This document shows, piece after piece, positions 1 to 64,000 of a DNA stretch of 64,000 nt (positions are counted from its first letter, which is position 1; the number at the start of each line of letters is the position of its first letter). Source of the stretch: Schizophyllum amplum (Eukaryota; Basidiomycota; Agaricomycetes; Agaricales; Schizophyllaceae); contig VDMD01000038.1 in assembly GCA_007026445.1 (NCBI GenBank), positions 1-64,000 of the forward strand. The letters run 5' to 3'. The notes beneath the pieces were generated by a model that saw only the letters and a list, made by a program, of their open reading frames with translations, had not been told where the DNA came from and ran no database searches. The position numbers and the translations under genes were made by a program.

Positions 1-596
1 GCTGCACGCCATAACGCGCGCGCGATGTTCAGAGCTCTGTATAGCTGATCAGCAACCGGGAAAACGCGGATTGTAGGTACACACCAATCAAGAACGACAT
101 AATGGATAGCTCCCTCGAGAGGTGTGGGCTTCAAAGGCGAACATCAGGCGGCGAAGGGTCAGGGCGATGGGGGAGGCGACGTGAGTTCCGAATGGGAGAC
201 GCGGACCGATCAGCGCCGGAAGCGGAGACGCGGGCCGGGTCCCGTCGGGCGCCTGTCGATCGCGCGCGCGCCTTTCGATCGCGCGCCCGCTTTCGCTGAT
301 CGCGCGCCCTTCTTTGCATATCGCGCGCGCGCGCATTGTTCTCACAACATCGGACGCCGCTGCTCGGTAGTGCGCCAGATCTCAAGTCGAAATTCCACGT
401 GCGTCGCCTGATTTTGTCGAATTTCAACTCACGCAACCTCGAGGCAGCGCAAAGAACACGCACCCGCTATCGCATAGATATCGCTCTCTTCCCCCCCTCA
501 TCTTGCCTTTTTTCGCGCGTTCTCGCACCGAATCCCATAGGTGCGTATGCGCTCGATTCACGCCGCGCACGCACCATTGAACACGTATCAGCAATC
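1..596. other. upstream region, no gene seen
   Basis: I see no convincing coding exon here. Positions about 255-335 hold a degenerate short repeat built on GATCGCGCGC, which keeps several frames open by composition alone. The stretch presumably contains the promoter of the gene starting at 597, but I recognise no TATA box or other site. Confidence 0.5.
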
Positions 597-3500
597 ATGC
601 CCGCCCGTGCGACACGCAGTGGAAAAGGAAAGGTGCGCCGCTTGAAAATGTGCATCGTAATCGATCAGGCTGACCTGCTCGGAACACCCAGTCAAAAGCG
701 CCCTCATCCAAGAGGGCCTCGAAGGAGGCAGAGGACGCGCCTGCCGAATCGCCGCGCGCGCCGTCCCCGAGTCAGGAAATGGTGCGTCCGTATATCTATT
801 GATCACGTCAAAATTATTAACATCGCGCTACCAGGATGTCGACGACGAAGAGGGCAAAGACCCTGCACCGCTGCCGCCTGCCCCGTCCACCGGAGACATT
901 GCGGCGGCAAAGAGAGCCGTAAGAAGGCGGGTATTTTTTACGCGATGGGCGGCTCAGACAGTACCCAGGTGAGCGCGTCACTTGCTATGAGATTGCGCCT
1001 ACTGAACGAGATGTTTAGCCCGAACCCGCGATCTCGAGCGATGGCGAACAAGAGGTGACATCCTTGACCGTCAAGGCCGGCTCAGAGAGGGCGGCATCGC
1101 CCGACGAGGTGCGTTCTCAGCTTACGGACGTTTACCGAATGCCGACGCACACACAAGGAGATGGCGGACGCGACCCAGGATCTGGCGACGATCGCTGCAA
1201 CTGGCAACGAGGTGCGTGAATGGATTATGATAGCGAACGCGCGTGCCGATATGACGACAGATATCGGTCGCAACGGAAGCGCTTGGGGACCTTGAAGACG
1301 ATCCCCAAAGCCAAGCGATCGCTGCGGACGGGGACGAGAACAACGCCGGACAAGAAGACGAGGACGTCAGGATGGACATCGCGGTATGAGTAAACTATGG
1401 CCATTCAACGCATAGTTTACTGATACCGACTTCAGGAGGACACAGAAGAAAGCAACGGGTCGGGCGAGAAGGTACTAGTACTAAACTATGCATGTTTCTC
1501 GCATAGTTTACTGACGGCGCTTCGCAGGTTGACGATACGGTGCCCGACGCTGGCAAGGTAATACTAAACTATACATGTTTTGGGTATAGTTTACTCATCG
1601 CGCTCGCAGGTTATGGATCCCACACTCGAAGGCAGCCAGGTAATACTAATCTATCCATGTTTTTCGTATAGTTTACTAACTGGCCACGTAGAATATTGCC
1701 GGAGATATGGATGCTAGCGAAATGGTGGAGGCCCACGCCGGAGACAAGGTTAGACTAAACTATCGTTACATTGTGCATAGTTTACTCATTTGGCGATAGC
1801 GCGACGAGGTCTTTGAGGATCTCGAGCAGATGGACACGGTGCGTGAATCATGACAAGAAAAACACTGTAGATACTGATATTTGATAGTCTCCTCCTCGTC
1901 CGTCGCGAGCGGCCCCTCCGGCCGCAAAGGCGGCGACGGCTGTCGCAGCGCGCAAGGACATTGTGCGCGCGGACGGCCAGCAGCCGCGCCCAAAGCCACG
2001 CCCAGCTCCGACGGGACGCGCGGCGATGCAACTCGCGGCCTCTAAGGATCCGTCCAAGGAGGGCCAGGAGGGCCTGGGCGCCGCAATGCAGAGTGCGGCT
2101 CCGGAAACAACGGAGGGCCTTCCGGGCATCGACGAAGGCCAGATGCCACGTCGCCGAGGGGCGGCCTCGAAGGTCGTTCCCCCCGCGACTGCGGCCAAAG
2201 AGGTTGAGCCCGCCGCCAAAGCGGATCCTGCGCGAACGCAAGACGCACATGCAGGCGGTGTTAAGAAGAAGACAGTAAGTGCCAGCTCGAACGAATGTGC
2301 TTACTTACGCTGACTTAATTTCAAGGGCGGCAGGACGGGACGAAAAGGACGCAAGGCGGTAGAGGAGACAGAGGACGGAGACGTGAGTACGACTCCAGAT
2401 GAACCGTCCGCGTACTTACTCGCATATCCCAGAAGGAGGCCGACGAGCAGCACGAGAGGGATATGGATGCGGCGTACGCCGGCTCGACGATGTTCAATTT
2501 TGTCAAGCCGCCAGCCAACGTCGATATCAGGTCGTATCCCGGCGTCCCGCAACGCAAGGTGTCGAAGGAAACAGCGGCGCAGCTGCTCGAGCACGCTAAG
2601 CTGCGGACCTTCTACCGCACGAATCATAGGCATGCGGTTACGATCATCATGAAGCGCGAGGATATCGACCCGTCTTGTCTTTCGTTTGTGAAGAACGTGA
2701 AACCGCCGCCAGTCAAGTTCCCAGATACCGTGCTCGCGATCATCGTCTACCTCATCGCTGGCTGGCATCGCATGTTCACCGTTGTCAGGCAGTTCATGAT
2801 CAACCACAACATAACCGATATCGACAACGTCAACTGGACGCCCGAACTGGAGGCCGCTGCGAACGAGGAGGGGAGCTTCATCGCTGACATCTATTATGAA
2901 GGTCAGTACGAATGATTTCCGAGTGCTCTGCAATATCTGATTATCAACAGACGTCCTTGAGAAATCGAAAAGCAAGCATACGATCTTGTACAATATGCGC
3001 ACCAACAACGAGACGGTCAGCACGGAGGACTCCGAAGAAATGGTGTTGGTGACGAGCTTAGCGCCAATGGCGACACCCCTGAAGCATGTGGCGCATAAGC
3101 AGTTGAGGGAAGCAGTCAGCGCGGGGCGGACGAAGGAACACGTCAAGCAGCTGCTGGGCAATTGGGTCAACACTCGGGACATGCTCGTCGACATGGCTCA
3201 GACGACCTCGTTCGCGTCTGAAACGAACGTTCCCGAGATCTTTCAGCCTACCGTGTGGGTCGCGCTGTCGGGAACGTGGGGAGAGGTGAGTCGTCTAAGC
3301 AACACCTGCGCTAGGACTGACGCGCATCCCCAGCTTATCGCTGGCGCACATCAGCTTTCGAAGATTCAGCTCACCCTGGCGATGGAACTCATCACCAATG
3401 ACGAGGCGGTCCCGGACTTCGCGGCACTCCCCGCAGCCGATGCGCATAACACGCTCGAGGAGTATCTCACTCGTCTGCTTCCTGGCGGCGATGTCGCAGC

Positions 3501-6358
3501 GAGGCGCTTCTCGGAGCACGAGTACATCATCTACAATCTCGTCCTCGACGCCGCGGAGAAAGCGCTCGCAAAGCAGCCCGATCTCCAACCCTTTTTGGAG
3601 GCGACTATGACGGGCGGGCTGCTGACCGGAATGACGCAGGTCAGCGAGGCGCAACACAGTTTGCTGCAGGATTACTGGCATACTGTCGCGGACCTCATCC
3701 CAGGGCTGTTCGCGGACTACCTCGAACACAACGGGGCTAGGAGCCTCGGCAACTCCATGCTTTTCGTCCGCAAGGCCGACGCCTTCGCTAACGCTCTCAC
3801 GATGTGCGTGTACGCCGGATACTCACCGGAGACATCTTCGCCTCTTAACTATGGCTACCGCCTGCCGTTCATGTCACCGACCCTCTGCAAGATGATGATG
3901 AAGAGCTACTCCCAGGATGACGTCAAACGGGCGCATACGACATTACGCATGGTGAGTGCGCCGTCCCGTGTCGGTACTAAACTATCAGCATTTAGTTCAT
4001 AGTTTAGTCCCCGCTTTCGGAAGTTCCAGTCGGGGCTCAGCCTAAACTATATGTTTCTCGCGTATAGTTTAGTCTGAGGGCCGGCTGGAATCTGACGCGG
4101 TGGCGCTAAACTATGGACTTTACGCTCATAGTTTACTCTGAGCGATATCACATAGCTGACATATAATGCAGCTCATCAACGTGTTCTTTCCCGGCGCGTC
4201 TGCCTGGCTAGACCATAGCCTTCCAAAGGCCACCAACCTGGATACGTCCAAGGACTCGGCGATCGGGCTCTTGCGTGAGGGGCTCTTCCAGCTGATGATG
4301 CGCGACGAGGGGCGGGAGCCGCTGAAGCCGGATGCTGTTTGGAAGAACAAGATAGCCCTGGCGCACCTCGAAGCCCACAAGTGCGCGTTGACGGTACGCC
4401 TAATCCTGGATACAATATATTGTGCTAATACGCCCAGATTGGCGACATCATCGTCGCATACCGAGAGACCATCCTTGAGAACGAATTGTTCACCCTCGAT
4501 GCGTACCTCGAGAAGTTCAAGGCCGCATGCCACGGTTTGGCGGCGGACGACAAGATATACGCCACCTATCTCATCAATTACATCTCCGACTGGGGAGGCA
4601 TAGCGTCGAAGAACGCGCCGGGCGGGCTGCTGAAAAACATGCGGAACTTTCACCTCCCGCAGCCCACTCCTGCCGTCGAGGTCGCTTTCGAGGTCACTCG
4701 CGCCGAGCAGAATCTGAAGCCGCTCGAGGCGAGCAACGAGAGGCAGCGCTTCGAGCGCTTGAAGGCGAGTCTAGCCCATTTCCCTGTCGAATTTCTCAAT
4801 GTCCGCGAGGGTACCAATGAGCAAAACCGTTCGACGCATCTCCGGGGTGTTGCGACTCATGTTATTGGGGCGGACAACTGCGCGAGCGAGATGATGTGGA
4901 TCATCCGCTCATCCCCGGCGGTGTCGTCGATCTTCGACCGTGTTCTCGCCATTCTGCGGCACGAGGACGTTCTGTCTGACGAGTACATTCCTTGGTGCTT
5001 CGATTATCACGATACGGAGGAGCGTCGGCAGTTCGTTGCGAACCAAGTCGCGCAGGAGGCCGCTACCGACAACCTTCTCGTGCTTGACGACGACATGCTT
5101 GGCGACAGCGTCAACGACGCCTCCACGTCCTCCGCCGGCGAGGTGGCTCCCGCCGGCGCCGACGCCACCGCTATTGCCTGCCGCGACGCTGGCGATGACT
5201 CCCTCCCTGCTGCGGCCGTCGATGCAGCTGTGGCCGGGTCTGCCGCTGGCGGCCCCGTCGACGCCGGTGCTAGCGCGGCTCCCACTGCCGCCCCTGCCGC
5301 TGCCGCCACTCGTGCTGTTGCAGGCGCAGCGCCTGCCGCCGCCACTACCCTGTCCTCGCGAGCCGACGACTCGACGGCCTTGATTGCAGTTGCGGCCTCA
5401 CTTGCGGCCGACGCAGATCCCCCCGCAGACCTGGAGATCCTCCGCGTTTTCCAGGACAGGAACATATCCGATCGAATTCAGCGACTCAGCAAGGGGCTGG
5501 AAAAGGCCGCGCGCGAGTTCACCTCATCTGGCGGCAAGCCTATGGGCGCCCACTGGGCGATTCGGAATAAGACCGCGACTAACGTTCTGCCCAAATTTGT
5601 CGCCGACAACATGATGGCCACCTACCATGTGAGTGCGTCTGTGGTTTGCATCCGGCGGGATTCTCATTGTATTTCAGCATTTCATCAAGGAGCTCCTTAG
5701 CACGTCCAAGCTAACGCGTTCGCAACAACAAGCGATTGTCAAGAACGCCAACGCGGGCAAGCCGAAGTTCGTGATCGCCACCGACGAGGAGATGAAGGCT
5801 ATCTACGCGCGGATGATTGCGGCGACCTCGAAGGAGGAATTCGACCTGCGCGTGAAACCCACTGCCACCAAGGACGCCGCCGCTGCGAAAAAGCCGAAGG
5901 GGAAGGGCAGCAAGAAGGTGACGTCTACCGAGTACGTCCCCGAGTCCGATTCGGAAGTGAAGGACGCTCCAGAGTCCGAGGACGAGGACTACGCTGAGGA
6001 CGCCGACGACGACAACGTGCCGGACGCGAAGATGTCGAAGAGCCAGTCAAAGAGGAACCTCAAGGCGAAGCGCGACGCACTTGCGAAGTCGAAGGAGACG
6101 GCGAGGGCGGAGGAGGTCAAGAGGGCCAAGGCGGCGAACGCAACACCCGGCGCGGGCTCAAGCCGCAGTCTGCAGGCTGCACCGAAGCCACCGCGGCGTA
6201 AGCACGACGAGCGCTCGAGCCCTCCCCCGAAGGACAACGCAGGCGACGGCGAGGAGCGCCAGATCAAGCGATCGCGCTCGAATACTGCTGGCGACAAAGG
6301 GAAGGGTATTGCGGGAGGATCGTCGAACAAGGGCAAGGGTAAGGCGTCGGGCAACTAG
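597..6358 (+). CDS. hypothetical 1,542-aa protein with hairpin-bearing introns, 19 exons
   Basis: Exons by splice signals: 597-632, 692-781, 835-918, 1019-1108, 1158-1211, 1261-1383, 1436-1471, 1528-1557, 1610-1639, 1692-1748, 1800-1838, 1888-2274, 2326-2382, 2433-2901, 2951-3285, 3334-3951, 4172-4393, 4438-5628, 5678-6358. The frame stays open throughout, and 17 of 18 introns are phase 0. The 919-1018 intron is the least certain. The first ~370 residues are acidic and low-complexity, starting MPARATRSGKGK. A folded core follows from about residue 390, then an Ala-rich linker (genomic 5100-5420) and a basic Lys/Ser-rich tail that could be a nuclear localisation signal. One stretch around 2660-2800 has an IDP element followed by AGWHRM. 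That resembles the G-x-HR signature of ParB/sulfiredoxin-like folds, but the match is weak. I do not recognise the family. Introns 6-10 and the 3952-4171 intron contain 33-bp inverted repeats. Confidence 0.75.
1389..1786. repeat. five 33-bp inverted repeats, one in each of five consecutive introns
   Basis: Copies lie at 1389-1421, 1480-1512, 1563-1595, 1645-1677 and 1754-1786. Each has a 10-bp left arm near ACTAAACTAT, a 13-nt centre of variable sequence and a 10-bp right arm ATAGTTTACT. The host introns are 1384-1435, 1472-1527, 1558-1609, 1640-1691 and 1749-1799 (51-56 nt), so the repeat fills about 60% of each intron. The repeat starts 5-8 nt after the 5' splice site and ends directly at the branch site: ACT followed by GAT, GAC, CAT, AAC and CAT gives CTNAY each time, 11-13 nt before the 3' splice site. 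Confidence 0.9.
3976..4137. repeat. three 33-bp inverted repeats within one 220-bp intron
   Basis: Copies lie at 3976-4008, 4041-4073 and 4105-4137 inside the intron 3952-4171. Arms are 10 bp and centres 13 nt, as elsewhere. The first two right arms end TTTAGT, unlike the single-copy introns upstream; the third ends TTTACT. The likely branch site of this intron (CTGAC near 4156) lies outside all three repeats. Confidence 0.9.
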
Positions 6359-6451
6359 ATAAACGAGTGCTTCTTATTGAACATTGTATATACGTACTGA
6401 ATTTGGATACATGGCGCGAATAAAGTGATTCGTATGAATGGAGGGCAGATT

Positions 6452-6484
6452 GGTAAACTATACGCATTGCGCGGATAGTTTAGT
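6452..6484. repeat. 33-bp inverted repeat downstream of the large gene
   Basis: Arms GGTAAACTAT and ATAGTTTAGT flank a 13-nt centre. It lies 94 bp after the stop codon of the 597-6358 gene and 14 bp before the large TIR element at 6498, so it is intergenic or in the 3' UTR. Confidence 0.85.
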
Positions 6485-7939
6485 GGTACACACCTAGGAG
6501 GTCAGTCCCTATCAATTTAAGTACGAGCCCTGTAACATAGGGCTCAGACTTCCAATGTTTTACTATAATCATTGTACACTAGTTACAGGATCTCGTAGGT
6601 ACGACTCGTAGCTACATCCGCCGACAGTTCCCCTGGGCAGCTGGCTCTCGGCCGTTCCCGCTGGGTCACTGGCTGGTCGGCTCGCGCCTGCTCGCCACTC
6701 GTCCGCTCGCCTCCGCACGTGCCGCCCGAGCTCACAACCCACGCCCGGTCCAGCTCGCAGCTCGCTCACGCCCACACCAGCTCACCTGCCCGCCCACGCT
6801 CGCGGTCCGCACCCCACCCGGCTCGCCGTTCCACCCAGCTCGAGCTCGCTGCCGCTCCCGCGCGCGCACCGGCGGTCCGTGCCCCACCGTCACCCCCGCA
6901 CTCGCTCCCGCGCCACCCCACCCCCGCGCTCACTCCCGCACCACCCCCGTGCTCACCGCCGCTCCCGCACTCTCCTGACCCCACCTACTACCTCACTACC
7001 CGCACCCGTTCCCGCGCTCGCCGGTCTCGTGCACTGCCCTGCACTAGCAGCGCCACGGGACCCGCAGCGCACGCACAGCGCAGAGGGTGGGTGACGTGGC
7101 TGGGAGGCGGCACGGCGGCACGGGTATGGTATTGGGTGAATGACGCGCCGGTTTGGCCGGCGCGGCGCGGGAGTGTGGTAGGGCGTTGGGTGCGCGGTGA
7201 CGTCGGAGGAGAGGGTGGTGAGGGTGCGCGAGAAGGCGCAGCGCGTGGTGAGGTCGGAGGAGGGAGGTGGTGGTGACGCTGCTCCGAGTCTCCCCGATCA
7301 CGGGTGACGGGTGCTGTTGAGCACAAACGCGGCGGCGGCGCGGCGAGGAAGAGGAGGAGAGGACGGGGCGCGTCAACGGCGACAACGACGTGGTCGAGCC
7401 ACGCCGACATCGCCGGCGACCGCGACCCGTGGTGGTGGAGGGCAGATGGTGGGTGGTAGAAGGAAAGAGCAGTGGAATTGATCGCGGCGAAATTTGACGC
7501 GAGCGCCACGTGTTCGGCAAATGCCGGTGACGTGCGTCGACGCCCTGTCGGCATTGCTGGCGGGGCCGCGCTCGCCGTTGCACGCGGTGTCTGGTGCGCG
7601 CTGCTTTGTAGCGGCTGTATAAGCAATATATATATATATATGTCAATTGTCTAGGTAGATAGCTGGTACAATATATGCTAAAGATACCCTCTGCGTGAGA
7701 GGGCGAGCAGGAGCAGGTGGGGGGAACTACGCAGAGCAGCCTGCTCGCGCTCGCACTGCACGCTGTTTGGTGGTGGGTAGGACCCCGCGCATCTCCCGCA
7801 ATGACGGAACACAGGTACGGGGGCGCTGGGATGCGTGGCTGTCGGCATGCTTGCACTTGCGGATCGGCGATCAACGGTGTTTGCGGGACTCGCGGGCGAT
7901 ATGGCGAGGGCGTGTGCCGTGTGGGAGAGGATGCGCGCG

Positions 7940-8065
7940 GAAAGGAGGCGAGGCGTGGAGGCGAGGCGTGGGGGAGAGGCGTAGGCGAGGGCGTGGGCGC
8001 GAGGGCGAGGGCGCGAGGGCGAGGGCGCGCGAGGGCAAGGGCGAGGACGCGAGGCTGAGGGTGAG
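7940..8065. repeat. GAGGGC-type purine-rich simple repeat
   Basis: A run of GCGAGGGC and GAGGCGTGG variants lies inside the 4.7-kb element. The purine-rich strand bias keeps frames open on both strands without any protein-like signal. Confidence 0.7.
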
Positions 8066-10689
8066 CACGAGGGCGAGGGAGCGCAGGGAAGCGCCGGCGC
8101 CAACAATAAGGAACGACGCGCACGTCGACACCTAGACGTGCGTGGACGTCGTCGACAACGGCGTAGGGCGTTGGCGACGCGACCTCGCTGGCGCTGCTCC
8201 CGCTCGCCGCGCCTGCTCGCCCCCTCCCCTATCGCACAGCGTCCCCGAACGCTGCGTATGCGCGGACGCTCGTCCCAGCGTCGCGCAGACGCGGGAGTAC
8301 GGCGAGGGCAGGAGCCGCGGGAGTACGGCGAGCGCCGCCTCGCCCTCGGTGTGCCCGTCGCCGTCTCTGCGCGCCTGCCCCCGCGCACGTCTCTTGCGTA
8401 CGCTCGCGCGCTCTTGAGTCACTGACTTTGGTTTTGTTAGCTCTAAACTCACGGGCTGTGCGTAGCGGACGCACCTGACGAGGGGCGCTTCCCGCGCCCC
8501 CTCGCTCGCCAAACCCAACGTGGGGCGCTTTTAAAAGGCCCCGATTCGCCTGAGAGGTAAGGAGACGGATGGGGGAAGACCTCTTGAGGTGTAGGTAAAG
8601 GATTGAGGAGGCGGCCAGCAACCGCGGCCGCGGCGTGGTCGTGGTTGCTGGCAAAGGAGCGTTGATCGTGAACGTTCGGCGCCTCGGACCGGAGTCCGAA
8701 GGTTGCCGTCGTCGCCTTCGACGTCCTCGGGATCGTGCCGGGAGGCATCTAAATTCGCATCCTCTTCACAGGGCATCTTTATATAGAGTTTAGGATAGAT
8801 ATACAAAATTCTGTGCGATTCTGTACATGTAAAGGGGGTGAACTTCGAGACCCTTGTTGACGAGGGTTAATGCTCGTCAAAAGCACTTCTCGAACGTCTC
8901 CCCCGGCACCTTTCGAAGCGTTCCGAGGCAGTATATTATCGTATCGCTTCAGTCAAAGTTGGAGCATGTTCTATCTAGTCTCCCCTAAGCACGTATGTAG
9001 TTTAATTTGCCTATATCTGCCACAATACAATACAAAATCACAATGAGTACATATTGAACCTCTTACAGAATATTCTACTCAATACATGTGTATTCTAGAT
9101 AGCTGAGACCCATCCAAAGCCCCGATCCCTCAATGGTAGATCAGATAATTACTATCTATACACGTCTTACGGTAGAAGAAGGCCGCGATGTCTTACAATG
9201 GCGCCGTATACGTGCAAATCGACGTGCAGCGCGCGGATCGACGCGTCGTGTCACATCACGTCACACGACGCGTCCGCCCTTGCCTCTCACCACCACGTCG
9301 CCAGACCGCCGGCTACCCATTTGACTCACCGCAAAACCGCGTACACGCGAATCGACAAGATAAGGGGTGCGAGGGCTCATAGGAGCCCTCCAAGGTACGT
9401 GGCAATGGTTCTGCCATGGTATACAACACTGACGAAAATTTTCGCGTCACTTGCAAACGCACGCACGCACGTACCGCGCTGTGTGCGTCCGCATGTGGCG
9501 CATGTTCTCAGCCAGTCTTGACCAAAGACGCCCGGTCCCCGACCCCTCCCGCATCCATACACCAACCGAGAACGACGCCCGCCGCCTTCATATCCCCACC
9601 GCGCAGTAGCGCCCGCCCCGCTCACCCACCTCTAATGCCCCGTTACCACCTTCGCCAAGTGAGGTATAGGGACATGAGGGGTGGGCGAACGACGCGGTCG
9701 CTGACGCGCGCTAGGGAGCACGAAGACGACAGGCGTGGTCCTCGTTTTTCAACGTCGCCGCCGGCCCCCTCCTCGCGCACGCCAAGCACACCACAGCAGT
9801 CAGCTCTGTGCGAGGGCGCACTGTTGCCGGGGTGCACGCGCGGTGTCGCCCGCTAATGCATGCCCACGTCCAACGCATACCCTCCCCTCACTGAGTCCCC
9901 ACGCATCCCCGCTGTGCTCACGCATGCAGGGGCTTATGCATTTTATTTACATATATATATATATATATATATATTATGGTTTTGACAACCTCCCCGCAAA
10001 ATGAGAGCAACGCGCGCCGTGGTGAGGACGGCGCAAGCGGCGCGACGGAGGCCGCCCGGGTCGCGCGCCGAGGTCCGAGTCACGTGACTGTTCCGACCGA
10101 ATCCGGGTAGAATCGGTAATTCGCTCCTCGTTCTCTCCCACCATCTTCCCCGCTCTCTGCGCTGCCCTGCCGGTAGGTGGCTGGCCGTCGTCGTCAGACG
10201 CGGCCGCCGCCTGCTTCAGGGGTACGCCTTTGGCGTCGCTCCCGCGCTGCGCCCAGCGCCGCGAGAGCGAACGGCGCGCCTTTCCCAACGACCCGCGCTT
10301 CCGATGACGACCCGCGACCCGCGCTAGCAACTGCGCGGTCCTCCACCTTCACCAAGGACACCCGTGCCCAGTCGCCGCGCCTACAGCCATGCCGCGCATC
10401 CCGGGCCCGCTTCACACACCGCATCCGTGCGCACGCCCCGGCAACGGAGTGTTCGCCGCCCGCCGGCCATCCCACACCTCCTCCCGACATTCCTCCTCGC
10501 GCGCTCAACGCCTATCATCCCTCCTGCCGTGCTATGGCATCCACCCCCACCATCTGCATTGCGAGTGTTGCTGTTGAGGTCGGCCGCGACAACAGACAAG
10601 CAGCATCCGCCGAGGACGCGCCATACCCGGCGCGGAATCCAGGTGTAGGGGGTGGGCAGCGAGCCGCGCACGGGCGGGCGGGTGAGGTA

Positions 10690-10990
10690 GGCGGTGGGTG
10701 AGGGAGTGAGCGAGCATGCAGGGGGCAAGCGAGAGGGCGGGTGAGCGAGCGGGTAGGCGAGCGCGGCGGGCGAGCGAGCGCAGCGGGTGGGCGAGCGCAG
10801 CGGGTGGGCGAGCGCAGCGGGTGGGCGAGCGAGCGAGCGCGGTGGGTGGGCGAGCGAGCGCGGTGGGTGAGTGGGCGAGCGCAGCGGGTGGGCGAGCCAG
10901 CGCGGTGGGGCGGGGCGTGCGAGCGCGGCGGGGCGTGCGAGGCGAGCGAGCGGGGCGAGGCGAGCGAGCCAGGTGGGCACGCCGAAAGCG
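10690..10990. repeat. minisatellite of GGTGGGCGAGCGCAGC variants
   Basis: About twenty imperfect tandem copies of 10-20 bp units built from GGGCGAGCG lie next to the right inverted repeat of the 4.7-kb element. A comparable but opposite-strand composition (GCTCGCCCGC) lies inside the left end, so the repeat may be an expanded inner part of the inverted repeats. Confidence 0.7.
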
Positions 10991-11251
10991 AGCGGGGCGT
11001 GGGCTGCGGCACGTGCAGAGGCGAGCGGGCGAGGAGCGAGCCGAACAGCACGGGAACAGCCGACAGGCAGGCCTGTAGGCGGGAGCTGCTGAGATTTGTA
11101 GCTACGACCTGTAGCTACAAGTGCAGTAGTTACTGTACAATAGTTATAGTAAAACATTGGAAGTCTGAGCCCTATGTTACTGGGCCTGTCAGCTAAAACC
11201 ATAGGGACTGTAGTGCACCTAGTCAATATCTTGAGGCCCTAGTGGCTTGTC

Positions 11252-11349
11252 ACTAAACTATAGCTGTATCGCGTATAGTTTAGCATGCATGATATTCACA
11301 CCGGAGAGTCGCGACGACTAAACTATTACTTTGATGCGTATAATTTAGC
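11252..11349. repeat. two 33-bp inverted repeats to the right of the 4.7-kb element
   Basis: Copies lie at 11252-11284 and 11317-11349, with 10-bp arms and 13-nt centres. The right arms ATAGTTTAGC and ATAATTTAGC differ slightly from the other copies. With the copy at 6452 they bracket the large element. Confidence 0.85.
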
Positions 11350-11429
11350 TCGACGGTGTTGCCCTGCGTCCGTACCTCCGCCACACAGCTGCCGGATCAC
11401 ACCCCCCCAACCACCGACATGCGCTCGAA

Positions 11430-12410
11430 GGCCAGCATGTGACGAACTCTGGACGCGCGGATCGCCTTTCGCGGGGACGAGTGTCGCCTCGCACGGCGCC
11501 CGAATTGTCGACAACGGCCCCGCGCGTCCGTTTTGCCAGCGCGCACCTATCGGAGCCTACCCCCTCGTCCCCCAGCATCCCCTCCAACACCACATTGCGT
11601 TGGAACTCGCACGGGCGGCACGCTTTTCTTGGGGACGAGTCTCGCCTCGCGCGGCGCCACAATTGTCGACAACGGCACCGCGCGTCCGTTTTGCCAGCGC
11701 GCAGCTATCGGAGCCTACCCCCTCGTCCCCCAGCATCCCCTCCAACACCACATTGCGTTGGAACTCGCACAGGCGGCACGCTTTTCTCGGGAACGAGTCT
11801 CGCCTCGCGCGGCGCCACAATTGTCGACAACGGCACCGCGCGTCCGTTTTGCCAGCGCGCAGCTATCGGAGCCTACCCCCTCGTCCCCCAGCATCCCCTC
11901 CAACACCACATTGCGTTGGAACTCGCACAGGCGGCACGCTTTTCTCGGGAACGAGTCTCGCCTCGCGCGGCGCCACAATTGTCGACAACGGCACCGCGCG
12001 TCCGTTTTGCCAGCGCGCACTCATCGGAGCCCACCCCCTCGTCCCCCAGCATCCCCTCCAACACCACATTGGGTTGGAACTCGCACGCGCGGATTGCCTT
12101 TCGCGGGGACGAGTCTCGCCTCGCGCGGCGCCACAATTGTCGACAACGGCCCCGCGCGTCCGTTTTGCCAGCGCGCAGCTATCGGAGCCCACCCCCTCGT
12201 CCCCCAGCATCCCCTCCAACACCACATTGGGTTGGAACTCGCACGCGCGGATCGCCTTTCGCGGGGACGAGTCTCGCCTCGCGTGGCGCCACAATTGTCG
12301 ACAACGGCCCCGCGCGTCCGTTTTGCCAGCGCGCACCTATCGGAGCCCACCCACTCGTCCCACAGCAGCCCCTCCAACACCATATTGGGTTGGAACTCGT
12401 ATCTACCGCC
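11430..12410. repeat. 158-bp tandem satellite, six copies
   Basis: The marker CGCGCGTCCGTTTTGCCAGC recurs with a period of exactly 158 bp (T of CGCGCGT at 11527, 11685, 11843, 12001, 12159 and 12317). The first and last units are partial. Two unit types alternate in blocks, one with GGCGGCACGCTTTTCT and one with GCGGATYGCCTTTCGC. Because 158 is not a multiple of three, the same sequence is read in three frames. All three forward frames are open for about 370-420 codons, so these frames should not be annotated as proteins. Confidence 0.93.
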
Positions 12411-12836
12411 CGTGTTCTGCATGGCCGACTCAAATTTTGCGCAGCGCCTCTATCGTCGCAAGTGTTGCCGCGCGCCCGTATCGCAGACGCGCACAGCTCA
12501 CAAAGTACATCTCCGCCCAGCTCCACATCCATTCCAAGACCAGCACTTGATAGAAGCGACACGTGCGGGCTCTGTCTTTTCAGAAGACTTGCGCTTCGTA
12601 ATGCTGAGCCGGGCCACCGCCGGGCTACCAAGTGAGATCTCGCTCTGATTTGCCTTGCTCGCATAGCCCGTAAGTCAGGATATATGGAAGATCGCATCTA
12701 ACCCCTTTACATGCGCTACAACTGAGTCTATTCCTATGCTACTTCATCCCTTTGCCCGTCTTGTGTTATTCGGTGTCCGCCTCGTTGATTCCCTCGTCAT
12801 ATCCTCTGTGGCTATCATTGCCTTCCTCGTTTCGCC
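12411..12836. other. spacer, no gene seen
   Basis: Non-repetitive sequence between the satellite and the first small gene. I see no coding signal or known element here. Confidence 0.5.
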
Positions 12837-13138
12837 TCAGCTTTCACCATCCGCTTCCTCGTCCTGGTCTGCCTGATCCGATGTTTCGTAAAAGACCTCG
12901 TAGTTTCGAGAGTGCAGGTGAGCAATAGCCTGCCGTATCCTACGCAGCTCGATCTCGAGCTCCTTGATACGCTCGAGCTCCTTCTGTGTGGCCTCTTCGA
13001 CAGCGGGAGCGGTCTGGTAAGCTTGGTCAGCGCCCAACAACGCTCTGAGTTCACGATGGTGCTCACCATTGTCGACAGGATCATGGATTGCAGATTTTGC
13101 TTGACTGCGCAAGTATTGTCGTCGCAGATCAGACACAT
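12837..13138 (-). CDS. MCxxC coiled-coil microprotein, pair 1 reverse gene (82 aa)
   Basis: Exon 1 is 13138-13067 (24 codons) and exon 2 is 13013-12837, with a 53-nt phase-0 intron that has GTGAGC and TACCAG ends. The product starts MCLICDDNTC, the MCxxCxxxxC pattern shared by all six small genes here. Exon 2 encodes a charged helix rich in Glu, Lys and Arg that looks like a coiled coil, ending in an acidic tail (DQDEEADGES). The start is supported by the shared motif and by a first exon of exactly the same length in the two other reverse-strand genes. It is divergently paired with the gene at 13343, with 204 bp between start codons. The cysteines suggest metal binding, but I recognise no family. 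Confidence 0.72.
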
Positions 13139-13342
13139 CGCGGTAGTAAACGGCGAGGTAACAGAGGATGTTCTTTGTGTGCGCTAATGAGCAAAAGGAG
13201 AGACTGATCGGAATGATCGCAGGCGATCGGTACGAATCGATGCATGTGCGCCTCCTGTCTGATAATCAATCCCTTGCTTCCTGCCATCATCACATTGACG
13301 AGAACTTTACCCACTCAACGCAACGCCCACCACTTGTGGAGA

Positions 13343-13654
13343 ATGTGCAAACCGTGTTCCTCGCAGGACTGCGCACTCGCTCAGGCGTACCCGCTTCAAG
13401 ACGGCTATGTATGTCTGTTTCTTTCGCTTTTCTACTTATCTCACCTATCTTAGGATCATAAACGGGCTCTGAAGCTGCTTGCGCAGGAAAGGGTGTATCG
13501 CGAGAACAAGGAGAAAGAGCTCCGAGACTGTCAAGACGACCTCGATGAGGCGAGGGAGATGCTGGCGTCATGGGAGGCAGCAAAGCAGCGAGGGGAGTCA
13601 TTGGAGGAGTGGAAGGCTGCTCAACAGGCGAGTGCGCTGGGGTCAGACATTTAA
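13343..13654 (+). CDS. MCxxC coiled-coil microprotein, pair 1 forward gene (88 aa)
   Basis: Exons are 13343-13408 (22 codons) and 13454-13654, with a 45-nt phase-0 intron (GTATGT to CTTAG). The product begins MCKPCSSQDCALAQAY. Exon 2 encodes a charged helix followed by the block LASWEAAKQRGESLEEW, which recurs in the two other forward-strand genes as W-E-x-A-K/R-x-x-G-x-S/T-x-x-E/Q-W. An upstream in-frame ATG at 13244 would also begin MCxxC, so the true start could be there. Function is unknown; the Cys-rich head plus helical tail suggests a small interaction module. Confidence 0.72.
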
Positions 13655-13747
13655 TACAGATGGCTTGGATCAAAGCTGCTCACCCTGCACTTCATTGTCG
13701 AGGATATATCTGCGCATATTCTTTGTTGATGGCGAATGAGAGTCTGA

Positions 13748-13920
13748 AATATTGTAAACACTAAACTATGGCCTGAATGCTTATAGTTTAGTCAAACAGC
13801 TCCCAGCGCCCACTCGAAATAGCTATTGACCTTAATATTGTAAACACTAAACTATCGCCTTAATGATCATAGTTTAGTGAAAGATCTCCCACCGCTCAAG
13901 CGAAATAAATCTAGTCACTT
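13748..13920. repeat. 86-bp tandem duplication carrying 33-bp inverted repeats
   Basis: The unit starting AATATTGTAAAC at 13748 recurs at 13834. Each unit contains a 33-bp inverted repeat (13760-13792 and 13846-13878). The arms are conserved, while the centres differ at several positions (GGCCTGAATGCTT against CGCCTTAATGATC). Confidence 0.85.
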
Positions 13921-13939
13921 ATAATTGAAACTCAAATTC

Positions 13940-13972
13940 ACTAAACTATAGTGAGTTAAGGCATAGTTTAGT
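13940..13972. repeat. 33-bp inverted repeat between small-gene pairs 1 and 2
   Basis: Perfect arms ACTAAACTAT and ATAGTTTAGT flank a 13-nt centre. It is the rightmost copy I find; none is visible from 14 to 64 kb. Confidence 0.88.
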
Positions 13973-14220
13973 CTGCGCGGAATACGATCCTCACGAATGC
14001 TTATGCTTAACCAACAAGTGTAGCATAGATTGGTGTCAGTCCTACAGTCTTCGAGTCCTAAGCATGTCACCGCGATAGCAGGCAATAGGCCTCGCAAGCT
14101 CTAACATGAGTACATAACCTCATTATTGATGTCTATCGGCTGAGTTCAAATGAAACGTTAGCAGATAATGGTCGCATTCACCCAAATTCATGCCCTAATG
14201 CATGACACCTTACCAAACGC

Positions 14221-14449
14221 TCACACATGTGGCCATGGTAGCAAACGTTTGCCTGCATGCAGTAACCAGAATACGAGGGATAGGTGCTCGCGCTTGGCGA
14301 TGATGGCTTCCCCTATATTGAAGGCGCTCTGGAAACGGTGATGAGAACCGTAAGAAGGACGACAAGAGAGTCTCTACCGTGCCCAGCCGGATCATTGCGC
14401 ATAGTCCTTGGTTGATATTGCAGGTCGATTGACCGCAGATGTTGCACAT
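14221..14449 (-). CDS. MCxxC microprotein, pair 2 reverse gene, shortened (59 aa)
   Basis: Exon 1 is 14449-14378, exactly 24 codons as in its two reverse-strand relatives, and exon 2 is 14328-14221, with a 49-nt phase-0 intron. The head MCNICGQSTC keeps the MCxxCxxxxC pattern. The second exon has lost the charged coiled coil and acidic tail seen in the relatives and encodes only 35 residues. It could be a diverged functional copy or a decaying one. Its start codon is 114 bp from that of the forward partner at 14564. Confidence 0.5.
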
Positions 14450-14563
14450 GACGAAAGCGTACCAGATGAAAGAGGGGGAAGAGAGGCGTGCGATCGGCGC
14501 ATATTGGCAATCAGCGCAGACAGATGTGCCGCGCACCACGTTTTGCCTTCCACAACCATTAGT

Positions 14564-14864
14564 ATGTGCACCGCTTGCGCCGAACCGGACTGCCAGCTGG
14601 CAGAAGCGTATCCGATGCATGCCGCCTTTGTGCGTGTCCTGCGCATGCAACAGCGAACATTAATCTGACCTGGGCTAGATGCAACAGGTGCAGGAGCTGC
14701 TGCACCTAGACGAGCAATTGCGCCTCACGCAGGAGCAGTGGGAGGTGGAGAAAAGCAGGCTTGCGAGTCTGAGGAAGGCCACTGTGTCATGGGAGATAGC
14801 CAAAGCGCAGGGAAAAACAATAAGCGAGTGGAACGAGGAGTGGCTGAAAGCCGGTGGAGAGTAG
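14564..14864 (+). CDS. MCxxC coiled-coil microprotein, pair 2 forward gene (83 aa)
   Basis: Exons are 14564-14629 (22 codons) and 14679-14864, with a 49-nt phase-0 intron (GTGCGT to GCTAG). The head is MCTACAEPDCQLAEAY, aligning residue for residue with the forward genes of pairs 1 and 3 (C-x2-C-x3-D-C-x-L-x-x-A-Y). Exon 2 is a charged helix with the conserved W-E-x-A-K-x-x-G-x-x-x-x-x-W block. The intron has the same position and phase as in the relatives, which argues for true homology. Confidence 0.72.
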
Positions 14865-15041
14865 GAAGGGGGGCTACGGTGCGTGGATGAATTCTCCTGG
14901 GCAACGGCGGCTGATTTTGGTGTAGAGGGCTACAGGGTACAAGATTACGTGACAGTACATGGTCTTCCGCATGCGACTGCTGCTCGCGGCGGTGTGCGAG
15001 CCAGCGCTAGGATGACATGAGAACCAATGTTGTTCGCGGCG

Positions 15042-15361
15042 CTACTCCTCCTCATCAGTTGTGGCACTCTCCGCCAGCTCCTCCGCATCCCTCGCATCCG
15101 TGTCCTCATTGTCGTAGTACGCTCTGGGATACGTGACGTGGAGGTCGTCAATCAGACGCTTCATCGCCCTCATGTTTTCCTCGAGCTGTTTCATACGCTG
15201 GCGTTCTTTTTCCAGGGATTCAGCGACGATGGCAGGGGTCTGGGGAAAGCTGTCAGCCTTCTGCGGGTAGTGCGCAGGTCATCTCCCACCCTTTCAGACC
15301 GTATCATGAACTTGAGCAGTCGGATGACTTCGCACTTGCGATCCGTGCAAATGACGCACAT
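15042..15361 (-). CDS. MCxxC coiled-coil microprotein, pair 3 reverse gene (89 aa)
   Basis: Exon 1 is 15361-15290 (24 codons) and exon 2 is 15239-15042, with a 50-nt phase-0 intron. The head is MCVICTDRKC. Exon 2 begins TPAIVAESLEKER, similar to TAPAVEEATQKEL in pair 1, then a heptad-like helix and an acidic tail ending TTDEEE. A phase-2 donor ten bases upstream is also possible, but the phase-0 choice matches the other two genes exactly. It is divergent to the gene at 15490, with 128 bp between starts. Confidence 0.72.
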
Positions 15362-15489
15362 GGTGGGATGAGCTATGGTGATGATGGGATGAGAAAGAAA
15401 GGGAAGACGTTAAGATAAAGGGTTAAATAATCGCGCTTCTGCTTTCTCACGCATTGCAGGTTGCTTCCAACCACCATCACCTTTCGCAT

Positions 15490-15903
15490 ATGTGTCAAAC
15501 CTGCGCTGCCCCGGACTGTGCGCTGTCGCAAGCGTACAACCACCCTGATCGAAAGTCGTTTGTGCGTGTGGTCCACCTTGAGGGGTTCGCAAGCTTACAC
15601 ATCCCAGGATGTTGACATCGAGCAACTGCGCCGTGCAATGAAGGAGAGAAGGAAGATGGAGATCGAGCGGAGGAGGTTGAGTCAGGACATGCATGACGCG
15701 CTGAGGACATCGAACGAATGGGAGTCCGCTAGGCGCAACGGCATCACCACAACCCAGTGGAAGGCCTCGCGGGCTGAGACGAAGGTCAGAGACAGTGATC
15801 CTATGGTGCGCACGTGAACACTGCTGCTCATCGGTGGACTAACACGGGGCAGGACGGCGCGCAGGAATCAACCTCGACCTCTACCTTGGCTTCGACGGCG
15901 TAA
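15490..15903 (+). CDS. MCxxC coiled-coil microprotein, pair 3 forward gene (99 aa)
   Basis: Exons are 15490-15561 (24 codons), 15608-15784 and probably 15853-15903. The last intron, 15785-15852, has a canonical CTAAC branch site; without it the protein would run to a stop at 15815. The head is MCQTCAAPDCALSQAY. The helix is strongly basic and acidic, followed by the conserved block NEWESARRNGITTTQW and a Ser/Thr-rich end. It is the longest of the six products. No known domain is recognised. Confidence 0.7.
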
Positions 15904-16084
15904 GGATTGGCCATAGTGCGAGCATTCAGTGATGGCGGCCAGATTCATGGGCTGGTGTATGTGGACTTGGACAGGTGATGCTGGTACAGCATTCCCCTTA
16001 GCATGCCTTTAGCTAAGCCATGTCACACCCGCACCGCTGCATGATTAGCAGAGCGATGGTCATACACCCTTTCGTTGGATGAGA

Positions 16085-16400
16085 GACTTCCATGTGACGG
16101 TCATGCGCGCATCCGTAATGCGACGGCCATGCGCAACGCCACGGCCTCAATCCGAACAATCAGCAAAATGCGACGGTCATGCGCGGATGCGTAATACGAC
16201 GGCCATGCGCGCATCGGCAATGCGACGGCCATGCGCAATGCCACGGCCTCAATCCGAACAATCCGCAGAATGCGACGGTCATGCGCGGATGCGTAATACG
16301 ACGGCCATGCGCGCATCGGCAATGCGACGGGCATGCGCGCATCGGCGATGAGACGAGCATGCACGCAGCGGCAATGCGACGGCCTCAAGCCGAACTATCA
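16085..16400. repeat. 102-bp minisatellite with internal GACGGCCATGCGC units
   Basis: The unit starting AATGCGACGGTCATGCGC at 16167 recurs at 16269, a period of 102 bp. Within it the shorter motif GCGACGGCCATGCGC repeats several times. Since 102 is a multiple of three an open frame runs through, but I see no reason to call it a gene. Confidence 0.8.
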
Positions 16401-16757
16401 GCGGTGGTATGCAGATTCTGATGCCGATGGTGCCTGTCAAAGTGACAGGGTGAACGGCTTTGACATCCCGAACAATGGTGACATCAACGGATTGCCACGA
16501 TCAATATGCTTATCAGCCGAATACTAGCACGCAAAAAACATCGGGTGAGAGCTAATGAAGGCTCACAAGGATACGAGCACCAGGGCAAGCAAAGAGAAGC
16601 TAATCAAGACTACACAGCGGCAGAAGCCAGGCGCAGATGTGGAAGCCGACTGGCGCCGAACAACTATGGACTGCGCATGCGGGATTAGACGTGACAAGGA
16701 TCAGCAGATGATAATAGCGTGAGGTGGATGTGCGCTAATGGCACACCGAGTGGGTGA

Positions 16758-16822
16758 AAAAGTCAGAGTCCGGCTGTCAAAACCTCGACAGAGGATGTTT
16801 TGAGTGCGGGACTTTGACTTTT
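16758..16822. repeat. 65-bp two-tier foldback element, copy 1
   Basis: The outer arms AAAAGTCAGAGTCC and GGACTTTGACTTTT pair with one mismatch. An inner pair TCAAAAC / GTTTTGA lies inside them. The flanks are also similar to those of the second copy at 17018. Confidence 0.75.
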
Positions 16823-17017
16823 GAACTTTTCAAAGTCGGTGTGGTTACCCATCCAGCAAAAGTAGTGCGCAGGTAAGAAGCAGCGTGCGAGGTGCGATGC
16901 GGAAGAGGACGCATGGCGGGTGAGCATGGATCGGACATGTGTGATGAGATTCGATAAGGATCACCGAGTGATGACGGAATATGGGGGATGAGGCCGAAAG
17001 GCACATTCGGTGAGCTC

Positions 17018-17082
17018 AAAATCCAGAGTCCCGCAGTCAAAACCTCGACAGGCGGCGTTTTGAGAGCGGGACTTTGACTTTT
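17018..17082. repeat. 65-bp two-tier foldback element, copy 2
   Basis: Same length and same nested arms as the copy at 16758, in direct orientation 260 bp downstream. Changes in the left arm weaken the outer stem, while the inner TCAAAAC / GTTTTGA stem is intact. Confidence 0.7.
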
Positions 17083-17542
17083 GAAAGTTTCAAGTCCAAA
17101 AGCGGTGGCGCGGGCTGACGCGGGTCAACCAAACAAGGACAGATGGATGCGAGTCGCAATGGGTAAGTAACTGGAGATGTAAGAACGTACAGCAAGGCTA
17201 GCTGGAGGTAAAGCGTAAATTGGTGCGCATCAGCAGAATGGGGGCGCAAGCAGATAAACTGGTCCCTGACATAAAGGGAGGGCCTGCAGGTAGGAGAGGT
17301 ACATGAACCAAGTGTACAATAGTAGCCGCACATGTGAGCGAGGGCACCGCAAACAGACGAGGTACATGCGCGCAAGGAAGAGCAGAGGCGCTGGAAATGA
17401 GTGACATACCTGGGCGCATGTCAGCCGAACAGTGGCGGTGCAATGCAACGGTAGGGTAAACGTCAGTGACCACCGATACACAATTGGGGGACAGATAAGC
17501 TGAACCGCAAAGGTGCGAAGAAGAACCACCCTAACCCAAAGA

Positions 17543-17725
17543 GAAGCAGCACCACTGAGGTGCGAAGAAGGACCACCGGGGTGCGAAGCAGAACCACCGG
17601 GGTGCAAAGGACCACCGGGGTGCGAAGCAGAACCACCGGGGTGCGAAGCGTAACCACCAGGGTGCGAAGCGGAACCACCAGGGTGCGAAGCGGAACCACC
17701 AGGGTGCGAAGCAGAACCGCATAGC
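17543..17725. repeat. 21-bp minisatellite, about nine copies
   Basis: The unit is GAACCACCGGGGTGCGAAGCA with small changes. The 21-bp period keeps a reverse frame reading a seven-residue GSASHPG-like repeat. No gene structure around it supports translation. Confidence 0.8.
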
Positions 17726-17876
17726 TGGATGAGACGAGAGTGAATGCGCAAAATGATTCAAAATCAGGACGGCACTGGGTTTGGCAACGGTGACAGCAGG
17801 CCGACGGTGAGGAAACACCTCGCAATGTCAGCCAAAGTGTGAATTTTATTGCGATGATCAAAGAATTCGGTTGCCG

Positions 17877-18175
17877 GGGGGGGGGGGGGGGGAGAGAATG
17901 TGGTGTGGACAACAGCGACGAGGGGTGTGAAACCAACGACGACACCAGGAAACGTCAGTTGATGACACCCTGAATGGGTAACAACAGCCAGCTTATTGCA
18001 TATTAAATCCAAATTCAATTCCCTAATATTAGCAGAACCAGGCACGAGCAGAACCGGTTCTGATAGCAGAACCACGGATAAGGGGGATAGGTACGAACGG
18101 CGATACGAGCACGCACCATCTGCGCGCAGGTCCTTCGCTGATCATAGCTCCCCACCCCCCCCCCCCCCCCCCCCC
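17877..18175. repeat. two long homopolymer tracts, G16 and C21
   Basis: A run of 16 G lies at 17877-17892 and a run of 21 C at 18155-18175. Apart from these I see nothing definable between about 17730 and 18640. Exact run lengths may be affected by sequencing error. Confidence 0.7.
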
Positions 18176-18673
18176 ATTCCAGCGTTCTCCATTGACTAGA
18201 CGCGTCGCTGCATTCGATCACGGACGAACTGAGCTCGATCGGATTCGAGAACGTCATACGGCGATCGACGCACCTAAGGAGGATTGAACGCGGGTCCGCG
18301 TTTCTGCAGAGCGTTCAGACGGAGCGAGCAGTGAAGAAGACGAGCACGCACCTCGTACACGGCGGGCCTCCAGTCTCGCACATGCGTGGCCTCGATAAAC
18401 AGCGCAACTCACGGGTCTTGTAATAGTCCTATACCAATCGAGGAACCGTCCTCAGAGCTTCGGCGCGTAAAGGAACGCAGAGGACTATAGGGACTTCGTC
18501 AGCGACCTGATTCTCGTTCAAGGCAGCAAGACGCACCGCTCGACGTTATGATCTGGCATCTCTGCACCATGCAGGGTATTTAAAAGCTTCTGCTGCCATA
18601 GTCATTCGTGAAGCAAGGGTCAAGTAGAGGAGCGTGCACGACGACCATGATGGCAGGAAGCAAGACATCTCGC

Positions 18674-19539
18674 ACTAAACGCTATCCCGCCAGCAAGTTC
18701 AGCGTCACGTGACCCGCTCCCACGCCACATATTCTGCCTTCGCCGTCCTACTTTGAAAACATCGGTGGGCCGCTGCCCCAGCCCCCCGCCCCCCGGTCGG
18801 TAAGTGAAGTGACATGCCTACTGTGTTCTGCATATGTTCTGCTAGCCAATAAAATATTTACCACCATCTAGCTTGTGTGACCTGGCAATGATCAAAAAAC
18901 TCCAAGCTACTTGCCGCTTGCGGACTTGAGGTATCTTTTGTTTGCGCGTCGAGCCTGCCTTTCTGTAACTGCCCAGGTATGCACAGGCACATTGAGCCTG
19001 GATGGAAGGGCAATACAGTTTACTCCATGTGCAGGACACAATGCATGCCAGTTCTGTATTGGTGATCAGCAAAGCTACTCTGTGAGGTAAGGCAGCAAGG
19101 GTCTACATTCACAGAATGCTATATATTGTGCTCAACGCTACATACACATGTAGAAAAGCTCAAGACAATACCCCAAGCAGCTGAACGAAAAAGGGACAGT
19201 AAGCAGAAAAAGCGAAGCGCACGGTTTGAACCCGCGGCTCTCGGACCCTACCCAAGGTAACGCGCTTCACCGCTAGGCAACGTTTCCACAGAAATTGGGG
19301 CTTGCTAATTGCCTAAGTACCTTAGACGGCGCCCTTTGACGCGGGTGGTATCAACCCACTTCCACCAAATTTATGCTGTACATGCATCAAATGGTCTGAA
19401 TATATAGACTCAGAGGAACAGTTGATATTTTAGTATGCCTAAGGCACATATACTGTACGGGTTCGCACAGCAGGGGCGTAATATGTGGCGGGGGAGAAAG
19501 TCACGTGACGCTGAACTTGCTGGCGGGATAGCGTTTAGT
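18674..19539. mobile_element. Mutator-like non-autonomous element, copy 1 (866 bp)
   Basis: The element begins ACTAAACGCTATCCCGCCAG and ends with its inverse complement, with TIRs of about 45 bp that include TCACGTGAC. It is flanked by a perfect 10-bp duplication GACATCTCGC (18664-18673 and 19540-19549). Target duplications of 9-10 bp with long TIRs are typical of the Mutator superfamily. There is no transposase frame. The TIR differs at several positions from copies 2 and 3, and the interior is unrelated to theirs apart from also holding a tRNA-like segment. Confidence 0.85.
19208..19292 (-). other. tRNA-like segment inside Mutator-like copy 1
   Basis: On the minus strand an A-box-like TAGCGGTGAAGC is followed about 40 nt later by a good B box, GGGTTCAAACC, and then T-rich runs. 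A 7-nt acceptor stem does not form, so I regard it as a tRNA-derived Pol III promoter rather than a working tRNA gene. Confidence 0.45.
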
Positions 19540-19639
19540 GACATCTCGCCGTTCGATCAACGCATCAACATTTCGTCCTGTTCGCCCATGTCCGCATATT
19601 GTCAGACCCTCAGATGAAGAGGTATGTCTATCGCTTAGC

Positions 19640-20920
19640 ACACTCCTCATGGCTCAAATGGATTGGTTTTTACTGCATATCATGATTCTTGGGGCGTGTG
19701 CACTGTGAGAGCAAAACGATCTGGTCGGTGACCATACGGCGCGCGCACCAACTCACGAATGACCTTCCCCTCTCCCCAGGAAAGACTCGGCGATACTGGT
19801 CCACCAACTTATTACCCTTACCCTCCCTGACACGCTCGATAGCAGTGCATTACTCTTCCTCATCAACGGTCCTCATCCCGGCTGACTCAAATATCCTCAG
19901 TGTCAACCTCCTCATTCTCGGTCTTCTACACCGCCGCTAAGAAACCTCCCGGTATGATCTCTCGCATATGTGAGCTCAATATGCCTTGGTTACTGTGCTG
20001 TGCCAGCACCTGGGCGATTTATGCTGCGTGATCTCGCGCAAACGTTGCTACTCGTGCAGGTGCTCAAGTTCTGGCACCTCTGGGCACTTCCCCCGCCGCA
20101 GCTCCACCTCTGCTTACATCACATCCCCGCCTTCGAGCTCACCACATCTTCGCCTCCGAGCCCGCCACGTACATGCCTCCGACCTCGACGCTCACCGCCA
20201 CGATGTATGCCGAAACACGATCGCCTCGGTATACGCCGTGACCTTTTTGGTGCATGCCGCCACAGCTCCGCCTCGGTGTACGCCACGATGTTATACACCG
20301 CGACGCTCTCCGCCACGTTCCTCTACAAGATGGTCGCGCACCTCTCGTGCGCCCTTCCAAGACGCCCGTGCATCCAGCGTGACACCCTACAGCGAGCGAC
20401 TGCGTCGACGAGTTCTAATGCACTCATCGTCGGGTGTGTTGCTGATCGTTCATGCACTCTGGCGTGCTCCTTGTCGACAAGCTCTGGTGCGCTGCTTGCT
20501 GGTCGACGAATTCCGACGTGTTTCTGGTCGACTACGTCTAGTGTGCCTTTCATCGACGATCTCAGGCGTGCCCTTCGTCGACGAGCTCTGGTGCGCTGCT
20601 GGTTGACGAGTTCCGGTGTGCGATCTATTCACAAATCCAGTATCTCGTTCATCATCAGTGATTTCTGGCCCGGCCCTCATAAACAATCGATCCACTTATG
20701 CCGTGCTCTCCACTGACGAATTCTGGTACGCGCAACGTCAAAGAGCTGTGGTATTGACTGGCATTCCTGACGCGCAGCAAGCGCGCGCCGCGCCATCGCC
20801 ATGCAGACCAAGTTCCTGCTCATATCGCCCGCGGCACCTCTCACGCGCCCCACGAACTCGCTCGACGTGCCGCGCGCCCGTTGAGGAATCAGGTATGTGA
20901 GCTCAAGACCGAAGGTTTGA
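19640..20920. other. degenerate repeat region, no gene seen
   Basis: From about 20090 to 20340 there are imperfect units around CCTCGGTATACGCC and GCCTCCGAGC. From about 20400 to 20640 imperfect units of roughly 35 bp contain TCGTCGACGAGCTCTGGTGCG. Open frames here have no protein-like character. Confidence 0.5.
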
Positions 20921-21052
20921 ATCACGGCGACCTCTTCCCCCGACTGCCCTCGAACACGAACACTTTGACGGCCTTGCGCCTCTCGGCAGACACGGGAGTA
21001 CAAGAACCGACGAAGTCAAAGAGAAAGGATGTCGATAGCGCATTACCGGAAT

Positions 21053-21110
21053 ATGCCGTCGTCGAGTGGCCCTGAGGCCTGAGTTCGAGCCCTCGCCTAT
21101 GTAGTTCATG
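21053..21110 (+). other. tRNA-like segment in the left duplication arm
   Basis: GCCGTCGTCGAGTGG resembles an A box, and GAGTTCGAGCC about 20 nt later resembles a B box. The spacing is shorter than in a tRNA. The matching place in the right arm is better preserved, so this may be a decayed SINE-like fragment. Confidence 0.35.
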
Positions 21111-21384
21111 GCTCGGGATCACCGTTGATTACAGTCAGGGCACACGACTCGTCTTATAGCTTAATGCGAGACACATGCGGCTCGACGCGGCAGATGTATC
21201 ACCATGAGCACCATGAGCTCTACGTGTAATTCGCTGCGCGTATGAACTGACAACGAATCACGACGTACAAAATTGCTCGAATCGCACTCCAAATCACCTG
21301 AGTACACTCAATGATACTACATCATGCGCGGCAATGCAGCCACCTTACGCACGGCAATACCGCCACCTGACCCTCGGCAATACA

Positions 21385-23064
21385 TCATCCACGGTAATAC
21401 TTCGTCGCGACGAAGGGCATGGGCGTCACTACCGCTTTCCGCGCCTTCCCGCGCACGGACACGGTGAGCTCGGTGCCCTTCTTGTGTAAGCCGTTCTTCA
21501 CGTAGCCCATGGCGATGTTCTTGCCGAGCGTCGGCGAGGGGATTCCTGAGGTGACGGTACCTGTGCGAGAGAGTACATCAGTATCAGCCAGATTAGGGGT
21601 GCGGGCTAAAGGGGACAAGGAGGGGAAGGAGCAAACCCCGACGTACCGATGGCGTCCGACAGCGTAGGCGAATCGAGGATTTGCGCCCCATCTGCACGAA
21701 GAGTCAGCAATACAGCGAGGATACACGAAAGACCACTTACGACGTGCGGGAGCGCCTTCGATGACGAGACCTATCCGGCGACGCGGCGGGCCCTCCTTGA
21801 TGTGCTTGAGAACACCCTCAGCGCCGATGAAACCGCCCGTCGACTTCCTCTCCTTGCCTGCATGTCCTGCATCGGTGCAAACTCACGTAGCATCAGCGGC
21901 AGCAGACGCACCAATGACCCAGCCCAAGCCGGCCTCGATCGGCGTCGTCGTCTCGTCGAGGTCATTGCCGTACAAGCACATGCCGGCCTCGAGACGCAAA
22001 CTGTCGCGCGCGCCTAGACCGGTCAACTGCACGCTCGAGGGCTGGCTCAGCAGCTGCGCGACGTCACCCGTCTGCGAGGGAGGTATGGAGATCTGGGAAC
22101 AGGGGAAAGAGCGTCGTCAGCACAATAGACGAGGGAGCGCAAGGGTACGAGACCTCACTTCAAAGCCGTCCTCGCCGGTATACCCGCCACGCGCGACGTG
22201 CAAGTTGAAGCCGCCGTTGATGGGGACGAAGGCGGACTTGCCGAAGGTGAGGGTACGGAGGTCGAAGGAGGTGAGGGTTTGAAGATAGCCGGCAGCGTCA
22301 GGACCTACGCGTATCATCGTAGTCAGATCATGTAGTCGCAACGCTTCAGTGTACGCACCTTGCAAAGCGAGCAATCCCCAACCGTCGAGCACCTCGTGTT
22401 CGACGGGGCCTTCCCGCTTCGCTACATCTCCCGCGTTCCACTGGGCGAGCTTCTCTTTGATCCACGCTAGGTCTCGCTCGCGCCTCCCGGCGTTTGTGAC
22501 AACGTAGAACGCGTCTTCGGAGTGCTTGGTGATGACGGTGTCGTCGATGATGCCGCCGGTCTCGTTCAGGATAACGCTGAGGGTGGACGAGTACGGGGAG
22601 AGTGACGAGAGGGATGAAGGGGTTATCCATTCGAGGAAAGCTGTCGTCGTCGGGCCGCCAAAGCTGGGGGAACGTTAACAAGGTGAAGGGGATCCGTGAT
22701 CGAGAAGTACGCACTTCGACTGAACCATGTGCCCGACATCGAAAAGCCCCGCGCTCTCTCTCGAACGTGCTTGTGGCTGGTGACTACGCGAATGAGCTTG
22801 GAATTTACAAGGAACAGGAAGCGCGCACCCTGGCCAACGCCTGTGTACTCCAGCGGCATCGAGAACCCGGCGAAGGGTACCATCTTCGCGCCGTTCTCGA
22901 TGTGAAAGTCATAAAGACCGATGTTGATGAGCTGGAGGAGACACCTATGAGTGAGAACCATTGTCTCCCCGTACTGTACGACGTACATCCGAGGCGCCAG
23001 TTGCATACCCGCGCGCGGGACACCTGATTCGCGAGGACATGGCAAAAAATTCATGAATTGTCAT
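21385..23064 (-). pseudogene. gcvT: aminomethyltransferase (glycine-cleavage T-protein) copy with a 2-nt frameshift
   Basis: All nine exons of the intact copy at 31039-32734 can be followed here, including splice sites and the C-terminal ATKYYRG. The N-terminal extension is MTIHEFFAMSSRIRCPARGY. In exon 3, in the segment coding for [14 protein letters not shown] of the intact copy, a GAGAGAG run is two nucleotides longer (near 22753-22763). This shifts the frame and brings a stop early in exon 4 (around 22620-22630). Unless this is a sequencing error, the product is truncated and inactive. The rest of the gene shows few changes, so the break is recent. Confidence 0.82.
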
Positions 23065-23376
23065 TGTCGAGAACGCATTGAGAGCAAGAAGGGGACACAC
23101 CAAAGTTCAGGAAGGGCGGGGGCACGCGTGAAGGTATATAGATCTTGACGGCTCAAAGGAAGACGTTTGACGCTGCGGAGCGTGGCTGCCTCGACGGCCC
23201 CGGTCACGTAATCACGTGGTGTGAATGTTGCACTTCGGGAGCAAACTCAAATGAACGTCGAAAATACTCCCGCGAAGCACAGGTCAGACGAGTGTATCTC
23301 GCACACACGTTACATCCAGAGTCAGTCCTGTTCTTCCTCCACAAATACATCACAATCTACACAGACCTCCGCTACC

Positions 23377-25145
23377 TTAGCCTTCCAACAGGGCGGCGGC
23401 CGCCTTCCTGGCGTTGGCCTTCTGCGTCTCGAGCTGCAGCTCAAGATTGCGAATCTTCTCGCGCGCTTCACGGAGCTCAGCGGCCAAAGCTGCGTTCGAA
23501 TCCTTCAACTGCGAAAGCTAAGGAGCCTGGTCAGCGTCGAGTACAAGTATAGACACAATGTGCTCACCTCGCCGGACGACTCTGCACGCGAAGGCTCCGC
23601 GCGCGTAGGCGTCGGGGCAGGCGGCGACGGCGCGCGTACTGGGGCAGGCGCAGGAGCGGGCTCAGGTGCAGGCGCTGTGAAGGTCCGCGTCGGCGTTGGC
23701 ACTGCGGCAGGCGCGCTAGGGATCGGGGCGGAGGCGGACCCGGACACAGGCGGCGGTGACACGGGCGAGGTGAAGCTGGTGCCGCTGGCGAGGTCGACGA
23801 GCTTGGGAGGGACGGTCTTGCCGGCGAAGAACTCTGCCGCGGTGAGCGCGGGTTCGGTCGAGAGCGCGGGCGGGTAGATGTCCGACTGGAAGGAGTCGGC
23901 CTGGGGGTGCAATCAGTAGGGGCGCAGGGACGACGGGGGACGACGCACCTTGCGGGGAACGCGGAAGGGAATGGGTTCGATCGAGGAGCCGTGTATCTTG
24001 TACGCGCGGGCGATCTCGCACTCGGCGATGTTGAGGGCACGGCGGGGGATGAAGCACATGCCGCGCTGGGGTTCGGAGGACTTGAACTCGTCGAGCCCGT
24101 ACAGCGCGTCGTTCTCGTACTCGTAGTAGCGCACGTTGCCGTCGCCCTTGCCGGCTGCGAGGAGGGTCAGCTGGGGCACGCGTCGAACGGCAAGCACACG
24201 CACCAAGGAAGAGGATGTTGTTGTCGGACCAGAAGGGCATCATGACGCCGCTGGACTGGTCGATCACCATCGTCTTGAGGTTCTTGAGGGAGCCGGTCTC
24301 CCAGAGGGACACCTGGCGATCGCTCATCTTGGAGAAGCCGGTCGTCGCGATGCGGTCCATCTCGCCCATCCAGACGACGCGGCTGCCCTTGATGCCGCCG
24401 TGTCCGTCCGTAACGCGCACGGGCTCGGGGCCTGCGCGCGGGTCGAAGATGCGCAGCTTGCGGTCGCGGCAGGTGGTGGCGAGGAGCGTTCCCGCGGCGT
24501 TGAAGCTGAGGCTCTGGATCGCGTCGTTATGGCCTGCGAGCGTCGATCGCGGCGTCTCGGGTGCCCCGAGGTCCCACAGCTTGACGACGTGCTCTCCGGA
24601 GGCGGATGCGACGACATTAGACGCTGTCGGATGCCAGAGAACCTGTCCGACCTTCTTCGCGGACGCGTCGATGCGGGCGACGGGATCAAAGTCGCGGGGG
24701 ACCCAGCCCTCCGCGCCCCAGCCCTCGAAATCGGCTGCGTCGACCTTCCAGATGCATAGCCGACCATCGTCGCCGCCTGAAGCGACGACTGCGTCGTTGT
24801 GAGGGGACCAGTCTGTGTCGAGAACGGGCGCCGTATGCGATCGCGCGAGGGGAAGGGTATCGGGGAGTTTGTTCGGAAAATCGGGGATCATGCTGAATGG
24901 TGAGGGGAGGGGAAGAATGGCGAACGCGCCGCCACCCGAGGCGTTCCAATTGACGCTCAGATACGCGCCCGAGGCCGCTATGATGTTGGTATCCCATGCG
25001 TTATTCGTAACTTTGACATTCTCGATTATGAGTTCCTTTTTGTTCGTTCCTTGACCGAATACATGCCTGGTCGCGTCAAGGCCTGTATTTGAGAGAAGAC
25101 ACAGGAGACTCACCGATATTTTGACGCCCGAACAAAACGCGACAT
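23377..25145 (-). CDS. crn1: coronin, actin-binding WD40 protein (524 aa)
   Basis: Exons: 25145-25114, 25066-24204, 24154-23949, 23900-23568, 23517-23377. The product begins MSRFVRASKYRHVFGQ, the hallmark start of coronins, followed by NAWDTN and a seven-bladed beta-propeller with WD-type repeats such as GGDDGRLCIW and SGEHVVKLWD. A Pro/Ala/Thr-rich linker follows, then a C-terminal helix (EAREKIRNLELQLETQ) typical of the coronin oligomerisation coil. By family knowledge coronin binds F-actin and regulates Arp2/3 and cofilin at cortical patches. Length matches single-propeller fungal coronins. It is transcribed toward the left GcvT copy, and the small interrupted gene lies just upstream. Confidence 0.95.
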
Positions 25146-25548
25146 GATAACGAGATGGAAGTTAGAGACAAGATACAATATGCGTTGCCGAAGCGATCGG
25201 GCCGTTACCGGGCCGTGACAGCACAACAAAGGCAAACAGGCGCCTGTTTTCGAACCATCATCATCTCGTCTCATGATCATCCAGAATCGGATATGCATAC
25301 ATAACCGAGCTACATATACAATCATGGTGCGTTCTCAGACCATGACCGACGTTGCGACCTCTGTAGTCACCTCCGGCGCGAGCGTTGTCCTATGCCACGT
25401 CAGTCGACGTCCGGACAATACAAGTCGCGCTCACGTTATCGTCCACACGACATCCTCAGTCACGGTGACGATGAACGGCTCCTGGTTGATGAGCGTCTGC
25501 CTGAGGCGCTGAGCGGTGAGCACCGAGGTTGAGACCGTCGTCCCGGAC

Positions 25549-26399
25549 ACTAAACGCTATTCCCCCAACGCGTTCAGCATCACGTGACCCTTCCCACGTC
25601 GAGCGAGAGATGCGCCTTGCGCACCATGCAAAGGGCCGTCAAGGATAGGTTTGCTTACCACATGTACTGCAGCTAAGGAAGACATATATAAGGTGGTATG
25701 AACCTTCAGTAGCAGCTCAGAAAACTGGCACGGCTGAGTGGCAGCCACCAGCTCTTTGTACATAGGCCTTGGCCACACTCCACTGTACGTGGTTGTTTAG
25801 CGTAACGGGCCGACACGTCGGCCATGGGACTGCGTGGGTTCGATCCCTGCTGTACAATTTTTAGTTTACGTCCAGTTTTTGTTGCTGGAACCTGTTGCGT
25901 CGGTCCACATTGTCCCCTAGAACAACCGCGCACCACCTTTACCATTTAAATTTTCAGCCGTTTTGTCGCGAGTCAAGAAATGGGAACTTTCTCTGCGTAC
26001 TCGGCAAAGTCCGAGGGTGATGCGCCCCGACGGCGTTGACGGGTGGTAAGGGCCTCTATGCCAACAAGCCCCATAGTACTTACACGACATACGGGTATAC
26101 TCACCGCACCCGCTGTGCTCTTCTTCGGTTAGTCTTGCGGTCGCAGAGGCCCTTCAGACCCGTTCGACTTGTGTTTGACCTGCATAAACAACCGATATAT
26201 AATTTGACTCGGTGGACCTTGGAGCAGATACTTCTTCAAAAGCTTCCAAATAGGTGTCTCATTTCGTATGTAGACTGAGGCGGAAAAGCAACGCGAGGGC
26301 GAAGCTTAGCATGACTCGGCCGTCGCACGGCTAAGTCAGAGTATGTGGCGTGGGAAGAAGTCACGTGATGCTGAACGCGTTGGGGGAATAGCGTTTAGT
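25549..26399. mobile_element. Mutator-like non-autonomous element, copy 2 (851 bp)
   Basis: Near-perfect TIRs of about 50 bp start ACTAAACGCTATTCCCCCAA and run through TCACGTGAC. The 9-bp target duplication GTCCCGGAC is perfect (25540-25548 and 26400-26408). The interior is closely similar to copy 3 at 59533 along its whole length. It has no transposase and carries a tRNA-like segment near 25784-25856. Confidence 0.92.
25784..25856 (+). other. tRNA-like segment inside Mutator-like copy 2
   Basis: TGTAC at the 5' side can pair with GTACA at the 3' side. GGCCGACACGTCGGCC forms an anticodon-like hairpin, and GGGTTCGATCC is a good B box and T-loop. A poly-T run follows immediately, as expected of a Pol III terminator. 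The anticodon loop is not canonical, so it is probably tRNA-derived rather than a tRNA gene. Confidence 0.5.
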
Positions 26400-26614
26400 G
26401 TCCCGGACACGCGCGTGGACGCGCTTGCGAACGTGGATGTACTCCCGGAGGCGGAGGCTGACCCGCTGTAGGCGACGGAGCTGATGTTATCCTGACGCTC
26501 GAAAACCTGGATGCGGTGAGTGTGCTTCTGCGGCGTACAGAGAGCGATACTGACAGCGAGAGCAGTCGCGCTGGCGGCGATGAGGAGCAAGAGGTACGAC
26601 TTCTCAAACAGCAT

Positions 26615-27933
26615 GGGTACGGGACTGATATCGATGCTCTACCAGAATTGCTCCATGTTTAGGCTATATATCATCCAGTTAAGTAAGCCTTGCGAACATC
26701 GCACGCGCAAGAACCTGGCGTCCATCACTGTAGCCCTGACCTATACAGCCTCCCTGTCCCCGACCTTCGCGCGTTGACCGGACATCGGATCGACTGTCTG
26801 ACGAAAACCCAGCCACATACTTGTGCCTCATTTCAGCCACTTCTCCGATGTATGAGTCTCTTCGCCGACTGGCGCGTCATCCAGGGGCTCTGATCGCCGT
26901 TCGTTGTCTTCGGGCTTGGGCTTCCGTAAAGAAGGCGCACGGAGAGCATCGCTGAAGACGTACGCGTACGAGATTTAGTGACGAGGATCTTAATTCATTT
27001 CGCAGTTCATCTCGGGCGTCGCATCTGGCTGCGATTGAGTTCCTCGCGCTCGCGAGCATTGCCGGCCTCGACGTTGTTTGCGCTTGGTTGCGCCACACAG
27101 ATGGGATGTGGGACGGAACCGGTGCTCTGACAAGCTCTAGCATTACCCTCTGCATGTGTAGACGCGCTCGGCAGGACATCCTCGCGCCGCTAGTCGGAGG
27201 GACCAAAGTGCGTGCATAGTGTATCCGCCCTGATAATTGGCGCTAATGTACCTTGTCTTCGCTAGCGTCGACATAGCTTCGAGATCGCGTCGAACCGAAG
27301 TTTTTGGCGCGCCTCTCCATCCGTCATCTTCGCCCCTGTCTATAATCAAAACTCGAAATGCAAGGAGCTTGACGATTGCACGCGCCTTGTCGAGTGATCG
27401 TGCGTTCGAGCGTCCTCGATCTCATTCCCTGGATGGGCAGCGGTCGATATCTGCGTTTCTGTCTGAGGGTGCGTCGCCCGCCAGTTAAGCTGTCATCGCA
27501 GGCTGACGTACAGCTGTTCCGTCCACTAAACACGATAGTCTTCCGATTACGAAACCTGATGCTCCTCCGCTCAGCGGGCATGCACTGCATCGCGCCTGGA
27601 ATGCATCGCTGTATAGCAGGCACAATGGCTGGGCTTTGCCCTCCCCGACAAACGATGATTGTCTTGCCACCGCCAGCAATATGACTGGTAATTGCCTCGC
27701 CCCAGCGCTCTCTTCGTCGCAGGGTGACAGCCTACACAAGATTGCACTTGACGTGCCGCGCGAGCATCGGACGGGTGAAGGGCACCATCGCATACGCGAG
27801 GCGAGGCGGTGGAATATGGATCGTCCCCGGGGGCGTATGAGGCGCAAGTATAAAGTCGTTCAGCATCCACGCCGTCTGATCCACTGCAGTTCCTCGTCTA
27901 GCGCCCTCGCCTTCGTCACTAACGCCGTTCGCG
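26615..27933. other. region upstream of laccase, no gene seen
   Basis: Several open frames of 60-120 codons occur on both strands, but none has splice-site support or protein-like composition. The stretch probably includes the laccase promoter; I could not identify specific metal- or xenobiotic-response elements with confidence. Confidence 0.4.
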
Positions 27934-30682
27934 ATGCTCTTCGACGCTTCCTGCTTCGCATTCTTTCGCGCCGCTGCCATAAGGGTTCCTGCGGCAGCCC
28001 ACGTCATCTCGGCCGCGGTTCTTCTCGCCCTACTTCCCACCGCTCTCGGCCTCGGAGCCGTGGGGAACCTTCCCATCGTCAACAAAGACATTGCGCCGGA
28101 CGGTACGTACACGATGCTTCGTGATCGTCACTCAGACTGACGCGTCTCAGGATTCACGCGCTCGTACGTCTGGCGGTGCACCCCTCGCGCGCCTCTGACC
28201 ACAGAGTCCCTTAGAACGATCCTCGCGAATGGCAAGTTCCCCGGGGAACTTATCAAGGGCTACAAGGGCAACACGTTCAAGATCAACGTACAGGACCGTC
28301 TCACCGATACTTCCATGCTGAAGAGCACGTCTATCGTGCGCTTCTCTTCCTGTCATACTACGCGCTAGCTAACGCACTCCTCACGCTTGTTTAGCACTGG
28401 CACGGCTTCTTTCAGAAGAACTCTAGCTGGGCGGTAAGCGCGCTAGTCTACATGTCTTGTACCCGCCTGAACTGATCGTTCTTCATATGATAGGACGGTC
28501 CCGCTGGCGTGACGCAGTGCCCGATTTCTCCCGGCGACTCCTTTCAGTACGAGTTCAAGGTGCCGAACCAGGCCGGGACGTTTTGGTACCATTCGCATCT
28601 CAGCACGCAGGTGAGTGTCGTCGCTCGCTTTCTCGTCACAGCGAACTGATCAGCGCTCTCTAGTACTGCGACGGTGAGCGCCTCATTTCTCTGCGGTCGC
28701 TGAAGACGATGTCGCTCACAATTATCCGCATCTGACAGGCTTGCGCGGTACGTGATCGTTGCGACGTCTGGAGATTGTGATTCTGATGTTGTTTTGCACA
28801 GGCCCATTCGTTGTATACGATCCTCTGGACCCGCACCGCCTTCGGTACGAGATTGACGACGACAACACCATCATAACGCTGGCAGATTGGTGTGCGTGAA
28901 CGTACCATGTCCACGAGTCCAGCTCGATGCTGAGCCTCACGTTTTCAGATCACGCCCCGGCTCCTACGATATCTGGCATAGCGACGCCGGACTCGGCGCT
29001 CATCAACGGGAAGGGACGGTACAATGGTAAGCGCTGACCACCTGCACCGCGTTTGTGCGTCGATATGTCCCGTCCGACGCTTGCTACCCCTCTCGCCGTA
29101 CGCGCCGCAAAGTTGTGTGTCTGACAGCATGTTCACAGGAGGACCGCTCACCCCGCTCGCGCGTATCAACGTGATCAAGGGCCTGCGCTACCGTTTCCGC
29201 ATCATCTCGATCTCATGCGATCCGAACTTCACGTTCTCCATCCACGGACACAAGATGACGATCATCGAGGCCGACGGCGAGAACACGAAGCCTCATGAAG
29301 TGGACTCGCTGCAGATCTTTGCAGGGCAGCGATACTCGGTCATCGTACACGTACGTCTACCTTTTCCTTCGTCTATCGTACCCTTCGTACGACCTCCGTC
29401 TAACGCTCCCCGCAGGCCAACCAGCGCATCGGCAACTACTGGATCCGCGGGCTCCCCAACCTCGGCACCCAAGGCTTCGCCGGCGGCATCAACTCCGCCG
29501 TCCTCCACTACATCGGCGCTGGCAACGGGGAGCCCGCCGTCCCCGCCACCGAGCCCGTCTCCACCGCGCCCCTCGTCGAGACCGCCCTCCGCCCGCTCAG
29601 CAACCCGGGTGCGCCGGGCCTCCCGCAGCCCGGCGGCGCAGACGTAAACCTCAATCTGGAGATGGGCTTCGACCAGCCGTCGTTCAGCTTCAACATCAAT
29701 GGGGCGAGCTTTACGCCGCCGAGCGCGCCGGTTCTGTTGCAGGTACTGAGCGGGGCGCAGGCGGCGCAGGATTTGCTGCCCGCTGGGAGCGTGTACACAT
29801 GTGAGTGCACGAGGAAGAGGGTGCAGCGAAGGGATTGCTGACGCATCGCAGTGCCACCGAACAAGGTCGTCGAGCTTTCGATCCCGGGCGGGATTCCTGG
29901 GTCTCCGGTGAGTACGCTCGAGTAAAGGGTTGACAATGTGAGCTGACGACGCGCTATAGCACCCCTTCCACTTGCATGGGGTGAGTGAACTGGTTTGATT
30001 ATCGACCCCTACACAGCAGCTGACCGTCCAACTCAGCATACGTTCGACGTGGTTCGCAGCGCAGGAAGCACGAGCTACAACTACGCCAACCCCGTCCGCC
30101 GCGATGTCGTGAACACGGGACTAGCGGGTGAGTCTCCCGGACGTAGTGACTAGATATACGACCTGAACGAAACGCAGGTGACAACACGACCATCAGGTTT
30201 GCGCCTCCTTCTCGTGGAAGATGATATCGTTTGTTGATGCGTGGCCGCCTCACAGATTCAAGACCGATAACGCGGGACCCTGGATTCTGCATTGGTGTGT
30301 TCTGTTTCATGAACGAGTATTCTAGTATCTGACGTTGTCGCTAGTCACATTGATTGGCACCGTGAGTGTTCGCATCCTGCGTTATCCATATCATCTGACG
30401 ATTTCTTCGCTCGTCGCCTCCTCCGCCTAGTCGGTGAGTGGGCCTTCCTTTTCAGTCGAATTAGCTACTAACAAGAGGTCGCTCAAAGACATCGGCCTTG
30501 CTGTGGTCTTCGCTGAGGACACCGGCACCATAGCGCAATCGCAGCATCCGGGTGAGTGCCGTGAGATCCCCACTGTGCATTGTTCGTGCTCTCATCGCGT
30601 CTCTCACGCAGCGGCTTGGGACCAGCTGTGTCCGAAGTACAACTCGCTGACGGAAGAGGAGCTGGGCGGGATCGTCGACTGA
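27934..30682 (+). CDS. lcc: laccase (secreted multicopper oxidase), 20 exons, 540 aa
   Basis: Exons: 27934-28102, 28151-28163, 28215-28335, 28395-28433, 28494-28610, 28664-28673, 28739-28747, 28802-28891, 28949-29026, 29139-29350, 29416-29800, 29852-29907, 29960-29980, 30037-30127, 30178-30196, 30256-30294, 30345-30361, 30431-30433, 30489-30551, 30612-30682. All four copper-binding signatures are present: HWHG, HSHLSTQYCDG, HPFHLHGH and HCHIDWH. The residue ten after the type-1 Cys is Leu, an axial position usually linked to intermediate redox potential. The N-terminus has a hydrophobic signal segment ([13 protein letters not shown]). Three exons are 3-10 nt long, and the 3-nt exon is needed to restore the conserved WHLD. 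Laccases oxidise phenols at the cost of O2 and act outside the cell in lignin, pigment or defence chemistry. It sits between the arms of the inverted duplication. Confidence 0.95.
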
Positions 30683-31038
30683 TACTCTCCGCTTCGTGAG
30701 GCTGCGTTATAATTGTTTATCTATTATTTACTACTATTCCGGTGACTCTCGCGGACTTGCTATACTTATGAACAAACTAACCCTCAAGCCAATTGTGCAG
30801 GATATTCTCCTGTACACGTATATACATGATCGGGGGGAAATGGCAAATATTTATCGGTGTAAATCCAAATGATGGTGTCTCGGCAAATTCCGCCTGACCG
30901 CTTTTGGAAACTGCGCGCTTGTTGAAAAGATTCTTGCTCTTCCACCGAGCCGCGAAGATTTGTATGACTTCCCGGCGCCCCCTCGCCTTTTCTTGAACTT
31001 TGGTGTGCCCCCCTCTTGCTCAAAGCGCGTTCTTGACG

Positions 31039-32734
31039 ATGACGATCCACCGAGTTTTCCGCACGCAGAGCCGCCATGTCTTCGCGAACATCATGCGCCC
31101 AACGCGCGGGTATGCCACCGCTGCAGGGGATGTACGTGTTGCAGGATAGGGGGACAAGATCTTTCACTCATAGGCGTTCTCTCAGCTTATGAAGACCGGT
31201 TTGTATGACTTCCACGTCAAAAACGGCGCGAAGATGGTACCATTCGCTGGGTTCTCCATGCCGCTGGAGTACGCAGGCGTCGGCCAGGGTGCGTGCTCGC
31301 GAGTTCTTGTCGATCTCAAGCTCATTCGCGCAGTCAGCAGCCACAAACACGTCCGCGAAAGCGCGGGGCTCTTCGATGTCGGGCACATGGTTCAGTCGAA
31401 GTGCGTACTTCTCGATCACGGTTCCCCTTCACCTTGTTCACGTTCCCCTCAGCTTTCGTGGCCCAACCGCGACGGCGTTCCTCGAATGGATAACCCCTTC
31501 ATCCCTCTCGTCACTCTCCCCGTACTCGTCCACCCTCAGCGTTATCCTGAACGAGACCGGCGGCATCATCGACGACACCGTCATCACCAAGCACTCCGAA
31601 GACGCGTTCTACGTTGTCACAAACGCCGGGAGGCGCGAGCGAGACCTAGCGTGGATCAAAGAGAAGCTCGCCCAGTGGAACGCGGGAGATGTAGCGAAGC
31701 GGGAAGGCCCCGTCGAACACGAGGTGCTCGACGGTTGGGGATTGCTCGCTTTGCAAGGTGCGTACACTGAAGCGTTGCGACTACATGATCTGACTACGAT
31801 GATACGCGTAGGTCCTGACGCTGCCGGCTATCTTCAAACCCTCACCTCCTTCGACCTCCGTACCCTCACCTTCGGCAAGTCCGCCTTCGTCCCAATCAAC
31901 GGCGGCTTCAACTTGCACGTCGCGCGTGGCGGGTATACCGGAGAGGACGGCTTTGAAGTGAGGTCTCGTACCCTTGCGCTCCCTCGTCTATTGTGCTGAC
32001 GACGCTCTTACCACTATACCTACTAGATCTCCATACCTCCCTCGCAGACGGTGGACGTCGCGCAGCTGCTGAGCCAGCCCTCGAGCGTGCAGTTGACAGG
32101 TCTAGGCGCGCGCGACAGCTTGCGTCTTGAGGCCGGCATGTGCTTGTACGGCAATGACCTCGACGAGACGACGACGCCGATCGAGGCCGGCTTGGGCTGG
32201 GTCATTGGTGCGTCTGCTGGCGGTGATGCGACGTGAGTTTGTACTGATGCGGGACGTGCAGGCAAGGAGAGAAAGTCGACGGGCGGTTTCATCGGCGCTG
32301 AGGGTGTTCTCCAGCACATCAAGGAGAGCCCGCCGCGTCGTCGGATAGGTCTCGTCATCGAAGGCGCTCCCGCACGTCGTAAGTGGTCCTTCGTGTATTC
32401 CCACCCGTTTAGCTTACGCTCCATGCAGATGGGGCACAAATCCTCGATTCGCCTACGCTGTCGGACGCCATCGGTACGTCGGGGTTTGCTCCTTCTCCCT
32501 CCCTGTCTCCTCTTCACCGCGCCTCAAATCTGGTCGATACTGATGCTCGTTTGCTCAGGCACCGTCACCTCAGGAATCCCCTCGCCGACGCTCGGCAAGA
32601 ACATCGCCATGGGCTACGTGAAGAACGGCTTACACAAGAAGGGCACCGAGCTCGCGGTGTCCGTTCGTGGGAAGGCGCGGAAGGCGGTGGTGACGCCCAT
32701 GCCCTTCGTCGCGACAAAGTATTATCGGGGGTGA
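31039..32734 (+). CDS. gcvT: mitochondrial aminomethyltransferase, glycine-cleavage T-protein (410 aa)
   Basis: Exons: 31039-31131, 31186-31288, 31334-31400, 31453-31757, 31812-31957, 32027-32207, 32262-32378, 32429-32473, 32559-32734. The chosen ATG gives a basic, Arg-rich presequence ([20 protein letters not shown], then a GYATA-type processing site), fitting mitochondrial import. Family motifs include [32 protein letters not shown] and [11 protein letters not shown]. The enzyme transfers the one-carbon unit from the lipoyl H-protein to tetrahydrofolate, releasing ammonia. Length matches fungal T-proteins. This is the intact member of the inverted pair. Confidence 0.95.
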
Positions 32735-32964
32735 TGTGGCAGCGTTGCCGTGACTGTATTACTGAATGTATTCGGGTGACTTGTTGAAGTGGGATTCGAG
32801 CAATTTCTGTACGGCCCGACTCCGTCACTTCGTACGCGCAAGTTAGGCTAGAGCTCATGGTGATACATCTCCCGCGTCGACCTTAGGGCAGCATGTGTCT
32901 CGCATCGACCTTGACGGCAAGTCGTGCGCCCTGACTGTACTGTGCGCGACGGTGATCTCGAGCC

Positions 32965-33022
32965 ATGAACTGCATAGGCGAGGGTTCGAACTTTAGCGCC
33001 ACTTGACGACGGCATCTGCCGG
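32965..33022 (-). other. tRNA-like segment in the right duplication arm
   Basis: On the minus strand GCCGTCGTCAAGTGG (A-box-like) precedes AAGTTCGAACCC, a good B-box match. It is the counterpart of 21053-21110. I read it as a short SINE or tRNA fragment duplicated with the arm. Confidence 0.35.
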
Positions 33023-33180
33023 CGGCGCGTGAAAGCTATCGCTCGACAGCCTTTCTGAGTCTCTTTGACTTCGTCGATTCTTTGACTGCTGTATCGCGAG
33101 TATCAATATGTTTGGGTGTTCGCTTTTCCCCAGTGAACTCTTGCATACTTTAGCTGACGCTACCAGCAGCGCACGACGCA

Positions 33181-34707
33181 ATGTCGCCCAGTGATCCGCT
33201 GACGAGCGCGGTCGCCACAGACACGACTTTACGCAGCGCGGCCTTGGTTCCAGTCACTGAACAACCCTCGACCGGCGAAGGATCTTCATTGCCGCCCGAA
33301 CTACGGATCGATGATGTCGATCGACTGAGCGCGCTACACCGGCGGCTTGTAGCCGAAATACAGCTTGAGCGCGCGGCGCCTGTGCGCAGGCTCCCCGCAG
33401 AACTGCTCTCGGAGATCTTCATCTACCTCGCAGAGTCGGACCTTCGGGGTTACAGGTCAGCGAAGGAGGGCAAAAGCTACGCCGTGCAACTCATCGCTGT
33501 CACCGTCGCGTGCGTCTGCGTCTCGTGGCGCGCCGTCGTACTCGGTACACCGCGACTCTGGTCTCGCATCACCGTCGACGAACAGACCCGGCACCTTGAC
33601 GTGTATGTCCGTACCTGTATCACGCGCTCCGGCCAACATGAGCTGGAGATCACATGCACGGCGTCAAGGCATCTGCCTGCAGTGCTTTCACATATTCTCC
33701 CTCATGCACGACGATGGCGATCGATAACCTTCTGTGGTGTTCTCAACGACTACTGCTCAATCCCGCAGCGACACTGTTTCGCCCGACTGCGGGACGCCGA
33801 TCTCTCGATCGACTGTTTGTTCGACGGCGAGGCAGGCGCCTTCGACTTCCTCGCCGATGCACCGCTGTTGCAGCAGATGAAGATCACCGCAACTGGCTCG
33901 TCAGACGATCACCCGATCAATCTCCCCTCATCGTGGCGGCTGACGAGCTTGCATCTCGACCTGGACGAGATACGCTGCGTGAGGCCGCTCGTTGCCACGA
34001 TTGCTCAATACCACGCAACTCTTGAGACTTTCGTCTGCGAGTTCATCTACCAGTCTCCCTTCTTTCCCTCGGAGGGAGTCATCACTCCCATCCAATTTCC
34101 TGTTCTTGGCAGTCTACAGCTCGGCTTTCACGCGGTCTCGTTGCTCTCGTACCTCGATGCGCCCAGGGTCACCGATATCATCCTCGGTGGTACGGACAAT
34201 CAGAGCGGCGATCCGTACGAGTGCCTGTTAACATTCCTCACGCTTCCCTCGTCGCCTCTCACGCATCTGCGCTGCCTCCGCCTGGTGCAAATCTACCACG
34301 CCTTCGACGAGGAGACAAGCACAGGACTGCTTCGATGCCTGGAGTCGATGGATGAGCTGCAGGAGCTCAGTATCTTGTGCGCCGCCGATCATAGTTTCGC
34401 GTACGGGCTCAATGAGTGGTTGGATGTGGATATGTCAGGCGCCCTCTGGGACGGCCTCACGGTGCGCGAAGGAAACCGACCAATCCTTCCGAACATGTGT
34501 GCGCTCGAACTGCATCTCGGCACAGTTCACCTCACGGACCAGGAGCGTAGAGACCAGCGTATTGACCTCGCTATAATGCTTCAGTCGCGACAGAGGGCAC
34601 GCATCATAGAAGGGAGGAATGTGGTCGCTCTGGAACGAGTTGAAGTTGAGTCCGAGACTATGGCTGATTTGTTCGAATTCGCTGAAGCATTCTATACCGC
34701 GGCTTGA
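33181..34707 (+). CDS. F-box/leucine-rich protein, intact, single exon (508 aa)
   Basis: One uninterrupted frame from ATG 33181. The F-box begins near residue 65 (VRRLPAELLSEIFIYLAE), followed by a CVCVSWRAVVLGTPRLW block usual in basidiomycete F-box proteins. Leucine-rich stretches run to the C-terminus. By family knowledge F-box proteins link Skp1/cullin ubiquitin ligases to substrates, and these fungal families are large and variable. It belongs to a different subgroup from the F-box copies at 44-61 kb. It starts about 30 bp after the right duplication arm, so its promoter may lie in duplicated DNA. Confidence 0.85.
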   Translation: MSPSDPLTSAVATDTTLRSAALVPVTEQPSTGEGSSLPPELRIDDVDRLSALHRRLVAEIQLERAAPVRRLPAELLSEIFIYLAESDLRGYRSAKEGKSYAVQLIAVTVACVCVSWRAVVLGTPRLWSRITVDEQTRHLDVYVRTCITRSGQHELEITCTASRHLPAVLSHILPHARRWRSITFCGVLNDYCSIPQRHCFARLRDADLSIDCLFDGEAGAFDFLADAPLLQQMKITATGSSDDHPINLPSSWRLTSLHLDLDEIRCVRPLVATIAQYHATLETFVCEFIYQSPFFPSEGVITPIQFPVLGSLQLGFHAVSLLSYLDAPRVTDIILGGTDNQSGDPYECLLTFLTLPSSPLTHLRCLRLVQIYHAFDEETSTGLLRCLESMDELQELSILCAADHSFAYGLNEWLDVDMSGALWDGLTVREGNRPILPNMCALELHLGTVHLTDQERRDQRIDLAIMLQSRQRARIIEGRNVVALERVEVESETMADLFEFAEAFYTAA

Positions 34708-36363
34708 GAGCGTGCACTGTACGATATCATTGCAGGCATCGACGGTGGAATAGAACATGATCGACGAACAATGGACCATTTTTGTTTGGCTCCATTTGGA
34801 GTTTGATCCGGCGATTACTAGATTTAGTCAGGTGATTGTTCTCTTGCGTCTTCCCGTGATGCTGCTGCTCCTTTGGTCGCGCTTCCCTTGCGCCCCTTCA
34901 GTATCGCGCCTCGAGTTGTGACAACGGATCGCATGACATTCTTCTCACCATGTGTGTCAAAGGCTCGAAGCCAGTCCTCGAAGTCCTCAGACGCGCCGCG
35001 CCGCGTTCCGCAACTTGTGCAAGCTCGTCCGAGACCCAGCTCTCGATCTCATACAACGAAAGACACAATTTTCAGGCGCAGGAAGCGGATATGAGAGTCG
35101 GAGCGGATGCTTTCTGCTTTTCCGATGTGCGCGTGCCGCGGCGAGTCCGCCTTTGCGATCGGCGTTCCGTCAGTCGGACAGTGGCGCCCAACGTTGATAC
35201 CAGGATGAATTCACCATCAAAGAGGTGCGCTATACGCTTCATCTGGTCTTGAGCTTGTGTCTGACGTGTAATCAGCAGAGCATGAGAGCTTAAAGTCTTC
35301 GACTCTCCTTAACGAGTGTCCTTTGTTGTCGGTGTTCCCTCTGTACGCCCTTTTCTCGATGCGGAGACGCCATTTCTCTCACTTCAAGATAAGATTACCC
35401 TTCTTTCCCAAGTGCTGACGCGCACGTCTCCGAGGGTCAGTCGATACGACATCATGGCTTTGGGAGCGCGAGCGGGTTCGCTACGCCAGATGGTGCAGCC
35501 TCATGCAGGGAAAACGTGCGTCCTCATGTTCTGCGCTTTTATCCCACTCTAATCACGATTTGCAGTTCTCAGACGATTCTGCGATACCTCAGGCAAGGTC
35601 ATTACGGCCTTTGCCTGCTCGCCTCACGCTCGCGCGTACGACCGTGTTCCCCGCGCAGCCGCTGATGGCTGGCACGCCGGCTTCGAGTTTTCCACGTCAA
35701 TACGCCCAGTTTCGCTGCAAGTCCACCTATGACCGTCTTTCTCTGACGCTGCCATCGTCAGCAACATCAACCACGCGCGCAAGGAGTCCTGCATACGTGC
35801 GCTCTATCCTCTTCACCTGTTGCATTCTCTGACCTCAATAGGCAGTCTCCCACTCGCCGCCACTGCAGCTCGTACTGGCTGGAATGTTACTTCCTTGGTC
35901 ATGGCAAGGCCCTGGCTATCCATCAAGCCTGGCTGCGACCGCCTTGCCTCGAAATTGCACTCAACATCTTGACCATCATCCTGCCGTCCCCACAAGCACG
36001 TCCTCGCGCCAAACACGATCACGGCTTCGCGCTCTTCATGACCGCGTCTCATGCACGTCACACCACGTACACGCGATTCTCTTCGCCGCGCCCTACCCAT
36101 CAATCCTCTCGCTCACTCATGTTCGTATGTGATCTCCTCATCGACAATCGGAGGCGCACGGGGAGGAACTCTGCGAGCGCATGGGTAGGCAATGCTGAAT
36201 TTCGCGTCGGTTGAAAAGGTGGCGTAGCGCGAGATTCAAAAGTCAGCCCCTATTCCTTCGAGTCGATGACACGGCCTGACGACTTTCATCAGCGCGTGTG
36301 CGTGACTGCGATGTTGCCTCACTGAAACTCAACCCGCGTCGCTCAATTTCTCTGCATCAACGC
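34708..36363. other. intergenic, weak coding hints only
   Basis: A possible spliced mini-frame begins at ATG 35454, with a good donor and acceptor (GTGCGT near 35515 to TTTGCAG near 35563), but it ends after about 55 codons and has no recognisable similarity. Nothing else stands out. Confidence 0.35.
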
Positions 36364-36867
36364 ATGTCTTTGCTTCCTTCGCCTCTCTCGACCGTGCCCT
36401 ACAAGAATCATTCTCGTCGTTTCCCTTACAGTGCTCGCTCGCATCGTTGCCGCACATCGGTCGTCGCGTCTCACCGACGATATCAGCCTCGTAGACCATT
36501 CGAGGAACGGAACTTCGTGCACAGCGATCGCGGTTCGCCGTCGACTACAAGCTGTGTAAATGTCTCGGAACCTGTACCGGAAACTTCGGTCGTCGAACCT
36601 TCGCGGCCGGCTAACATCCCGAATTTCGATCAGTTCGACTACCGCGAGCAGTTCCCCGCCGACGAGATGATCCAGATAGTTCAACATTGGCTTGCGCAGC
36701 GTCGCCGCGGCGTTTCCAACGCGACTCGCGAACTCATAGCGGCCACATATCGACTGGGAGTACCTTTCTCGACAGCATACACGCTGCTTCCGTCGCTGGG
36801 TTTCGCGGACCATACCTCGGTTGAACAATCAGGAAGGCCTTCAACAGAGACTCGACGGTGGCCTTAG
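36364..36867 (+). CDS. hypothetical protein, possible single exon (167 aa)
   Basis: An ATG-started frame of 167 codons. The first half is Arg/Ser-rich and not protein-like. The second half, after PANIPNFDQFDYREQFP, reads as plausible helices (DEMIQIVQHWLAQRRRG, RELIAATYRLGVPFSTAY). I do not recognise a domain, and further exons up to about 37181 are possible. It could be a real basidiomycete-specific gene or a relic. Confidence 0.3.
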   Translation: MSLLPSPLSTVPYKNHSRRFPYSARSHRCRTSVVASHRRYQPRRPFEERNFVHSDRGSPSTTSCVNVSEPVPETSVVEPSRPANIPNFDQFDYREQFPADEMIQIVQHWLAQRRRGVSNATRELIAATYRLGVPFSTAYTLLPSLGFADHTSVEQSGRPSTETRRWP

Positions 36868-37436
36868 TGGCTCCCGCGGTATGCACCCATGCCCTTCCGT
36901 TACTGCTCGCTGACTTTGCGCCAGTGGTTCTCGCCTCCGAACTCTGTCAGCGAGTCGAAGGCTGCAAGCCGCGGGCGCATACGCGCTTCCTCGACAATGT
37001 CATACGTGCTCCTCGACGGTGCCGCACGCTACCATGCGAGGTTGTACGGGTCAAGGGTGAAGCATCTCGCTCGCGATCGCTTTCGAGATCATGTATGTCC
37101 GGAATGGACGATATTGTCCGGCGGATGCTTGAGGCAGTGACGACTAATACGTGGCTGGACGAGGGTTGGACAAGGGAATGATGGCTGGGATGCTTATAAG
37201 GATGTGTAGCAGTTGGGGCAGGCGGCTGAATTGAGTACAATGAAAAAGAGCTGGCAGTGTACCGAAGGGAGAGGGAGCAAACCCTGTCGACTCTGCCAAG
37301 ACGACCGCCAACTAGAAGGCGGGCGGGGATGAGGTGGCGTCTGGGTGGCGTTTACCGGACCGTAATCAATTGAGATCTGATATTCTCGGACAAGCGGGCA
37401 TGACAGAACGTCACCTTCTTCTTATCAACGTTCATC
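36868..37436. other. intergenic, nothing definable
   Basis: Short open frames only. The stretch contains the upstream region of the gene starting at 37437. Confidence 0.35.
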
Positions 37437-38729
37437 ATGTCTAACGCCCCCGACGACGAGACCGCTGCCAGATGGGTGGCCTTGATGCGCCAACGGACGA
37501 TCTCACCGAGGGAGCTGCTGGACGCAGGCCCTGACTTCCACTCCTGGCTCTGGGACTCCTTTGGCGCCGAAAACGCAAAGGAGACGCTCCTAGCGAAGAT
37601 GGAGACCCAACCAGGTCAGACAGCGGCATCCTCGCCCACGCCTGACTCTGAAGGTAGGCTTCGGCCGACGGAATCTGCTCCTTGTCTGTTCGTTGATAGA
37701 GGACAGGACGAGAGGCGCGTACGCGTGACGTGAAGCGAAGTTCAGGCGCCTTGGAACTTGGCGACGTGAGTGTCAGACGCGTAGTGCGAAAGGAAACTTA
37801 CCCACATCTGCCATAGGTTGAACCTGAGCCTCGACTCCCAACGCCGGGCGCAGAAATGAATCCCAGTTCTGGGGCGATCGACTCCTCCGGCGATCGTGTG
37901 CTTGAATATCGGCTGTCCAGTGATTCGGCTACGCTGGAGAGGTGAGTGGCTGGATAGGCGCCGGGTACATTGCAGCTGATATTGGTGCCAGGTCGGATGG
38001 GCCTGCGCAAGCCGCCTTGCCTGGACCGAGCGCTACTCGTGAGCGTAGTCATGAGGGCGAACAAAAGGACAAAGGCAAGGCCCCGGAGGTGGCGAGCGAG
38101 GTGAGCAGCACTGCCAGATCGGTTGATTCTCCGCTAACACCTGACAGCGATGCCAAGGATGCATCGACAAGAACATCCCCTGCACGACGAAGAACAGCAT
38201 CAAGCGGAAGAGATCGTCTCTTGCCTGCAAGGAGTGCAGCGTCAAGAAGCAGAAGTGTGTGAGATGGGACGCATCTGTGGCCGATGACGACGACTCGTCC
38301 CGCAAGCAGACGAATAAGGAGGGGAGCGGCGTAGGCGCCAGGAAGGACGTCACTGACCTTGTTCACGCTCGCCGCAAGCAACACCCATGGGGGCCTGCTA
38401 GCGTACAGGCGGCCACCAGGGAAGGACGGGCGACAGTCGCCGCAGCTGTTGGACTCAAGAGAACTGGCAGCGACTCGGACGCATCTGTTGCAGCAGAAAT
38501 TGCGCAGCTCACCGCCGTCATCAAGGACTGCGCCGGCGCGTGGAGTGGCATCTTTGATAGGCTTGCGGATGCGATCTATGGTCTGACCCTGCAAACCATG
38601 AACGCTTCACACGAGAGCATGCAACGGGGACAGCAGGCACGGCGCAAGAGACCGGGCAATCCGCTCATTGAGGTACGGAAGAAAAGAAAGCTGGCGGAAG
38701 CAGAGGGCAGTGCGAAGGGCAAGAAGTGA
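37437..38729 (+). CDS. protein with two CX2CX6C clusters, basidiomycete type (363 aa)
   Basis: Exons: 37437-37653, 37707-37765, 37817-37941, 37992-38100, 38148-38729; phases agree across all four introns. The N-terminal part (ARWVALMRQRTISPRELLDA) is helical, followed by a disordered acidic linker. The last exon opens with RCQGCIDKNIPC and, after a basic spacer, CKECSVKKQKC. These two CX2CX6C half-sites together look like the paired cysteine clusters common in agaricomycete proteins and reminiscent of Zn2Cys6 DNA-binding domains. The C-terminus is highly basic (ARRKRPG, KKRKLAEAEG), fitting a nuclear role. DNA binding is an inference. The frame and splice evidence for the last exon is strong, that for exon 2 moderate. 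Confidence 0.72.
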
Positions 38730-41650
38730 TGTTCGTATATGGACCGATTGTCATATAGCTCGAATGTAGCATTGGAAGAACTTCGTACGCGAGGAGCGTA
38801 CTGTATCTTGATTCTTGGAATACTTATCACAATCATCTGTACTTCTGGATGCGTCAATAAAGCGCACCGTCGAGTCTAAGATGAGACGCGACAAGACGAG
38901 GAAACTCAGAACTCACAATTGACACCACGACGGCATGAGCTTTCAACGGGACGCGCTGCGGATACGCAACGCAACTGCCGACGCACACGTCGCAGACCGC
39001 CAACGAAACGAATGCTAGTCGGCACTTACACGGACAAGTCGTCTGTCGCGGCGAACATGTGCAATATCCCGGCTGGCGTGTGCAGGCGCGGCGCGCCACC
39101 GTTCGCGATGTACTACACGTTTCGCGATCGGCCACCGTCGAAAAAGAGCGCGGTCGAAAGAACGAGGGGATAGAGGACAAGGCGCGCTGTCGGCGCGAGG
39201 ATGAGATGCACCACAGACGTCAGACGCGCCGAGATGCGCCATAGACGTCACTTGAAAGCGCCGTCGACCTGACGATGATGCGACGCGCCATTGTTACCGC
39301 AGTGAGGCGAGCCGTCAACGTGCTGAGTCAGAATGCTTTTGCTGCGACAGTTCAACGCCGCGCCAATAATGCGTGAGCAGGACACGCACTGGATTAAGTT
39401 GCCGCGACAAGGCGACCCCGTCGATGCCGAAGGCGAGACATGTCACAAGACGACCTGAGGACGCACGGTCTACATATGAGGACGTATGATCAACGTGGTA
39501 AGGAATCCGACTCCTAGCGCGACCGTGACACGAGATTCCATCTACGCGACAGCGAGCCGCGCTACCGAAGGAATGGTGCAGGATGCGCCACCAACACGAG
39601 CATGCGACGCGCACCGTCAACGTACTCCACGCACGGTGGTCGTTGACGTACGAGCGACTCGAACGTGAGGTAGACGGATCCATCCAGTCGCAGACAGGCC
39701 CTTCGATTCAACAGTCTGCCGCCAAGCCACCACGGACCAGGCATCTGTCGCGATGAGGACGTGCAGTTGCTCGACATACGCAAGTGCGGTAGAGGGTGGC
39801 GTGCGCTGTGGATGGCGGTAGACGCGGTGACGACGGAGGCTCGGGGAAAAGGCTGACCGTCCGCATCGGTCCAGAACGACTTCTCCAGCAACGCCGTGGT
39901 GTAGTACGGTAGGCGTCAACGTCGTTCGTTGCGGAAGGCGATATCCTCTGTCGGCGAAAGCGACCGAACTGTGTCGAGGGCGACGTGGGCACCCGTTGAG
40001 GGCGTAGACAAGCATCGGGGGCGACGTGGACGGTCGTCGGCGATGACATCGGTCCTCCATCGTCGACTCCAGTTGCACGGCCCTCGTCGTTGGGAGAGAT
40101 CAATAATCAACGACGCGGAGGATGCGCGAGCGGTGGCGCAGTCGCGCTAAAGCCGGGTCCTCGCACGAACTTGAAGCGATGCCGGTGCATGATACATAAG
40201 GAGGCGGTGAACCAGATCAGCGGCAAATATGGGATAATCGTGATGTTGACTGGGACGTGTACGGCTTCGCGAGCGCGTCGCGCACCGGCTTGACGGAGAC
40301 ATCGTCGCCTCTGAAGTGCAGCTGGAGTCAGAAATAAGTTCTATACATTTGTAAGAATGATTCGCAAATGCATGTACCATGATAACGACTTCAATGACGT
40401 GCTTGCGCTTTCCGTCGCCGCAGTATCTTACCTCAGGGCTCGCGGTGACGGCGGCCGCTTGACCGACATCTCGAGATCGTGAGTCGTACAGGTGCGCTTG
40501 GGGGAGAGACATGCCGAACTTGAGTGCAATGAGAGACAGTGACGATTCACGAATCGTGGAGATGACGGTACTCCTTTCATGCGGGGGCGAAGAAAGCTTG
40601 AGCCTGTGACAGAGCTAAACGCTGGAGACGACCATTTGCTTCATCCAGAGCGCTCTTCCAAGGACGTGGTCGTACTCGCAGACGAAGGGAGGCGAAGCTC
40701 GTGTGAAAGGTCTCCGCTCGCGCCTCATCGCGCGGCGGCTGGAAGACGGATGGCTGAGTCGGGCAAGCGCTAGAGGCTGTCGTAGAACAACATTGAACGA
40801 CAGATGTTGCTAGAGGAAAGATGCACACGCACCTACATCATCTGCCTTTCTCAGTCCACTGCTTTCGATGTCGCGGGCGAGTTCGGAATCACGAGTCATA
40901 TGACCGAACATAGTGGCGAGTACAGGACTTACTATCCCTGTGCTGTCGTTCAACGTAGAGCCAGAAAGGTCGGAGGACGAAGTGAGAAGCAAGCCACATG
41001 ACATTCATGAAGGCAGGACAACAAGAGCAGCCTTTGTTTGCTCTTGCTTGGTACATTCCTCATTCGGTCAGCTCTTTGTCCCGACGTCACGGTCTTCCTT
41101 GTCGACCTTCAGCTTCAGCGCTCTGCTTCCCCGCCAGGGAGTGGTTCAACATCTTCGCTACCCCATAGATGGACGTCAGGACCACAAGTTGTATACTTGC
41201 GCGCTGAGTCTCGTGCTGTATAAAACGTGCGTGACGTCGCAGACTCATGAGAGCGCCAAAGAGAACGAGTTTCTCCGGGTCTCACAAATGGCGCTGGATT
41301 GCAAGATGGTCCGTCGGTTGTACAAGCCCAAGAATATGTCAAGAAATTACAAGCGAACCCAAACAGGCTCAGACCGCTTCCCGCACCGTCTCGTCGGCTC
41401 CTATCATGTCCCATGGAGAGCGCCTCATATGAGGTACTTACGTGCTCTCCCCATTGTTCTTCGTGAAATACCCTCCTCGCGCTTTACCACATCCCTCTCG
41501 CACATAGCAAGCTCACGCGCACGCCCTAGCAAGCTCACCTCTCGCGCCAGAGATCGTGACTCTCTGGATAGCGCGATCTGTGCACTTAGCCCGCTTCGTA
41601 GCCTCACTCTTCACACACAAGGTTCGCAGTCGAAAGGCGACGCGGGATTG
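38730..41650. other. 3-kb gene-poor region
   Basis: From about 39180 to 40100 the DNA has degenerate GACGCGCC and CGTCGACG-like units and no protein-like frame. A 291-codon open frame at 40913-41788 begins with GTG, not ATG, and its translation is Arg/Ser-rich with no recognisable fold, so I do not call it a gene. Confidence 0.45.
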
Positions 41651-41656
41651 GGTCAC

Positions 41657-41898
41657 GTGCGCGGCGGGTGCCAAACCGCTACCCCGCCGCGCACGAGCGT
41701 CCCAAGCACCGGCGCGCTCCGAGCTAGGAGGGATGCGGACGAGGCGAGAACCCCCAGCACGCGCCCTCCTAGCCGGAAAGGACCCTGACCATTGAAGGTA
41801 GGCCAGTGGGTAAAACCTCAGGTCCGAAGACCCCTGCAGAGGTATCAGGTTCGGTTGCCCCTAGCCTGATAACACTCCCCACTGACCGGGTCGTCAGT
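41657..41898. other. cluster of perfect stem-loops, possible structured RNA or foldback
   Basis: There are several perfect stems in 240 bp. A 12-bp stem GTGCGCGGCGGG pairs with 41683-41694. A 10-bp stem GCTAGGAGGG (41723-41732) pairs with 41764-41773. A 7-bp closing stem CAGTGGG (41804-41810) pairs with CCCACTG (41878-41884) and encloses GGTC-CGAA-GACC at 41821-41832. A 6-bp stem ACTGAC / GTCAGT spans 41881-41898. No tRNA, snoRNA or riboswitch class is recognised. Confidence 0.4.
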
Positions 41899-42224
41899 GA
41901 TATATTGCGTGTAGACTACATACAACTGGTTGCCGGTGATTGGACCAACGAGAAGACGAGAAACAAAGCAGACACCACCTGGGCTACAAACATAGCCCTT
42001 GGGTGGTTTGCCAAACAACGAAGAGTCTGGAAAGATAATAAGCATCAGACTCGAAAAAGAGGGAGCGGAGGGTGGGGAAAAGAAAAGAAGGCGGCGGCGC
42101 TGGCATTGGCGCGACGCGACGCTGCCAGCGACGATGACGGGCAGAGGCAAGGAGGGACCGCTCGGCCCGGGTGCTCCTGCATGTGCACAGACCTATTCTG
42201 TGACACCGCTCGTGCCTCGCTATG

Positions 42225-43823
42225 TCACAGATTGTCAACCTCTTTGCGTGTGCGAACATCCTCCTCGCGAGCCTCCAGCTCTTGCACTCGATTAACGAGC
42301 TCGTAGATGCGTGTCTTCGCTGTGTCCGCCTCACTAGTGGCGACTCGCGCAAGGTCCTGAGCCGTGCGCTCCTTATCCTGTGCTACAGGCGCCACGTCCT
42401 TCGCAAGCTTCAGCGCCATCTGTGCTGCCTGCGTGTCTTCCTGCGCAGCGCGCACTGCACTCAGTGCGTCGTCCCTTTCGCCACGTGCCAGACGCATCTG
42501 ACTCTGCGTAGCCTCGGTGACCTGTTTAGCAAGGACAGCGTACTCGTAACGTTTCTCCGACTTCGCTATGGCGGCGGCAGCGTTCTGCTGCGCGAGCATC
42601 GCTTGGTTCTCCGCCTCTTTGGCTCGCTTTTCCGCCTCGAAAGCCCTCTTTTGAGTATCAGCGATCTTCACTTCTGCAGATTCTGGGTGAGTACTCAACG
42701 CATTGCATGTCACTATCGCTTTTGCGTATCCTGAGAGCGCCTTATCTGCAGCCTGGCCCTTGCTCGTCAGTCGGAACCTGGGATCACGTCGCTCCTTCAT
42801 CCGCACTTACTTCTTTCTCAGCAACCCTGGCCTTCTTCTCGACATCAGCTGCTTTCTTCGTAGCGGAGTCCTGGGCGCGCCGCTCCGCCGCATGCGTCCG
42901 CGCCTGTGCTGCCGCGGCAGCGTACCTTGCATCCTCTGCAAGCTTCTGTGCGTCCAACGCCGCCTTCCTGGCGATATCAGTCTCGGTCTGAGCCGCCTGC
43001 ACGCGTGTATCCGCATCCGCGCGTATCTGGATGACCTTGTCTACCGCTTCCGCTCGGGCCTGCTCGACAAGGCTCGTCGCCTCCGCGCGTATATCCGCGA
43101 GTGTCTGATCATCATTCAGATGTACACTTGCGGCTATGAAAGACAAACTCTCACCTCTTCGGCAGTTCTGCTGGTCTCGCCGACGGGCGTGTGGGGGTTC
43201 AGGTCCACGATCGGCGCGTCCTCGACCTCGTTCTTGACTCCATCCGGCGCCTCTACATTTGCGCTTGACGGAGCATCCAAAACTACCCGTCCTCGGCTGC
43301 GAGGTCGTCAGTCATCATATGCATAGACAGGATGTGCCGCGACGCACTTCGTGTCCGATGCCGAGTCTGTCGGGTTTGAGCTACCGCGGTGTCCCAACGT
43401 ATACAGCGCCTCCTTCAGCACGGCGATCTCGCGTTCCATCAACTTGATTTCGCTCTGTGTCGCCTGCAGCTCCTGCTCCGCGTGTGCCACGTCGTCTGCA
43501 CAGGCTTTGCTTTTGTCGCCGTGTTTCTTCTGACTACACGCAGACTGATCAGTACTGAATCCAGATCCATAATCTCAACGAGCGTACTACCTGGCCCTTC
43601 TTTTCGCCCTTTCTTTACGCTTCCTAGCGTCTGCCGCAGACTCTCCTTCTCGCATGTCGTCCCCCAGATCGTCGTCCAACGAACGTATCCTCTCGACAAC
43701 CCCTTCGAGTCGCTTGCGCTTGCCGAGGCCAGCTCCAGACTCATCGTCGGGGCTATCTTCATAGACGGGCTCGAAAGTCGTTTGTAAGAAGCGGAGCGCA
43801 CGACCCGGTCGACGGTCGCCCAT
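42225..43823 (-). CDS. alanine-rich coiled-coil protein, function unknown (462 aa)
   Basis: Exons: 43823-43591, 43533-43348, 43296-43155, 43104-42811, 42758-42225, joined by introns of 50-57 nt with consistent phases. The N-terminus (MGDRRPGRALRFLQTTFEPV) is followed by an acidic region and a basic patch (ARKRKERAKR), a predicted helix with leucine/isoleucine spacing, an acidic linker, and then about 280 residues of Ala/Glu/Lys/Arg-rich heptad-like sequence (for example ADVEKKARVAEKE). This is typical of a long coiled-coil rod. I recognise no motor, membrane or enzymatic domain. Structural or scaffold roles are likely but unproven. Composition bias makes remote homology hard to judge. Confidence 0.7.
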
Positions 43824-44110
43824 GGCTGTCAGCGTCTAACGCAGGCGCGCTGGCTATGGCGCACGTGTGCGTAACTCTTGATGGGCATGATATGAATGAT
43901 TGACCTTGTTCCCCATCAGGCTTTGTCTTTGTTCTCGGTCGACGCGAGAACATTATACCTGAACAAAGGAGAGAAAAGGACGATGGAGAAAGAGCTAGAC
44001 TGTAAACACGCAGATGAATTGGCACAAGGGGCAAGAAGCGCATAAACCGATGATTGACTCGGAGCTATCGTGAGAATGGATATGATTGACCGCCCTCTCG
44101 AAGAACGCGG

Positions 44111-45643
44111 TCAAGTAGTATACACCTCTGGGGTGCTCGACTCCACACCGGGGACGCCCCTCACTTCCCAGTGCTTCAGTGCTGCCACCGGACGCCCCCG
44201 ACATATCCTCCCTTGCCGCCTCGCCCGTATGAGCGCCTGCAGCGCTTCCACAGTCGAGCTCTGTACATCAAAACGACAAAGCACGACCTTCAGCTCTTCA
44301 AGCTGGGGGAGCAGCGGCGCCCGCGTCTCGCTACCCGTCAAACGCCCAAACAGGTCTTCGGTCAGAAACCCCTGCACGTTGTTGGGGCCCCATGTCTCGC
44401 TCACCACCAACTTCGTCAATCCCGAGAATTGAGCTAGACAGCTCGCGAAGTTCTCCGTCGTGCCGGATTTGCTCCCCACCAGTTCGAACTTGCGCAGCGG
44501 CGGCGATTGGCAGGCCAATAATTGCAGAATGGAGTCGAAAGGTTCGTGCGCATACCGCACCGACAGCTCCTCCAAAGCGGGCAAGTCGAAAGACAGCAAC
44601 AAATGATGCGCCTCGAAAGCAAGGTCGACGATCCGCAGGCTGGACAGTGAAGTCCTCATTGGAGCCACAACATTGCGCTCGTATTGACTGATGGAGATAT
44701 TGAGTTGCTGTAGGGACTCCGCACACTGCTCGATCATCGGGAAGAACGCCTCCAACCGTAGCCTCGACGAGTTGCCCAATGTAAGCTCCACAAGAGTTGG
44801 GAGAGGCGGCACTACTGGGAAACACAGCGCAGTATCTCCCCCGCCCGAGTCCTCCGCCGATGGGTGGTAGCCCGCCTGTATCTCCAGTCTCTGCAGAGCC
44901 GTCGCGCGCGCTAAGAAATCCAGAGCGTGCGCGTTGTACGGATGCCCCAAGTGTATAAAACCGCGAAAGAGAAGAGGCAAGTCCGGTATGCCAAGGTCCG
45001 CCAAGACGGGGCAGGCGGTATAGAACGCAATATCGGCCCAGCGTGCTGTGTGTGGGAGCAGGAGATCCAGCGTTCCCGGTTCCCTGTAGTACTCGCGTGT
45101 GTAGCGGAGGGTGAGGGGGAGTTCGCCGGACGCTCGGAGCTGTGCGCTGAGAAGGACCTCGCCGCCTTTCTTGGTAGGACTCACGCCGTCGATGTACGTC
45201 CAGAAAGCAGGCGTGCTCTACGCGGCTTTCCGCCACGTTGCACACACGGGTACGACCGTCTTGAGCACGATGAGCGCGTGTTTCTCGGGCGGATGGTCGG
45301 CGACAAGATCGATGAATATGCGGGAGAGGAGTTTGGTGGGGAGTTTGCGGATGGGGGCGATCAAGGATGAGATGATTTTCTGTTGCGTGACAAGCTCGTT
45401 GTGTATAGCGGACAGGCGACGAATCTCGGCGGCGAAGATGTCCATTTCAAGCAGAAGATCTTCGGAGCATGCTTTGGCTATGGATACATCGTGGGGAAGA
45501 GGATAGCCACCATCGTGCAGGAGATGGATGCTGGCCACAGCGAGGGACCGCTGGAGCAAGTCATCAGGGCGCTCAAGAAGAACTCGAATCGCTGAATAAT
45601 AAAGTTTGGTCAGACATGTATACTCGTCAATCATCGCGGCCAT
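44111..45643 (-). pseudogene. F-box/leucine-rich gene with an in-frame stop codon
   Basis: One continuous frame from ATG 45643 to the stop near 44111, broken only by a TAG at 45218-45220. The related copy at 60.8 kb has TGG (Trp) at the same place (WREVAWSTPALW against WRKAA-stop). The F-box (IRKLPTKLLSRIFIDLV) precedes the stop and the leucine-rich part follows it, in frame for a further 357 residues. As written, only a 141-residue F-box fragment would be made. The single change suggests recent loss, or a sequencing error. The start lies 367 bp from that of the divergent HyuA gene. Confidence 0.78.
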
Positions 45644-46010
45644 GCACCGTACATTCTGCGACAGTGAAAGGAGACATATGGCGAGCAGAGTCGGGGAATC
45701 GGATGCCGGAATTGACGGTGGCGTTGACTATACGTCCAGGCAAAGAATAAAGAAAGAAGCGAGGTTTGCAGAGAGTGGTAGCGTCTGAGGGTCCGAGGAC
45801 TTGCAACGCGGCTAGCTCGCTGCCTGGTAGACGCGGTCAAGTCGTGACCACCACGGTCGGAGTCGCGACTCGGACTCGTCGGATCAAGCCGATCAGCGGA
45901 CGCATTATCCGGCGCCTAATCCGGCGCCATTGACTCGGCATCAGCGATTGCACCTTGCTCCCGACCGCGACGCGTCTGACTGTAATATAGCCAGTATCGG
46001 TTGTACGAAG

Positions 46011-49000
46011 ATGACCACGTACGCGACGCGCATCCCTGCGCACTCGATACGCATCGCCGCAGACCGCGGCGGCACATTCTGCGATGTGCACGCGTCGTAC
46101 CCCGACCCGGATAGCCCAGGACAGAGGAAGGAGATGATCGTGAAGCTGCGTGCGTATATCCTGCTAAAGTCTCATGAACGCGATACTTATCTGATGTTTT
46201 TCCAGTCTCCCAGGACCCCGCGAACTACCGCGACGCGCCCACCGAAGGCATCCGCCGTGTGCTCAACGCGCTCGTGCGGCAGTACCCCGCCGACACTTCA
46301 CTCGCCTCCCTTCCCACTGACACCTCCTCCACCCACGGCGGAGACCCTATCCCTCGCGCTACGCCCCTCCCCACTGCTCTCATCGCCTCCATCCGTCTTT
46401 CCACCACCGTCGCCACGAACGCCCTTCTCGAACGCCGCGGCGAGCGTCATGCACTACTGGTCACGAAGGGCTTCAAGGACGCGCTGCTCATCGGGAATCA
46501 GGCGCGCCCCAAGATCTTCGACCTCAACATTCGGCGCCCGGCCCCGCTCTACGATCACGTCATCGAGATCGACGAACGGGTGACGGTGGTGGGATACTCG
46601 AGCGACCCGAGGGCGGCAGAGAGGGCAGTAATCTTCGATGATAATGGGAAGGTGATCCGGGGATACGACGGGCAGGCATACGAGGAGCCTAGTGGCGTGG
46701 AGGGCGACCTACCGGGTCCGGGATCTATCGTTCGCGGCATCTCAGGGGATGCGGTGCTTGTGTACAAAACGCCCGACGAGGCTGCGGTCAAAAAGCAGCT
46801 GAAGGAGCTGAAGGATCAAGGTTATCGGTGAGCTTCTGTCTTACCAGATTTATTCGACGCATACCCATTGTTCCTTATTCACTCAAACTCTTGTCTTCCA
46901 CATTCGCCTTGCTGCCATTGCCCTTTCGCACCCGACTGATCACGTCTAACAAGCTGACCTCATCTGACAGTTCCATCGCTATTCTCCTCGCGCATAGCTG
47001 GACATATCCCGCGCACGAGCAAGCGATCGCCAAGTGGGCCGCGGAAGCTGTGCGTATGATTTTTGTGAAGTTTGTGCTTCATGCCCTCGAGCTTCTCCCT
47101 CGTCCTCTGTAACCGATTTGCTTCATCCATCCTCTCTAACTTCTCTAACTTCTTCGTCGTGCTCTCCAGTCCTTCCTCCATCCTCCCCAGCTCCTCCTTT
47201 ATCCTCTTTAATTTTTCTTCGTCCTCTTGACAATATTCCCTCTTCTCTCTACATCCTCTTCGTCAGTCCCGCATGTCGAATATCCCAGAGAAAGCTGACA
47301 CGCTCTCCCGCCCAGGGCTTCCCCCACATCTCCCCCTCCGCCGAGCTGCTGGCCGCCGTCAAGATGGTCCCGCGCGGCGCGAGCGCGAGCGCGGATGCGT
47401 ACCTAACGCCGGTTTTGGGTGAGTGAATTCTTCGATCGAGCTTCTTAGCCGTAGGTGGTTCGAGGCTTCTGGTCGTACATTGTTCGAGGCTTCTTGTCGT
47501 ACATTGTTCGAGGCTTCTTGTCGTACGTTGCTCGAGGCTTCTTGTCGCACTTTGTTTGAGGCTTCTTGTCGTACACCGTTCGAGCTACGTTTTGTGCATT
47601 GTTCGAGCCTTTTTTATCGTGCTACCATACTAGTTCCACGCGATTCCCATGTCAAGCGTCCTCATTGACACTGGTTGCATCCGTTTTCACCTCACCCGCT
47701 CCTTCTTACCCGAGCTCTTGGTTGATTCAACACTAATACTCGTCTATCCTCAGGCGCCTACCTCGACGGCTTCTTCGCCGGCTTTGAGGATGCGGATAAT
47801 TTGCGGAAGAGCGGGCGGGTTGAGGTGCGTCAGACAGTATTTCGAGAGGTCTCGAGTATTCTCCCCGCCCTTATACGTTTAGGTCCCTCGCAAATTTTCC
47901 TTGCTGACTCACTCGCCCACACTCTCACTCACTCACTCACTCACTCACTCACTCACTCACTCACTCACTCACTCACGCACTCCCAACCTCACTCACCCAC
48001 TTTCCCGACCCAATCTGCCCATCACCCTCTGGTACGACCTCCACCTACTAACCCTCACTCCCTCCCAGTTCATGACCTCCACCGGCGGCCTCGTCCCTGC
48101 AGCCTCCTTCTCCGGGCTCAAGTCGATCCTGAGCGGGCCCGCGGGTGGCGTGGTCGGGTACGCGCGGACGTGTTACGGCGGGGAAGATGAGGGAGGAAAG
48201 GCGAGAGGCGTTATTGGGTGAGTTGTTTGGCTCGATGCGATCAAGGATTATTGGGGGCTGTGATGGGTTTGGCGCGTTGCAGGGTTTTGAAGCGTCGATC
48301 ACGCTCACTTCGCCCATACTCAATCTTCTGTCCACATGCGGATACATTTCACACGACCTTCCCAAACTCGCTCGCATCGCTCATCCGCTGACCCTTTTAT
48401 TTTAACAGCCTCGACGTGGGTGGCACGTCAACAGACGTCTCGCGCTACGCGGGTCGGTATGAAGTCGTCCAGGAGGCCATGACGGCAGGTATCAGTGTTG
48501 TGGGAGGACAGGTGAGTATCGCACTACATGAACGATTCATCACCTCTTTACATCATCTATCTTTCACCCTATAATCTATATTTTGTCGCCCTACGAGCGC
48601 TTTCCCGACGCCTCGTTGACGCTCACCGCTTGCCGAACTCATTTTCAACTACAATGCTCACCACCCGCCCTCTTTCAGCTCGATATTAATACCGTCGCTG
48701 CCGGTGGCGGGTCCTGTCTCGAATTCCGGAACGGCATGTTCTGCGCAGGCCCGGCGAGCGCAGGCGCAGAGCCGGGTCCAGTATGTTATCGGTGCGTACT
48801 ACAGCTGGTCGTCGTGCTCCGATACTGTATCGTCGTCGGCGTGCTCCCGTTCCTTATCGTCGTCCCAATATCACGCTAACGTCCACGACCTTACAGAAAA
48901 GGCGGCCCGCTCGCGCTCACGGACGCGAACCTCGTCCTTGGACGGCTAGTGGTAAGTGAATCCGCTCCTGTACTTCAGTGATTTCCGCTAATGCTCTACT

Positions 49001-50863
49001 ACAGCCCGCCTACTTTCCCGCCATCTTCGGCCCGGGGGAGAATGAGGGACCGGACGCGGAGGCTGCGAAGGCGGCGTTGGAAAAGGTTAGGGAAGCAATC
49101 AACGCTGACCCAAGCACCGAACGGCCGCTAAGCCTGGACGAGGTGGCGTACGGGTGCGTTCGTCAACTGTACCTTGCGTATGTATTTACACTGACGCGCT
49201 CGGCTACCCTCAGCTTTGTAAAAGTCGCCAACGAGACCATGTGTCGCCCGATCCGTGCGCTGACGGAGGCGAGGGGATATGCAACTGGGGAGCATATGTA
49301 AGTGCATTGTTCGACGACGACGGTTCGCAGGTGTCTGTTCTTGTTGCGTAGGAGGTCGGTTCTGAATTCCGCGAGCTGACGCGCTCTTGTCAGACTTGCG
49401 CCCTTCGGTGGCGCTGGCGGACAACACGCGTGTGAAATTGCGTCTCTCCTGGGGATCAAGACCGTCCTAGTCCACCGGTATAGCAGCGTGCTGAGCGCAT
49501 ATGGGCTGGCGTTGGCAGAGCGGTGAGTGCTACTGGACGTTGGGAAACCAGACTGCTGCCCCAAGCTCACGCCTCATGCTCAGCGTCGTCGAGCGTCAAG
49601 AACCTGCCTCCGACACATTTAGCGTGCGTAGCGCCCCTGGGCTTGCGCAGAGGCTGGCCCGCATGGAAGAAGCAGTCAAAAAGGATCTGGAGGAGGTGAG
49701 TGTGGCTGTCTCCTTCGCTAATACTTGGCGCCGACATCATTGTTCGACCTTCCGTACGATCCTGAGATGCGCCACGCGTACGGAATCCTCATTCTCGTCT
49801 CCCCTTCTTACTCAACCCGACTTCTCTTCCGCTATCACTGCCTGCATCGCCGGTCCACGAGTTGTACTGATTATTCGATCAGCAAGGATTCCCGCCCGAC
49901 CGTATCAATGTTGAGCGCCTGCTCAACATGCGCTTCGACGGGACGGACACGGCGCTGATGGTGCTGGGTGCAGATGCGCGCGGAGAGGAAGGTAAGTCGT
50001 GGATCAGTATTGGTTTGGCAGCAGGGTTTACGCGAGTGACCGCGGGATCTGCGCGGAGGACTACAAGATCTCCAGTGATATTTACGCGTACCGCCTGTGG
50101 TCTAACCCCCCTTTTTCTTCCCTTTCTCACTGATTGACCGTCGCAACACTGTCTACCCTTCGCATCACTGACTGCCCGTTGTACAAACTGACCTCACCAC
50201 TTAGCTGTTGCCGGCATCGAGGACTTCGCGGCCGCGTTCGGGCGCGCCTATAAGAGCGAGTTCGGCTTCCTGCTGGAAGGGAAGGCGATTGTCGTGGACG
50301 ACGTGAAAGTACGTCGTAGGATGTGCTTTCTGAATGGCTCTAGTGACAAGTTCTGCACGCCCAGGTTCGTGGCATCGGCACCACCTACGATACCCTCGGC
50401 GAGAATGTGCATATAGAAGCCAAGCGGCTGACGAGCACAGAAGGCGCGATGAGGCGCGTAGCCAAAGAGGACGCGGACACGACGCACAGTGTGTATTTCG
50501 AGAAGGTGAGATTTTCATCTGTATGAATCCCTTTCTGCCTCTCCAACCTACTTCACGACCGACTGGCCTGATTGGCTTGCTCTATATTTCTTTCTCCCTT
50601 TTCTCGCATGTGTTCTTTCTCCCTCTCGCCCCTGCGTCTCCTCCTCCATCGCCTCGCGCTCCCTCCTTCGCATTGCGCTAATCATTACGCCTCTACAGCT
50701 CGGCCGCGTGCTCGATACGCCTATCTACCTTCTTGAAAAGCTACGTACGGGCGACGAGGTTGCAGGCCCAGCCGTCGTCATCGACGACACGCAGACAATT
50801 GTGCTAGTGCCGGGCGCGAGGGCGCTGGTTACTAGCCGGCATCTGTGGATCGAGGTTGAGTAG
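46011..50863 (+). CDS. oxoprolinase/hydantoinase, HyuA half only (808 aa), 17 exons
   Basis: Exons: 46011-46149, 46206-46827, 46971-47049, 47316-47418, 47754-47824, 48069-48217, 48409-48511, 48679-48791, 48897-48951, 49005-49153, 49214-49297, 49394-49522, 49584-49695, 49883-49991, 50205-50308, 50365-50505, 50699-50863. Family motifs are clear: [87 protein letters not shown] and [10 protein letters not shown]. In eukaryotic 5-oxoprolinase this ATP-binding HyuA part is fused to a HyuB part of about 500 residues. Here the frame stops right after the HyuA end (SRHLWIEVE). The enzyme family hydrolyses 5-oxoproline or hydantoins with ATP. A partner HyuB elsewhere, a truncated gene or a stand-alone HyuA are all possible. 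Confidence 0.88.
47459..47585 (+). repeat. 24-bp minisatellite inside a HyuA intron
   Basis: About five copies of TTCGAGGCTTCTTGTCGTACATTG lie in the 47419-47753 intron, which explains why that intron is far longer than its neighbours. Confidence 0.85.
47917..47978 (+). repeat. (CACT)n microsatellite inside a HyuA intron
   Basis: About twelve CACT repeats with a few changes in the 47825-48068 intron. Confidence 0.9.
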
Positions 50864-51217
50864 GTGGTGGTTGGAAGGTTGGAGAACGTCGGGAGATCTA
50901 GTTCAAGGAGCTTGCAGGACAGAGGCAGAACCGAACAGAGCGAAATTCGATGTACAACGAAATTGGATGGCATGAATATGTGACGTGGCGCGCAAGTAGG
51001 CGCGCAGAGGAGCCTTGGATATAAGGCAATGGAGGAAAATTATCGGGCCATCGATCGATGGCCCCAATTGTCCACGTGCGTCGACTGCGAACTTTCTTGC
51101 TTCTTGTCTCCCACCATCGCGACCTGATATCGCATTGCGTTGCTTGAGATCCCATCCAGTCTGGTTCAAGGAGGATCTACAATACCAAACTCGCTCGCAA
51201 TAGGCCTACCAGCACGC

Positions 51218-52546
51218 ATGCAGCGACCGGATAGCACTGTCACTCGCGATGCCCAGTCTCTACAACCCACCCCCGTCCACCGACTACCGCCCGAGCTCCT
51301 TTGCGAGATATTTATCGACCTAGTCTCCATGAGCGAAACAGAATGGTCGGAAGCGGCCACGATCATTCCGCACTCGGTTGCCCATGTCTGCGTGCGGTGG
51401 CGCGCCGTGGCGCACGGCTGCGCGCAGCTATGGACCACCATCAGCTCTAGGGCCAATCCCGCCACGATCGACGCCCAGCTACGTTACTCCAGCGGCCTTC
51501 CGTTGCGAATTGTGTACAGGGGCGGCGGCCCCGGCTCCAAAAATTTGCCTCGCGAGTGGTATCTAGCGCCCTTCGTCGAGCGGCTGCGCTCGCTTGCGCA
51601 CCGTTGGCAGTCCATCAACTTAACGGCGTCGTGCTCTGTCCTATCCAGCATCCCGCCTATCAACGCGCTGCCCATGCTATCCAGAGCGATCCTCGATATG
51701 AACGACCGGTACGATGGGAAAGCACTGGACTTCATGACCAACGCGACGACGCTGCGCGAACTATACCTCGACATTGACGCGACTCAAAACATCGCGCTGC
51801 ACACAGATCGTCTGCATCTCCCCCTCTTCCCCTCCCTCACTCTCCTGAACATCACCGTCAAGGAGTACACCGTCTTGGGATGGCTATTCCCCGCCATCGT
51901 CCAGTGCGCCCCAACGCTGGTGGATCTCGTCATTGCCGTGGAAGACTGCATGCTCTCCTATGACCCGCTTCAGAGGGGGGATTGGCGGCGAACGAGGTCT
52001 TTCCCCGCTTTGAAGACGCTCGACCTCGCGGGACGCATGCACGGCCTCCTGCCGTACATCGATGCTCCCCATCTTCGGTCCCTTACTCTCCGCAACAACA
52101 GCATGAACGGCGATCCCTTCCCATCACTTCATCGCTTGCTCACGTGGCATGCATATGTCCCGCCAATCACCTCCCTGGAGTTGCGTGAAATCGGTGTCGC
52201 GGACTCGAGCGCGTTCCTCGTGTGCCTGCCACTCATGGTCGACCTTCGCTATCTGGCTGTGAGCTATAGCGAAGAGCCGGGGCAATACCTCATCAACATA
52301 AGGCGCTGCGCGTTCACGGAGAGCGTGCTAAATCGCTTGGCGGATGGCGATGAGGCACCCTTGCTACCTGCCCTCGTCTCGCTGGACGTGTACTTTCCCC
52401 GTAGCACTCGCAAGGAGAGCGATGCTCTACTTCGTTTCGTCTACTTGAGGGAGCTGTCGCAGGACCAGGGGACGCGCGCCGTAGCAGCGCTTCAGTTTGT
52501 CAAGATCCAGACTGCCTTCTACAAGCTTTCCCACGGACTGGTCTAG
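51218..52546 (+). CDS. F-box/leucine-rich protein, intact, single exon (442 aa)
   Basis: The frame runs from ATG 51218 to 52546. The F-box is VHRLPPELLCEIFIDLVS near residue 20, followed by AHVCVRWRAVAHGCAQLW and then leucine-rich repeats. The upstream frame extension to 51140 has no ATG, and the ATG matches the start of the broken relative at 59123 (MQRTD against MQRPD). It starts 355 bp after the stop of HyuA on the same strand. Its role is presumably substrate recognition in an SCF ubiquitin ligase; the substrate is unknown. Confidence 0.85.
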   Translation: MQRPDSTVTRDAQSLQPTPVHRLPPELLCEIFIDLVSMSETEWSEAATIIPHSVAHVCVRWRAVAHGCAQLWTTISSRANPATIDAQLRYSSGLPLRIVYRGGGPGSKNLPREWYLAPFVERLRSLAHRWQSINLTASCSVLSSIPPINALPMLSRAILDMNDRYDGKALDFMTNATTLRELYLDIDATQNIALHTDRLHLPLFPSLTLLNITVKEYTVLGWLFPAIVQCAPTLVDLVIAVEDCMLSYDPLQRGDWRRTRSFPALKTLDLAGRMHGLLPYIDAPHLRSLTLRNNSMNGDPFPSLHRLLTWHAYVPPITSLELREIGVADSSAFLVCLPLMVDLRYLAVSYSEEPGQYLINIRRCAFTESVLNRLADGDEAPLLPALVSLDVYFPRSTRKESDALLRFVYLRELSQDQGTRAVAALQFVKIQTAFYKLSHGLV

Positions 52547-53217
52547 CACGGTCGAATCGAATCATGACAGTAAAAGGCGAATAATTGTACCTCCAGAGTC
52601 GCCGAACTCTGTCGTTTGCTCCCCGTTTCGACCAGTTAGATACGCTATGCACTGCGAGTCGTTACAAATTGAGTACTTATATCTGAAAACCTTGTCGTTC
52701 TTTATCGAGAATAGATCAGCGACCTGTATTGACGCGCTTCGCTGCAATCACCGAACTCGCTCAACAAATCATCGAACGCGTACTTAAATCCGAGCCTCCA
52801 ACAAGAGAAGCCTCGAGACTTGCTGCGAGACGAACCCGATTACATGGTTACAGCGGAGATCTTGGGCACCTGGCGTGATTCCTCAAACGGACCGGGGCCT
52901 TCACAAAGACCGGTCGACCGCGTGGCGAGCCAGCAGGAGAACAAGAACGATCCGGAGGAGGAGGAGAGTGATGGCTGGAGTGTGGACGGAGGATAAACGG
53001 TGGCGTGAAGGGATGGGGCACACCCGGCTGAGAGCCTAACGACTAGCTATCGATCGACCTTGAGGTCAACAAAGCAATAAGTACGATGTTTGAGCCACTT
53101 AGGGTTGCAATACGATCTTTGAGCCACTCTCGATCTGACCATGGATCATCGTCTGGTGAAAAACGCATGCGGTCATATAGGCGTCTAACAAGTGAGAAGA
53201 AAAACCTACATACCATA
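52547..53217. other. intergenic, one tiny acidic frame
   Basis: An ATG at about 52844 opens a 51-codon frame ending in EEEESDGWSVDGG. It has no splice or homology support and may be a relic of a transposon or small gene. Nothing else is definable. Confidence 0.35.
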
Positions 53218-54222
53218 TTAGACCGTGAAGGTGCAGCGTAGCCCACAATGGTCGCTCCAGGGCGTGAAAGCGCCGTTACGACCAGGCTGAAGGACTTCGA
53301 TGTCGACGGGCTCCAGGCCCGACATGATGACCTTATCCAACCTGCCTGGCTCGAGTCCATTCTCGAGCTGGCCGACGCCCACGCCCCACGTAGCTCCTTC
53401 ATCGCGCCCCGCCGCGTCCCCATGCAGCTTGACCCAGGCGTCGACCAGCCCGTGTTTCTCAACGAGCGTACGATCGTCGGGGTCGATGGCGTTGAAGTCC
53501 CCTGCGACGACACCGCCGCTGCACCCGCCTTCGCGCAGGAGACGGTCTAGCAGGTGGACCTGTAGAGCACGCCTAAAGTACGCGTCGAGGGATTCCAGAT
53601 GGACGTTAAGGAGGCGGAAGACGTTTCCGGGCGTGGCGGGGTCGCGGACGTTGACGCAGAGCGCGTCCCTCTTGTACCTGCTCGGCAACGTCATGCGGAA
53701 GACGCTGTCGAGGACAAATTTCGGGTCATCTCCCTCTCGCTCTCCCGAGTCACCCTTTCCCTCGTCTTTGTTCTCGGGAGGCGTTAGCGGAGAGACGAAA
53801 CGCTCGTTGGAGAGCAACGTGATCGTCGCGAACGGTACGCCCTTGAACGCCGTATCGTCCTCCGCATCTGAGGTGAGGAAGCGTGAGCGTACTCTGGGGT
53901 CGTCGAGCACAGACTTCCGAGCAACCAGCGCGACTCCCTGAAGAAAGAGGATGTCGGGTGACTTGGGTCCTTCAAGAATACGGTCGAGGATAAGCCGAGT
54001 ACACTCCGAGACGCGCAAGTTGGACCGAGAGGCGTTGAACGGAGAGGCGTGAATATTCCAGGATGTCAGAGAGAGCTGCTTGCCGACAGTGCGGCGGTTT
54101 CCTGGGCGAGAAGTGCGCTCCTCGATGGATTCGGTATGCTGGGATAGAGGCAAGGCCGTCCATCGACGCATAGCCTGGTCGAAAGCAGACAGCGCACGAC
54201 TGGATTTCTGAGGACTGAACAT
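53218..54222 (-). CDS. endonuclease/exonuclease/phosphatase-fold protein (334 aa)
   Basis: A single exon from ATG 54222 (MFSPQKSSRALSAF). The frame is open further upstream but without support. EEP-fold landmarks are in order: LTSWNIHA, ILFLQGVA, LLNVHLES, GDFNAID, RLDKVIM and WSDHCGL. The His of SDH, the Asp/Asn of GDFN and the Asn of SWN are kept, but the metal-binding Glu normally in LQEV is Gly (LQGV). Related proteins hydrolyse phosphodiesters in DNA, RNA or 5'-tyrosyl adducts with Mg2+. Loss of that Glu would be expected to lower or abolish activity. The closest familiar group is TDP2-like fungal proteins, but the assignment is tentative. Confidence 0.82.
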   Translation of the reverse strand: MFSPQKSSRALSAFDQAMRRWTALPLSQHTESIEERTSRPGNRRTVGKQLSLTSWNIHASPFNASRSNLRVSECTRLILDRILEGPKSPDILFLQGVALVARKSVLDDPRVRSRFLTSDAEDDTAFKGVPFATITLLSNERFVSPLTPPENKDEGKGDSGEREGDDPKFVLDSVFRMTLPSRYKRDALCVNVRDPATPGNVFRLLNVHLESLDAYFRRALQVHLLDRLLREGGCSGGVVAGDFNAIDPDDRTLVEKHGLVDAWVKLHGDAAGRDEGATWGVGVGQLENGLEPGRLDKVIMSGLEPVDIEVLQPGRNGAFTPWSDHCGLRCTFTV

Positions 54223-55224
54223 CGGATGATAGGGGTGCGGTGCGATGGGAGCAGTCGGCAGCGAGTCGGGAGAGTGGCCGCTGACTCGTAACGAGGCCGC
54301 GTGGTATAGGATTTGTCGCGGTCCCGCACAATGATTGATAGTAAGCTGTTCGGATCCAAGGGGTACGCACCGGAAATGTCCGTGAAGCGAACAGTCAAGA
54401 CTCAAAAAATAGCTGAATAAGCCGGTTACTCGGTCCGCCACCACGTGCTTCCCGACATGCGCATCCTGCCTCGCCGCCTACTACAACGTCGAAGGCCATG
54501 TCTATCGGGATCATGAAGGGGGCAACGCGGGGACACCTTCGCGAACTACGATGCCTGGGGCCGCAGCGAAGAACGGCGGCCACTCCTCATGAGGAGAATA
54601 GAATTCAAGCGCGAGGACCTAGTGGTGCAAGCTGCCGCGACGACGACGAGTGCACGACCTGGCTGCCTCAGGTACTGTCTGCTCGGGGGTATGCCAACTT
54701 CGGATTATCCACGAGAAAAGCATCGAGTGGAATAGACAGGCATCGCATGGACGCGAGGTTCCCTCTTTACGGACATCCTCGAGCAGACACAGTCGATCCT
54801 CGTGCAGCCACAGTCATTACTTCGAGCAGACACAGCCATTCTCGAGTAGACAGTCTTTAGCTCGAGCAAAAGATCATTCATTCACTTGCATAGTGGTACA
54901 TCGTGCGGCGCTAGATCTATCTTCCCATCAGTAACATTTACCAGGACGGTGCGACAAGTACACAAGACGACCGATAGCTGGTTAACATGAATGATGACGG
55001 GAGTATACGAGAGGCAAGAAAGGATGGCACGAGTGTAAGGGACGACGACGCGAGCGGAAGAGAAAATATAAAGGCCGGCGCGACAAGAAAGAAAGAGGAC
55101 GGCGTGTGCATCAAAGAGAAGGTCGCGAACGAAGCAGACGACGACGCGAACATACGAGAGGATGGCGCAAATATATGAGCAGATGAAACGAAGACTCACC
55201 ATTCATACATTCATCCATCCACCT
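54223..55224. other. intergenic, short repeats and low-complexity frames
   Basis: About 54770-54860 holds imperfect TCGAGCAGACACAG repeats. A 63-codon charged frame at 54987-55178 is low-complexity (many Asp, Glu, Lys and Arg) and I do not call it a gene. Confidence 0.4.
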
Positions 55225-57217
55225 TCACATCTTGGCCTGCGGCGTCTTCTTCACGCGCGCGATGCCAGACCCGAGAACGACCTGTCAGATGCGTCAACCC
55301 AGATCCAGAACCGTGACCGCATCGCAAAACAACGAGGCAACCGCATGAGGCACCCAAGACGCATCTCTCCCCAACCCCCGAGGCATCTCGCCCCAACCCC
55401 GAACCAGGGACCTTCCCCGCTCTTCCCGTCCCACAATACGGGTCGAAAATATGCCTCCTCCCGCCATTATCACCTCCTCCCGACATCACCTTTCTCCTCC
55501 TCCCGCCATCACCACCTTTCCCCGCTGCCGTCATCACTCACCTTCCCCGTCGTCACATTCACCGTCTCAAACACGACCTCCACCTCCCCCGACCCCGCGC
55601 CCGCGCCCTCGACCTCCCAGATCCGCGTCTCCAGCGCGTCGCCGGGGCGCACGGGCGCGGTGAAGCGCACGCCGAAGAGGGTGAGCGCGCGCGGGTCGCC
55701 GGACGAAGGACTCGTAGGAGAACGCGGGGCGACGGTGGCGATGACCGCGCGGGCAGCGAAGCCGAAGGTGGAGAGGCCGTGGAGGATGACGCCGCCGAAC
55801 CCGGCGGCCTTGCCGATGCGGGGGTCTGTGGTGGGGAGGGTTAGTGGGGTGGGGTGAGGAAGAGGGGGTGAGGAAGAGGTGGGGTGGGGGGAGGGAGATG
55901 AGTAGGGGGTCGTGCGAAGGGAGATGTAGTGCGAGAGAGATGAGGTACGCGAGAGAGAAGGGGGTTGTGCGAAAGAGAGACTGGGGTGCGCGAGAGAGAG
56001 ATGAGGTGCGCGAAAGAGAGATGGGGGTGCGCGAAATAGATAGAGAGGGGGGTTCTGGGACGGGTGGGGTGGCGAGACGGACGAGAGGTGGAAGACGATG
56101 GGAGGTGCGAGACGGATAGCGACCAGGACACTCAAGAACGCGGCACCACTCACCGACATGCAGAGGGTTGTAGTCGCCGCTCAGACGATACACGAGCGCC
56201 TGCTCCTCCGTCGTCTGGTCCCGGAAGACGTGATCTGGGGCGCGCTGAGGGATGGGCTTCGCTTGCGGTGGACCGGCGATAGCTTTGGCGAACCGCTGTC
56301 CGGTCGCCTTCGCGCCAACGTTGAAGGAGGAGGACTGCAAGTATCAGTGGTGGTGATGAGAAAATTCAGATCCAGTAGGAATGCAGATCAAGTCGGAATG
56401 GTGGTGGAGTTGAAACCGCGACATGTAAAAACGGCGACATGTAAAAGCATAGGTCAGCAGCCACGACGACGCGGGTCAGCTGAGAAGCGACGTACGTAGA
56501 GCTTCGCGTACACCTGCCCGTCCGCGCCGACAAGCGTGTTTTCCGCAGTGAGAACGATGCCACTTTCTAGAAGGGAAACAAGTCAGTTGAAGGATGATGG
56601 CCGGGGAAGAGTGAACGCACTGTTCTCGGCCGCAGCAACATAGCGCGATGTCCACTTCCATCCAGGACCGCTTTCGAGGGGTAGGGGCTTCAAGATTTCA
56701 ATGGACTGGCTGCCGTGCACCTGCATTACACGTGTCAGAGGCTAAGCATAGGACAGAGGAAGCAGAGGACGCACCACGCGGTTGGGGTCCATGTCTGGCA
56801 GTCCCGGGACCGGTTTGCCCTTTATCTTGTCCGCAAAGACGTTGACGTCCTGCCCCGCACCCTTGAGTGACAGCACGACGGGGTACGTGGGCATGGGTGC
56901 AAAGTCCTTGTGAAGCTCTGCGTGTTTTGATGATCGGCATGGTTTGTCGGCGTGCGCGGTGGACACAGGGACACAGGGATATGGAAGGATATGCTCGTAA
57001 GCACCGGAAGTACTGCATATATCATCCATAACGCACCGTACGCTAGCTGCAAATCATCCTTCTTTGCGCCGATACCAACTGCATAAAGCAAGAGGTCGCG
57101 CCTGTTCCAGTCAACCTGTACAATGAATTTCAGTCGGTGAAGACATGGAGACTGGTCCGTACGCACTGGGACATCGTCCGTCTTGTGTCCAACGACTTTG
57201 GCGAGATCCACTGACAT
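55225..57217 (-). CDS. MaoC-type enoyl-CoA hydratase 2 (321 aa), probably peroxisomal
   Basis: Exons: 57217-57167, 57115-57037, 56917-56775, 56720-56621, 56566-56496, 56334-56154, 55825-55542, 55281-55225. The product has a double hotdog layout: an N-terminal part (VVGHKTDDVP, VDWNRRDLLLYAVGIG) and a C-terminal MaoC domain with the hydratase-2 signature GDYNPLHVDP plus GFGGVILHGL. The Asp and His of that motif form the catalytic pair that hydrates trans-2-enoyl-CoA to (R)-3-hydroxyacyl-CoA in peroxisomal beta-oxidation. The last three residues AKM fit a weak type-1 peroxisomal signal. Its length matches stand-alone hydratase 2 proteins, without the dehydrogenase half of fungal multifunctional enzymes. 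The 56153-55826 intron is unusually long and GA-rich. Confidence 0.9.
55840..56060. repeat. GA-rich imperfect repeat within a MaoC-gene intron
   Basis: Units like GTGCGCGAGAGAGAGATGAG recur about eight times. This purine run accounts for the length of the 328-nt intron. Confidence 0.8.
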
Positions 57218-57669
57218 GGTGTTGACAAAAGACGCGTGGAGACAATGAGGGTCGAATGCAGGTCGAATGCAAGCCTGGGATCTGCGAGCGGGCGGCGCGC
57301 GGGGTAGTAGCCGGTAACCCGGCGCACGTGAATTGCATCCCCGCATCACGTGGCGTAAATGTTGAATATCGCGGGTCGTTTTTGTCGATGCTCCATCGAT
57401 GCTTACAGCGCAGCGCGTAAGCTACCGCAACTCACAGATGCGGCGTAGACAACGCTCGACGTCACCACTGCCATATTGTCTCACTCGTTCGCTGAATGCC
57501 GCCTGCCTTCCGCATTGCGAAAGATATTGACCTCGTATGTCTATAGGCTCTCCTTATAGAGCTACCCTGGTTGTGACTGCGACTTGTGCAGTTATCAACA
57601 AGACCGTATATATCTACGTACACCCAGTCGAATGAGGGAACCTTTGAAATTCATCGAATTTCATCGTGG
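57218..57669. other. intergenic, nothing definable
   Basis: This stretch lies between the start of the hydratase gene and the end of the F-box relic. I see no coding or repeat signal. Confidence 0.4.
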
Positions 57670-59265
57670 TCATTGTTCCATGGCCCGCGGAAACGCTGTA
57701 TATATCTTAACTTCCCGTAGCGCTGCTACCGTGTGCCCGCCTTGTTCACGCATCACCTCACTCGAGAATATAAAACGATTTAGAGCACCGTTCTCCGCGC
57801 GAGTGCTTTGCAGAAAGTACACGTCCAGCGAGACGAGAGCAGGGAGCAAGGGCTCCTCATTGGCATCAGCCAGGAGGTCTAGCACGCTCTCCGTCAACAC
57901 ATAGCGCCGCACGAGGTTGGTGGCATGTCTCCAGCTCACAGCCAGTCAGCGAAGACCGCCCATGAGTGGCAAGCACGCGAGGAACGCGCTCGAATCCGCC
58001 GGTACACCGACCTCGCGCAGGTCTAGTGTGGTGATTGGCAGGACGGACGCGTGCCGTGTGAGTAAGCGATGGAGTGACGAGATGGGGTTTCCATCTATGT
58101 CGTCGCCGTCCATGCCGGTGTTGTCTACGCCGTTATAGTATGTGCCGTCGTTGCTGAACGTAAGGGACGCAAGGTGCGGAGCATCAATGCCCAGGAGGAG
58201 GCCGTGCATCCATCCCGACAGATTGAGCGCCCTCAAAGCGGGAAAAGCGACCACTCGCCGAGCCGTGCTTTGCACTGGATGCTAGGAGTGCATGCCCGTG
58301 GCCACCACGGCGACGACGAGATCGACCAGCGTCGGGGCGCACCGCGCGAGGGCGGGGAACAGCCATTCCAAACCCATATATTTGTCGACGGTGACGTCCA
58401 GACGCGCGAGGGAGGAGAACAGGGAAAGATGTAGGCAGTCCGAGTGTAGCGCGATGGTTCGAGTCGCGGAGATATCGAGGTATAACTCCCGCAGCGCCGT
58501 CGCGTTGGTCATGAAGTCCAGTATTCTCCCAACGTACCGGTCGCGCAGATCGAGGATCGCTGTGGATAGCATGGGGAGCGCGTTGATAGGCGGGATGCTG
58601 GATAGGACAGAGCACGATGCTGGCCAGGACAGAGCACGATGCTGGCCAGGGTAGAGCACAACGCCGTTAAGTTGATGGATTGCCAGCGAGCGCAGCCGCT
58701 CGACGAAGGGTGCCAAAATCCCACCCGAGGAAGGGTGACAAAATCCCACTCGACGAAGGGCGCTAGATACCACTCGCGAGGTGGAAAATCCCACTCGCCA
58801 GGCGGATCGCTGGAGTCCTCCGCGAGGCGGATCGCTGGAGTCCTCGAATCCATACACCGTCGCGCCGCCCCAGTACACGATATGCAGCGGTGCTAGAGTA
58901 CCGCAGCTGGGCGTCGATCATGGTCGGATTTGCCTTAGAGCTCACGGTGGTCCATAGCTGCGCGCAGCCGTGCGACAGCGCGCCATCTAACGCAGACATG
59001 GGCAACCGAGCGCAAAATGATTGGGGCTCGCATCCGTGCTACTTAAGACTTCTTCCGTTTTGAAAACAGTGAGGATCTCCTGGGATACCACAGCGCTCTC
59101 CGGTCGAGGCAGATCATCCCACATGCAGCGAACAGACATTACTCGCGAGGACGCGTCCCAGCTACTCCCCGCCGTGTATCGGTTGCCGCCCGAGCTCCTT
59201 TGCGCGATCTTCATCGAACTAGTCTCTCTGAGCTCAACGGGGTGGTCAGAAGGACGAGAAGATCG
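57670..59265 (-). pseudogene. F-box gene relic broken by frameshifts and an internal inversion
   Basis: The body reads on the minus strand in pieces that align with the intact gene at 51218: AHVCVRWR near 59010, HGCAQLWTTVSSKANP, REWYLAPFVERLRSLA, SSIPPINALPMLS, DFMTNATALRELYLDI, then LPALVSLDVYF near 57800. Several frameshifts, small tandem duplications (for example GATGCTGGCCAGGACAGAGC, around 58615-58660) and a stop separate them. The N-terminal part with the start MQRTDITRED and the F-box YRLPPELLCAIFIELVS lies on the plus strand at 59123-59265. The two parts therefore face each other head to head, with a breakpoint near 59020-59100. Confidence 0.82.
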
Positions 59266-59532
59266 AAGACGGCACGCACGTGGATTCGGGATTAGCCGAA
59301 TGTGTTTGATTTTGCCGCAAATATTTCAAACGCGACCACAACCACTGGGCGCCCATCTCAAAGGACCGCCGCCTCTTGTCGCTTCTTCGCCTTACTTCTA
59401 CGAAGCCGCACCTTTATAACTGAGCTCTAGGATTAAACGCCGCAAGCGCACTCAGTCTCAAAGTGTTCCCCTGTTCTCCTCACATCGAACGAATGTCTCT
59501 GAGAGGGCGTCATATGTCTCCTGCCCAAGTCC

Positions 59533-60393
59533 ACTAAACGCTATTCCCCCAACGCGTTCAGCATCACGTGACACTTCCCACGCTCGGCGAGAGATGCGCC
59601 TTGCGCACCATGCAAAGGGCCGTCAAGGATAGGTTTGCTTACCACATGTACTGCAGCTAAGGAAGACATATATAAGGTGGTATGAACCATCAGTAGCAGC
59701 TCAGAAAATTGGCACGGCTGAATGGCAGCCACCGCCTTTCTCTACATAGGGCTTCGCCACACATCACTATACGTGGTTGTTTAGCGTAACGGGCCGACAC
59801 GTCGCCCATGGGACTGTGTGGGTTCGATCCCCGCCGTACCATTTTTAGTTTACGTCCAGTTTTTGTTGCGTTTTTGTTGCTGGAAACTGCTGTGTCGGTC
59901 CGCATTGTTCCCTCGAGCAGCTGCGCATCACCTTTACAAGATTTAAATTTTAGCCGTTTTGTCGCGAGTCAAGAATGTGAACTTTCTCTGCGTACTCGGC
60001 AAAGTCCGAGGGTGACGCGCCCCGACGGCGTTGACGGGTGGTAAGAGCCTCAATGCCAACAAGCCCCATAGTACTTACACGACATACGAGTATACTCACC
60101 GCACCCGGTGTGCTCTTCTTTGGTAAGTCTTGCGGTTGCAGAGGCCCTTAGGCCCGTTCGACTTGCGTTTGACCTGCATAAACAACCGATATATAATTTG
60201 ACTCAGTGGAGCTTAGAGCAGATGCTTCTTCAAAAGCTTCCAAATAGGTGTCTCATTTCGTATGTAGACTGAGGCGGAAAAGCAACGCGAGGGCGAAGCT
60301 TAGCATGACACGGCCGTCGCACGGCTAAGTCAGAGTATGTGGCGTGGGAAGAAGTCACGTGATGCTGAACGCGTTGGGGGAATAGCGTTTAGT
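59533..60393. mobile_element. Mutator-like non-autonomous element, copy 3 (861 bp)
   Basis: TIRs are as in copy 2 (ACTAAACGCTATTCCCCCAA and its inverse), with a perfect 9-bp target duplication CCCAAGTCC at 59524-59532 and 60394-60402. The interior is highly similar to copy 2, including the tRNA-like segment at about 59765-59842, with small indels such as a doubled TTTTTGTTGC. It lies 24 bp upstream of the ATG position of the F-box relic at 60418. Confidence 0.92.
59765..59842 (+). other. tRNA-like segment inside Mutator-like copy 3
   Basis: Counterpart of the segment in copy 2, with a good B box GGGTTCGATCC. The anticodon-like stem has a mismatch (GTCGCCC instead of GTCGGCC). Confidence 0.45.
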
Positions 60394-60417
60394 CCCAAGT
60401 CCCAGAATGTACGGTGC

Positions 60418-61938
60418 ATGACCAGAATTTACGAGTACCTATAATTGACCAAAATTCGCTAGCGAGTCTGCCTCGGATCGAACGCTCTGATGACCTTCTC
60501 CAGCGGTCCCGCGCTGTCGCCTACATCCGTCTCCTTCATGATGGCGGCTATCCTCTACCTCAAGACGCCTCTCTCGCAAGGTCATGCTCCGACGACCTCC
60601 TGCTCGAAATCGAACGTATCGCCGCCGAGATGCGCCGCCTGTCCGCTCTGCAGGATGAGCTCGTCACGCAACGAAACATCACCTTATCCTTGATCGCCCC
60701 CATCCGCAAACTCCCCGCGGAGCTCCTCTCCCGCATCTTCCTCGATCTTGTCTCCGACGACCCGCCCGAGAAGCACGCGCGGATCGTGCTCAAGACGGTC
60801 GTCCCCGTGTGCGCAACGTGGCGGGAAGTCGCATGGAGCACGCCTGCGCTCTGGACGTGCATCGACGGCGTGAGTCGCATCGTGAAGGGCGGCGACGTCC
60901 TTCTCAACGCACAGCTCCGCGCGTCCGGCGACCTCCCTCTCACCCTCCGCTATAAAAACGACTACTACAGGAATGCAGAAATGCTGGAATTCTTGCTCCC
61001 GTACGCCGCGCGCTGGGGCGATATCGCGTTCTCCACCGCCTGCCCGACCTTAGCGGGCTTCGGCACGCCGGATCTCCCCCTCCTCTCACGTGCTGATATA
61101 AGCCTGTGTCACCCGTACGACGCGCACGCTTTCGAATTCCTAGAGCGCGCGGTGGCCCTCCGACGCCTGGATATCCAGGCGACGTCGGCGGAGGATGCGG
61201 ATGGGGGAGATCCTGGGCTGTCCTTTCCGGTTCTCCCTCCTCTCCCGAGCCTTGTGGAGCTGTCCATACGTAACACGCCCCCTTCGGCTAGAGGCGGTCC
61301 TCCCAGTGATCGTGCAGTATGCGGCGTCGCTGCAGCGACTCGAGGTCTCTGTCAGCGAATACGAGCCCTACCCGATAGCCTCAATGATGGCTTCATTGTC
61401 CAGACTGCACATCGCCTGCCTGGAATTCTCGGCGCATCATCTGTTGCTGTACTTCGACTTTCCATCTTTGGAAGACCTAACTGTTCGGTGGGCCATCGGA
61501 GACCCGTTTGACTCCCTCTTGCAACTCTTGGCACGCCAATCGCCATCACCGCTGCGCAGGCTCCACTCGGCTGGAAATGACGCCAACCCGGTCGAAGCTA
61601 TAAACTTTGAGGACTGCTTGGCTAGGCTGCCCCAGCTAACAAAGCTGGTGGTGAAGGAGTCATGGCTCGATAGAGGGCTTGGGCTGCTCACAGACGACTT
61701 CTTCATACGTATGACGGGCGACGGCACGCAGACGCCGTTACTCTGTCGGCTTGAGGAGCTGGAACTCGTATTTCGTCGCGATGAGGTGGAGAGCTCGACT
61801 ATGGATATATTGCGGGCCCTCTTTCGGGCTAGGATGCAGGAGAGAGTGTGCGGAGGGCGCGTGGTGCCAGCGTTAAGGCGCTACGACGTGAAGGGCATCA
61901 GCAAAATAACACCCAGGCTTTCATGGGACTTTTCCTAG
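60418..61938 (+). pseudogene. F-box/leucine-rich gene with damaged start and a 2-nt deletion
   Basis: It is a close relative of the 44111-45643 copy, sharing even the 5' sequence CAGAATGTACGGTGCATG. The ATG at 60418 reaches a stop after eight codons, and the main frame has no ATG before about 60629. The F-box IRKLPAELLSRIFLDLV and WREVAWSTPALW are intact. Near 61275-61290 two nucleotides are missing relative to the sister copy (AACACGCCCCCTTCGG against AACTCGTCGAGGCTACGG). The leucine-rich C-terminal half therefore continues in another frame (RLEAVLPVIVQYAASLQRL) to 61938. Confidence 0.8.
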
Positions 61939-62058
61939 TTAGTATCACGTACGGCTTTGTGCTCTATACAAAATTATCCTGCCCGAATTCACACTAAGTA
62001 TCAGATTGGCTATCCCAGGGTACCATGTGCTTCGTCCTATTGCGCCCCCCTACACATC

Positions 62059-63655
62059 CTACCACCCCCGTGCATCATAGTCTGCGAGAATGTCCCGCGT
62101 CGTCTCCTCCATCGTCCTATACGACATGCCCAGCACCTCCTTCGACCGCGTCGCGTCGTAGAGCAGATGCGCCACAGTCGGCATCTCATCGTCCGGGAAC
62201 CCACGCGGCAGGGTGTGCTTCGTGGGCAGCGCATTCGCGGTGTTGACTGTGAACTCGTCAGTGCGCCTCATTGCTCAAAAACGCATTTTCCTTACTAAAT
62301 TCTTGCCAGCATAGAGAACCTGAACGTGCACAGATCCAACAATCAGCTACTCCGCACACTGACGGACGATGAATATAGACACGTACCGGCACTGGCAATA
62401 ATCCGCTTCCCGCCCGCAGCCTCCTTCTCCAAGGCCCGTACATGCGCCTCGGCGACGTCGCGCACGTCTACCCAGCACAAGCGCCGCGCGAGGATGAACT
62501 CCTTCGGTTTGCCGCCCATATCGGGGGTAGCGACGCATGTGTACCACGCAATGGCGGAGAAGTTGAGCGCCGAGGGTGTGGTCACTTCGTGGATGACGGG
62601 CTGTAGGTGGGTGCGTGCGTAGGTGAGTGCCGGTTGTAGCGACAGGAAACAAGACTTACGCCGAAGATCTAGGCAAAAGAACGGACGGGAACGTGGCATG
62701 AACCGAGGGAAACATAGCATAGCGCATGATCAGCAGGGTGAAGCACCCGAGGTGGGTACTCACCATCGGCGGGTTGATAACCGTCAGATCCCAGCCGATC
62801 TCGCTCTTATGCTCCTCCACAAAGTCCCACGCCGCACGCTCCGCCAGCGTCTTCGACGCCCGGTACTTCGACATCGCACTCGCGGCCGCACCATTCGCTT
62901 CAATATCGCGAACCGCCTGCGTGTTCCAGTCGGCCTCGCTAAAGACGGTGGGCGTGTCGCGGTCCTCGACGATGGAAGCGACGGAGGCCGTGACGACAAT
63001 GCGCTGGATGGAGCGGCTGTAGATGAACGCGGTGAGTGAGCGACCTGCCGGTGAAGCTTCCGATAATGCTCGGATAACCACCGAGGGCTCACCCGTGCTT
63101 CAGCGCGCTCTTCAAAACACCGAGCGTACCATTGAGTGCTGGACGGATGAGGTCTGGACACGGTCCTTAGCGCGACTGGGATACAGATACACGTTCATAT
63201 TCTCCACCTTGAGGATCCTCCACATCAAAAGACACGGGGGACGCCATATGTATCACCCCGCTCACGTCCATGACAGCAGCATCGAACGCGCCCTCCTGAT
63301 TATAGCGATGACATCGTCAGCCTTTACACGATACTCCATAGCGAGAGAAACTTGTCGTACCTCAGCGATATCCGGCACGACAACGAGCTCGAAGCGGCCC
63401 TCGTGATCCTTGAAGTAGCGCACGAGGTGCTCGCCCTTCACCGCCGAGCGCACCTGCCCTTTCACGGAGAAGCCGCGCTCGAGCAGCGTGCGCACGACCC
63501 ACATTGCAACGAAGCCATTCGCGCCGGTGACCAGGACCTATGTACAGTCAGAAGGAGTCTTTTTAGCGACCGGAACGAGCTCGCTGAGCGAATCCTGATG
63601 AATCGATGTGACTGACTTTGGGCGGCGGCGCCGTGGAGTTCGAGAGCGCAGGCAT
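62059..63655 (-). CDS. NAD(P)-dependent reductase, dihydroflavonol-reductase-like (342 aa)
   Basis: Exons: 63655-63617, 63537-63361, 63295-63208, 63153-63093, 63016-62764, 62668-62660, 62600-62387, 62246-62059. Exon 6 is only 9 nt and supplies IFG of the conserved NPPMIFGPVIHE. The Rossmann motif VLVTGANGFVAMWVV lies near residue 14, and the catalytic Y-x3-K is YRASK. This is the extended short-chain dehydrogenase family that includes cinnamoyl-CoA and methylglyoxal reductases (fungal Gre2-like). It reduces carbonyl groups with NADPH; the substrate cannot be told from sequence. Length is typical. Confidence 0.92.
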
Positions 63656-64000
63656 CGGGGAATCTTCTATGGTCTTCTGGTGCGCGAGAGGCAAAGTACA
63701 AGTCCGACCTTCCTATGTCACCGCGAATCGCGATGGATAGCAATTATATTCGATCTCAAACTGATAAGCGTTAGTAACGATGGCCGCGATAGCTAAAGCT
63801 GAAGGCCGGCCCGACTTACAAATAAACGCGGTCACGTTCAACGTCGAACGCGTCCGCATCTCCGGTCTGAGCGCGTCCGCATCCGCATCTTGAGCGTGCC
63901 CTCGTCCTCCGTCTCGAGCGCGTCCGCGTCCCCACTTTGGACCCCGCGTCGCTAAGGTAAGTAACCTGATTTGGTCCTGATAAGTATTACCCCGCCGAAG
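63656..64000. other. upstream region at the window edge
   Basis: This is the probable promoter of the reductase gene. A degenerate GAGCGCGTCCGCATC repeat lies at about 63845-63930. No gene is visible before the window ends. Confidence 0.4.

Follow-up and report, generated by a model that had tools for sequence, protein, structure and literature searches.

A clustered family of cysteine-headed microprotein genes in two subfamilies near contig ends of Schizophyllum amplum

Between positions 12837 and 15903 of contig VDMD01000038.1 of Schizophyllum amplum (assembly GCA_007026445.1), within the 64,000-nucleotide stretch analyzed here (the window), six small genes beginning with the head MCxxCxxxxC face one another in pairs, which raises the question of what such genes encode and whether their pairing reflects a partnership of their products. 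The six heads were recovered at the sites and on the strands first reported, as were the three back-to-back gaps and the first exons of 22 or 24 codons, each followed by a phase-0 intron in splice models for which the exon-1 length was picked among 22–24 codons (Table 1). The E1 protein of the window is identical on contig C249 and near-identical on C223. F3 may contain a second intron, recognized by eye only, which would give the 99 aa and the end at 15903 of the preliminary description.

Table 1. Features of the six-gene region, in window coordinates; exons, introns and protein lengths are predictions from splice models.
Feature	Position	Strand	Exon 1	Intron	Exon 2	Stop	Length or remark
E1, alpha	12837–13138	-	13067–13138 (24 codons)	13014–13066 (53 nt)	12840–13013	12837–12839	82 aa
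E1/F1 start-to-start spacer	13139–13342						204 bp; candidate two-way promoter
F1, beta	13343–13654	+	13343–13408 (22 codons)	13409–13453 (45 nt)	13454–13651	13652–13654	88 aa
E2, alpha, truncated	14221–14449	-	14378–14449 (24 codons)	14329–14377 (49 nt)		14221–14223	59 aa
Junction of two haplotypes	14282–14285						left as in C249, right as in C243 and C291
E2/F2 start-to-start spacer	14450–14563						114 bp
F2, beta	14564–14864	+	14564–14629 (22 codons)	14630–14678 (49 nt)	14679–14861	14862–14864	83 aa
E3, alpha	15042–15361	-	15290–15361 (24 codons)	15240–15289 (50 nt)	15045–15239	15042–15044	89 aa
E3/F3 start-to-start spacer	15362–15489						128 bp
F3, beta	15490–15817	+	15490–15561 (24 codons)	15562–15607 (46 nt)	15608–15814	15815–15817	93 aa

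Five of the six genes had been credited with a charged second exon, and the sixth, E2, indeed lacks one; it is a truncated copy, however, and not another design. Its second exon matches the intact E2 copies (82 aa, on C243 and C291) only down to about 14282 and then runs to a chance stop. At this junction the left flank is 100% identical to C249 and the right flank 100% (rounded) to C243 and C291, with AGG at 14282–14284 compatible with both haplotypes, and a distinct short gene type was rejected, the gene being cut by the junction. For E2 the script preferred a 65-nt intron (68 aa), but the 49-nt intron was chosen, being the one used by the intact copies.

The amplification seen in the window is part of a larger one: the 49.65-Mb genome has at least 105 MCxxCxxxxC heads, spread over 11 contigs. 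The minus-type head pattern occurs at 39 places in the whole genome, against 0 for the reversed pattern, an excess far beyond chance; 36 of these places lie inside clusters, and around the other three, flanks of 0.7–0.8 kb yielded no second exon. The two subfamilies proposed from the window hold for the family at large as alpha (classes A, B, B' and E1–E3) and beta (C, C', D and F1–F3), about 12 classes together, whose order is preserved between divergent haplotypes. Alpha proteins have an acid-rich tail and, in 20 of 20 models, a first exon of 24 codons; beta proteins have a first exon of 22–24 codons and mostly no such tail. Across 38 models, which omit near-identical duplicates and degenerate distinct copies (among them C275:130860, C291:26416, C254:171953, C254:177352, C30:5061 and C275:122074), the predicted proteins measure 69–128 aa, a phase-0 intron is predicted in every case, the introns measuring 43–57 nt, and net charge overlaps between alpha (-27 to -1) and beta (-7 to +7). 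The motif CCATCATC, chosen after the fact, lies upstream of 7 of 33 genes, which are related to one another, where 0.1 would be expected.

Comparison of whole-protein profiles in 10 groups, with B' merged into B and C' into C, reproduces the division: 9 of the 10 alpha–alpha pairs score 81–99% and 8 of the 10 beta–beta pairs 65–99%, whereas only 8 of the 25 cross pairs exceed 50%, the strongest being B–D (85% over 34 columns), A–F2 (78% over 55) and E1–D (73.5% over 16). When only exon 2 is compared, A and B score at most 5% against every other group and the links among beta groups are partial, so the alpha/beta split leans on exon 1. The paired design of the preliminary description stands for E and F, 23 of 24 E heads having a back-to-back F head within 217 bp, but not for A-B-C-D and B'-C', which lie in tandem; back-to-back order is therefore the rule only for E/F. 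A possible, if somewhat doubtful, account of this arrangement is that one ancestral helical microprotein with a three-cysteine head spread by tandem and inverted duplication, that the classes act alone or as homo-oligomers, and that the alpha/beta neighborhood is a trace of duplication. The head and modeled intron common to all classes, the tandem blocks and the cross-subfamily scores above 50% would suit such a history, as would the single partners that remain after loss of the other member (six F2 heads lack an E2 counterpart, and in one C275 cluster E3 lacks F3). On the other hand, within-group scores exceed cross scores in most pairs, and both subfamilies are represented on each of the 11 contigs with the E/F facing order almost always kept, all of which speaks against this account.

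We consider it an almost even prospect that this clustered family near contig ends instead encodes heteromers, in which alpha and beta proteins join through coiled coils and hold a metal between two three-cysteine heads. In a test unselected for the head, an intact head lies upstream of 70 of 75 exon-2 matches, many of them near-identical copies; of the other five, two are weak stray matches, two are cut by contig ends and one is split by an insertion. The cysteines common to all classes are C2, C5 and C10, save for C33 of class A; in 20 of the 38 models they are the sole cysteines, and no histidine is shared. Because there are only three shared cysteines and no histidine, a four-ligand zinc site would need a partner chain, and a multimer is expected chiefly for this reason. 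Exon 2 of E and F is predicted to be helical: that of F1 folds as a helix at 2–45, a turn and a helix at 50–63 (pLDDT 92.6), and that of E3 has a mean pLDDT of 80.3. In a simple heptad test, only 11 of the 38 models outscored shuffles at the 5% level, and the proposed coiled coil therefore depends on the predicted helices. In the proposed mechanism, each back-to-back E/F pair would be co-expressed from its shared spacer, alpha would pair with beta rather than with alpha, or beta with itself, and C2, C5 and C10 would bind metal at a site between the chains. The proteins are probably located inside the cell, because they contain no hydrophobic stretch of the signal-peptide or membrane type; secretion or membrane anchoring via such a segment was rejected, the top 19-residue Kyte-Doolittle mean being 1.28.

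The clusters sit near contig ends, a location that is weak evidence because repeats break assemblies. On C275, heads at 121.9–131.4 kb form clusters 3–12 kb from a (TTAGGG)n array at the contig end (134.17–134.31 kb); among the contigs with such arrays (C7, C172, C240, C248 and C275), only C275 has family matches. RecQ-like helicase frames occur on five cluster contigs and also near the array on C172. Clusters on six contigs share blocks that are 84–99% identical and whose ends differ among copies, so segment exchange fits better than transposition of a unit, which is disfavored. An assembly chimera or allelic copies may, as alternatives to exchange between ends, explain both these blocks and the window junction. 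The shared blocks and the junction would also suit a selfish or nonself-recognition module, an improbable reading in which alpha and beta serve as antidote and poison or as matched partners in recognition, maintained by exchange between chromosome ends. Several diverging pair types do lie side by side, and E1 has a Pfam match to PSK_trans_fac, which we take to be an antitoxin-like family (E 0.0074), although its 17.6 bits fall below the cut-off of 28.3. The F2 heads that have lost E2 and the E3 that has lost F3 speak against an obligate antidote role in cis for either member, while copies elsewhere in the genome could supply the antidote.

Among 15 representative proteins, no Pfam family was matched above its curated cut-off, which also counts against such a module. 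The top sub-threshold match joins E3 to Mediator subunit 30 (E 0.0029, 18.5 bits against a cut-off of 28.1; E 0.83 in the PDB), followed by F2 to DUF7006 (0.006), E1 to MobI (0.0073) and class A to Lambda_tail_I (0.0085); the sub-threshold matches were attributed to chance, the proteins being short and helical. PDB sequence searches with E3, class A and class F returned no match below E 0.18, and a fold search with the modeled exon 2 of F1 none below E 7; class A had no relative in an IMG/VR scan, and Rfam had no match at 11000–18500 of the window. The opinion that no system of this form has been described agrees with the Pfam, NCBIfam, PDB and literature searches.

Plant and animal Met-Cys proteins suggest another role for the head, as an oxygen-sensing degron in which removal of Met exposes Cys2, whose oxidation marks the protein for turnover. 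All 38 models begin with Met-Cys by way of their selection, but C5 and C10, unneeded for a degron, are conserved alongside C2, and we regard this as very unlikely; a search for the cysteine dioxygenase family PCO_ADO gave no match in the genome, but none in the control genomes either, so the enzyme may still be present. Constraint acts at the protein level: all 94 within-class comparisons in which pS exceeds 0.05 (median pS about 0.60) have a pN lower than pS, although they are not independent and one of them, exon 2 of D_v2/D_v5, is almost tied. The full set held 98 comparisons, and the four left out are among near-identical E1 copies with pS 0, whose exon-1 changes are only non-synonymous (pN 0.09–0.19 in three pairs). 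Introns diverge more than exons, and within codons third positions vary most. Reading frames open by chance, or noncoding repeats of chromosome ends, which the high copy number near contig ends and the decay of some copies might recall, are contradicted by this constraint, by the faster divergence of introns and by the head-pattern control, and are exceedingly unlikely. Distances among E and among F genes correlate over seven pairs (Mantel r 0.90, 6 of 5040 permutations), as would suit the heteromer reading, although linkage by itself would also produce this agreement.

Among known systems, the HD1/HD2 mating-type pairs of basidiomycetes, as far as the sources consulted describe them, likewise consist of back-to-back genes for two unlike partner proteins, the partnership being a prediction in the present case. 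Several paralogous HD1/HD2 pairs lie side by side in some mushrooms. They form one locus, however, whereas the microprotein genes, with products of 69–128 aa, form many clusters near contig ends, and the 15 representatives contain no homeodomain by Pfam, the sole homeobox-family name being a sub-threshold MEIS N-terminal match of F3 (E 0.034). In fungal Zn2Cys6 binuclear clusters and CxxC zinc clasps, cysteine sets share metal, in the clasp between two chains. Invariant cysteines are likewise present in the microproteins, but with the spacing CX2CX4C, one half per chain, a putative metal site and no basic DNA-contact stretch. In Agaricus bisporus var. burnettii, subtelomeric RecQ-helicase and variety-specific genes are amplified at chromosome ends and mostly lack a Pfam match (PMC7473861). 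The RecQ-like frames on cluster contigs, the apparent amplification at ends and the scarcity of Pfam matches recall that case in the parts of the report available, which do not describe paired two-subfamily microproteins with a fixed three-cysteine head.

Because several pair types diverge side by side, our guess at a biological role is a recognition or dosage module gaining variety by chromosome-end recombination. Rather unlikely, in our estimate, is the broader proposal of a new eukaryotic system of chromosome-end cassettes with at most six genes of each subfamily, in which the two chains of an alpha/beta pair would each contribute a half-cluster to rebuild one metal cluster of six cysteines, yielding many pair-specific complexes diversified by subtelomeric exchange for self/nonself recognition or chromosome-end biology. 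The heteromer reading makes testable predictions, namely pair binding, metal between the two heads and co-expression from the 114–216-bp spacers. From a genomic point of view, genes of 69–128 codons with a first exon of 22–24 codons are probably easily missed by annotation pipelines, and about 100 constrained genes of two subfamilies, kept in conserved order in one genome, would represent a layer of fungal biology that has so far been overlooked.

All six MCxxCxxxxC heads of the preliminary description are present, on the minus strand at 13138, 14449 and 15361 and on the plus strand at 13343, 14564 and 15490 (start-to-start gaps 204, 114 and 128 bp), and the set is both confirmed and enlarged, the window genes being part of a larger family with 105 heads on 11 contigs (written C plus a number) in the examined loci and the window up to 20 kb, plus-type heads being counted within the examined loci only. 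The expected phase-0 introns likewise recur in the splice models of the window genes, at a modelled 45-53 nt, with the first exon picked from 22-24 codons. The minus-type head pattern has 39 genome-wide matches versus 0 for the reversed pattern, and 36 of these lie in clusters; no second exon was found in the 0.7-0.8 kb flanks of the 3 internal matches (C223:1386764, C269:149993 and C277:449528). Searches with exon 2 (classes A, B, C, D, E and F) return the same clusters as the head pattern, together with two weak stray matches on C112 (E 0.11) and C24 (E 0.88).

Head and position define twelve classes, namely A, B, B', E1, E2 and E3 in subfamily alpha, which holds the minus-strand window genes, and C, C', D, F1, F2 and F3 in subfamily beta, which holds the plus-strand ones, with labels assigned by best identity over 22 residues (lowest 10/22, in one decayed copy). 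One gene order is kept across divergent haplotypes (table), and on C243 and C301 the read-through sequence shows, by eye, a relic of E2. The arrangement in which E genes face F genes holds for 23 of 24 E heads, each with a back-to-back F head ≤217 bp away; six of the 29 F heads lack an E head, and all six are F2. On C254 (177352 / 175801), a ~1.2-kb insertion that the C291 and C30 copies lack parts a B-class head from its exon 2, and in the E1 copy at C243:7531 (minus) the intron would begin with GC, not GT.

Gene order in the clusters, by class (back-to-back pairs in brackets)
Order	Location	Remark
A-B-C-D-(E2/F2)-B'-C'	C291:100-105 kb; C254:172-178 kb; C30	
A-B-C-D-F2-(E3/F3)	C164, C243, C301	
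As in C164/C243/C301	C223, C254	from class C onward to contig end
As in C164/C243/C301	C249	without A head
A-B-C-D-(E3/F3)	C275	second, decayed copy closer to telomere
A-B(decayed)-D-B-B'-C'-(E1/F1)-(E2/F2)-(E3/F3)	C291:26-33 kb	

The division into two subfamilies is supported by whole-protein profiles of 10 groups (B' pooled with B, C' with C), which match at 81-99% in 9/10 alpha-alpha pairs (exception A-E2, 25%) and at 65-99% in 8/10 beta-beta pairs (exceptions C-F2, 21%, and D-F2, 23%). Of the alpha-beta cross pairs, 8/25 exceed 50%, mostly over 16-34 columns, the top ones being B-D (85%, 34 columns), A-F2 (78%, 55 columns) and E1-D (73.5%, 16 columns). With exon 2 only, E1, E2 and E3 cohere at 69-97% and F1 matches F2 and F3 at 93-96%, F2-F3 reaching just 29%, C-F1 62% and C-D 34%, and A and B match none of the other groups; these sequence comparisons support the split, which leans on exon 1. 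That exon has 24 codons in 20/20 alpha models and 22-24 in the 18 beta models. The acidic share of the last 30 residues is 23-53% in alpha and 7-33% in beta, the ranges overlapping, and net charge runs from -27 to -1 and from -7 to +7, respectively.

Protein constraint, for which the preliminary description had proposed a synonymous/non-synonymous check, is supported by pN<pS within classes in 46/46 exon-1 and 48/48 exon-2 comparisons with pS>0.05 (98 non-independent comparisons in total, 4 among near-identical E1 copies being set aside), one counted comparison being nearly tied; median pS is ~0.60 and median pN 0.29 and 0.33 for exons 1 and 2. In a frame-blind nucleotide alignment, third codon positions differ most (330, 261 and 466 differences at positions 1, 2 and 3 of exon 1; 1065, 1026 and 1534 in exon 2), and introns have a lower median identity (0.48) than exon 1 (0.66) and exon 2 (0.61). 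Because modelled intron lengths (43-57 nt) include all three remainders modulo 3, the frame of exon 2 relative to exon 1 varies among copies. Counting against coding constraint, 3 exon-1 comparisons among near-identical E1 copies contain non-synonymous changes only, which could reflect relaxed or diversifying selection.

The window E2 gene (minus 14449) is short because its exon 2 runs into a junction at 14282-14285, where the left side is 100% identical to C249 and the right side 100% (rounded) to C243 and C291, the bases AGG being compatible with both. Its counterpart on C243 and C291 encodes 82 aa; in the window copy the script placed a 65-nt intron (68 aa) before a 49-nt one (59 aa), and the latter was adopted, as in intact copies. 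The right flank (14291-18090) is common to C243 and C291 up to 18090, its final part also occurring on C300, and no exact 40-base match to the compared loci was found from 18090 to 22 kb. Elsewhere in the window, a 158-bp tandem repeat occurs six times just ahead of the gene pairs (11444-12399), with fragments at the C249 end and on C223; inverted repeats CTAAACTAT...ATAGTTTAG occur three times downstream of F1 (13748-13990), two within an 86-bp tandem unit; and a gene near the contig end (2941-6355) is represented by three frames of 241-423 aa that have no Pfam match, two of the three also having no NCBIfam match.

C275 terminates in a (TTAGGG)n array, and its heads lie ~3-12 kb inward of the repeats. 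Directly adjoining the array is a frame (L059:6044-7153, C275:133044-134153, minus), with a second copy on C248, which has one TTAGGG match; by eye it contains LANLF and YIDD, which we take to be reverse-transcriptase-like motifs, and it is perhaps a Penelope-type telomeric element, with no reverse transcriptase in Pfam and just weak retron/Drt3a matches in NCBIfam (E 0.014-0.021). A frame of retroelement type (L058:137-2662, C275, minus) adjoins the C275 cluster and carries an RNase H, an integrase and a Chromo domain. A helicase frame lying ~1.1 kb away from the closest exon of the cluster (L055:4445-5269, C254:207944-208768) matches Pfam DEAD above cut-off (54.9 bits), its best NCBIfam name being RecQ family, below cut-off (45 bits vs 219.8); its 7 matches lie on cluster contigs (C254, C291 twice, C164, C30 and C223) and on C172, there ~2 kb from a TTAGGG array. 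The RecQ-like frames on cluster contigs resemble the situation in Agaricus bisporus var. burnettii, whose chromosome ends are described as carrying RecQ genes in subtelomeric position together with many unknown genes (PMC7473861). Repeats alone can also cause a contig to terminate, and allelism could account for some of the near-identical copies.

No match was found in Pfam above curated cut-off (15 representative proteins), in NCBIfam at E 0.05 (4 proteins), below E 0.18 in a PDB sequence search, in a fold search, or, with class A, in IMG/VR. Below threshold, E3 comes nearest to Mediator subunit 30 (Pfam E 0.0029; PDB E 0.83) and E1 to PSK_trans_fac (E 0.0074). Among the titles and abstract openings surveyed, none describes such a family. 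The closest counterpart in layout among them is the mating-type locus of mushrooms with its divergently arranged HD1/HD2 genes; however, Pfam found no homeodomain in the 15 representatives.

Since heads were found via their cysteines, cysteines in the models prove nothing, and an exon-2-first test was used: an intact head lies ≤230 bp upstream of 70/75 exon-2 matches, many of them near-identical copies and class C being excluded, the other five being stray (2), cut by a contig end (2) or with the head split by an insertion (1). The head cysteines C2, C5 and C10 are the sole cysteines in 20/38 models, C33 is also kept in class A (5/5), and no histidine position is common to all 38; from this content, a four-ligand metal site would require a partner chain. 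With exon 2 predicted alone as a single chain, F1 forms helices 2-45 and 50-63 (pLDDT 92.6), with a turn coinciding with the invariant W-x2-A-x3-G-x5-W block, and E3 is helical (mean pLDDT 80.3, the acid part lower). A simple heptad score exceeds shuffles (5% level) in just 11/38 models; coiled-coil pairing is therefore a prediction, not a result. Among upstream motifs, chosen after the fact in related, non-independent genes, CCATCATC precedes 7/33 genes (0.1 in shuffles) and TTGCYT, lying 21-69 bp before the start, 12/33 (2.4 in shuffles). Distances among E and among F genes are concordant over 7 pairs (Mantel r 0.90; 6/5040 permutations), an agreement that linkage by itself would produce. 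That the genes are independent paralogues is a serious rival, if a less likely one; pairing of alpha with beta chains, combined with the metal model, is the likeliest single mechanism for the family, and we favor it tentatively.
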